In this document: one piece after another, positions 1 through 35,139 of the stretch
Numbering within the stretch: position 1 is the stretch's first letter
Layout of the letters: each line of letters starts with the position of its first letter
Source of the DNA: a virus
Reading direction: 5' to 3' (one strand)
Length of the DNA stretch: 35,139 nucleotides
Virus record (IMG/VR): IMGVR_UViG_3300037493_003714
Span: 1-35,139 of that record
Made by a program: the position numbers and the translations under genes
Notes under the pieces: model-generated
Database searches by the model: none
What the model saw: only the letters and a program-made list of their open reading frames with translations
Told to the model about the DNA's origin: nothing

Positions 1-210
1 GACCGACCGCGAGGCGAGTCACTTCGAGCACTCCAGCGGACGCGAGCGCCTCCGCGACGGGCCTGCCCACCACTACGACGGCCACGATTGCCCCCCCATG
101 CACGCCGCGATAGAGAGCACCTCGCCGACGCTCGCGCGGTGGTGCGAGTGCCACCTGCGCACGCACTCGCGGTGCTCTGCGCGCGTCGCTGGGCGGAGCG
201 TGAGGGTCAC
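1..210 (-). pseudogene. XF1762-like phage protein, partial, frame interrupted at a G7 run
   Basis: From a GTG at 210, which overlaps the upstream TGA as GTGA, the minus strand encodes an N-terminus with LRPATRAEH and HSHHRASVGEVLSIA. This resembles the phage XF1762 family as I recall it (LRPAT, HRHH, G-x-x-FSI). Reading stays in frame to ATG-GGG-GGG at 97-91 and then meets a TAG near 75-73. In the -1 frame the family-like text resumes at once (AIVAVVVVGRPVAEAL, then LEVTRLAV) and stays open to the window edge. This is either a one-base loss in a homopolymer or a -1 ribosomal frameshift on G-GGG-GGG. The biochemical role of the family is unknown to me. Family confidence is moderate; the frame break is directly visible. 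Confidence 0.6.
91..97 (-). other. G7 slippery run within the XF1762-like gene
   Basis: Seven consecutive G on the minus strand, in register as G-GGG-GGG with the zero-frame codons ATG GGG GGG. A -1 slip gives GCA ATC GTG and restores the conserved reading frame. An eighth G would have the same effect, so a sequencing or assembly indel is the main alternative. Confidence 0.5.
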
Positions 211-389
211 GCCCGCACCCACGCGAGCAGCGACTCGAGCGCGTAGACGTAGCTGCGCTCGCCGAGGACGCGCATCAGCGCCGACCACGTGGACGCGGTG
301 CCGTCAGCGGACATCCGGCACGCCACGGCCCATTCGTCGGCGGCTCTCCGCATCTCGTCTCTGCACTCCTGCGCGTCGTCGTTGTCCAT
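207..389 (-). CDS. Small hypothetical protein (60 aa)
   Basis: ATG at 389 is preceded by GAGG five bases upstream, a reasonable ribosome binding site. The 60-aa product is acidic at its N-terminus (MDNDDAQECRDEM) and probably helical, with three tryptophans and no motif I recognise. Its TGA overlaps the GTG of the XF1762-like gene by four bases (GTGA), so the two are likely translationally coupled. It is the first gene after a stretch without clear genes that holds the tRNA-like element. No function is assigned. Confidence 0.55.
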   Translation of the reverse strand: MDNDDAQECRDEMRRAADEWAVACRMSADGTASTWSALMRVLGERSYVYALESLLAWVRA

Positions 390-410
390 ACGTGCCTCGC
401 TATCGTCGGT

Positions 411-541
411 CGAGAGAGGTGGACTCGAACCACCAGAGACTCATCAGCACGCTCGCTGACTGGCATCGTCGCGGGGTTGCGTCCGCTCCGCCTGAGCCCG
501 CCGGGATATTCCCGGTGCGTTTGCCTTTCCGCCATCTCTCG
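411..541 (-). tRNA. Atypical class II tRNA-like element without a recognisable anticodon arm
   Basis: On the minus strand a perfect 7-bp acceptor stem pairs CGAGAGA (541-535) with TCTCTCG (417-411). T8 and G9 follow, then a D-arm with GCG/CGC stem and a GG-containing loop (532-517). A perfect T-arm (434-418) has a GGTGG/CCACC stem and the canonical loop TTCGAGT, and abuts the acceptor strand. The TGGCGGAAAGGCAAACGC stretch is typical of leucine-type class II tRNAs. However, 82 nt separate the D and T arms, where a class II tRNA usually has about 35-40. I find no 5-bp/7-nt anticodon arm with T33, only short hairpins near 502-515 (minus-strand CCGGG/CCCGG) and 445-460 (TCAGC/GCTGA). CCA is not encoded. 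It could be a tRNA with an insertion, a chimeric remnant or a tRNA mimic. Confidence 0.5.
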
Positions 542-774
542 TGAATGCCCCGGTCAAGGCGCCGGGGAATCGCCTGTGAGTGTCAGCCGTCGCCGGAGCC
601 GTCGCCGTCGCCGGAGCCGGTCGCCTCCTCTGCGCTCACGACTGGGTCGCCCCCTCGATTCCTCTCGGAGCCCCGTCAGCAGCGCACCGGGCGGGGCGCG
701 CAGACCTACGGACACGGGGCCAGGGCCGGTGATGCACTCACGCTGCGAAGGGGAGGACGCAGCGGAGCGCGTCG
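542..774. other. Stretch without a convincing gene; hairpin and short 18-bp-period repeat
   Basis: Between the SSB-tail gene and the tRNA-like element no frame looks convincingly coding. A GC-rich hairpin (CCCCGG at 548-553, CCGGGG at 562-567, 8-nt loop) lies just before the tRNA-like element in the leftward direction and could end transcription of the recombination operon, but has no clear T-tract. A 13-bp motif CGTCGCCGGAGCC occurs twice (588-600 and 606-618). On the minus strand it encodes a short Gly/Asp/Ser run in a possible mini-ORF that I do not call. Confidence 0.4.
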
Positions 775-1185
775 TCAGAAGGGGATATCCGAGTCGTCGG
801 GCGGAGGCGAGTCGAACGACCCCGCGTCGTCCGCCGCCGTGCGTACGTAGTCCGCGCGTCGACGCTGCTCAGCACGCATCGCCATCATCTTCGCGCGGTT
901 GCTGTCGGCGTAGCGGCTGCCTGGGTCCTGCGCGAGATCGCTCTCGATCTTTCCGCTCCACCACTCGAGGTCGTTCCCCGGCGCTTCACCGATCGTCAGC
1001 CCGTCCTTGCCCTTCTTTCCAGGCATCGGCTCCGTGCTGCCGCCAGGCGGAATGGCCTCGTCACTGTCGCCGCGGTGCGCCCTCGTCGTGCCCTTCGCTG
1101 CCGTGGTGCCACCGCCGGCACTCACGCGCGCGCCGTCGCCAGCGTCGATGGTGATCGTGATGGTGATCGTCGTCGGGCGGCTCAC
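775..1185 (-). CDS. Small recombination-operon protein with an SSB-like acidic C-terminal tail
   Basis: A GTG at 1185 overlaps the recT stop (GTGA), giving 136 aa. The N-terminal half is Thr/Gly-rich and low complexity. A middle segment (LEWWSGKIESDL, about residue 74 on) is predicted helical. The protein ends PPPDDSDIPF, which matches the acidic DIPF tip of bacterial single-stranded DNA-binding proteins; that tip binds host repair and replication proteins. No OB-fold is recognisable, so this is not an ordinary SSB. Being last in an exonuclease-RecT operon suggests a recombination accessory factor that uses SSB-tail mimicry to recruit partners. The tail is seen; the role is inferred. Confidence 0.6.
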   Translation of the reverse strand: MSRPTTITITITIDAGDGARVSAGGGTTAAKGTTRAHRGDSDEAIPPGGSTEPMPGKKGKDGLTIGEAPGNDLEWWSGKIESDLAQDPGSRYADSNRAKMMAMRAEQRRRADYVRTAADDAGSFDSPPPDDSDIPF

Positions 1186-2030
1186 GGCGTGACCTCGCCC
1201 GTCTCCGCGTCGACTGTCTCACCGGCGGTCTCGACGGGCTCCTGCGGCATCGCGACTCCGGCCGAGAGCAGCGCGCGCGCCGTCTGGTCATCGAGCTCCG
1301 GCACCGCCGCGCGCCCGACGTCGCTCGCGTGATCCACGACCTCGGCCGTCATCATCTCGACGCTCTTCGGCATCCAGGTCCACAGCGCGCGCACTGCCGT
1401 CTTGCGCACCATCGCGAGGTGGTCAGTCACCCACGGACCGCTCTTGCTCGCCGCGCTCCGATTGCGCCGCGCGTCGACCTCCGCGCGCTGGAGCACGACG
1501 AAGACCGGGTCCCCTTCGCGCAGCTTCGCGACGGCGTAAACGTGCGTGTACGTCGCCGCCGTGCGGTCGATCGCGGAGGGCACGTGGTGCACGTCCGGCG
1601 TGAGTCCGAGATGACACCGGAACTCGTCGCCCTCGTGCACCGTGTACGCGTAAATGCCAGTCACCTGGCCGCTGCGACGCGCGATGTCGAGGAAGCCCTG
1701 ATAACCGATGATCAGGGTGCACTCCTTCGTGCCGAGTCGCGCGTTGTTGCGCGGGATGAGGTACGCCATCCCCATCGGCGTATTGGGCTCGAGCCCGAGC
1801 TGCGAGAGCGTGATCACGCACCCGAGGAACGACGCGGGCGTGCACTCCGAGAGACCCGGCACCGTGCGCAGCGCCGTCAGCATCACGCGCGCCATGCGGT
1901 CGGGGTGGACGTGCTTCGGGAGCGCGCGCGCGATCTCCCCGCCCATGCGCCGCAGAAGCCCCGCGAGGTCGCCCCCACCGCCGTCGTCCGCCTTCTTGAT
2001 CTCGCCGTTCTTCGTCGTGTGAATCGCCAT
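1182..2030 (-). CDS. recT: RecT-family single-strand annealing protein
   Basis: 282 aa from ATG 2030, with GGGAGG six bases upstream; a GTG one codon earlier is the alternative. The sequence has the RecT core: a helical N-terminus (HPDRMARVMLTALRTVPGL), CTPASFLGCVITLSQLGLEPN, then GMAYLIPRNN, and CTLIIGYQGFLDIARRSG around residues 75-125. This is the conserved phage RecT signature. RecT proteins anneal complementary single strands during phage recombination, partnered with an exonuclease that makes 3' overhangs, here the YqaJ gene immediately upstream. The upstream stop and this ATG share one base (TGATG). The C-terminus ends in an acidic, low-complexity segment. Family confidence is high. 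Confidence 0.93.
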   Translation of the reverse strand: MAIHTTKNGEIKKADDGGGGDLAGLLRRMGGEIARALPKHVHPDRMARVMLTALRTVPGLSECTPASFLGCVITLSQLGLEPNTPMGMAYLIPRNNARLGTKECTLIIGYQGFLDIARRSGQVTGIYAYTVHEGDEFRCHLGLTPDVHHVPSAIDRTAATYTHVYAVAKLREGDPVFVVLQRAEVDARRNRSAASKSGPWVTDHLAMVRKTAVRALWTWMPKSVEMMTAEVVDHASDVGRAAVPELDDQTARALLSAGVAMPQEPVETAGETVDAETGEVTP

Positions 2031-2974
2031 CACGTGCCTCCCTTATCTGCCTTGCTCTTGACCCTGCGCAACACGCGGCTCGTGCTCGCCTTGATGATGT
2101 GCTTTGCTCGCTCCTGCGTCGTCCACGTCCACCCGCTGCCGTCGGCCAGCACGCCGCGCGCCGCCGTCCCGAGCGCCGCCTTGACGCGGTTCGTCGCGGC
2201 CTCCTTGCGCGCGTCGAGCGCCTTGCTCTCGACGGCGATGGCGTCGAGCTCCGCGCCGACGTCGATCAGGTCGCCGTCGAGCGCGACCGTCTCCCCGTCG
2301 TCGGCGGGGTACACGAGCCCGAGCGCGCGCGTCGTCGCGCTACTGCCGTCTGCCGGCGGCGCGTCGTCGTCGCAGATGCGGCGCCACATCTCCGCGCCCG
2401 CCGCGATGAGCGCCGACTGCATGGCCTCGTCACGATCGACCCACGACCACACCAGCCGCTGACCGCCGAGCAGGCACCCGAGCAGCGCGCGCCGCGTCCC
2501 CGTGACAAGCATCTGGTGTTGGACCTGCCAGCGGTAGCGCGGAGGGGCGCCATCCTCCCACTCGGGCGCGTGGTGCGCGCCAGCGGTCTTCACCTCGACG
2601 ACGCACGTCTCGCCATCGGCGCCGACGCACCAGCCGTCCAGCGTCGCGAGCGCCCACGGGTGCGCGTCGCTGCGGTACATCACGCCCGACGCCGCACCGC
2701 CGACGCCAGCACGGCGCAGCAACTCCGCGAGCACGACACCCTCGAGCAGCACGCCCCATCGAACGACCTCGACGCCCGACAGATCCTCGTCGGGGACGTG
2801 CCCCGACTTGCTCGCCCAGAGGGCATAGGCCGCGTCGAACAGGCGCCACGCGTCGCTCGCCCCGAGGCCCGTCATGCGCGCGTCGAGCCACGCCTGTCGG
2901 TCGTCCGACGTGCACACTACCGAGCAGCCCGGCAGTTCCAGCGGGCGCGTCTCGCCCATCATCCCGTCAGCCAT
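2030..2974 (-). CDS. YqaJ-type viral recombinase / alkaline exonuclease
   Basis: 314 aa from ATG 2974, chosen because GGAGG lies just upstream; the open frame extends to 3010. The N-terminal segment (DDRQAWLDARMTGLGASDAWRL) fits the WLxxR...GASD signature of YqaJ/lambda-type exonucleases. The nuclease core follows: YRSDAHPWALATLDGW, then VVEVKTA (the metal-binding E-x-K) around residues 120-145, then RYRWQVQHQMLVTG, the conserved Q-x-Q-H-Q-M. Such enzymes resect duplex ends 5' to 3' and load RecT on the strand left behind. The C-terminal third is alanine-rich and probably coiled, ending in basic residues. It overlaps the upstream gene by eight bases and RecT by one. Confidence 0.9.
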   Translation of the reverse strand: MADGMMGETRPLELPGCSVVCTSDDRQAWLDARMTGLGASDAWRLFDAAYALWASKSGHVPDEDLSGVEVVRWGVLLEGVVLAELLRRAGVGGAASGVMYRSDAHPWALATLDGWCVGADGETCVVEVKTAGAHHAPEWEDGAPPRYRWQVQHQMLVTGTRRALLGCLLGGQRLVWSWVDRDEAMQSALIAAGAEMWRRICDDDAPPADGSSATTRALGLVYPADDGETVALDGDLIDVGAELDAIAVESKALDARKEAATNRVKAALGTAARGVLADGSGWTWTTQERAKHIIKASTSRVLRRVKSKADKGGT

Positions 2975-3395
2975 GATCGCCTCCATTCCGAGCGCGAGTT
3001 GCGCCCTCAATCACCTCGACCACCTCGACGCCGCGCGACGCCCGCGTGACGTACTGCCCGCCGTCCCACGCTTCGACGCGGTGGGCCGTGGGCCGCTCGC
3101 GCAGCAGACGAGCGCACTCGCGGTACGCCTCGTCTGACGTGCCCTCGCCGCCGATCAAATACGGGATGACGATGCGCGCGCCGTCGTCGTGCTCGGCCAC
3201 GTAGCGCATCACGCCTCCACCGCCGGCGCGCATAACGCTGCTCGCCTGCTCCGCGCTCAGCCCCGCGCGCACCAGCGCAGCGAACAGATGCAGCTGCGTC
3301 GTCGTCTCCAGTCGCTCCGCGACGCGCCTGCACGCGCACGGGTCGTCCGCTGCCCACGGGCGCTTGCACAGCGCGCACTTGCGCGGCGCGCTCAC
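2967..3395 (-). CDS. Hypothetical protein with N-terminal CxxC...CxC motif (142 aa)
   Basis: GTG at 3395 overlaps the previous stop (GTGA). The N-terminus contains CALCKRPWAADDPCACR, a likely zinc knuckle. Then come a helical region (RLETTTQLHLFAALVRAGLSAEQASSVMRAGG) and a beta-rich part (VMRYVAEHDDGARIVIPYLIGG), ending acidic/hydrophobic (GVEVVEVIEGA). I do not recognise a family. Its position directly before the exonuclease in the same operon suggests an early function connected to recombination or host takeover. The much longer open frame upstream of 3395 is Arg-rich, overlaps two other genes and is rejected as the start. Confidence 0.6.
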   Translation of the reverse strand: MSAPRKCALCKRPWAADDPCACRRVAERLETTTQLHLFAALVRAGLSAEQASSVMRAGGGGVMRYVAEHDDGARIVIPYLIGGEGTSDEAYRECARLLRERPTAHRVEAWDGGQYVTRASRGVEVVEVIEGATRARNGGDHG

Positions 3396-3610
3396 GCGGC
3401 CCTCCGCACGAGGTACGCCGCCATCGCCTCGACGGTCGTCTCGTCCACCGCGCACAGCACGCCGCGGGGCAGAGCGCGCACGACGACGCCGGGGCGCCAC
3501 ACAGCGTCCGCGCCGTGGGCCTGAGGGATCTGCACCTCGACGCGCGTCCCGACCGCGAGCGCGCGCGCCCACTTCGGGCGGCGCATCTCCGCCATGCTCG
3601 GGGCGCTCAC
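3392..3610 (-). CDS. Hypothetical small protein, SH3-like barrel candidate (72 aa)
   Basis: GTG at 3610 overlaps the upstream TGA (GTGA), and its own TGA overlaps the next GTG. The sequence has alternating hydrophobic residues (VGTRVEVQIPQ, WRPGVVVRALPRGVLCAVDE) that look like a small beta barrel of the KOW/SH3 kind, followed by a short helix (VEAMAAYLVRR). The fold is inferred from pattern only; no family is recognised. The tight coupling to both neighbours supports it being real. Confidence 0.55.
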   Translation of the reverse strand: MSAPSMAEMRRPKWARALAVGTRVEVQIPQAHGADAVWRPGVVVRALPRGVLCAVDETTVEAMAAYLVRRAA

Positions 3611-3798
3611 AGCGCACCGCCAGGATTGCGCCGGTCGAGATCCGCGAGATCGCCGCCGAGCAGCTCGTAGGCCGCCCGCGTGTGCTCGCGGATGATCGCG
3701 TCATCGTAGGAGCACGACTGAATCAGCGCCATGTAGAGGTGGACGCGCGCGGCCTGAGCCGGCGGCAGCACGTCGGTTGCACGGGCGGCGCGGCTCAC
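3607..3798 (-). CDS. Hypothetical small helical protein (63 aa)
   Basis: GTG at 3798 overlaps the stop of the upstream Cys-rich gene (GTGA). The product is helical: a leading basic segment, then PPAQAARVHLYMALIQSCSYDDAIIREHTRAAYELLGGDLADLDRR when read in two parts. No family is recognised. The frame extends further upstream, but those residues are Arg-rich and overlap the Cys-rich gene, so the coupled GTG is preferred. Confidence 0.5.
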   Translation of the reverse strand: MSRAARATDVLPPAQAARVHLYMALIQSCSYDDAIIREHTRAAYELLGGDLADLDRRNPGGAL

Positions 3799-4025
3799 GA
3801 CGCCACCTCCCACGCGGCGAAGTCGGGTCCGACACACGCCGTCGCGCGGGCGTCCGCCTCAGCGGCCCACCGCGCCACGTCGACGAGCAGCGCCGCACGG
3901 GTCCGGCGCGCGTCGTCCGCGATGGTGCGGGCCGTCACCAGCGCGCAGGCAGTGCAGGTGCAGCCCGCGCGCAGAGCGGAGAGGCCCGCGGAGAGGCCGC
4001 CGTGAGGCTGGCGCGGGGCGGTCAA
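3795..4025 (-). CDS. Small Cys-rich protein with CxCxxC motif (76 aa, TTG start)
   Basis: The chosen start is a TTG at 4025 that overlaps the previous stop as TTGA, matching the 4-nt coupling used throughout this operon. The N-terminal region carries RAGCTCTAC, the same R-A-G-C-x-C-x-x-C pattern as in the gene just upstream (RAGCSCDRC), so the two are probably diverged copies. The rest is helical (DARRTRAALLVDVARWAAEADARA). A small zinc- or metal-binding early protein is the likely kind; the function is unknown. Confidence 0.5.
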   Translation of the reverse strand: MTAPRQPHGGLSAGLSALRAGCTCTACALVTARTIADDARRTRAALLVDVARWAAEADARATACVGPDFAAWEVAS

Positions 4026-4222
4026 CGGGACACCGCCGGAAAGAGCGAGTCGGCGCTGACGCTGCTGCGCGAGAGCGACCAGCACGGCGAGCACGTGCAG
4101 CCGATCCCGTGGTGATGTGCGCGGCGAGCGCGCCCCGCCTTGCAACGGTCGCACGAGCAGCCGGCCCGCATCGCTGCGAAGAACGCCTTGACCCCATGGT
4201 GTTGAATGAGCCCCATCATCAT
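4022..4222 (-). CDS. Small Cys-rich protein with two CxCxxC motifs (66 aa), first gene of the leftward operon
   Basis: A run of three ATG codons starts at 4222 after a strong GGGAGG site in AAGGGAGGCG; any of the three could be used. The protein has CSCDRC around residue 22 and CTCSPC around residue 43, each six residues with three cysteines, plus several histidines between them. It is the first gene downstream of the leftward promoter at 4265-4292, about 36 nt after the expected transcription start. No family is recognised; a zinc-binding regulatory or host-targeting role is an inference. Confidence 0.6.
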   Translation of the reverse strand: MMMGLIQHHGVKAFFAAMRAGCSCDRCKAGRARRAHHHGIGCTCSPCWSLSRSSVSADSLFPAVSR

Positions 4223-4264
4223 CGCCTCCCTTTCGCCGTCGGCGCCGCCGCGCTGACATGAGGG

Positions 4265-4292
4265 ACTATACCCACGGCTCGCCGCGCGTCAA
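4265..4292 (-). promoter_or_regulatory. Leftward sigma70-type promoter of the recombination operon
   Basis: On the minus strand TTGACG (4292-4287), a 16-bp spacer and TATAGT (4270-4265) give a near-consensus promoter. Transcription would start near 4258, leaving a short leader with the GGGAGG site of the first gene. The base composition here is far more AT-rich than the surrounding genes. Confidence 0.75.
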
Positions 4293-4309
4293 GAATCTTT
4301 TTTAGATTC
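4293..4309. promoter_or_regulatory. Inverted repeat, candidate operator between divergent promoters
   Basis: GAATCT (4293-4298) and AGATTC (4304-4309) form a perfect 6-bp inverted repeat around five T residues. It adjoins the -35 box of the leftward promoter and lies 19 bp upstream of the -35 box of the rightward one. The first rightward gene encodes an RHH-like protein, the obvious candidate to bind here. AT-rich DNA of this kind could also be an UP element. Confidence 0.5.
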
Positions 4310-4327
4310 GTAAAATAAAAAAAGCGC

Positions 4328-4355
4328 TTGACGCAGGTCGCGCGGTGCGCATACT
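4328..4355 (+). promoter_or_regulatory. Rightward sigma70-type promoter, probably giving a leaderless mRNA
   Basis: TTGACG (4328-4333), a 16-bp spacer and CATACT (4350-4355). The -35 box and the spacing equal those of the leftward promoter. Only seven bases separate the -10 box from the ATG at 4363, so the transcript should begin at or next to the start codon, and no Shine-Dalgarno sequence is present. Confidence 0.65.
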
Positions 4356-4362
4356 CCCCGCC

Positions 4363-4533
4363 ATGGCACCACGGAAGAAGCGACCATCGGCCGACCGCGT
4401 CGTCTACGTCGCGACGCACCTGTCACGCGCTGAGGCGGCGGCCTTCGACGCGACCCTCGGCGATCTGCACCGGACGCAACTGCTGCGGCGCATCGTGCTC
4501 GAGCACATCGCGGCGAGGGCGGTGGCGCGATGA
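4363..4533 (+). CDS. Small ribbon-helix-helix-like DNA-binding protein (56 aa)
   Basis: The basic N-terminus (MAPRKKRPSADR) is followed by VVYVATHLSRAEAAAFDATLGDL and a C-terminal helix (RTQLLRRIVLEHIAAR). One strand followed by two helices is the RHH pattern of Arc/MetJ/CopG-type repressors, and 56 aa is a typical length. It is the first gene of the rightward operon and sits next to an AT-rich inverted repeat, so autoregulation and control of the divergent recombination operon are likely. A start six codons earlier (4345) would lie inside the promoter. The family call is from pattern, not from a search. Confidence 0.6.
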   Translation: MAPRKKRPSADRVVYVATHLSRAEAAAFDATLGDLHRTQLLRRIVLEHIAARAVAR

Positions 4534-5102
4534 TGACCGACACCGTAGACCGCGATGACCTCGTGGTGGCCGCGTCGCTCCCCATCGCGACGCCCTTCCT
4601 CGTGTACGTCGCCGGGGCATCGCGCGAGCTCGCCCGTGCCGAGCGCGTGATCCGTCTGCTCGCCGAGAACGGAATCGCGGTGCCGTTCGACTGGACGGCG
4701 CACATGCGCGCCGTCGAGTCCGCCGGCCCGCTGACGTACGACGTCGCCGCGTCATCGGCGCGCGCGGACATCGATGCCGTGAAGCGCGCGAGCGTCGTCG
4801 TGCTGCTTGAGCCGGGGTGGCATGAGGTCACGCGCGGCGAGGGTGGGCGGCGCATCGTCAGCGTCGAGCGTGTGACGACTACGGGCGCGTGGGGCGAGGC
4901 GACGCTGGCCGTCGGCATCGGCATTCCGCTCGTCGTCGCGCGACCGCCAGAGACGCAGCCCGCGACTTTCGCGCCTGAGTGGCAGACGTGCGTATTCACG
5001 GCGCTGGCGTCGCTCGTGTGCGATGACGACGACGCGGCGATCCGCGCGGTCGTGCGGCTCGCGCTCACCGGGGCGCTCCCGAGTCAGGCGGTGGCGCGAT
5101 GA
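4530..5102 (+). CDS. Nucleoside 2-deoxyribosyltransferase-like protein (190 aa)
   Basis: The start overlaps the preceding stop in ATGATGA, so initiation at 4530 or 4533 is possible. The central part has FLVYVAGASRELARAERVIR (first strand and helix), then DIDAVKRASVVVLLEPG, then GAWGEATLAVGIGIPLVVARP. This is the layout of the nucleoside deoxyribosyltransferase superfamily: a Rossmann-like fold with the catalytic Glu in a G-x-x-x-E-x-x-x-A segment. Members move deoxyribose between bases or hydrolyse nucleotides, and phages use them in nucleotide salvage or base modification. A broader DUF4406-like or TIR-like fold cannot be excluded. No membrane segment or signal peptide is seen. Confidence 0.55.
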   Translation: MMTDTVDRDDLVVAASLPIATPFLVYVAGASRELARAERVIRLLAENGIAVPFDWTAHMRAVESAGPLTYDVAASSARADIDAVKRASVVVLLEPGWHEVTRGEGGRRIVSVERVTTTGAWGEATLAVGIGIPLVVARPPETQPATFAPEWQTCVFTALASLVCDDDDAAIRAVVRLALTGALPSQAVAR

Positions 5103-5359
5103 CCGAGCGCCCACTCTGCCGTGACGTGTCGCTGGCCGCTGCGCGCGAGTGCCTGGTCGACGCCGCGTCCTACGCCGACGTGGGCCGTCGCGCGCACGAG
5201 GCGATGGCGCAGCGAGACGCGCTGCTCGAGCGCGCCCCTGCGCCCGAGAGCGTCTGCGTCTGCGTATGCGGAGACTACCCCGTCACCGTCGGCGAGCCCT
5301 GCGCGGCGTGCGCCGTCGAGGCCGAGATGGACGCCGAGCGCGCGGAGGTGGGGGCGTGA
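5099..5359 (+). CDS. Hypothetical protein with Cys-rich C-terminal half (86 aa)
   Basis: ATG at 5099 overlaps the previous stop (ATGA). The N-terminal half is helical (SLAAARECLVDAASYADVGRR). The C-terminal half has VCVCVCGDYPVTVGEPCAACA, when read in sections, a likely treble-clef or zinc-ribbon with paired cysteines. It ends Glu/Ala-rich. The role is unknown, and it is coupled to the next gene by GTGA. Confidence 0.55.
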   Translation: MTERPLCRDVSLAAARECLVDAASYADVGRRAHEAMAQRDALLERAPAPESVCVCVCGDYPVTVGEPCAACAVEAEMDAERAEVGA

Positions 5360-6033
5360 GCGATTCCATCCTGCGCGCAGGCGATCGCCCGCCGTACATC
5401 GAGTGCGGCATGAAGCTACTCGTCGGGGGGCGCGTCGCGCGAGTGACCGACATCCGCGAGGACGACTCCGACCAGTGGCGCGGCGCGACGGTCGCGGACC
5501 TGACGTACCTGCGCAGTTGCGACACCAGCACAGCGGCGTGCTCGTGGCTGCGCGCTCAGGTCGTGCTCGCCGAGGACTTCGATCCTGACATCAACACGCG
5601 CTGCGACAACTGCGGGTGCGTCGCGACCGATCACGCGGTCGATGACGAGGAGCGCCGTGAGTGCGCCGAGTGCGAGTGCGAGCAGTACGAGATCAGCGTC
5701 CCCACCGACCGCGACCGCGAGCCCAGCGAGGACCCGCGCGAGGTCGGCTACCAGGCGCCCGTTGCGCCGGACCTCCTGATCCCATCGGAGCCGCCATCGC
5801 CCACGGGCGGCCCGATGCTCTCGCGCGAGGCGACCGCGATCGCTCTGCTCAAGAGCGCGATTTCGTGGGAGCCCGAGGCGCGGCTCGTCGGCGGTCTGCG
5901 CGCGTGCGAACTCGCTGCGCTGGCGGCGTCGATCGTGACGTGCTGCCCGAAGTGCGGCGCGGAGCCGTGGGTCGACATCGACTGCGATCTGTGCCTCGTC
6001 GCTACGGCGCTGACGGCGGGAGAGGTGCCGTGA
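5356..6033 (+). CDS. Hypothetical protein with two zinc-ribbon-like motifs (225 aa)
   Basis: GTG at 5356 overlaps the previous TGA. The N-terminal 75 residues look beta-rich (IECGMKLLVGGRVARVTDI). A first Cys cluster, RCDNCGC followed by ECAECEC, lies near residues 80-110. A proline- and acid-rich linker follows, then a helical segment (LSREATAIALLKSAIS), then a second Cys cluster (CCPKCG...CDLC) near the C-terminus. Two zinc sites and an acidic linker suggest a nucleic acid or protein-binding adaptor. No family is recognised. Confidence 0.6.
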   Translation: MSDSILRAGDRPPYIECGMKLLVGGRVARVTDIREDDSDQWRGATVADLTYLRSCDTSTAACSWLRAQVVLAEDFDPDINTRCDNCGCVATDHAVDDEERRECAECECEQYEISVPTDRDREPSEDPREVGYQAPVAPDLLIPSEPPSPTGGPMLSREATAIALLKSAISWEPEARLVGGLRACELAALAASIVTCCPKCGAEPWVDIDCDLCLVATALTAGEVP

Positions 6034-6530
6034 CCCGCCTCGCCGACTCCCTCATCCTCGCCGCGATCATCTCCGCGCTCGGCCTCGGCTCGTGCCTCGA
6101 CGCATGCGGCACGCGCGCGGAGGCGCAGTCACGGGCGACGCGCGACGAGCGGGCCGTGGCCGTCTGTCTGCTCGCCGAGGATGAGCGCGGCACCGACTGG
6201 CCGAGCATCCTCGACGTGCTCGAGCGCCGCGCCGCTGCGCACGGCATGACGCCCGGTGCGGTCTCGCGCGTCTACTGCGCGGTGCATCGTGCAGCGCGTC
6301 CCAGCGCCCGCCAGCTGCGCCTGCGCGCGCTCCCGGGCGGCAACCCGTCCCCGCGCATCGCGGCGCTCTACGAGGCGGCTCTCGCGGCAGCACGGCGCGG
6401 CGGGCCGGGGACATGCGGCGCGAGCCACTGGGGCGCAGCGAGCGGAGAGGACCACGCGCGCGCGGTGCGGGCCGGGTGGCGGCGCGTCACCGGGTGCGGC
6501 GAGCGGAATGCGTTTTGGAGCGAGCGATGA
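6030..6530 (+). CDS. Predicted exported protein, possible cell-wall-hydrolase-like (166 aa)
   Basis: GTG at 6030 overlaps the previous stop. The N-terminus, TRLADSLILAAIISALGLGSC, has one basic residue and a hydrophobic stretch ending in LGSC. This fits a signal peptide or lipobox (lipid attachment at Cys) or a membrane anchor. The mature part includes AVCLLAEDERGTDWPSILDVL followed by ERRAAAHGM and SRVYCAVHR. The E-x-x-x-x-D-W pattern is loosely like SleB-type cell wall hydrolases, but this is weak. An envelope-associated early protein is the safest reading, and its placement among early genes argues against a standard endolysin. Confidence 0.5.
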   Translation: MTRLADSLILAAIISALGLGSCLDACGTRAEAQSRATRDERAVAVCLLAEDERGTDWPSILDVLERRAAAHGMTPGAVSRVYCAVHRAARPSARQLRLRALPGGNPSPRIAALYEAALAAARRGGPGTCGASHWGAASGEDHARAVRAGWRRVTGCGERNAFWSER

Positions 6531-7069
6531 GCACCTGGACCGAAGTCGCGCGCGCCGCTGCGCTTTGCGACCTGCTGACAATGATCGCTGGGGCCGCCCG
6601 CTGGGACGCTATCGACGAGCGGTCCGGCGTGCCGATGAAGCGCGGCAGCATCGCTGGGCTGGGCGCCTACTCGTGCGACGGTCACGGGGCGCTGATCGTG
6701 ATCGGCGGTACCGCGGACGTCGAGCGCGAGCGAGACAGTCAACTGCTCCGCGTTCTTCAGGAGCCGAAGACGCGGGCGATGTCGATCCCGGCCGGCGTGC
6801 TGCGACGCTCTCTCGCGAGCGGCGGCGAGTTCGCCCGCGTCGGCCAGGTGCTCATGCAGGCGCGGCTCGTGCGTCGATGGGTGCTCGCGCCGGCCGAGGT
6901 CAGCGGAGGCGACGTCACGGTCGCATGGGGACGCCCGCGCGAGGCTGTGAGATTCTCGGGATCCGGCTGGCAGAGCGTCGTCATGGCGTACGCGCCGCAT
7001 CCCGACAAACTCGCGTCCGCCGCTCCGATCGACGGTCCCGGGGAGTCGCTCGTGTGGTGCTCGCTGTGA
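6527..7069 (+). CDS. Hypothetical protein (180 aa)
   Basis: ATG at 6527 overlaps the previous TGA. The sequence is mixed alpha/beta, with LIVIGGTAD near residue 57, AMSIPAGVLRRSLASGGEF near 84 and a C-terminal beta-rich part (VTVAWGRPREAVRFSGSGWQSVVM). I cannot assign a family. Coupling to both neighbours and the composition of the codons support a real gene. Confidence 0.6.
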   Translation: MSTWTEVARAAALCDLLTMIAGAARWDAIDERSGVPMKRGSIAGLGAYSCDGHGALIVIGGTADVERERDSQLLRVLQEPKTRAMSIPAGVLRRSLASGGEFARVGQVLMQARLVRRWVLAPAEVSGGDVTVAWGRPREAVRFSGSGWQSVVMAYAPHPDKLASAAPIDGPGESLVWCSL

Positions 7070-7344
7070 CCCGCTGCTGCGACTACCTGCAAGAGGTCCC
7101 TGCGGGCGTGCTGCGCTGCGACTACCACGCGCGCGATCAGATGGCCGCGCAGTTCGACGCCGACTACTCGGGCCGGCGCTCGCTGCACGACGTGCTGGCA
7201 GCGGCGGGCTACACGTCGCGTCCGACCCCGACGACGCTCGCGACCGGCAGGCGCGCGATCCTGCGCGAGGGTGGCGCGGAGGTCGTCGCGGAGCTGACCT
7301 CGCATGAGGCGTGGGAGTGGATCTCGCGCGGGGGCGAGCGATGA
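7066..7344 (+). CDS. Hypothetical protein with N-terminal Cys/His cluster (92 aa)
   Basis: GTG at 7066 overlaps the previous TGA; another GTG seven bases upstream is possible. The N-terminus has RCCDYLQEV and RCDYHARD, a possible zinc site. The rest includes a helical segment (SLHDVLAAAGYTS) and ends EAWEWISRGGER. Its stop overlaps an ATG in ATGA. However, the helicase start is better placed 12 bases downstream, after an AGGAGG site. Confidence 0.5.
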   Translation: MTRCCDYLQEVPAGVLRCDYHARDQMAAQFDADYSGRRSLHDVLAAAGYTSRPTPTTLATGRRAILREGGAEVVAELTSHEAWEWISRGGER

Positions 7345-7355
7345 GGAGGGAGACA

Positions 7356-8771
7356 ATGGCGACCGATTACGACGCGTTCGTGGCGGAAAAGCTGGCATCG
7401 GTTGACACGGACGGCATCGACGTCGACCGCGAGGATCTGAACGAGTCGATGTTTCCGTACCAGCGAGACATCGTCGTGTGGGCGCTGCGCCGAGGCCGTG
7501 CGTGTATCTTCTCGGACTGCGGCACGGGCAAGACGCTGATGCAGTTGTGCTGGGCTAACGAGGTCGCGCGCGTCACGGGAGGTCGCGTGCTCATCCTGGC
7601 GCCGCTCGCCGTCGCCGATCAGACCGTGCGCGAGGGCGAGCGGTTCGGCATCGACGTCGACCACGTCGACACCATCGAGGCGGCGGAGTCGAGCGGGTCA
7701 CGAATCCTGATCACGAACTACGCGCGACTCGATAGGTTCGCGTCGTTCCCGTGGGCGGGCATCGTGCTCGACGAGTCGTCCATTCTCAAGAGCTACGACG
7801 GCTCAACGCGCAACGCGATCATCACGGGGTTCGCTCACGTGCCCTACCGGCTCGCCTGCACCGCGACGCCCGCCCCGAACGACCACATGGAGCTCGGCAA
7901 TCACTCCGAGTTCCTCGGCGTCAAGACGCGCACGGAGATGCTCGCTGAGTACTTCGTTCACGACGGCGGAGACACGTCGTCGTGGCGGCTGAAGGGCCAT
8001 GCGGAGGGCATCTTCTGGCGATGGGTCTGCGCGTGGGCAGCGTTCATCCGCAAGCCTTCGGACCTGGGATACAGCGACGACGGCTACGATATGCCTGCGC
8101 TCGAGATGCGCGACCGCATCCTGCCAGTGAACCACCGCGATACGTGGAGTGAGGGGTACCTGTTCGCTCCCGACGTGGTGACGCTCGCAGACCAGCGCGC
8201 CACTCGTCGCGCGACGCTGGAAAAGCGGGTAGCGGAAGCCGCTGCGATCGTGGCCGCGGAGCCTGACGAACCGTGGATGGTCTGGTGCGAGTTGAACGAC
8301 GAGAGCGCGGCTCTCACGAAGGCCATCCCGGGCGCCGTCGAAGTCGCTGGCAGCATGACCGAGGAGACGAAAGCAGACCGGCTACTCGGTTTTGCGGAGT
8401 GTCGGTATCAGGTACTCGTCAGCAAGCCTTCGATCGCCGGGTGGGGCATGAACTACCAGCACTGTGCGCGCATGATCTTCGTCGGCGCGTCGCACTCCTA
8501 CGAGCAAACGTACCAGGCCGTGCGGCGCTGTTGGCGCTACGGGCAGAATCGCGACGTGCACGTGTACATCATCCGCGCTGAGACCGAGGGAGCGATCAGC
8601 GCAAACCTCGCACGCAAGGAGGCCGACGCGCAGCGGATGGCGGACGGCATGTTGGCGAACATGCGTGATGAGCAGCGGCTCGCGATTCGCGGGTCAGCGA
8701 AGGAATGGAACCCATATCAGCCGAGCGTCACCATGACGATCCCGGCATGGTGCCAATCGGAGGCCACATGA
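7356..8771 (+). CDS. SNF2/DEAD-type superfamily 2 helicase (471 aa)
   Basis: The start at 7356 follows GGAGG by six bases; an upstream ATG at 7341 is the coupled alternative. Motifs in order are FPYQRDIVVWAL (Q-type motif), DCGTGKT (Walker A), ILAPLAV (Ia), VLDESSIL (motif II, DESS instead of DEAH), TATPAPND (motif III), KPSIAGWGMNYQ (motif V region) and QAVRRCWRYGQ (motif VI with Arg fingers). All core motifs are intact, so ATP-driven translocation on DNA is expected. It overlaps the methyltransferase gene by four bases (ATGA), a pairing frequent in tailed phages. Roles may be replication, recombination or DNA remodelling during modification; the sequence does not decide. Confidence 0.9.
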   Translation: MATDYDAFVAEKLASVDTDGIDVDREDLNESMFPYQRDIVVWALRRGRACIFSDCGTGKTLMQLCWANEVARVTGGRVLILAPLAVADQTVREGERFGIDVDHVDTIEAAESSGSRILITNYARLDRFASFPWAGIVLDESSILKSYDGSTRNAIITGFAHVPYRLACTATPAPNDHMELGNHSEFLGVKTRTEMLAEYFVHDGGDTSSWRLKGHAEGIFWRWVCAWAAFIRKPSDLGYSDDGYDMPALEMRDRILPVNHRDTWSEGYLFAPDVVTLADQRATRRATLEKRVAEAAAIVAAEPDEPWMVWCELNDESAALTKAIPGAVEVAGSMTEETKADRLLGFAECRYQVLVSKPSIAGWGMNYQHCARMIFVGASHSYEQTYQAVRRCWRYGQNRDVHVYIIRAETEGAISANLARKEADAQRMADGMLANMRDEQRLAIRGSAKEWNPYQPSVTMTIPAWCQSEAT

Positions 8772-9703
8772 CGAAGGTTCTTGATCAGGTCGTTACGGAT
8801 AAGTTCGCGATCTACAACGCCGACTGCGTCGAAGTCGTCAAGTCGCTGCCAGACAACAGCGTTGACTTGTCTGTATTCTCGCCGCCGTTCGCGAGCCTCT
8901 ACACGTACAGCGCGAGCCCGCGCGACATGGGCAACAGTATCGATGGCGACGAGTTCGCTACGCACTTCAGGTTCCTCGTATCCGACCTTCTGCGCGTCAC
9001 GAAGCCGGGGCGCCTGATCGCCGTCCACTGCATGCAGCTGCCGACGAGCAAGACGCGCGACGGTGTCATCGGCATCCGAGACTTCCGCGGCGAACTGATC
9101 CGGTCGTTCGTTGATGCGGGCGGCGTTTACCACTCTGAGGTATGCATCTGGAAAGATCCCGTCACAGCGATGCAGCGAACGAAGTCGCTCGGGCTGCTGC
9201 ACAAGACGATTCGCACCGACTCGTCGATGTCTCGCCAGGGGCTGGCTGACTACGTCGTGGTCATCCGCAAGCGTGGCACGAATCCAGACCCGATCTCGCA
9301 CACGTCGGACTCGCTCGCTCGCGTCGAGACGTGGCAGCGGTACGCGTCTCCCGTCTGGGTAACGGCTGGCGCGACCGACGACGAGGGATTCGCGCGGTGC
9401 ACCGCCGACATCAACCCGAGCGAGACGTTGCAGCACCGAAGCGCGCGCGAAGACAGGGACGAGCGGCACATCTGCCCGCTTCAGCTCGAGGTGGTTCGCC
9501 GCGTCGTGAGGCTGTGGAGCGCCCCGGGGGACACTGTGCTCTCGCCCTTCGCAGGCATCGGCAGCGAGGGTCACGTCGCCCTCGAGGAGGGGCGCCGTTT
9601 CATCGGCGCGGAGCTGAAGCGCAGCTACTACGAGCAGTCCGTGCGCAACCTACACGAGGCGGCTACGCCTCGCACGCGCGACCTGTTTGCGTCGGTGGGA
9701 TGA
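8768..9703 (+). CDS. DNA (N4-cytosine or N6-adenine) methyltransferase, SPPF type
   Basis: 311 aa from ATG 8768, which overlaps the helicase stop. Motif IV is VDLSVFSPPFASLY near residue 35, and the SAM-binding FxGxG motif comes late (DTVLSPFAGIGSEGHVALEEGRRFIGAEL, read in parts, near residue 265). This motif order is the beta-class arrangement. SPP-type motif IV is common in N4-cytosine enzymes, whereas DPPY is typical for N6-adenine. The region between them (about residues 60-240) would hold the target-recognition part. No restriction endonuclease is nearby, so self-protection against host restriction or epigenetic control is more likely than a restriction-modification pair. Confidence 0.88.
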   Translation: MTKVLDQVVTDKFAIYNADCVEVVKSLPDNSVDLSVFSPPFASLYTYSASPRDMGNSIDGDEFATHFRFLVSDLLRVTKPGRLIAVHCMQLPTSKTRDGVIGIRDFRGELIRSFVDAGGVYHSEVCIWKDPVTAMQRTKSLGLLHKTIRTDSSMSRQGLADYVVVIRKRGTNPDPISHTSDSLARVETWQRYASPVWVTAGATDDEGFARCTADINPSETLQHRSAREDRDERHICPLQLEVVRRVVRLWSAPGDTVLSPFAGIGSEGHVALEEGRRFIGAELKRSYYEQSVRNLHEAATPRTRDLFASVG

Positions 9704-10062
9704 TGGCCTGGTTCCGCGTCGATGACTCGTTCGGCGACCATCCGAAGGTCGAGGCGCTGATCGCCGGGCGCTGCCCAGACTCAGCGATCGCGCTCTGGAC
9801 GCTCGCGGGAGCGTGGTGCGCGAAGCAACTCACCGACGGCCATGTGCCCGCCGTGCGGCTGCCGCGCTTCGGCGTGAAGGCTCACGCGCGCGCCGCCGCA
9901 GATCTTGTCAGAGTGGGACTCTGGACCGCGACGAGCGACGGATCGACGTGCGGACCGCGAGCGCGGCTACGACGACGGCAGCGCCGACCAGCGGTACCTC
10001 GGCGGCGTGCTGCTGCCGAGCCTCGGATGGGTGCGCACCGGGGAGAGCGTGCCGGAGGGTAG
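9700..10062 (+). pseudogene. Truncated or frameshifted paralogue of the replication protein N-terminus
   Basis: ATG at 9700 overlaps the methyltransferase stop; a second ATG follows at 9703. Residues 2-75 (MAWFRVDDSFGDHPKVEAL ... ALWTLAGAWCAKQLTDG ... AAADLVRVGLW) align by eye with the N-terminus of the gene at 10367 (MAWGMLDDKFHRHPKVRAL ... LLELRGLW). After GLW the paralogue continues with a His-Asp-Phe segment, while this frame turns into Arg/Pro-rich text until TGA 10062. From about 9950 another frame (ending 10099) reads more protein-like (GYDDGSADQRYLGGVLLPSLGW). A frame-disrupting indel near 9930-9955 is the simplest reading. It may still make a short N-terminal fragment. Confidence 0.5.
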
Positions 10063-10102
10063 CAAGGCGCGCATGGTCGCGATGTGGCGCAGGCGATGAC
10101 GC

Positions 10103-10131
10103 TTGACGCGCACGGGACGGCGGCGCATGAT
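10103..10131 (+). promoter_or_regulatory. Predicted promoter before the replication region
   Basis: TTGACG (10103-10108), a 17-bp spacer and CATGAT (10126-10131). The -35 box is identical to those of the two early promoters at 4265-4355. It lies just after the broken paralogue, and its start point near 10138 leads straight into an inverted-repeat-bounded region. Confidence 0.5.
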
Positions 10132-10137
10132 GGTCGC

Positions 10138-10263
10138 CTCCGGGGCCGGCAGGCACCGCTTGCACCGGGTCGGGTGGCGCGCGGCTACGACCTCCCCCGG
10201 ACGCTCCGCAGTAGCTCCGCTCGATAGCCTGCCGGCCCAACTTTCACGCGCCGTGCAAGGCGC
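10138..10263 (+). ncRNA. Possible structured RNA upstream of the replication gene
   Basis: GGGCCGGCAGG (10143-10153) and CCTGCCGGCCC (10228-10238) are perfect 11-bp complements that would close a 74-nt internal region beginning about five bases after the predicted transcription start. Inside, GGTCG and CGACC can also pair. A second hairpin (GCGCC 10248-10252, GGCGC 10259-10263) follows. The frame of the replication gene is open through here, but it has no start signal of its own and its residues look unlike the family. It could be a stable small RNA, a leader controlling the following genes, or a DNA cruciform. Confidence 0.35.
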
Positions 10264-10280
10264 AGAGGGAGATAGATTCG

Positions 10281-10367
10281 ATGGAGCAGGATCGCCGGCG
10301 ATGGACGGTGCGCGCACCGACGCGTGCGGAGCGGCACGCTTCGGCGCTGGACAGGACGGGCGACTGA
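10281..10367 (+). CDS. Small ORF coupled to the replication gene (28 aa)
   Basis: ATG at 10281 is preceded by GAGGGAG nine bases upstream. The 28 residues are basic and end in LDRTGD, and its TGA shares a base with the ATG of the replication gene (TGATG). The product has no recognisable motif. It may act mainly as a leader ORF that sets translation of the downstream gene. Confidence 0.4.
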   Translation: MEQDRRRWTVRAPTRAERHASALDRTGD

Positions 10368-11452
10368 TGGCCTGGGGCATGCTCGACGACAAGTTCCATC
10401 GCCACCCGAAGGTGCGCGCCCTGCGTCGTGACGGCGCTCGCGGGCGCGAGGCGCTCGGGGTCTGGCTCTACTGGTGGTCGTGGTGCCTCGACGATCCGGC
10501 CCAGGTCGGCATCGTGCCGCGCGAGGAACTCCCGCCGGGCGACGTGAAGGCGGCTGCGCTGCTCGAGCTGAGGGGCCTATGGGATCCGCTGCCCGAGGGC
10601 TGGCACGTCCACGACTTCGAGGACTACCTGCCCGGTGGGCGCGCGCTCCGCGACGAGAAGCGCGAGGCCAAGCGAGAGGCGGACCGAGTGCGCATCGCGA
10701 ACAATCGCGCAGGAAGTCGCGAAAATGTCGCAGATGTAGCGCGCGACATTGGCGACACTTTCGCTACACCTGTCGCAGAAGTCGCGGCGACGTCGCGGCG
10801 ACATGTCGCGCAGGAGTCGCACACCTCTCCCGCGTACACGCGGGCGCGCGATCCCGCGTGCGCGCCCTCCCCATCCCCTCCCCTCCCCGCCCCTCCCATC
10901 CCAGCCGAGAGAGAGAGCGCGGACGCGCGCACGCTCTCAGACGCGATGCCCTTCGAGCCCGACCCCGAGCCGCCGCGCAAGCCGAGCCGCGAGCCCGAGG
11001 CCATCGTGCGGCGCCTGTTCTCCGAGGCGTACCTAGCGACGCGCCGCACGGTCTGGCCCCACGCCGCCCACGGCCGCGAGATCACCTCGCTCGCCGACTG
11101 GGCACAGGCGCAAGCGCGAGCCGATGGCGTCGACGTCGAGCGCGTCGTCGAGCGCGTGATCGCGTCGGCCTGCGCGGACGCCTACCTCGTCGGAGCCGAC
11201 CTCCCGCTGCGCCTGATCGTGAAGCAGGCCGGAGCCCTCTACCGCCCGCCTCCGAAGGCCGCGACGGGGCCGCCGAAGGTCCTCAACTCCGCCCTGATCC
11301 GCAGCTGCGAAGAAGCCATCGAAGCCGAGCGAAAGAAGAGAACCCCGAATGCCGACACCATCGCAAGTCTCGAGCGCACCGTCACCAATGAGCGCGCTCA
11401 TCCCAGCGGCGAGCCCGAGGATCCACGCGCTGCCTTCGGTCGCCGCCGCTGA
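10367..11452 (+). CDS. Phage replication protein (replisome-organiser / DnaD-like N-terminus), 361 aa
   Basis: Start ATG 10367, coupled to the small ORF. The N-terminal 95 residues (MAWGMLDDKFHRHPKVRAL, WLYWWSWCLDD, LLELRGLWDPLPEGWHVHDFEDYLP in parts) match the winged-helix-type start common in phage replication proteins, with the typical H-D-F-x-x-Y at the end. A basic coiled region (REAKREADRVRIANN) and a disordered Pro/Ser/Glu linker (about 120-215) follow, then a helical C-terminal domain (IVRRLFSEAYLATRRT...). The linker DNA holds the GTCGC repeat cluster, as in lambda O where the origin lies within the initiator gene. It probably initiates phage DNA replication by binding the origin and recruiting helicase. 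The family assignment is moderate. Confidence 0.65.
   Translation: MAWGMLDDKFHRHPKVRALRRDGARGREALGVWLYWWSWCLDDPAQVGIVPREELPPGDVKAAALLELRGLWDPLPEGWHVHDFEDYLPGGRALRDEKREAKREADRVRIANNRAGSRENVADVARDIGDTFATPVAEVAATSRRHVAQESHTSPAYTRARDPACAPSPSPPLPAPPIPAERESADARTLSDAMPFEPDPEPPRKPSREPEAIVRRLFSEAYLATRRTVWPHAAHGREITSLADWAQAQARADGVDVERVVERVIASACADAYLVGADLPLRLIVKQAGALYRPPPKAATGPPKVLNSALIRSCEEAIEAERKKRTPNADTIASLERTVTNERAHPSGEPEDPRAAFGRRR
10716..10820. other. Cluster of GTCGC repeats inside the replication gene, candidate origin
   Basis: Within 105 bp GTCGC or its complement occurs at 10716, 10727, 10743, 10752, 10771, 10781, 10787, 10792, 10798, 10805 and 10816. Two one-mismatch copies (GTAGC 10736, GCTAC 10763) and a perfect 12-bp palindrome GCGACATGTCGC (10798-10809) add to these. 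Spacings near 10-11 bp recur on the left side. The cluster falls in the linker-coding part of a replication-protein gene, the place where lambdoid origins lie. GTCGC is frequent in this genome, so part of the density is background. Confidence 0.45.
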
Positions 11453-11972
11453 CTCGCCGCCTCCGCGCGCCGGCAGTTCGGCGCACGCGCTCGCCATCGC
11501 CGAGGGCGCGCTCGTCGGCGCTGGCGCGTGGGACGCGCTGCTCCCCGCCGGGCGCATGGTAGCGCCGTCCGACGTGCCGGCGGACCTCGTCGACACGGCG
11601 TTTCGCGCTCGGCACGGCGACGCTGCCGCGCTCTCCGCGCTGCAGTCTTTCGCTGCGTGGCGGCAGCGGGCGCTGACGCTCGAGCAGGATGAGGCGCGCA
11701 AGGTCGAGGCCCTCTTCTGGCTCTGGCGCGTGCTCGATGCCGCGACGGTCGGGCGCGTCTGCGACGTCGCACACGCCGACACGAAAGAGGGTCGCGCAGG
11801 GTGCAAGCTCTGCACGCGTCGGCGCATGGTCGGCGCCGTGGTCGGCGCGCTGACGAAGCGATGGGGCATCGCCCTCGAGAGCCAGACCCCGCTAGACTTC
11901 GCGGCGGCGCGCAAGGTCGCGGCGTCGGTGACGCGCCGGGCCGACCTGCCCGACGCATGGCGGGCGCTGTGA
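11349..11972 (+). CDS. Hypothetical protein with CxxC near the C-terminus (207 aa)
   Basis: The ATG at 11349 overlaps the replication gene by about 100 nt; an ATG at 11388 is an alternative. The first 45 residues are Pro/Ser/Ala-rich. After that the protein is helical (SAHALAIAEGALVGAGAWDAL, ALFWLWRVLDAATVGRV), with GCKLCTRRRMVGAVVGAL near residue 155. No family is recognised. Position between the replication protein and the HTH protein suggests a replication accessory role, which is inference only. Confidence 0.55.
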   Translation: MPTPSQVSSAPSPMSALIPAASPRIHALPSVAAADSPPPRAGSSAHALAIAEGALVGAGAWDALLPAGRMVAPSDVPADLVDTAFRARHGDAAALSALQSFAAWRQRALTLEQDEARKVEALFWLWRVLDAATVGRVCDVAHADTKEGRAGCKLCTRRRMVGAVVGALTKRWGIALESQTPLDFAAARKVAASVTRRADLPDAWRAL

Positions 11973-12700
11973 CCGACTCCCGATCCCCGAGCTCCGACGG
12001 CCACGCGCCCCGTGGTGTCGTCCCCGCGAGCTGCTCGGTGCACCCCGGGTTCCCCGCGGGCCGCTGCGCCCGCTGCCTCGCCGGCCCGGTGATGGACGTC
12101 CCCGTCGCCGGCAGCGTCCGGCGCATGTTTGCCGCGCGCACGTCGGCGCAGGACCGCGCCGCTCGCGCGCAGCACACCCAGGAGGCCGCGCAGAGGGCGA
12201 AGGCGATCCGAGAGGCACCAGCGACACAGGACGCGCCCGCGGGGCGCCAGGAGGCAGCAGCGATGGCACGAGGAACGACCGACCGGATCACGTTCAGGGG
12301 CGCGACGAAGACGCGCGCGGAGTGGGGTGAGGTCTTCGGCCTGACCGCGAACGGCGTCGCGAACCGCGTCGCCCGGGGCGCTCCGCTCGATGCCGTCCCG
12401 GTCCGCGGCAGCAACCGGCACGCGGGCACGTGGGACTACACCGCGGACCGCGAGGTAGACCTCGCCGCGGCGGACGCGGGCGCGCGGATGGCGGCGGAGA
12501 TGCACCGCGACGTCAAGCCCGCGAGGACGCGGCGCCTTCGCCACGTCACCGAGCAGCAGATCGACGCGCTCATCGTCGCGCCGTCAGTGGCGAGCGAGGA
12601 GACGGTCGGGCGGCTGCTCGCTGCGGTCGGCTGGTCGCTGCGCCGAGAGTCCGTGCTCGGCCAAGGCGTGCTGCTCGCCGCACCTGGGAGCGCGCCGTGA
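11969..12700 (+). CDS. Protein with N-terminal Cys/His motif and HTH-like segment (243 aa)
   Basis: GTG at 11969 overlaps the previous TGA; an in-frame ATG at 11957 is possible. Residues 20-36 read CSVHPGFPAGRCARC, a likely zinc site. A long Ala/Gln/Arg helix follows. Then RITFRGATKTRAEWGEVFGL and TANGVANRVARGAPLDAVPV look like a helix-turn-helix with the A-x-x-x-G-L-T-x-x-G-V-x-x-R-V-x-x-G form common in phage proteins that sense or bind DNA. The C-terminal part is again helical. A DNA-binding protein of the replication region is likely; its target is unknown. Confidence 0.6.
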   Translation: MTDSRSPSSDGHAPRGVVPASCSVHPGFPAGRCARCLAGPVMDVPVAGSVRRMFAARTSAQDRAARAQHTQEAAQRAKAIREAPATQDAPAGRQEAAAMARGTTDRITFRGATKTRAEWGEVFGLTANGVANRVARGAPLDAVPVRGSNRHAGTWDYTADREVDLAAADAGARMAAEMHRDVKPARTRRLRHVTEQQIDALIVAPSVASEETVGRLLAAVGWSLRRESVLGQGVLLAAPGSAP

Positions 12701-13356
12701 GCGGCGTCCGCATGTCTCGCGACCAGTTCCTCGAGCGCCGAACCAAGCGGCGTGCTGACGACTCCGACGCGATGGGGCACGTGTGGCACGACGAGCCGAG
12801 CAGCACCATCGGCGAGACGCTGCGCCGCTGCTCGAGGTGTCATTGCTGCGCGCATTGGCCCCTCGCGTCGCAGCCGTGCGCGGCCGTGCACATCGCGGGG
12901 CCGTCGCTCGCGGAGCGTGGTGCTCGCCGGAAGCGGCCGTCGCCCAATCCGCGCCCGTGCGCTGTCTGCGGCGAACCGAGCGGACTCGACGCGTCCGGCC
13001 GAGCGCGCATGACGTGCGGGGAAGAGTGCCGCAAGGCGCGTCTCAAGCGGTCGTCAGAGGCGTATCGCTCGCTTGGCCGAGACATGGCGGAGTCGGCGCG
13101 CGTCGCAGCTATCGACGCAGAGATTGAGCGCGTCGCGCGCAGCGGAGAGCCCGAGACCGACCTCCAGCGCGTGCGTCGAGAGCAGCGCCAAGAGGAGCGC
13201 GCGCTCGCAGACCGGCTCGCCTCGATGAGCCAGAGGCAGCGTGACAGGGCCGAGAAGGTGCGCCGACAGAGCGAAAAAAAAGCGGCGAACTACGCGGCGC
13301 GCAAGGCGCGGTGGGAGCTCGAAGCGCGCGAGCCGGAAGGGCTGGCGGCGGGATGA
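12697..13356 (+). CDS. Cys-rich, coiled-coil protein (219 aa)
   Basis: GTG at 12697 overlaps the previous TGA. The N-terminal half has CSRCHCCAHWPLASQPC and CAVCGEPSG...MTCGEECR, two likely zinc clusters, the second resembling zinc-finger endings in which the last Cys pair leads into a basic helix. The C-terminal 110 residues are charged and coiled-coil-like (DLQRVRREQRQEERALADRL, RQRDRAEKVRRQSEKKAANY). It is probably nucleic-acid-binding. It precedes rusA and is coupled to it by ATGA. Confidence 0.6.
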   Translation: MSGVRMSRDQFLERRTKRRADDSDAMGHVWHDEPSSTIGETLRRCSRCHCCAHWPLASQPCAAVHIAGPSLAERGARRKRPSPNPRPCAVCGEPSGLDASGRARMTCGEECRKARLKRSSEAYRSLGRDMAESARVAAIDAEIERVARSGEPETDLQRVRREQRQEERALADRLASMSQRQRDRAEKVRRQSEKKAANYAARKARWELEAREPEGLAAG

Positions 13357-13736
13357 TGGTCGAGGTGCAGATCCCCGGCAAGCTCGACACGAACCATCGT
13401 CCGCGCGCGGCAGTCGTCGGCGGCAAGATCCGCACGCACAAGGCGGCGGGCTACCGCGAGTACCTCTGTCGCGTGCGGCTGTGCACCGGCGCGCGACTCG
13501 GCTACCTCGGGCTCGTGCGGTCGTGGCCGCTCGACGCGCGCTACTCGGTCGCCATCACCGTGCACGAACCCGACCGGCGCAGCCGCGACCTCGACAACGC
13601 GGCGAAGCCGATCGCGGACGGCATGACCGGCTATCTCTGGGCGGACGACCGGCAGATCGACGACCTCCGCATCGTGCGCGGCGAGGTGCGCACGAGTGCG
13701 CCATGCGTCGTCGTGCGAGTCGAGGTGCTGGCGTGA
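13353..13736 (+). CDS. rusA: RusA-type Holliday junction resolvase (127 aa)
   Basis: ATG at 13353 overlaps the previous stop. The length is typical for RusA (about 120 aa). The N-terminus (VEVQIPGKLDTNHRPRAAV) and the core RRSRDLDNAAKPIADGM followed by LWADDRQIDDLRI contain the conserved acidic residues (D-x-D-N-x-x-K, and D-D plus a later D) that bind metal and cut junctions. RusA resolves four-way junctions produced by recombination or replication before packaging, which fits with the RecT/YqaJ operon of this phage. High confidence. Confidence 0.9.
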   Translation: MMVEVQIPGKLDTNHRPRAAVVGGKIRTHKAAGYREYLCRVRLCTGARLGYLGLVRSWPLDARYSVAITVHEPDRRSRDLDNAAKPIADGMTGYLWADDRQIDDLRIVRGEVRTSAPCVVVRVEVLA

Positions 13737-13861
13737 CGCCCCCCGCCGCAGTCCTCGCCATGGAGCGCGACCTGCGCGCGGCGAGCGAGGCGCTGAATCG
13801 AATGGAGCACGCGAGCCGCTGCTTGCGTGCGTCGATACGCTCACTGGAGGCACGACGATGA
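13733..13861 (+). CDS. Small hypothetical protein (42 aa)
   Basis: GTG at 13733 overlaps the rusA stop and its own TGA overlaps the next ATG, so it is bracketed by coupled genes. The product is a single amphipathic helix (MERDLRAASEALNRMEHASR) with a basic end. No function is assigned. Confidence 0.45.
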   Translation: MTPPAAVLAMERDLRAASEALNRMEHASRCLRASIRSLEARR

Positions 13862-14031
13862 ACCGACACGAGCGACGAGCGGAGAGCAGGCGGCGAGTGG
13901 AGACGGTGCGCGCGGTGCAGGCTGCGGCGCGCAAGCGACACGCGGGCGTGCTGATCGCGGGGAGGTGGCATCCGCTGCCGACGACGGGGAGCATCGTGAA
14001 GGATCAACCGCGCAGCGAGCCGGAGTCGTGA
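13858..14031 (+). CDS. Small basic hypothetical protein (57 aa)
   Basis: ATG at 13858 follows a GGAGG site by seven bases. The protein starts MNRHERRAESRRRVETV and is strongly basic, a form often seen in short phage proteins that bind RNA or DNA. The C-terminal part is WHPLPTTGSIVKDQP. Coupled to the next gene by GTGA. Confidence 0.5.
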   Translation: MNRHERRAESRRRVETVRAVQAAARKRHAGVLIAGRWHPLPTTGSIVKDQPRSEPES

Positions 14032-15011
14032 CGCTCGGCACGATGCCGCTGGCGGAGATGCTGGCCGACCACGTTGCGGAGTTCGCGCTCGTCGACGCGC
14101 TCGAAACCCGCCCATGGCGAGAGGTGTCGACGCCCGCGCAGGAGCACGCCCGCGCCGAGCGGCAGCGCGACGCGACGCGGCACGCCATCGCCATCCTCGC
14201 CCGAGAGCACAGCGGCGAGTCCGCGCGCGCGCCGTTCGCCGGCCCCTTGCAGGCCCTGCGCGCCCTCGCAGACTGGCGGCTCGACGGCGCCGCAGTGCCG
14301 GGCACGAGCGTCTGGGCGCGGCTGCTGTCCGACGGCAGCTCGAGCACGGAGCGCCCATCGTCCACGGTCGAGCGCCTCGCCGACGTCGCGCTGCACTGGG
14401 AAGCGACGCTCTCCGATGGCTGGACGCTGAGCACGCACCCGGTGCGCTACGGGCTCTCAGCGCCCGAGGCGCGGGCCGTCGCTCTGTGCGCCGTGCTCGG
14501 CTGCCCCGGGACGTTCCTGCCCAGGCAAGACCCCGTCGCGCTCAGCGGAGAGGGTGTCCGCCCGGCGCTCGCGCGTGAGCATGCGCCGCTGCGGCTGCGC
14601 GCCTTCGGCCGTCCGCTCGGCGGCGGGCAGGTCGACCGCTTCTCGGACCCGTCACCGGCCGAGGTCGCGGAGTTCGTCTTCGAGTCGACGGGCATCACGG
14701 TGCCGGTGTCGCACGTCGTGCGCCTGCGCGCGCTCGGCATCGGCGAGTTCTATCGGCGGATGCAGCGGTGCGGCCTGGTGCCGCGCTCGGAGAGGATGGA
14801 GACGATGGCAGTGACCGAGTCGACGCCGTGGGACGTGGAGTCGTGGCAGGGGATCGCAGACGTACTCGGGTGCAGCGTGCGCACCGCGCAGAAACTGGCC
14901 GAGCGCGACGAGAAGCCGCTCCCAGTGAGTCGCACTTTCGCCGGAGTCGTCGCCGTGAGGGCGCAACTCGCGGACTGGATGCGCGGAGAGATGCGCACGC
15001 CAGCGCGTTGA
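14028..15011 (+). CDS. Hypothetical protein with C-terminal HTH (327 aa)
   Basis: GTG at 14028 overlaps the previous TGA. Residues 1-260 are a mixed helical region with no family I recognise (MLADHVAEFALVDALETRPW, then PEARAVALCAVLGCPGTFLP). The last 60 residues (WQGIADVLGCSVRTAQKLAERD followed by VVAVRAQLADWMR) form a clear helix-turn-helix of the excisionase/MerR kind. It ends the early/middle operon, and about 200 bp without a clear large gene follow, so a regulator of the next transcription unit is plausible. It might also be a terminal replication or packaging regulator. Confidence 0.55.
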   Translation: MTLGTMPLAEMLADHVAEFALVDALETRPWREVSTPAQEHARAERQRDATRHAIAILAREHSGESARAPFAGPLQALRALADWRLDGAAVPGTSVWARLLSDGSSSTERPSSTVERLADVALHWEATLSDGWTLSTHPVRYGLSAPEARAVALCAVLGCPGTFLPRQDPVALSGEGVRPALAREHAPLRLRAFGRPLGGGQVDRFSDPSPAEVAEFVFESTGITVPVSHVVRLRALGIGEFYRRMQRCGLVPRSERMETMAVTESTPWDVESWQGIADVLGCSVRTAQKLAERDEKPLPVSRTFAGVVAVRAQLADWMRGEMRTPAR

Positions 15012-15214
15012 CGCGCATCGTCTCGCGCCGCTGCGCTAGCGACGCTCCGCGCCGCGTGCTTTTCTCTATCATCGCGAGACGGTGCCGCTGTCAGCCTGGG
15101 GGGTGAGTAACCAATCCAGGTGGAGAACCGGCAACCGTCTCCTACTCTTCAGCGCATCGCCCACGCGGCGAAGGCGTAACGGCGCGCACCGCAGCGGGCC
15201 AGCACGAGGCTGCG
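15012..15214. other. Intergenic leader region between operons
   Basis: This 200-bp stretch has no convincing gene. A TATCAT hexamer (15067-15072) in an AT-richer patch is a possible -10 box, but I see no good -35 box. A short GTG-initiated frame (15120-15179) encodes 19 residues (MENRQPSPTLQRIAHAAKA) without a good ribosome site. It separates the HTH gene from the ParB-like gene and probably holds their regulatory boundary. Confidence 0.3.
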
Positions 15215-15280
15215 ATGGACTACCTGCTCGCAGCAGCCGTCGGGTTCGTCGTCGCAACAATCCATGGGAAGTGCCGATGA
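15215..15280 (+). CDS. Small hydrophobic ORF coupled to the ParB-like gene (21 aa)
   Basis: ATG at 15215 has GAGG five bases upstream. The product, with YLLAAAVGFVVATI as its core, is one short membrane-like helix with a basic tail. Its TGA overlaps the next ATG (ATGA). It could be a translation leader or a tiny membrane protein. Confidence 0.4.
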   Translation: MDYLLAAAVGFVVATIHGKCR

Positions 15281-15909
15281 CCGACGACACCAGCAAGCCA
15301 GCGCGCAAGCGGGCGAACGGTGAATCACCCTCTGACGCGCGCGCGACGTCGCTAGATGCTGGCGCATCGTGGGAGCCGATCGCCGGCCTTCGACCGGACC
15401 CAGCGAACCACCGCAAGCACCCCTCATCGCAGGTCGCGAAGATCGCGGCGAGCATCCAGCGCTACGGGTGGGGCCGCCCGATCATCACGCGCATGGACGG
15501 CACGATCATCGCGGGCCACGGCACACTGCTAGCGGCTCGCTCGCTCGGGCTTGCGTCCGTGCTCGTGCGTCGAGTGGACCTCACGCCGCAGCAAGCGCGC
15601 GAACTCGGGCTGCTCGACAACAAGCTCCCCGACTTCTCCGAGGATGTGCAGGAGCTCGTGGACCAGATCACAGCGTCGAGCGACACGGCGTTTCGCGAGC
15701 TGCTCCAGGACTTCGACAGCGGCGAGGGAACGGAGTTGCCGGCTGGCGAGTGGGCCGAGGACTTCGCTGCCACGCCCGACGACGTGCACGAGGGGCGCTT
15801 CGTCGTCGTGTGCCGCGGGAAGATCGGCGCGCAGCCCGACGTACTCCAGGCGCTCCGCGCGTCGCTGCTCGCGATCGATGGCGTCACCGTCGAAGTGACG
15901 TGGTCGTGA
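15277..15909 (+). CDS. ParB/Srx-domain protein (ParB N-terminal nuclease-like), 210 aa
   Basis: The start at 15277 is coupled to the small ORF; the longer open frame upstream is Arg-rich and not used. The ParB N-terminal domain is clear: LRPDPANHRKHPSSQVAKIAASI, RYGWGRPIITRMDGTIIAGHGTLLAARSLGL and DLTPQQARELGLLDNKL, read in parts. The GHG-x-L-x-A-A motif is the nucleotide-binding box of the ParB/sulfiredoxin fold. Phage proteins of this kind are common next to methyltransferases and terminases. Some have nuclease or regulatory functions. No ParB DNA-binding HTH domain follows, so plasmid-type partition is unlikely. The next gene overlaps by four bases. Confidence 0.85.
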   Translation: MTDDTSKPARKRANGESPSDARATSLDAGASWEPIAGLRPDPANHRKHPSSQVAKIAASIQRYGWGRPIITRMDGTIIAGHGTLLAARSLGLASVLVRRVDLTPQQARELGLLDNKLPDFSEDVQELVDQITASSDTAFRELLQDFDSGEGTELPAGEWAEDFAATPDDVHEGRFVVVCRGKIGAQPDVLQALRASLLAIDGVTVEVTWS

Positions 15910-16550
15910 GCAGCGTCCGCATCAAGCGCGAAGGGCTGCACAACACGCACTCTGCGCTCGGGCTCAAGCTCATGCTGCGGCGCGAGGCGCTCGATCACGT
16001 CGGCAAGGCGAGCGCCCGGGTGCTCGACCTCTTCGCCGGGCCGGTCGGCGAGATGTGGGCCGGGTGCTGGAGCCAGGCCGCGGACTACCTCGGCGTCGAC
16101 GTCGAGTATCGCCCCTTCGATGCGCGCCGCCGACTTGTGGCGCCATGGTCGATGGCCGTGCAGTCCCTCGAACTCGACGGCTGGAACATCATCGACCTCG
16201 ACGCGTTCGGCTCGCCATGGGGTGCAGCCGCGCGGCTGTCTGAGCGATGGCGGCCCGCGGAAGGTGCGCGCGTCGCCGTGGTCACAACTGACGGCAGCTG
16301 GCGCGCGGTGCGGACCGGGCGCGTGCTGACCATCGACGCCGACCTCCGGCGCCTCGGCTGCGTGCAGGCGCCGCGTCGGTACGAAGGCCGAGGCGAGATG
16401 TCGCGCGCAGGGCTGACCGCACTGGCGAAGCGCTGCGGAATCAAGATTGACGCCCTGCGCGTCCGAGGCTCGGACGCGCAGGGCGGGTCTGGCGGATCGT
16501 CCGCGCTGGTCTACTCGCTGATGACCGGCACCGTCACGAGGGGCAGCTGA
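15906..16550 (+). CDS. Rossmann-fold methyltransferase-like protein with a Trm1-like motif (214 aa)
   Basis: GTG at 15906 overlaps the ParB-like stop. SAM-binding features are ARVLDLFAGPVGEMWAG (motif I) and YLGVDVEYRPFD (acidic end of strand 2). IIDLDAFGSPW (motif IV, near residue 97) recalls the D-x-D-P-F-G-S-P of Trm1-type tRNA guanine methyltransferases. A late strand ends the fold (ALVYSLMTGTV). It is shorter than Trm1 and lacks its C-terminal domain. Substrate could be RNA, DNA or another phage component; the ParB partner makes DNA plausible. A long perfect hairpin lies in its 3' part. The gene is convergent with the DUF5131 gene, overlapping by 40 nt. Confidence 0.6.
   Translation: MSSVRIKREGLHNTHSALGLKLMLRREALDHVGKASARVLDLFAGPVGEMWAGCWSQAADYLGVDVEYRPFDARRRLVAPWSMAVQSLELDGWNIIDLDAFGSPWGAAARLSERWRPAEGARVAVVTTDGSWRAVRTGRVLTIDADLRRLGCVQAPRRYEGRGEMSRAGLTALAKRCGIKIDALRVRGSDAQGGSGGSSALVYSLMTGTVTRGS
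16451..16485. repeat. Perfect 16-bp inverted repeat inside the methyltransferase-like gene
   Basis: The arms 16451-16466 and 16470-16485 are perfect complements (CGCCCTGCGCGTCCGA and TCGGACGCGCAGGGCG) around a GGC loop. The repeat lies about 65 bp before the stop, near the end of the convergent gene on the other strand. No T-tract follows in either direction, so it is not a standard terminator, although it could stop or pause converging transcripts. Confidence 0.8.
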
Positions 16551-17365
16551 CGGCGCGCGCGCGGGTCTCGGTGCACGTACTCACCGTCGGGCATGGCGCC
16601 CGCGTGCGACGGCATCTCGTCCCACGTGCGCCCGTCGAAGTCGCGGCCCGCGCTGCCCGGCTTCGTGCCGCCCCACTGCTTCCACCAGAACGCCACGCCG
16701 GCCGCCGTGCACTGGTCGCGCAGCTCGCGAGCCCACGGCTTCCGATCCTCGCGCACGTCCCACCCCTTCACGGCGCGCCGCACCATCCCGCGCTCTTCGG
16801 CGATGTGCTCGCGCGCCATGTGTACGCCGCTCTCGCCGCCGCCGATCACCCAATGGATGCCCGCCAGGTCGATCGGGCCGATCGCGCCGATCAGCGGCTC
16901 ACACGACAGGAATCGCACGCGAGCGTCGATGCTCCGCAGCGCGTCGATGCGCCACACAGTTGCCGCGTGCTCGACGCTGGCCCCGAGCCACACGGACGCC
17001 GGGACCGGTCGCGACGCGAAGAACGCCGCCGCAGCGTCGGGGCGCTTCGTCAGCACCTGATAGCGGTGATGCCCGTAGCGCTCCATCGCCTCGCAGATGC
17101 TCTCGCGGTAGCCGTCCGAGATCTTCTCGTGGAACATGTCGGTCATGGAGTTCGTGAAGATGAGCGAGGCGCGCTTGACTTTCCGAGGCTCGTCCAGCTT
17201 CCACGGCTTCTCGACCACATCGAAGCCGACCGGGAACGCGGGCGTCCCGCGCTTGTTCTCGGCCAGCGATTCCGCGTAGCAGTGTTTGCAGCCCGCGCTG
17301 ATCTTCGTGCAGCCGCTCGCCGGATTCCACGTGAGTTCGGTCCAGTTGATCTTCGTCTCGTTCAT
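16511..17365 (-). CDS. DUF5131 phage Gp37/Gp68-family protein (284 aa)
   Basis: ATG 17365 (MNETKINWTELTWNPASGC) has GGGAG nine bases upstream. A TTG further upstream also opens the frame but is less likely. The Cys cluster CTKISAGCKHCYAE near residues 20-33 has the radical-SAM-like C-x-x-x-x-x-x-C-x-x-C pattern. Later segments, TNSMTDMFHE, YQVLTKRPD, WLGASVE and WVIGGGESG, are characteristic of the Gp37/Gp68 family as known from many phages. The end (WWKQWGGTKPG) is also typical. Its reaction is unsettled; a radical-SAM-type modification of DNA or protein is an inference. It is the only leftward gene among the rightward late genes, in convergent overlap with the methyltransferase-like gene. 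Confidence 0.88.
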   Translation of the reverse strand: MNETKINWTELTWNPASGCTKISAGCKHCYAESLAENKRGTPAFPVGFDVVEKPWKLDEPRKVKRASLIFTNSMTDMFHEKISDGYRESICEAMERYGHHRYQVLTKRPDAAAAFFASRPVPASVWLGASVEHAATVWRIDALRSIDARVRFLSCEPLIGAIGPIDLAGIHWVIGGGESGVHMAREHIAEERGMVRRAVKGWDVREDRKPWARELRDQCTAAGVAFWWKQWGGTKPGSAGRDFDGRTWDEMPSHAGAMPDGEYVHRDPRARRQLPLVTVPVISE

Positions 17366-17433
17366 GGTGCGCCGCTCCCAACGGCAATCCAAGAGTATCA
17401 GCTAACTACTCGACATTCCACAGGATTCGACCG
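17366..17433. promoter_or_regulatory. Divergent intergenic region between the DUF5131 gene and the late genes
   Basis: This AT-richer 68-bp stretch separates the two start codons. It holds an inverted repeat GAGTA/TACTC (17393-17397 and 17407-17411) around a 9-nt loop, and a possible minus-strand -10 box GATACT without a good -35 box. For the late genes I see only an AGGA ribosome site before 17434. Late promoters are often phage-specific, so absence of a consensus is not surprising. Confidence 0.35.
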
Positions 17434-17883
17434 ATGACGCGCGCAACCAAGTTCACCGACGAGGCGCGCAGGATCGTGCTCGAATCGATGCGGATCAACC
17501 TCTTCGCTGAGCAGGCGGCGCACCTCGCGGGCGTCAACGAGAAGACGCTCGACGACTGGCTGTCCCGCGGGCGCAAGGGCGAGAAGACCTACGCCGAGTT
17601 CGTGCGTGAGTTCGAAATCGCGAAGGCCACGGGCGAGCGTGCATCGGTCGCGCGAATCCAGAAGGCCGCCGCTGGTGGCCAGTGGCAGGCCGACGCCTGG
17701 ATCCTCGAGCGTCGCCACCCGAAGCGCTGGGGACCGAAGGTCCGCGTCATCGTCGAGGAAGAGCAGCGCGAGTTCCTCGACCGGCTACGCGCGCGCCTGA
17801 GCCCGGAGACGTATGCAGCGGTCATCCACGCGGCGGACGACGATGGGGACGATGGGGACGTTGGGACGCCTGACGAGAAGTGA
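17434..17883 (+). CDS. terS: Terminase small subunit-like protein (149 aa)
   Basis: The ATG at 17434 follows AGGA. The N-terminal HTH (LFAEQAAHLAGVNEKTLDDWLSRG) is the DNA-recognition module of small terminases. A helical middle (EFEIAKATGERASVARIQKAAAGG) and WQADAWILERRHPKRWG, a segment conserved in phage terminase small subunits, follow. The tail is acidic (DDDGDDGDVGTPDE). It probably binds the packaging site and directs the large subunit. It overlaps terL, which starts within this acidic tail. Confidence 0.8.
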   Translation: MTRATKFTDEARRIVLESMRINLFAEQAAHLAGVNEKTLDDWLSRGRKGEKTYAEFVREFEIAKATGERASVARIQKAAAGGQWQADAWILERRHPKRWGPKVRVIVEEEQREFLDRLRARLSPETYAAVIHAADDDGDDGDVGTPDEK

Positions 17884-19342
17884 GCGCGCGAGCATCGCTG
17901 ATGCGACGCGCGCAAGGCAACTGCAAGCCGACGCGATCACCCTCGCCCCCTACCAACGGCGCTTCGTCGCCGACTCCAGTCGCTTCCGCGCCATCGTGAA
18001 GGCGCGCCGCTGCGGCGGTTCCTTCGCGGCCGCGTACTCCGCGGCGCTGCGCGTGCTCGGCCTGCGCATGACGGGGTCGGGCATCGAGTGCGACCCCGCT
18101 GGTAGCGTTCCGCAGCGATTCATCTCGCACTCGGAAGAGGGCGCGCAGGAGCTTCTCGCCGAGACGCACGGGCTCGCCGAACGATTCGCCGCCGACGGGC
18201 TCTGTCCAGGCGTGACGGTGGGCGACCTCGCCGCCACGCACTTCGAGATCAGCAACGGGGCCGACGCCTCAGCACATGCCGGCGACGGGCGCACGACACG
18301 AGGCCGCGCCGGTGACGTGACCCTCGACGAGTTCGCGTACGCACGCGACCCGGTGAAACTGTGGGCCGCCGTCAAGAGCGTCAGCGACCCGACGCTGAAG
18401 CGCCCGGCCGGCTACCGCGTGACGGTGGTGACGACGCCGTGGGTCGCCGACTCGCTGCCGCACCTCGTGTGCGTGGCACCGTCTGAAGACGACGACCGCT
18501 TCGATCACTTCTCGCGCTACTCGTGGCCGCTCTCGCACGTCGTCACTCAGGACTTCCCCCGGCGCATGACGCCAGATGAGCAGCGCGCCTACGTCGAGAC
18601 GATGCGGCTCGAGCTCGGCGACGACGATGTTTTCGAGACCGAGTACGAGGGCGCGTGGCTCTCCGCCGCCGAGATGTTCCTCGAGCGCGAGATGCTCCAA
18701 CGTGCGCGCTACGACGCGCAGGATCTCCCGGCGACGTGCGAGCGCGAGGTGGCCGGAGTCGACGTCGCGCGCCGAGGAAAGCACCTCACGGCGATCGCTC
18801 GAGTGCGTGTCGCTCGCGACGAGCGCGGGCGTCTCATCATGTGGGCGCTCCCCGTCGACACGCTGCGCGGCGTCGAGTTCGCGACGCAAGAGGAAGCCTT
18901 CGCCAAGGTGATCGCGGGCGGTGTGACGCGGCTCGCCATCGACGCGACGGGCATCGGCATGGCGCCGAGCGAGGCGCTGGCCAAGCGCTTCCCCGGCAAG
19001 ATCACGCCGGTGACCTTCACGCAGCAGAGCAAAGAAGAGATGGCCTCGACGCTGCGGCTCGCGCTCGAAGAGGGCCGCCTGCTGCTGCCGCACTCGCCCG
19101 AGCTGCTGCGCGACCTCGCATCGCTGCGGCGCATCGCGCAGCCCGGCGGCGGATTCCGCTACGACGCCAGCGACAAGGGCGGCTCGCACGCCGATCGCGC
19201 GTGGGCGCTCGCGCTGGCGGTGAGCGTGGCGAGCACGAAATCCGCGGCCGCTGGCGTGACCGCTGGCGCTCCGATGGCATCTCACTCAATGGGGCGCACG
19301 TCCCCGATGTCGTCCGGCGGATGGCGCGGCGGCGGCTTCTGA
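17843..19342 (+). CDS. terL: Terminase large subunit, Mu gp28-like
   Basis: 499 aa from ATG 17843; 17813 and 17852 are alternatives, all overlapping terS. The ATPase half has YQRRFVADSSRFRAIVKARR, then CGGSFAAA in the Walker A position, and DVTLDEFAY as Walker B. The Lys of a standard P-loop is absent, as I recall it also is in Mu gp28-type terminases (SRRIGLT). The nuclease half has GVDVARRGKHLTAI, RLAIDATGIGMAP and SHADRAWALALAV, the three acidic positions of the RNase H-like fold. It moves DNA into the prohead and cuts it. The C-terminus is a Gly/Ser-rich tail (SSGGWRGGGF). Confidence 0.9.
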   Translation: MGTMGTLGRLTRSERASIADATRARQLQADAITLAPYQRRFVADSSRFRAIVKARRCGGSFAAAYSAALRVLGLRMTGSGIECDPAGSVPQRFISHSEEGAQELLAETHGLAERFAADGLCPGVTVGDLAATHFEISNGADASAHAGDGRTTRGRAGDVTLDEFAYARDPVKLWAAVKSVSDPTLKRPAGYRVTVVTTPWVADSLPHLVCVAPSEDDDRFDHFSRYSWPLSHVVTQDFPRRMTPDEQRAYVETMRLELGDDDVFETEYEGAWLSAAEMFLEREMLQRARYDAQDLPATCEREVAGVDVARRGKHLTAIARVRVARDERGRLIMWALPVDTLRGVEFATQEEAFAKVIAGGVTRLAIDATGIGMAPSEALAKRFPGKITPVTFTQQSKEEMASTLRLALEEGRLLLPHSPELLRDLASLRRIAQPGGGFRYDASDKGGSHADRAWALALAVSVASTKSAAAGVTAGAPMASHSMGRTSPMSSGGWRGGGF

Positions 19343-19355
19343 CGACGGAGGATCG

Positions 19356-21044
19356 ATGGCGAAGAATCGACCCGGCTCGACCGCCTCCGTGGCCTTTGCG
19401 CAGGCGCCCGCGCTCGCGGCAAAGCCGATGCTCGGCATGAGCGCGCCCGAGATCGAGCGCCTGGTCGTGCCGAAGGCGCTACGACAGATCGACACGAATC
19501 TGCTCCAGGTGACTCCTGGCGGCATCGACTCCGCGCTCTCGAATCGCGAGCAGGGCTACCCGCAGAAGTGGGTCGATCTCTGCGACCGGATGCAGACGAA
19601 CCCGACGCTGTCGTTCGCCTTCGAGACGCGCAAGCGCGCCGTCGCGGGGAGGCCGCTCAACGTCGCCGAGCCCGACGATGTGCCGCCTGAACTGCGCGGA
19701 TACGCGCGCGAGGCCGCCGCGCTGGTCAAGGAGTGGCTGGCAGGCATCGGCGATCTCGAAGCGTTCGTGATGCGCATCATGGATGCGTGGATGTCTGGCC
19801 TTCACGTCTCCGAGCTGATGTGGGAGCGCCGCCACGGAGTGTGGCTGCCGACGCCGGCGCAGGTCTACACGCGCGAGTGCGAGTGGGACTGGGACAACAC
19901 GGTCAAGTGCCGCGGCGCCGACTACCGGTGGGTTCGCACGGCGGACCACCCGAGCAAGTTCCTTGCCTTCGTGCCGCAGACGTCGGGCCGATCCCCTGCG
20001 TGCCAGGGCATCGGCGATCGTGTCGTCTGGTACTGGTTCATGCTCGGGACGTCGATCAAGTTTTGGATGATCGCGGCCGAGCGCTTCGGGTCGCCTCTCG
20101 CGGTGGCGAAACTCGCGAGCGAGAGCAACGCGGAGACGCGCGGCGCCATCGCGCTCCAGCTTCAGTCGCTGATGACGACGAGCACAGCCGTGCTCACCGG
20201 AGACGACGCGCTCGAGATCATCGACGGGAAGGCGGCGGGCACGGCGGGCGTGTGGTCCGAGCTTACCAAGCTCTTCACCGACCAGATCTGTTACGGAGTC
20301 GGCACCACTCCGGACGTGCTCATGGTCGGCCCGAACGGCCTCGGCAGCGCCGGCACGAACGCACGCGACGGGGTGCGGCTCGAGAGCAGTAAGCTCGACG
20401 CGAAGATGGTGTGTGCGGCGCTCTCGCAGATCGCGCGCTGGGTCGTGTGGTGGAATCTGCGCCGAGACGACTCGCGCGGGCTGCCGCTGTTCAGCGTCCA
20501 GTTCGACGACGCGCGGACGGTGAGCGCGCAGGCCGTCTCCGCAGGCGTCGTGCGCAAGAACGAGCTGCGCGCGGGCGAGGGCCTGCCGCCGCTGGCCGAT
20601 GGCGGAGACGCGTTTGTCGTGACGACCCCTGCGCCGGTCGGGCTTCCTGGCACTGCCTACGATCCGAACGCCGAGCCCGATGGCGTGAAGGTCGCAGACG
20701 CCGCGCTCAACGGCGCGCAGGGCATGATGCTATCGGCCGTGATCAAGGACGTCGCCGCGGGCCTCATGCCGCGCGACTCCGCCATCGCGCAGCTCATGCT
20801 GATGTTCCAGGTGTCGAGCGAGCGCGCGACCGAGTTGCTCGGCTCCGCTGGCGCCGGCTTCGTCCCCGCGAATCCCGCAACCGGAACGCCCGCTGTCGTG
20901 CCGCCGGCCGCTGCTGCGCCACCGACTCCGATCACGCCCGGCGCGCCGCCTGCCCCGCTCTCCACTGACGCGCCCGGGAGTGCGCCCGCGGCCTCCCCTT
21001 TCCCTCCCTCGCCACGCTCGGCGGGTGGGATGCCGACGCTCTAG
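19356..21044 (+). CDS. Portal protein, DUF935 / Mu gp29-like
   Basis: 562 aa from ATG 19356 after GGAGG. Conserved DUF935 features include QKWVDLCDRMQTNPTLSFAF, AFVMRIMDAWMSGLHVSELMW, HPSKFLAFVPQT, WYWFMLGTSIKFWMIAAERFG, LQSLMTTSTAVL and GTNARDGVRLESSKLDAKMV. The zero frame ends in a Pro/Ala-rich segment and TAG 21044. The -1 frame, open from 20969, contains a helical region resembling the usual DUF935 C-terminus and runs straight into the gpF-like gene. A CCCTTTC slippery heptamer lies in frame at 20996-21002. The portal forms the head-tail vertex through which DNA is packaged. Confidence 0.88.
   Translation: MAKNRPGSTASVAFAQAPALAAKPMLGMSAPEIERLVVPKALRQIDTNLLQVTPGGIDSALSNREQGYPQKWVDLCDRMQTNPTLSFAFETRKRAVAGRPLNVAEPDDVPPELRGYAREAAALVKEWLAGIGDLEAFVMRIMDAWMSGLHVSELMWERRHGVWLPTPAQVYTRECEWDWDNTVKCRGADYRWVRTADHPSKFLAFVPQTSGRSPACQGIGDRVVWYWFMLGTSIKFWMIAAERFGSPLAVAKLASESNAETRGAIALQLQSLMTTSTAVLTGDDALEIIDGKAAGTAGVWSELTKLFTDQICYGVGTTPDVLMVGPNGLGSAGTNARDGVRLESSKLDAKMVCAALSQIARWVVWWNLRRDDSRGLPLFSVQFDDARTVSAQAVSAGVVRKNELRAGEGLPPLADGGDAFVVTTPAPVGLPGTAYDPNAEPDGVKVADAALNGAQGMMLSAVIKDVAAGLMPRDSAIAQLMLMFQVSSERATELLGSAGAGFVPANPATGTPAVVPPAAAAPPTPITPGAPPAPLSTDAPGSAPAASPFPPSPRSAGGMPTL
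20996..21002 (+). other. CCCTTTC -1 slippery heptamer at the portal/gpF overlap
   Basis: In the portal frame the codons are TCC CCT TTC, giving X-XXY-YYZ as C-CCT-TTC. A -1 shift here continues with PSLATLGGWDAD and is open to the gpF stop at 21991. The overlap of the two frames is 20969-21044. The heptamer type and register are canonical; use in vivo is unproven. Confidence 0.55.
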
Positions 21045-21163
21045 CCGCTGACGTCCCCGACTTCGCCGACGTCCTATCGCTCGCCGATGCGCCCGCGGCG
21101 ACGCGCGCGAAGGCCACGATCGGGCGGCCTTTCGAACTCGCCGCGCGTACGACCATCGCGGCG

Positions 21164-21991
21164 GTGCCCGCCTTCGCTCCGGTGCGTGACGCCATCGCAT
21201 CGGCCGCGCTCGACGGCCCCGACGCGGTAGCCGCAGCGGTCGCGCGCTTCCGCGGAGACGACACGCTCGAGCGGCTCACCTACGAGCCAATGGTGCTGGC
21301 CGACCTCGCCGGCCAGATGTTCGTGCGCCTAGTAGAGCTCGCGCCAGGCGGCGCAGAGCGGCACCTCGCCTCACCCGTCGCGCTCCCTGCGTTCCTTCGC
21401 TTGCCCTTCGACGAGGCGATCGACTTCTTCACGCGACGCGGCGGAGATCCCGCGCTCGTCGACGAAGTGCTCCGCGCGTATCGCCGCCGGTCGTCTCAGT
21501 ACACGGACGACCAGCTCGACACGATCAGCCGCGCCGCAATCGCGGAACTGCAACGCACGCTCGACGAGGGCGGCACGCTGCAGGACTTCCGCGCCGCCAT
21601 CCGCGACGAGTCCGCGTCGCTCGGGATCACGGCGGCGGACCCGCGGTATCTCGAGAACGTCTACCGCACTCAGGTCGCATCGGCCTACGGCGCCGGGCGC
21701 TGGGCGCAGATCAACTCTCCGGACGTGACCGCATCGCGCCCGTACAGGCGCCTCTCGACCGCGATGGACTCGCGCGTCTCGCCCGATCACGCGCTCATGC
21801 AGGGCGTCGTGTGGCGTCACGACAACCCCGCATTCACTGGCGTCGCACCGCCCTTCCGATGGCAGTGCCGGTGCGCTCTGACGACCGCGAGCGACGCAGA
21901 CCTCGCCGCCCACGGATGGACCGTAAGCGACGCGCCTCCCGCGGGGTTCGCCGTCACCCCGGGCTTCGGCTCCGCCTCTTTTGTGCGCTGA
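21164..21991 (+). CDS. Mu gpF-like minor head (head morphogenesis) protein
   Basis: The only ordinary start near the beginning is a GTG at 21164, which lacks a Shine-Dalgarno sequence. The same frame is open and protein-like from 20969 (WDADALAADVPDFADVLSLA, ELAARTTIAAVPAF). Part of this upstream and early text resembles the DUF935 C-terminus. The MuF domain follows: PFDEAIDFFTRRGG, a helical stretch with EGGTLQDFRAAI, RYLENVYRTQVASAYGAGRW, DSRVSPDHALMQGVVWRHDNP and PFRWQCRCAL, the signature of the Mu F family. Such proteins sit at the portal inside the head. It may be made as a separate protein or as a portal fusion by -1 frameshifting. Confidence 0.85.
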   Translation: MPAFAPVRDAIASAALDGPDAVAAAVARFRGDDTLERLTYEPMVLADLAGQMFVRLVELAPGGAERHLASPVALPAFLRLPFDEAIDFFTRRGGDPALVDEVLRAYRRRSSQYTDDQLDTISRAAIAELQRTLDEGGTLQDFRAAIRDESASLGITAADPRYLENVYRTQVASAYGAGRWAQINSPDVTASRPYRRLSTAMDSRVSPDHALMQGVVWRHDNPAFTGVAPPFRWQCRCALTTASDADLAAHGWTVSDAPPAGFAVTPGFGSASFVR

Positions 21992-22036
21992 CCGCGCCCC
22001 GCTACCGCGTCCGAGCGACGCACAAGGAACGACACC

Positions 22037-22600
22037 ATGGCGATCTCCCGCGCTTCCCGCATCCTCTCGCCCGCCAACCTGATCGCGGGACCCACGCGTA
22101 CCGCGGCCGACACCGCCGTGTGCTCGCCGTCGGACTCGGCGGTTGTCGTCGACGCGAACCAGATCGCGCTCGGGACGATCCTGCGCATCCGCATCGCTGG
22201 CAAGATCTCGACCGTCATCACGACGCCGGGCGTGATCCAGTTCCTCGTGAAGTTCGGGACGATCACGGTCTTCGACAGTGGCGCGGTCCTCGGCGACACC
22301 GTCGCGGCGCACACCGACAAGCCGTTCATACTCGAGATCGAGCTCACGTGCCGAAGCGTCGGCGCGGGAACGGCCGCGAAGTTCATCGGCACGGGCAAAC
22401 TCATCTCCGAGTCCATCCTCGGAGTCCCCGCGACGATGCCGAAGGCCAGCGCCTCCGCGGCGCTCCCGTGGAACGCCGCGCCCGCGGTCGGGACCGGGTT
22501 CGACTCGACCGTCGCGAACATCCTTACGGTCCACTCGACGCAGACCGTCGCGACGGGCTCGCTCACGGTCGAGCAGTACACCGTCGAGCAAATCGGCTGA
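22037..22600 (+). CDS. Virion-type protein, first of a tandem paralogous pair (187 aa)
   Basis: ATG after AAGGA. The protein is beta-rich (LRIRIAGKISTVI, FLVKFGTITVFDSGAVL, FILEIELTCRSVG) and ends SLTVEQYTVEQIG. It aligns with the next gene over most of its length, including ASAALPW and the C-terminal S-L-T-V-x-Q-Y-T. The form suggests a head decoration or fibre-type structural protein. No named family is recognised, and the place between gpF and the protease is not standard for Mu. Confidence 0.6.
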   Translation: MAISRASRILSPANLIAGPTRTAADTAVCSPSDSAVVVDANQIALGTILRIRIAGKISTVITTPGVIQFLVKFGTITVFDSGAVLGDTVAAHTDKPFILEIELTCRSVGAGTAAKFIGTGKLISESILGVPATMPKASASAALPWNAAPAVGTGFDSTVANILTVHSTQTVATGSLTVEQYTVEQIG

Positions 22601-22633
22601 TCGCGCCTCCGCGCCGAAAGGAGACGCGACCAC

Positions 22634-23203
22634 ATGCCGAACATCATCTCTCCGATCTGCGTCGCAGACGGACCCGCGCTCACGGGCAGCGCGCCGCAGT
22701 TGTGCACGCCACCCGACTGCCCGGTCGTGCTCGACCGGGGATACTGGACACCCGGAAAGCGCTGGCGCCTGCGCGCATCAGGCATCGTCTCGACGGTCGT
22801 CAAGAACGCCGCCGGGGATCGCGACGAACTGCCCGGATCGATGCGCTTCGACGTGCGATTCGGCGGTGTCGTCGTGTGGGATAGCGGCGAAGCGCTGCTC
22901 GATCCGCTCGCCGCAGTGGCATCCAAGCCGTGGTCGCTCGACGTCGAACTCGCATGCCGCGTCGCAGGGTCCGCGAGCACGACGCTGATCGGGTCGGGCA
23001 CGCTCACGTCGTCGGCGCTCAAGGGTGTCTCCGCGACCGCACAGCCGAGCGCAGGCGCCTCCGCGGCGCTCCCGTGGGGCACGCCTCCCGTTGTGGGCGC
23101 CGCGTTCAACTCCTTTCTCCCGCTGCAGGCCGAGGTGTTCTTCACGAACCCGAGCCCGCGCGGGTCGCTCACCGTCCAGCAGTACACGATCGAAGAACTC
23201 TGA
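22634..23203 (+). CDS. Virion-type protein, second of the tandem paralogous pair (189 aa)
   Basis: ATG after AAGGAG. Shares with the preceding gene the pattern RASGIVSTVV, FDVRFGGVVVWDSGEALLD, KPWSLDVELACRVAGSAS, GSGTL, GASAALPWGTPPVVGAAFNS and SLTVQQYTIEEL. The N-terminus is different and carries two Cys (CVAD, CTPPDC). Duplication followed by divergence is clear. Probably a structural protein; the role is inferred from location. Confidence 0.6.
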   Translation: MPNIISPICVADGPALTGSAPQLCTPPDCPVVLDRGYWTPGKRWRLRASGIVSTVVKNAAGDRDELPGSMRFDVRFGGVVVWDSGEALLDPLAAVASKPWSLDVELACRVAGSASTTLIGSGTLTSSALKGVSATAQPSAGASAALPWGTPPVVGAAFNSFLPLQAEVFFTNPSPRGSLTVQQYTIEEL

Positions 23204-23214
23204 GGAGGATCACC

Positions 23215-23463
23215 ATGGCGACCGAGAAGACGAGGACCGAGAAGACCACCGCACCCGCCGAGGTGCTCCTGCCCGTGAAGGGGCTCCCGGTCGGGTTCGA
23301 CGGCGGATCTACCGAGAAGCGCTGGCCCGCCGAGATCGTCGCCGTGAGCGGAGAGTCGGTCGAGGTGAAGGTCACGAAGCCGAGCGGCGCGCAGTTCGTC
23401 CAGACGCTTCCGGTGACCCCCGGCGAGAAGTCCGCGAAGGGCTATCGCTGGTCGCACGCCTGA
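23215..23463 (+). CDS. Small hypothetical structural-region protein (82 aa)
   Basis: ATG at 23215 after GAGGAGG. The N-terminus is Lys/Thr-rich (ATEKTRTEKTTAPAE). The rest is beta-like (VLLPVKGLPVGFDGG, IVAVSGESVEVKV, FVQTLPVTPG), suggesting a small barrel. It ends before a terminator-like hairpin. No family is recognised. Confidence 0.55.
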   Translation: MATEKTRTEKTTAPAEVLLPVKGLPVGFDGGSTEKRWPAEIVAVSGESVEVKVTKPSGAQFVQTLPVTPGEKSAKGYRWSHA

Positions 23464-23488
23464 CGGCTGACTGACCACTATCGCGCAC

Positions 23489-23520
23489 GCGGCCCGCGCT
23501 CATCGCGAGTAGCGGGCCGC
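23489..23520 (+). terminator. Terminator-like hairpin before the protease gene
   Basis: GCGGCCCGC (23489-23497) and GCGGGCCGC (23512-23520) pair perfectly around a 14-nt loop, followed by TCTCATTTC. The T-tract is weak, so termination may be partial and serve to lower expression of the downstream genes. Confidence 0.55.
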
Positions 23521-23540
23521 TCTCATTTCGGAGGTGCATC

Positions 23541-25043
23541 ATGGACGCCGCATCGACTGGCGCGCTCGACGATGTGTACCTCGTCGCCCGCCCTGACGGC
23601 CGACCAGGCTTCTATGCGCTCGCGAAGCTCCCGCACGTGTCGGAGAAGGCGCCGCAGCGCTGGGTCCACATGGCGCGCGAGGGGCTGTGGAAGGGCCACC
23701 ACTCCGGCCACGAGATCGAACTGACGCGCGAGGTCTTCGAGGCATTCGTCGAGCGTTTCAACGCGACAGCGAACCCGCCCGCGGCCAAGCGCGGTCACCC
23801 CGAGGGCGACGACTTCGCCGCCGCTGGCTGGGTGCTCGACGTCGAGATTCGCGACAACGGCCTGTGGGGCCTCGTCGAGTTCACTCCGAGCGCGGCAAAG
23901 CAGATCGCCGAGGGCGAGTACCGCTACTGCTCGATCGAGTTCGCGCTCGCCTCCATCGACCGAGAGACGGGCGAGCCGGCGGGACCCGTCCTCTCTGGAC
24001 TCGGGCTGACTAACGTTCCCTTCATCGACGGGCTCACCCCGATCACTCTCTCGCGCGTCGGGAATCCCGCACACGCACAGCAAAGGACTCTGAGCATGGC
24101 AATGGAACCCGAAAAGGTGATGCAGCAGATGGCCAAGGATCTTGGCCTCAAGGGAGACGCGGCCATCGCCGCGATCCGAAAGCGCTTCGACGCGATCGCC
24201 GCGTACATGGAAGCGATCGCAGAGAAGCCGAGCGAGGGTCCGCCGCCGTCGCTCGACGCCGTTGCAGCCGACCCCGTGAAGGCGAGTGCGTTCGGCAAGC
24301 GCGCCGCACTCGCACTCGCCGCGATCGACACGGTGAAGAAGTGCGCCGAAGACCTCATGGACACGCCGGCCGATGCGCAGGGCGAGGCCGAGTGCGCGAT
24401 GGTCTGCGACAAGCTCATGTCGCTGACGGGCCTCGACGCCCCCGCGCTCGTCGCTGCCATCGAAGCCAACGGCGACGCGCTCAAGGCTCTACTCGCGGTC
24501 GGAGCGGCCTCGGGCATGCCGAGTGACGCCATCGCCGCCGCGTCTGCTGCCTCGGCGCTCTCGGCGAAGAACGCCGAGATCAAGCTCGTCATGCAGAGCA
24601 ACGCGGCTCTCGGCGCGCGGCTCTCTGTGCTCGAGTCGGACAACGCCGCGCTCAAGGCGGAGAAGGCCGCCGCGCTCAAGGCATCGGAAGACGCCACGAA
24701 GGAGGCCGCGATCGGCGACCTCATCAAGTTCGCGATCGAGCAAGGGCACGCGATCGAATCTCAGCGCGCCGAGCTCACCGACTACGCGCGCGCCTGCGGA
24801 GTCGAGAAGGCGCGCGCCTTCGTGCTCACGCTCGCCGCTCCTCCGGTGGGAGCGATCACCAAGGACGCCACGGTCGCCTCGGGCGCGAAGCTGCCACCGA
24901 AGGCGGAGGATGCCAACGCCGACCTCGACGTGACCCCGCGCGACGACGCCGAACGCGCAGTGCTCGCGAAGCTCTCGGCGTCGCCGAAGAAGACGAAGGC
25001 GTGGGCACTAGCCCATCACCGAACGAAGAACACCTCGGCCTGA
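23541..25043 (+). CDS. Head maturation protease with scaffold, Mu gpI-like (500 aa)
   Basis: ATG at 23541 after GGAGG. Residues 1-175 carry the gpI-type protease features: GLWKGHHSGHEIELTREVF, KRGHPEGDDFAAAGWVLDVE, GLWGLVEFTPSAAKQIAEGE, YRYCSIEFAL and LSGLGLTNVPFIDGL. The catalytic residues are not assigned here. The remainder is a long Ala/Lys/Glu helical, coiled-coil scaffold (AALGARLSVLESDNAALKAE, KAAALKASEDATKEA). A start inside the gene at 24096 has its own ribosome site. The protease cleaves scaffold and head protein during capsid assembly. It precedes the cement and major head genes as in Mu. Confidence 0.85.
   Translation: MDAASTGALDDVYLVARPDGRPGFYALAKLPHVSEKAPQRWVHMAREGLWKGHHSGHEIELTREVFEAFVERFNATANPPAAKRGHPEGDDFAAAGWVLDVEIRDNGLWGLVEFTPSAAKQIAEGEYRYCSIEFALASIDRETGEPAGPVLSGLGLTNVPFIDGLTPITLSRVGNPAHAQQRTLSMAMEPEKVMQQMAKDLGLKGDAAIAAIRKRFDAIAAYMEAIAEKPSEGPPPSLDAVAADPVKASAFGKRAALALAAIDTVKKCAEDLMDTPADAQGEAECAMVCDKLMSLTGLDAPALVAAIEANGDALKALLAVGAASGMPSDAIAAASAASALSAKNAEIKLVMQSNAALGARLSVLESDNAALKAEKAAALKASEDATKEAAIGDLIKFAIEQGHAIESQRAELTDYARACGVEKARAFVLTLAAPPVGAITKDATVASGAKLPPKAEDANADLDVTPRDDAERAVLAKLSASPKKTKAWALAHHRTKNTSA
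24096..25043 (+). CDS. Internal in-frame start for a scaffold-only protein (315 aa)
   Basis: ATG at 24096 (MAMEPEKVMQQMAKDLGLKG) is in frame with the protease and follows AAAGGA by nine bases. The protein would contain only the helical scaffold part. Mu (gene Z) and lambda (Nu3) use this nested arrangement. The site and register are visible; its use is inferred. Confidence 0.6.
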   Translation: MAMEPEKVMQQMAKDLGLKGDAAIAAIRKRFDAIAAYMEAIAEKPSEGPPPSLDAVAADPVKASAFGKRAALALAAIDTVKKCAEDLMDTPADAQGEAECAMVCDKLMSLTGLDAPALVAAIEANGDALKALLAVGAASGMPSDAIAAASAASALSAKNAEIKLVMQSNAALGARLSVLESDNAALKAEKAAALKASEDATKEAAIGDLIKFAIEQGHAIESQRAELTDYARACGVEKARAFVLTLAAPPVGAITKDATVASGAKLPPKAEDANADLDVTPRDDAERAVLAKLSASPKKTKAWALAHHRTKNTSA

Positions 25044-25083
25044 GCCGCGGCGAACCGATCACGACTCACCAGGAGATCAGACC

Positions 25084-25521
25084 ATGACTGCAGCAACCGC
25101 CGATCGCCTCCCCGTCTACGCCGCACAGCGCGGCGAGCCGCTCGACCTTCCGTACCCGATGACCGCCTCAGCGTCGGTGCACCTCAACTGCCTCGTCAAC
25201 GCTGACAGCGCCGGCAACGTCAAGGACGCGACCGACGCGGCCGCCGAGATGTGCGTCGGCATCGCGACCAAGGGTCTCACGTGCTCGGCCGTCGCCGGCA
25301 GCACGACTGCCGTCGTCCGGCGCGGCGTCGTCGTCGAGTTCTTCATCAACGGGGCGGACATCGATGTCACCGACATCGGAAAGAACGCCAGCATCAAGGA
25401 CAACCAGACCGTCACCGACGCAGCGACGGCGGCCAACGACGTCCGCATCGGCGAGATCGTCGATGTCCGCAACGGCAAGGCCTACGTCCGCGTGGGCTCC
25501 TTCGCACCCTCCGCAGCCTGA
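25084..25521 (+). CDS. Head decoration / cement-like protein (145 aa)
   Basis: ATG after AGGAG. The protein is small and beta-rich with regular turns (VHLNCLVNADSAGNVKDATD, MCVGIATKGLTCSAVAGST, VVRRGVVVEFFINGADIDV, VRIGEIVDVRNGKAYVRVG). This is like the DUF2190-type capsid cement proteins found directly before the major head gene. The call rests on pattern and gene order. Confidence 0.6.
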   Translation: MTAATADRLPVYAAQRGEPLDLPYPMTASASVHLNCLVNADSAGNVKDATDAAAEMCVGIATKGLTCSAVAGSTTAVVRRGVVVEFFINGADIDVTDIGKNASIKDNQTVTDAATAANDVRIGEIVDVRNGKAYVRVGSFAPSAA

Positions 25522-25555
25522 TCCGCTGCCCTCAACCTGAAAGGATCAACGCACC

Positions 25556-26503
25556 ATGGGCATCGCAGGAAGCGCGAACATCGCAGCAGCACAGACCGCA
25601 TACGAGGCCATCTTCAACGAGATGTTCTCGGGCGGCTTCCAGGGGTCCTACGGCCTCTACACCCGCACCATCGACATCACGGCGGAGTCGCTCTCGATTC
25701 CCGTCGCGACGAGCTTCCCGCTGCTCAAGCAGATGCTCGGGACGATGGAGTGGGACTCCATCCGCGCGCTCATGCAGACCGTCACCCCGACGACGCACGC
25801 TGCCGGCATCCGCCTCAAGCGTGCAACCGTCCTCGGCGACCAGAGCGGAGTCGTCGAGAACACCGTTCGATCGTTCCTCGCGTCGCAGGGTGGAGACGCC
25901 TCGGCTTCGATCGAGAAGCTCGTCGCCGACATGCTCAGCGCGAACACGAAGCTCGGGCACGACTCGACCGCTCTGCTCTCGGACTCGCATCCGTTCAGCA
26001 ACTCCACCGGAGACAACCTCGCCACGGGCGTCGCGCTCTCCTACGCGGCCTTCCGCACGTGGAAGGCGAACATGAAGAAGTTCGCCAACGAGCGTGGCGT
26101 CCTCTACGGGTCGTCCCCGACGCACCTCATGGTGGGCACGGCGCTCGAGGCGACTGCGCTCGAGATCACCGGCGCCACGCGCCCCGTCAGCGTCGACAAC
26201 GCGGGCGCGTACCACACGACGGCGAACGTCGTGGGCGCGACCACGATCGAGAACGTCTACGCCGGCGAATGCCAGGTCATCGTGAACCCGTACCTCGCCG
26301 ACGCCGCGTGGCTACTCATGGACCTCAGCAAGCCCGGCCTGCGTCCGGTGCTGCAGGTGCGGCTCGACCCAGTCAAGCCGCTCATCCTCGACAAGCCTAC
26401 GGACTACTGTGCCGTCGAGGCAGACGAGTTCGGCTACGCGCTCAAGGGGATCATCGGCTTCGAGCCTGGCCTCTGGCAGCTCATCGCGGGCCGCGTTTCG
26501 TGA
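25556..26503 (+). CDS. Major head protein, Mu gpT-like (315 aa)
   Basis: ATG after AAAGGA. Features of the Mu gpT family include AAQTAYEAIFNEMFSGG, SFPLLKQMLGTMEWDSIRAL, LLSDSHPF, YAAFRTWKANMKKFANERG, VLYGSSPTHLMVGTALE and DADEFGYALKG-like text (EADEFGYALKGIIGFEPGLW) at the C-terminus. The length is normal. It forms the capsid shell. Its position after scaffold and cement genes agrees with Mu-like order. Confidence 0.9.
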   Translation: MGIAGSANIAAAQTAYEAIFNEMFSGGFQGSYGLYTRTIDITAESLSIPVATSFPLLKQMLGTMEWDSIRALMQTVTPTTHAAGIRLKRATVLGDQSGVVENTVRSFLASQGGDASASIEKLVADMLSANTKLGHDSTALLSDSHPFSNSTGDNLATGVALSYAAFRTWKANMKKFANERGVLYGSSPTHLMVGTALEATALEITGATRPVSVDNAGAYHTTANVVGATTIENVYAGECQVIVNPYLADAAWLLMDLSKPGLRPVLQVRLDPVKPLILDKPTDYCAVEADEFGYALKGIIGFEPGLWQLIAGRVS

Positions 26504-26603
26504 TCGGCTGACGCCCCCCCCCCTCGCAGGGGTGAGCACGGCGCACTGGCTGCGACTGGCGACGCGCGTTCGATTCGCGCCCGCAGCCCCGGAGGAAGAT
26601 CAC
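26504..26603. other. Intergenic region with C10 run and hairpin
   Basis: After the major head stop there is a run of ten C (26514-26523), then CCCC-TCGCA-GGGG (26520-26532), a short hairpin. A tRNA-like minihelix (26548-26588) follows, ending just before the GGAGG site of the next gene. No coding frame is convincing. It is the natural site for attenuation between the highly expressed head gene and the following genes. Confidence 0.5.
26548..26588 (+). other. tRNA acceptor/T-arm-like minihelix
   Basis: GGCTGCG (26548-26554) pairs with CGCAGCC (26582-26588), seven bases like an acceptor stem. Inside lies a perfect T-arm with stem GCGCG/CGCGC and loop TTCGATT (26564-26580). The T-arm and the acceptor strand are separated by one base. 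The D and anticodon arms are absent; only nine bases (26555-26563) join the 5' acceptor strand to the T-arm. It may be a tRNA remnant, or a functional structure blocking or coupling translation of the gene at 26604. Confidence 0.5.
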
Positions 26604-27248
26604 ATGAGCAAGAGCATTTTCGGAATCGGGCAGAGCGCCCTCGTCCCGACGCGGCTGCGCACCGACGCGCCACTGGCGGAAGAGCGGCGCAAGATCCGAC
26701 TGCGCCTGCGCGACGGGCACCCTGGCACGGTCGCCGTTCGCTACCCGTGCTACCGCACACAGGCCGATGATCAGGGCCACATCGAGCACGTCGTCTACGT
26801 GAGCGAGATGGCTGCGATCAAGGCCAAGGTCGAGACAGACGACGCCGGCGTGGTCGCCGCGCGGACGACGTATTTCCGCAAGCTGCGCGAGCTCGTCGCC
26901 CAGGCTGCGCCGGACCGCCGTGCTCAGATTGAATCGCTCAGTGATGATTTGTCGACGTGGCCAGAGTGGGCTCGGCGTCTCGAGCAGCGCTGTCCCCTCA
27001 GTGTCGAGGCTGAGTTCCACAGCACGCACGGCAGAGGGATACGTCCCTTCGCAGAAATGATCGTCGTCGACAAGCTGCCGGCACCGCAGACCGAGGAGCA
27101 GGCGACGGCGACACAGCACCGCGCCGATATGCTCGAGCTTGCGAAGATTCTCGCCGAGTCGATGCCGAAGCCTCAGAGCCCGGCCGAGATCGGTGCTGCG
27201 GTTGTGCAGGCGCTGATCACCGCCGGCGTCATCGCCCCGAAGAAGTGA
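26604..27248 (+). CDS. Hypothetical protein of the head region (214 aa)
   Basis: ATG at 26604 after GGAGG. The N-terminus is SIFGIGQSALVPTRLRTDAPL; then a charged middle part with IRLRLRDGHPGTVAVRYPC and YVSEMAAIKAKVETDDAGVV. The C-terminal half is helical (ADMLELAKILAESMPKP, AAVVQALITAGVIAP). No family is recognised. In Mu-like phages, small connector or assembly proteins occur here. Confidence 0.6.
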   Translation: MSKSIFGIGQSALVPTRLRTDAPLAEERRKIRLRLRDGHPGTVAVRYPCYRTQADDQGHIEHVVYVSEMAAIKAKVETDDAGVVAARTTYFRKLRELVAQAAPDRRAQIESLSDDLSTWPEWARRLEQRCPLSVEAEFHSTHGRGIRPFAEMIVVDKLPAPQTEEQATATQHRADMLELAKILAESMPKPQSPAEIGAAVVQALITAGVIAPKK

Positions 27249-27277
27249 TCGGCAGCGCGCAGGCGCGGAGGTGACGC

Positions 27278-27745
27278 ATGGCATTTCTCACGGATGCGTT
27301 CATCACCGCCACGCTCGCGCGCGATGGCGCTGCTGAGTACGACGCGCTCGCGCCGAGCGCCGCGACCAAGGCGCAGCTGATCGCGCTCGCGGACAGCGTC
27401 GTCGAGGCGGCCGCGATCAAGGGCGGGTACTCGACGGTATCGGCCGCGTCGCCTCCAAGCGGGTCGGCGCTGCTTCTGCTGCAGCAGATGTCCTTCGTGG
27501 TCTGGCTGCGCATCGCCTACCGCGGCGCGCAAATCACGCTGGCCGATGACATCGTGCCGGACTGGCCGCGTCCGTTCTGGCTCTACGCGGCGCAGAACGA
27601 CGAGAAGCGTCTGGACCTACCAGGGCTCACGCGCGACTCGCTCAACGCACCGGACGGCGCGCGCATCAGCAACGGATACGACGCCGACGGCGTCACCGCT
27701 GCAACTCCGACGTTCACGCTCGCGTCAATGGCACGCTTCACGTGA
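27278..27745 (+). CDS. Mu gp36-like (DUF1320-type) protein (155 aa)
   Basis: ATG after GGAGG. The helical N-terminal half (TDAFITATLARDGAAEYDAL, KAQLIALADSVVEAAAIKGGY) followed by LLLLQQMSFVVWLRIAYRG fits the head-tail connector-type protein placed after the major head gene in Mu-like phages, where gp36 binds the portal vertex. The family match is suggestive rather than strong, and gene order carries much of the weight. It is coupled to the next gene by a GTG overlap. Confidence 0.55.
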   Translation: MAFLTDAFITATLARDGAAEYDALAPSAATKAQLIALADSVVEAAAIKGGYSTVSAASPPSGSALLLLQQMSFVVWLRIAYRGAQITLADDIVPDWPRPFWLYAAQNDEKRLDLPGLTRDSLNAPDGARISNGYDADGVTAATPTFTLASMARFT

Positions 27746-28356
27746 TCACCTTCGAGCCAGGGAAGTCCCCCGCGGACGCCGTGAAGGCGCTCAAGGAGAT
27801 GGCGCTGCGCGCGCGCGACCTGCGCCCCGTGCTTGTCCCCGGCGCCGAGGCGCTTGGCCAGATGCTCACGCTCGGCTTCGAGCGGAGCACGGCCCCCGAC
27901 GGCACAGCATGGGCGCCGAACGCGCAGAGCACGATCGACCGCAAGCGCGGCAGCAGCAAACCGAACATCGACACTACACGCCTCAAGCGCAGCGTCTACG
28001 CGAAGCCGAGCGGGATGAACGGGATCGCGCTCGGCACGAATGTGCCCTACGGCGGACCGGCGCAGTTCGGCAGCACGCGCACCGGCACGCTCGCCCACGC
28101 GTCCTACTCCGCTCGCACCGTCGCTGGCAGAACCAAGAGCGGAAAGAAGAGCAAGGCGAGGGGTAAGCGCGTCTCGCTCGTGGGGCCGACGTTCAAGCGC
28201 GAAGCGGGTACACCGTGGAAGGTCACGATCCCCGCGCGCCCCTTCCTGCCCTTCACTGCGGCTGGTGCGCTCACGAGCACGGGCCCGATCGCTGCGCTGA
28301 TTGAGCGGCTGCGCCAGCGAGTCTACGACTACATCTCCACCGGCAAGATCACCTAG
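27742..28356 (+). CDS. Mu gpG-like virion morphogenesis / tail completion protein (204 aa)
   Basis: GTG at 27742 overlaps the previous stop. LGQMLTLGFERSTAPDGTAW followed by LKRSVYAK and GTNVPYGGPAQFGS is the pattern of the phage virion morphogenesis family (F-x-x-x-x-x-P-D-G-x-x-W, later Y-A-x-x-x-Q-F-G). A Lys/Arg-rich insertion (RTKSGKKSKARGKR) precedes PWKVTIPARPFLPF, where the family usually has I-P-A-R-P-F. It completes the head-tail join. Confidence 0.8.
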   Translation: MITFEPGKSPADAVKALKEMALRARDLRPVLVPGAEALGQMLTLGFERSTAPDGTAWAPNAQSTIDRKRGSSKPNIDTTRLKRSVYAKPSGMNGIALGTNVPYGGPAQFGSTRTGTLAHASYSARTVAGRTKSGKKSKARGKRVSLVGPTFKREAGTPWKVTIPARPFLPFTAAGALTSTGPIAALIERLRQRVYDYISTGKIT

Positions 28357-28366
28357 CGGGGCGCCA

Positions 28367-28906
28367 TTGAGCATCATCGACGAAGCCGCGATCCGCACGC
28401 GCATCTCCGAGGTGCTGACGGGCGTAGCGGCTGGCGTGCGCGCGATGACCGCGGGCGAACTCTCTGACGACCTCGCGCCGGGAGCGTCTGACGTCACCGC
28501 CTCACAGCGCGCCGCCGTCGTGCCGCGCTTCACCATCGCGATCGACTACGAGCCGAGCGCGGAGCGTCCGCAAGGACCTGGCACGCTGGCGCTCGACGGA
28601 ATCGTCGTCACCATCGTCATGACCGCGTTGCACGCGTCTCAGGCGCTCTCGCGCGTGGACTACGACGCGACCAAGACGCTCATCGCGGAGATCGGCGCGC
28701 AGACTCGCGCTGCGTTCGCGTGGCCCGGGAAGCTGACGACGACGAGCGCGGGCACCGCTACGGGCATCGTTTCCGGCGTGCTGCGCTGGGACGGGACGCG
28801 CGTCTCCCGCGACACGCCACCAGAGCCGAACACGACAGGCGGCGGTCTCTACGTCGTCGAGCACCGATTTTCTGGCGTCGTCCGCTCGACGCTCGCCGTC
28901 GTCTGA
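28367..28906 (+). CDS. Tail terminator-like protein (179 aa, TTG start)
   Basis: The TTG at 28367 (reading MSIIDEAAIRTRISEVL) has GGGG about six bases upstream; no ATG fits without overlapping the previous gene by more than 50 bases. The N-terminal helix, central strands (VVPRFTIAIDYE, DGIVVTIVMTAL), helix and C-terminal strands (VVEHRFSGVVRSTL) resemble phage tail-terminator proteins placed just before the tail tube gene. No direct family recognition. Confidence 0.5.
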   Translation: MSIIDEAAIRTRISEVLTGVAAGVRAMTAGELSDDLAPGASDVTASQRAAVVPRFTIAIDYEPSAERPQGPGTLALDGIVVTIVMTALHASQALSRVDYDATKTLIAEIGAQTRAAFAWPGKLTTTSAGTATGIVSGVLRWDGTRVSRDTPPEPNTTGGGLYVVEHRFSGVVRSTLAVV

Positions 28907-28915
28907 GGAGCACCT

Positions 28916-30175
28916 ATGACCGTCGAGATCTCATCACTCGGCAGGACGCGCATCGCCATCGAGGCCGCGTTCGCCACGGACGAAACCGCGAGCCCGAACC
29001 ACTTCGTGGACCTGCCCGTCGTCGAGGGTAGCGTCCAGTTCGTGCCGATGCAGGAGCACCTCGACCCGCAGGTGCAGCAGCAGTTCGTGCATGCGTACAC
29101 GCACAGCAATCAGCTACTCGGCAAGAAGTCGAGCACGCTGGCGCTGACGACGTACCTCGCGGGCACGGGAGCCGCGCAGGACGGTGACGCCGCGTGGCTC
29201 ACGGCGACGACGTGGCCGCTCTACCGGCTGATGAAGACGCTCATGGGCGGCGCCTACCAGGGCACCGCGGGCGTGGTTCCGACCGTCACGACCGGCAGCC
29301 CGACGACGACGAACGTTCCGATCACGGCGACGCACGGGACGCTATTCGCGCTCGAGGGCGGCGCGTACGCGGTCGTGCTCCCGAACGGACTCATCGAGGC
29401 CCGCGAGATCCTCAGCTTCTCGAGTGGTGCTGTCGTGCCGAAGGTCGCGCACTCCACCGCTCCCGCGGCTGGCGCGCAGGTCTACTGGCCGACGACGTTC
29501 CATCTCATCGAGGGCACGGGAAGCAACCGCGCGACGCTGCAGGCCATCATCGAGGGCGCGGAGGCGGGCGACGAGTACGTGTGCCTCGGCGCGCAGGGCA
29601 CGATGTCGATCGACATCACCGCCGGGCAGATCGCGAAACTCAGCACGTCGCTCACCGGCGCGAGCTGGGCGCGCACGTCGAGCTTCACCCTCGCCGCTGC
29701 GGCTGCCGCGGTCGGCTTCTCTCCGATCAGCAACCTCACGTCGGAGCTGATCGTCGCGACCGTCGGCAGCACGACGCGCAACGTCATCTCGCACAGCGCC
29801 TCGACGTGGACGCCCGGGTTCGCGAACTCGCCGATCCCGTCTCCCGAGGGTCCAGCGTCGAGCGGCATGATCGGATGGAAGCGGTCGCGCGGTCGCGGCG
29901 TCTCGGGGTCGTTCGTCGCCTACGATGACACGGGACTGAACTGGCTGACGCAGGACAGCACGCGCGCGAACCTCGCCGTCTTCCAGCAGATCGGCATGAC
30001 GACCGCTGGCATCGTGCTCCTATCGGCGCCCACCGTGGAACTCACGTCCGTGCCGAAGCGCACCGCGGCGGGCGACCTCTACGGGCAGACCGTCGAGTGG
30101 GCCGGGCGCAACGACTCCGCGATCAGCGTGAGCACCGACCTCGGGCGCAGCGCGATGCGCGTCCACGTCTGGTGA
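28916..30175 (+). CDS. Major tail tube-like protein (419 aa)
   Basis: ATG after GGAG. The protein is beta-rich with many Thr/Gly repeats (FVDLPVVEGSVQFVPMQEHL, SSTLALTTYLAGTG, GTMSIDITAGQIAKLSTSL, GFSPISNLTSELIVATVGS). The layout, with strand-rich segments and regular turns, suits a tube protein. Gene order (before the chaperones and tape measure) supports it. At 419 aa it is long for a tube protein, so it may contain an additional surface domain. Confidence moderate. Confidence 0.6.
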   Translation: MTVEISSLGRTRIAIEAAFATDETASPNHFVDLPVVEGSVQFVPMQEHLDPQVQQQFVHAYTHSNQLLGKKSSTLALTTYLAGTGAAQDGDAAWLTATTWPLYRLMKTLMGGAYQGTAGVVPTVTTGSPTTTNVPITATHGTLFALEGGAYAVVLPNGLIEAREILSFSSGAVVPKVAHSTAPAAGAQVYWPTTFHLIEGTGSNRATLQAIIEGAEAGDEYVCLGAQGTMSIDITAGQIAKLSTSLTGASWARTSSFTLAAAAAAVGFSPISNLTSELIVATVGSTTRNVISHSASTWTPGFANSPIPSPEGPASSGMIGWKRSRGRGVSGSFVAYDDTGLNWLTQDSTRANLAVFQQIGMTTAGIVLLSAPTVELTSVPKRTAAGDLYGQTVEWAGRNDSAISVSTDLGRSAMRVHVW

Positions 30176-30204
30176 GATGACTGCGGCGCTGGAGGGCGCC
30201 CGAC

Positions 30205-30804
30205 ATGACACACGAATCCGACCCGACAAAGAACCTGCGCGTCCACGTCTCCTTCGATCCCGCGATCGATCGCGAGGCGATGGGCGAAGACTTCGCGCGC
30301 CATTTCGGCACCATCGCAGAGACCGCAAATCAGGTCACGAGCGGGCACGGAAACCGCGACGTGAAGCTGATCAAGGTCATCAACGGCATGGCGCCCACAG
30401 TCTTCGAGATCCGCCCGCTGACATCCTTCCAGCGCGCGGGCGTCGACGCGATCCCTGAGTCGCACGGGCCGTCCTCTCGCTGGCTCTCCGCGCTCCAATA
30501 CGCGTTTGTCTCGTGCACCCTGGGCCAGCCGCTCGCGGGGCGCACGGAGACGTTCCTCCCGCTCTCCGGTGACGCCGGTAGGCTCTCGACGCACGCGCTC
30601 GACATGATCGGCGAGAGCGTCTCCACCGAGGCGCTGCTCGAGATCGGAGCGGTGGCCTACGCGCGGAGCAAGCTCGATTTTTTCGGCGTGGCCTTTGCGC
30701 CGCTGCCGGCTACCTCGGCGCTCGTGCTCCTTCGAAACTTCCCACGCCGTGTGGCCACCCAGACGGCGACCGGATCCGGCACTACGACCACAAGCGAGGT
30801 CTGA
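30205..30804 (+). CDS. Tail assembly chaperone G-like protein (199 aa)
   Basis: ATG at 30205 after GGAGG. Mixed alpha/beta protein (LRVHVSFDPAIDREAMGEDF, VKLIKVINGMAPTVFEIRPL, RWLSALQYAFVSCTLGQPL) with the C-terminus turning Thr/Ser-rich. A TTTTTTC slippery heptamer at 30678-30684 (codons GAT TTT TTC, residues 158-160) would shift into the -1 frame and give a 329-aa fusion with the following ORF. This is the lambda G/GT arrangement for tail chaperones located before the tape measure gene. Confidence 0.6.
   Translation: MTHESDPTKNLRVHVSFDPAIDREAMGEDFARHFGTIAETANQVTSGHGNRDVKLIKVINGMAPTVFEIRPLTSFQRAGVDAIPESHGPSSRWLSALQYAFVSCTLGQPLAGRTETFLPLSGDAGRLSTHALDMIGESVSTEALLEIGAVAYARSKLDFFGVAFAPLPATSALVLLRNFPRRVATQTATGSGTTTTSEV
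30678..30684 (+). other. TTTTTTC -1 slippery heptamer in the tail chaperone gene
   Basis: Codons GAT-TTT-TTC give T-TTT-TTC in the correct register. The -1 frame has no stop from here through the next ORF (to 31193). A GC-rich hairpin (CGGCG 30684-30688 with CGCCG 30698-30702) starts at the last base of the site. This is a canonical tail-chaperone frameshift setting. Confidence 0.65.
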
Positions 30805-30818
30805 GTGTCGGCGCGCAA

Positions 30819-31193
30819 ATGGGCGCCATCGACGTGCGCCGAGCGTGGCACTGCGACTGCGACTCGCGCTCGCACCTTGACCCCGTACGCCGCGTCTCCG
30901 CGGCTGGCGCCGCCGTGGGCCGCATCGTCGCAGGCATCGAGACGGTGACGGGCGTAGAGCCAACGTCGTGCCCGTGGCGGTCCTACGGCGACCCCGTGGT
31001 GTCTGCCGCCATGACGCTGCGCAGTCGATGCGAGCAGGGTACCGTGATGATCGACGAGCAGATCGCCGTCGTCGTCGAGGCGCTGGACGCGTGCGAGCGG
31101 GCGCGGTCGACGGTCGAGGCGCTGGACCGACGCATGGAGCGCGAGAAGCGCGACGCAGAGCGCAGGGCGAACGCGGCGAAGAACGGAGGCTGA
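30819..31193 (+). CDS. T-like downstream ORF of the tail chaperone pair (124 aa as a separate ORF)
   Basis: The first ATG is 30819, with no good ribosome site, 14 bases after the stop of the previous gene. The frame is open far upstream, into the previous gene (GHPDGDRIRHYDHKRGLSVG in the overlap). The protein has ARRAWHCDCDSR-type Cys residues near the start (WHCDCDS) and a C-terminal helix (ALDACERARSTVEALDRRME). It is most likely made as the C-terminal extension of the upstream chaperone by -1 frameshifting. In lambda the T part binds the tape measure protein, and here the tape measure gene follows directly. Confidence 0.6.
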   Translation: MGAIDVRRAWHCDCDSRSHLDPVRRVSAAGAAVGRIVAGIETVTGVEPTSCPWRSYGDPVVSAAMTLRSRCEQGTVMIDEQIAVVVEALDACERARSTVEALDRRMEREKRDAERRANAAKNGG

Positions 31194-31194
31194 G

Positions 31195-32691
31195 ATGGAC
31201 GACATCAAAGCCAGGATCATCTTCGAGGACGCGGGGGCGTCCGCTGCGCTCGGCAAGGTCACGGGGGCGGCGGTCGCGAACGCGACGGCAACGAAGGCGG
31301 CGAGCGAGGCCGTCAAGTCCGCGGGGACGAACGTTGCGCAGTTCGGCTCGACGGTTGGGCTTGTTGGCCAGACCGTCGGACGCTTCAACGGGTCGCTCGG
31401 AAGCGTCGTGTCGTCGGCGGGCGCCGCGCTCGGAGCGGTGCAGGCGATGACGACGGCCGGGCTTGGGCCGATCGGAATTGCGATCGGCGTTGTGACGACG
31501 ACGATCGGGCTCGCGTCTGCGGCATTCTCGATCTTCAAGGATCGGCAGAACCAGGCCGAGGCGTCGACTCGTGCGCTCAACCGCGCGCTCGACGACAACG
31601 CGGCATCGCTCACGTCCGTGATCGCGAAGATGCGCGAGCGCGACAATCTCGCGGAGCAGCGGGCGCGACTTGCGAGCGGAGAGGGCACGTCGGAGGAATA
31701 CCGAGGTCAGGCGGAGATGGCCCGCGAGCGCCTCCGACTGCTGCAAGGCGAGTTCGGGGACAGCGCGCAAATGGATGCTGCCCGCTCACGCATGATGGCG
31801 GAGATCCGAGCCCTCGAAGATCGCGCCGACGCCATCGAGCGTGGCGGCGGAAATGCGTCCGAGGTCACCATCGAAGATGGAGCGACTCTCACCGGGGACG
31901 CGGCGCGCACGGAATACCGCCGGCTGCACCCGACGCGCACTGGAGGCGCGAGTGGGGCCGGATCCTCCAGCGCTGATCCATCAACCACCGACACCAGTGA
32001 GGCCGACTCAGCGGCACGTCTAGCCGCGCTCACGCGAGCGATGGACGAGGAGGCTGCGGTCCGCGCCTCCGCTCGCGAAGACGAACGAGCGTTTCAGCAG
32101 TCGATCGCCGAGCTCGAGATCCAGGATCTGAACGATCAGAAGGATCGCGCCATTGAGGTCGCGCAGGAGCAGCGCGACGCGATCATCGAAGCGAAGCGCG
32201 AGGAGGCGGAAGAGATCACGGCGATCCAGCAAGGCGTCACCGACGGCTTCTCGCTGATGAACGACGTCATCGCGCTCGCCGCGGGCACGAGCGAGGCCGC
32301 GCAGAAAAAGGCCGCGCAGGTCATGGCCGCGACGGCGATGGTAGAGGCCGTCGTGCAAGGCGCACTCGAGGTCGCGCGCGCCGCCGCGTCGTACCCCGAC
32401 GTCGCAGGCATGGTCGCGCACGGCACGGCGGCGGCAGCGTTCGGCGTCGCGGCCGTGAAGGCGGGCATGACGATGGGCGGCGCGGGCGCCAGCGGTGGAG
32501 GCGGCGGAGCGCCGTCTGCGCCGACGGGAGGGCCTTCGCTGAGCGGCGGCGAGCGCGAGCGCGGCGGCGACACCATCGTCATCAACTGGGGCTCGCAGGG
32601 CCTCGTCTACGCGGCCGACCGCGCGCAGCTCGGGCGCGACCTCGAAGACATGATCGGCGAGGGACGCTCGCGCCTCGGGCGGGCTGCCTGA
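31195..32691 (+). CDS. Tail tape measure-like protein (498 aa)
   Basis: ATG after GGAGG. The N-terminal part has Ala-rich helices (AALGKVTGAAVANATATKAA) and hydrophobic segments (GLGPIGIAIGVVTTTIGLAS, near residues 95-115). A long charged coiled-coil middle follows (LAEQRARLASGEGTSEEY, RAFQQSIAELEIQDLNDQKD, EAKREEAEEITAIQQ), then a second hydrophobic region (AAASYPDVAGMVAHGTAAAA) and a Gly/Ser-rich tail. This is the usual tape measure layout but short, which predicts a short tail. It is preceded by the chaperone pair and overlaps the next gene by one base. Confidence 0.75.
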   Translation: MDDIKARIIFEDAGASAALGKVTGAAVANATATKAASEAVKSAGTNVAQFGSTVGLVGQTVGRFNGSLGSVVSSAGAALGAVQAMTTAGLGPIGIAIGVVTTTIGLASAAFSIFKDRQNQAEASTRALNRALDDNAASLTSVIAKMRERDNLAEQRARLASGEGTSEEYRGQAEMARERLRLLQGEFGDSAQMDAARSRMMAEIRALEDRADAIERGGGNASEVTIEDGATLTGDAARTEYRRLHPTRTGGASGAGSSSADPSTTDTSEADSAARLAALTRAMDEEAAVRASAREDERAFQQSIAELEIQDLNDQKDRAIEVAQEQRDAIIEAKREEAEEITAIQQGVTDGFSLMNDVIALAAGTSEAAQKKAAQVMAATAMVEAVVQGALEVARAAASYPDVAGMVAHGTAAAAFGVAAVKAGMTMGGAGASGGGGGAPSAPTGGPSLSGGERERGGDTIVINWGSQGLVYAADRAQLGRDLEDMIGEGRSRLGRAA

Positions 32692-33542
32692 TGCGCGACC
32701 TCTACAGCGCGTGCTTCGACTTCGGCCGCATGTCGCTCGGTGCTGTGTCGGGCGCGAACGCGGCCGTTTTTTCTGGCGGCCTGACGGGCAACGTCGGCTT
32801 CGCGTCTGGCATGTACGCGCACGGAGCAGTCGCCTGCACGACGGGCGGCGGATTCGTCGACGGCGTGGAGCTGCTGCCGCTCGTGAACGACGTGCAGGCC
32901 ATCGTCGCGGGACTGACGATCGCGTTCGACCCGGCGACCGTGACCTACACGCTCTCGGCTGCGGGTGCGTTCGTCATCACGTGGAGCGGCCTTCAGGGCG
33001 CCGCGATGCGCGACATCCTCGGGTTCAGCGGCGCGGCTACCGCATCGGCGGCGTCGCACACCTCGACGCAGCGGCCGAAGTACGCGATCGTCTCCGCGGT
33101 CGCGGGTCAGTCGCAGGTGCATGAGGTCTACGAGCCGAGCGGGCGCATCGCCTACGTCGAGAGCGACAACGGGAGCGCGTACTCGATTCGACCCGACGCG
33201 CTCCCGAAGTATCGCGACTGGGTGCAGGGATACGAGTCCACCGGGCCGACCGATGCGGCGTGGACCGCGGCGCACGGCGTCGCAGGCGCACCCGTCCGCA
33301 CCACCGACGTCGGTAGTGCGACGCTCGTGACTTGGTCGTGGCAGGACTTCTACCGGCACGTGTCGGCGGAGCTGCCGTTCATTCTCGCCGACCGTGCGAC
33401 GAGCTCCACGGGCGAGGGCACGATCTACAAGCTCCGCGGCGACGGCGCGCACTTCGACCCGACGCGAGTCACGGCTGACTTCGACCAGCACTGGTCGATG
33501 CCGCTCCGCTGCCGGTACATCGGCGTCGGGGCGACGGCATGA
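32691..33542 (+). CDS. Distal tail / baseplate region protein (283 aa)
   Basis: ATG at 32691 shares a base with the previous stop (TGATG). It has a strand-rich character (NAAVFSGGLTGNVGFASGMY, VTYTLSAAGAFVITWSGLQG, WSWQDFYRHVSAELPFIL). No family is recognised. Position directly after the tape measure is where distal tail or tip proteins lie. Coupled to the next gene by ATGA. Confidence 0.5.
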   Translation: MRDLYSACFDFGRMSLGAVSGANAAVFSGGLTGNVGFASGMYAHGAVACTTGGGFVDGVELLPLVNDVQAIVAGLTIAFDPATVTYTLSAAGAFVITWSGLQGAAMRDILGFSGAATASAASHTSTQRPKYAIVSAVAGQSQVHEVYEPSGRIAYVESDNGSAYSIRPDALPKYRDWVQGYESTGPTDAAWTAAHGVAGAPVRTTDVGSATLVTWSWQDFYRHVSAELPFILADRATSSTGEGTIYKLRGDGAHFDPTRVTADFDQHWSMPLRCRYIGVGATA

Positions 33543-35139
33543 CGTGGGCGCGCATCGTCGAGACGGGTAGCGGCTCGGTCGCGTTCCGGCTCATGATCCT
33601 CGGGCACCCGTACGAATTCGTGTCGTCGGTGGCGCTCGTCGGCTCGAGCACGGACGGGCGCGAGCGCATCGCTGGCCTCGACGCGCGCAGCATCTCGTGG
33701 AGCGAGTCGCTCGACCCGGCGCAATGCAAGCTGACGGCGCGCGGCTGCACCGTGCGCATCGTCGAGGACGGGCAGCACCGTACCGGCGACTCCTTCGTTC
33801 GCGCGCCATCGAAAGTGCTCTACCTCGCGTCGAGCATCAGTGACGCGGCCGTCGCACTCCCGCTCGACTCGCTCGACACCAGCAACGGAGACGTCCTCTA
33901 CATCGGGCAGGAGTGCGTCCACATCACGGCGGGCGCGGGCACGGCAGCACCGACCGTCACGCGCGGCTACCGGAAGACGCGCGCGCAGCACCACTACGTC
34001 GACGCGTCGCGCGGACTCGCGCGGCCCGAGGTCACGGACCGACGACCGACCATCGAGGGCGCGCTCGCGTTCCTGTACGCGTACGGAGACGGCGAGACGG
34101 GAGACGGTACGCTGGTATGGCGCGGCATCGTCGCGGCGCAGCCGAAGCTCCGCGGCCTGACGACGTGGGAGGTCGTGCTCGACTCGGTCACGAGCATCCT
34201 TGACCAGTCGATCGGCGCGGACCTGCAAGACCCGGTCACGCTGCGCGGCATCGTGTACGTCAGAAACACGGTCCCGTCGCTGAAGATCACGCGCAACACG
34301 ACCAACGCGATGATGGGCGTCCCGGCGGACGTCGTGAGCGTCCCGCTACCGTTCGGCTTCTTTTCGTCTAACGCCGACTGGTGCGCCGACGTCAACGTGG
34401 CCATTCAGACGGCCACTTCGGGGTGGGGAGCGGACGCGCTCAACGTCGCGTCCGGCGCGAATCCGCGTCTCATCGCTGCGCCAACGGACGACGGCGGATG
34501 GGGCTTCACGTTCACGACGAGGGCCACCGCGTACTGGCACCAAGTGCTGTGCTTCGGCCCGCTCGATCCGTACTTCTCGACTCTTGGCGCAGGCGTCTAC
34601 GATGCCGATGGCGACTTCTTCACGACGGTAGCGGCCTCGACGGCGTACACCATCCCGAGCGCGTATCCGATCCCCGGTGCGGGCACCGTCCCACGCGGGC
34701 ACATCGGACGGCATCGCACGCGCGACACCCGCGGATGGGAAGTGATATGCGACCAGATGTCCGCGTACCTCGGCGGCATCGCGACGGCGACGACGTCGGA
34801 CGCGCTGACCTTCGAGTGGCCGGACTTCATCGGGCAGCCGGCGCTGAGCACGAACCACCCAGTATACGCGTGGGACTCGACCGACCGGTCCGCGACGGTG
34901 CGCGCCGTTGGGTACTTCGCCGAGCGCATCTACACTCGCGACTCCGTTCCGACGATCACAGTCGCTCGCACCTACATAGCGAACGGCAACGTCGGAGACT
35001 TCCTCGCCGCGCTCGTCGCAGGCGCGAGCGAGGGCGCAGCGGCGGGTCGTCAGCCGTACCTCACCGTCGACCACGTCGACACGACAACGACGAGCGCGAC
35101 GGTGACGCCGCACGTCGCCGGCTTCCCGTGGGTCGCGGC
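33539..35139 (+). CDS. Tail tip / baseplate region protein, partial (over 530 aa, runs off the right edge)
   Basis: ATG at 33539 overlaps the previous stop (ATGA) and the frame stays open to the window end, about 533 codons. Visible text includes SVAFRLMILGHPYEFVSSVA, ISWSESLDPAQCKLTARG, GDVLYIGQECVHITAGAG followed by TVTRGYRKTRAQHH, a pattern of gene products that form tail-tip hubs with repeated strands. Function is inferred from the late-gene order only. The C-terminal part is outside the window. Confidence 0.55.
   Translation, partial: MTWARIVETGSGSVAFRLMILGHPYEFVSSVALVGSSTDGRERIAGLDARSISWSESLDPAQCKLTARGCTVRIVEDGQHRTGDSFVRAPSKVLYLASSISDAAVALPLDSLDTSNGDVLYIGQECVHITAGAGTAAPTVTRGYRKTRAQHHYVDASRGLARPEVTDRRPTIEGALAFLYAYGDGETGDGTLVWRGIVAAQPKLRGLTTWEVVLDSVTSILDQSIGADLQDPVTLRGIVYVRNTVPSLKITRNTTNAMMGVPADVVSVPLPFGFFSSNADWCADVNVAIQTATSGWGADALNVASGANPRLIAAPTDDGGWGFTFTTRATAYWHQVLCFGPLDPYFSTLGAGVYDADGDFFTTVAASTAYTIPSAYPIPGAGTVPRGHIGRHRTRDTRGWEVICDQMSAYLGGIATATTSDALTFEWPDFIGQPALSTNHPVYAWDSTDRSATVRAVGYFAERIYTRDSVPTITVARTYIANGNVGDFLAALVAGASEGAAAGRQPYLTVDHVDTTTTSATVTPHVAGFPWVA

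Follow-up and report, generated by a model that had tools for sequence, protein, structure and literature searches.

A predicted programmed −1 frameshift joining the portal and MuF genes in a family of Mu-like phages

The portal and MuF reading frames

The window analysed here covers an IMG/VR virus record in full (35,139 bases). It contains a head module in the Mu-like order of terminase, portal, MuF, two small ORFs, Mu-like protease and gpT-like major head protein, in which the MuF gene adjoins the portal gene. Just before the terminase genes lies a DUF5131 gene on the minus strand (16511–17392, E=9e-76). The portal–MuF region has the following features.

19356–21044, plus strand: Mu-like portal gene, frame 0, 562 aa, with the SD sequence GGAGG upstream
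20966–20968, plus strand: TGA that bounds the open −1 frame shortly before the slip site; in many relatives a stop lies equally far from it
20976–20982, plus strand: SD-like GGGAGTG, 15–16 nt 5′ of the heptamer, located by an anti-SD pairing scan; GGAGGTG or GGGGGTG in most relatives
20996–21002, plus strand: slippery heptamer C_CCT_TTC in the portal register
21002–21991, plus strand: −1 part of the predicted fusion, 329 codons and TGA
21017–21034 (+21 to +38), plus strand: nearly invariant block CTCGGCG..TGGGATGCC, within the zone of suppressed synonymous variation
21042–21044, plus strand: portal TAG stop, frame 0; position not conserved (+46 in the window, +118 to +157 in relatives)
21164–21166, plus strand: GTG, the first ATG/GTG/TTG of the −1 frame; rejected as a start
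21545–21880, plus strand: MuF (gpF, PF04233) domain, the sole copy in the record

The portal matched Portal_Mu (PF06074) in Pfam with 137.5 bits against a cut-off of 23.9 (E=8e-40). Its C-terminal end in frame 0 consists of a Pro/Ala-rich linker followed by a short Ser/Pro-rich tail. Before the linker, the portal of the window carries an additional segment of helical appearance (LNGAQGMMLSAVIKDVAAGLMPRDSAIAQLML, 20640–20860) that is absent from two full-length relatives, L003 and L004, and from relatives with portal stretches of about 480 residues. The original prediction had ended the portal at the TAG at 21044, and ORF analysis reproduced this to the base. It had also described the gpF frame as open from 20969, with no ATG, GTG or TTG until a GTG at 21164 that lacks a ribosome site. 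This description held: the −1 frame overlaps the portal ORF and is open from 20969 to a TGA ending at 21991, and the sequence 5′ of the GTG, CGTACGACCATCGCG, is not SD-like, unlike the GGAGG at the portal start. The GTG was rejected as the MuF start because it has no SD sequence, lies inside the conserved protein and is not common to all relatives. The downstream ORF thus has no usable start of its own. The Phage_Mu_F domain (PF04233) occupies residues 193–304 of the −1 frame, with 59.4 bits against a cut-off of 29.6 (E=7e-16). One portal and one MuF were present per record in the eight records checked, the window portal being the sole one in its record, so frameshifting was the only route to MuF that we found.

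The slippery heptamer

The heptamer C-CCT-TTC was located in register at 20996–21002, as predicted. In ten window genes (3621 codons), the only in-register XXXYYYZ heptamers were this CCCTTTC and the TTTCCCT overlapping it. The sole other in-register heptamer noticed in the window was a TTTTTTC outside the ten-gene set, at 30678. It belongs to a tail-chaperone-like pair, an ORF at 30205–30804 and a −1 frame at 30582–31193 with a 223-nt −1 overlap, just 5′ of a tape-measure-like ORF, which is the arrangement of a typical G/GT frameshift. The motif C_CC.U_UU.C is listed among the high-level −1 frameshift motifs measured in E. coli (PMC4066793). A scan of genome contigs found no relatives and so gave no host; we therefore applied the E. 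coli slip rules by assumption, both tRNA re-pairings (CCU to CCC and UUC to UUU) being standard. When the local portal codons were shuffled, an in-register heptamer arose by chance in 26% of cases, and CCCTTT in 0.9%. The argument from a single genome is therefore weak, and the case rests on the relatives.

Conservation of the offset and heptamer among relatives

A first search with the −1 product returned the two full-length relatives L003 and L004, which are 65% identical to it and have exactly the layout of the window. Their −1 products aligned with that of the window over the whole length, from the heptamer onward, while their frame-0 stops lay elsewhere and their portal cores were only 39–40% identical to the window's. 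A first DNA-pattern search contained the heptamer, which made it circular for conservation, and it was replaced by a protein alignment starting after the heptamer. Protein search with the sequence 3′ of the heptamer gave 50 relatives, none of them selected for the heptamer. The readable sequences spanning the site numbered 48, window included, and represented 32 distinct genes, which came from over 30 environmental datasets.

Alignment of related phages had been proposed as a check of the prediction, and its outcome was uniform. The −1 offset was present in 48 of 48 sequences, CCCTTTC was in register in all 48, and the frames were fused in none. The bases at −4 to −1 and at +7 and +8 varied around the heptamer, while its seven bases did not. 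Homologues that lack the heptamer and start gpF separately would have spoken against frameshifting; they occurred only outside the family, in ordinary Mu-like phages at 25–31% identity. The portal and MuF genes of the 32 relatives held seven other in-register heptamers in 22,881 codons, compared with 32 of 32 at this site. The overlapping TTTCCCx was lost in many relatives, so CCCTTTC is the conserved slip site. Counted from the codon with the first heptamer base, the frame-0 tail of the relatives spans 16 to about 53 residues. These non-shifted tails are Ser/Thr-rich, and most end in basic sequences such as RRRVFAR or RRAYRQ. A further result of the comparison is that, throughout this phage family, gene callers either split MuF or assign it a wrong start.

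Selection at the nucleotide level

Synonymous variation in the −1 frame was 0.036 over the first 16 codons after the heptamer versus 0.36 from codon 40 to the end, about ten-fold lower. None of 20000 permutations gave a value as low as 0.036, nor did any other interval. The frame-0 tail overlaps the −1 frame for 46–157 nt. This overlap accounts for part of the suppression; the strongest block, from +21 to +38, is nearly invariant nonetheless, and may be a 3′ signal. From the heptamer to the GTG, dN/dS between the window and L003 was 0.20/0.60, and purifying selection was seen in both frames.

The upstream SD-like element and the 3′ region

The strongest anti-SD site within 500 nt lay at −21 to −13 in 31 of the 32 genes, usually as GGAGGTG. 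The GGGAGTG of the window is weaker than the sites of the relatives, with 7 of 500 scanned windows stronger. The Gly codons at the site are GGA or GGG and GGT in the 32 genes, compared with GGC for 84% of the Gly codons in these portals. SD-like sequences of the types GGAG, GAGG and GGNGG located 6–17 nt upstream stimulate frameshifting experimentally (PMC4066793), and the spacing of 15–16 nt found here falls inside that range.

We looked for a 3′ RNA structure by folding single sequences, by a consensus fold, by counting pairs and by a hairpin search under published criteria; none of these showed a signal above the GC-rich background. A qualifying hairpin lay 3′ of the heptamer in 29 of 32 genes versus 52 of 64 control places, the pair counts gave no covariation for a stem, and an Rfam search had no match. 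A codon-usage switch model fitted the heptamer in the window, but its optimum lay about 80 nt upstream in L003 and L004, which counts against the frameshift reading.

The N-terminal segment of the −1 product

The −1 frame up to about 21320 had been read as a DUF935-type portal C-terminus followed directly by the MuF domain. The MuF domain was confirmed by the Pfam match given above, but the DUF935 part did not reach significance. In a profile comparison of the first ~115 residues with the portal C-termini of ordinary Mu-like phages, a match appeared at the expected place with a probability of 3.8% (E=0.011). The correspondence is attractive by position, and we regard it as unproven. The AlphaFold model of the −1 product had a pLDDT of 40 and was not used for fold search, and a sequence search of the PDB matched nothing. 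The segment before the MuF domain was the best-conserved part of the product, with about 75% identity between the window and L003.

Divergent relatives

In three records with 18% portal identity (L106–L108), MuF comes after a Portal_Mu ORF and is encoded in the −1 frame alone. The overlap contains an A9C run (region 2380–2520 in L106), and no start occurs before a TTG deep inside the MuF frame. These three records, one lineage, may hold an independent portal–MuF frameshift with another slip site, which we note only as a lead. In L102, whose portal is 34% identical, MuF is missing from the whole 33.8-kb record. In L084, a GIY-YIG endonuclease ORF (3100–3660) occupies the expected place of MuF between the portal and the Mu-like protease, and MuF is absent there. 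The absence of MuF next to the portal in L084 and from the L102 record fits a useful but dispensable part.

Interpretation and alternative explanations

The same offset and in-register heptamer in 32 genes, the suppressed synonymous variation and the conserved internal SD strongly support the first of two alternatives in the original prediction, a programmed frameshift. The frame offset, the missing start, the invariant heptamer, the nucleotide-level selection and the SD element were all established by comparison of sequences; that ribosomes shift here, and how often, is inferred. Portal and MuF very probably belong to one expression unit, in which a programmed −1 ribosomal frameshift links the two frames and would yield both a portal and a portal–MuF fusion. 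The predicted products are the 562-aa portal and an 878-aa fusion (549 + 329 residues), with the predicted Asp-N junction peptides DAPGSAPAASPFPSLATLGGW for the fusion and DAPGSAPAASPFPPSPRSAGGMPTL for the portal.

The explanation that survives best beside this one accepts the shift as real and differs on its lasting product, which would be scarce free MuF. Either the adjacent Mu-like protease would cut the fusion after assembly, or fusion would only keep MuF scarce. A Mu-like protease gene does lie downstream (23541–25043), and the linker before the junction is variable, Pro/Ala-rich and presumably flexible. The absence of MuF near the portal in L084 and from L102, together with the dispensability of SPP1 gp7 for assembly (PMC6316719), implies that strict stoichiometry may not matter. 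However, the conservation of the −1 N-terminal segment argues for a role while the domains are joined, and no cleavage motif was identified. We consider this explanation unlikely, though a real contender.

A separately translated MuF, started at the GTG at 21164 or at a non-standard codon by coupling to portal termination, is highly improbable. Mu-like phages such as MP29 normally have overlapping portal and MuF genes, the latter in the −1 frame and starting at an ATG of its own, and an SD-like sequence is present upstream. Yet the window has no ATG, GTG or TTG between the upstream stop and 21164, the starts of the relatives differ or sit far inside the conserved protein, and the residues 5′ of the GTG are under purifying selection. 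The SD lies at −20 with no −1 frame start codon at initiation spacing, and the portal stop shifts by more than 100 nt between relatives while the heptamer stays in place.

Transcriptional slippage joins frames in some bacterial genes, and the A9 run of the remote relative L106 lies at the equivalent place, but as the cause of the frame change here it has very little probability: CCCTTTCCC is not a long homopolymer, no conservation is seen in the G runs close to the SD, and the conserved SD-like sequence would be left unexplained. The second alternative of the original prediction, that a one-base indel, assembly error or gene decay split an originally fused gene, can be excluded even though a single long protein can be read across the two frames, because 32 distinct genes, taken from over 30 datasets, share the −1 offset, both frames are under purifying selection and no relative is fused.

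Proposed mechanism and comparison with known systems

Under the programmed frameshift, most ribosomes would pass C_CCU_UUC in frame 0 and stop soon after, producing the portal with its short Ser/Pro-rich tail. Some ribosomes would be held by pairing of the 16S rRNA to the SD-like sequence ~15 nt 5′ of the heptamer, the Pro and Phe tRNAs would re-pair from CCU/UUC to CCC/UUU, and translation would go on in the −1 frame. In the resulting fusion, the MuF domain and, before it, a probably helical segment would stand in place of the portal tail. Such fusion subunits may then be built into the portal ring as a minority of its members. One or a few MuF domains would thereby be tethered inside the head covalently rather than by binding, and the tethered MuF may act in DNA delivery.

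The arrangement resembles the tail assembly chaperones gpG/gpGT of lambda type and 17.5/17.5* of SPP1 in that two structural-module products would arise in a set ratio by a −1 shift, with the heptamer in register close to the 3′ end of the first gene. It differs from gpG/gpGT in that the products are portal and MuF of the head module. The site lies between the terminase and Mu-like protease genes, not between the major tail and tape measure genes, and the genome has its separate G/GT-like site. Like the bacterial −1 signal of dnaX type, it has an internal SD 5′ of an X_XXY_YYZ heptamer, but here the heptamer is C_CCU_UUC, the SD spacing is longer and there is no demonstrated stem. The −1 frameshift of the phage A2 major head protein, as cited in PMC10885494, likewise allows a head gene to supply a second essential capsid component; there the gene encodes the major head protein rather than the portal, and the second domain is another one.

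In SPP1, the MuF gene (gp7) also lies 3′ of the portal gene (gp6), but gp7, which has an SD and a start of its own, is made separately and binds the portal, whereas MuF here would be covalently attached. By analogy with gp7, if a minority of ribosomes made the covalent fusion, the number of MuF copies would be similarly low and no binding step would be involved. The ordinary Mu-like phages (MP29, Rhodovulum phage P1 and L005–L013) share the gene order and the domains, and their gpF is often in the −1 frame. They differ in having a complete portal C-terminus, a portal stop and a gpF ATG, so that a slip site is not needed. As gpF remains a separate gene with an ATG start in these phages, the portal–MuF frameshift arrangement looks derived.

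The mechanism is a known one and the portal/MuF gene context is new; a literature search for portal or MuF frameshifting found no earlier case. We tentatively propose, at somewhat less than even confidence, that the ring is a deliberately mixed oligomer in which frameshifting sets the count of subunits linked to an ejection protein, a solution that would have arisen more than once (with C_CCU_UUC here and the A9 run in L106–L108). MuF proteins bear toxin cargo in other phages (PMC5576092), and a covalent tether to the portal would therefore be relevant to cargo loading. If the frameshift is real, portal/MuF would join the short list of phage genes linked by programmed frameshifting, and would offer a genetic explanation for how a twelve-subunit portal comes to bear one or two copies of MuF.
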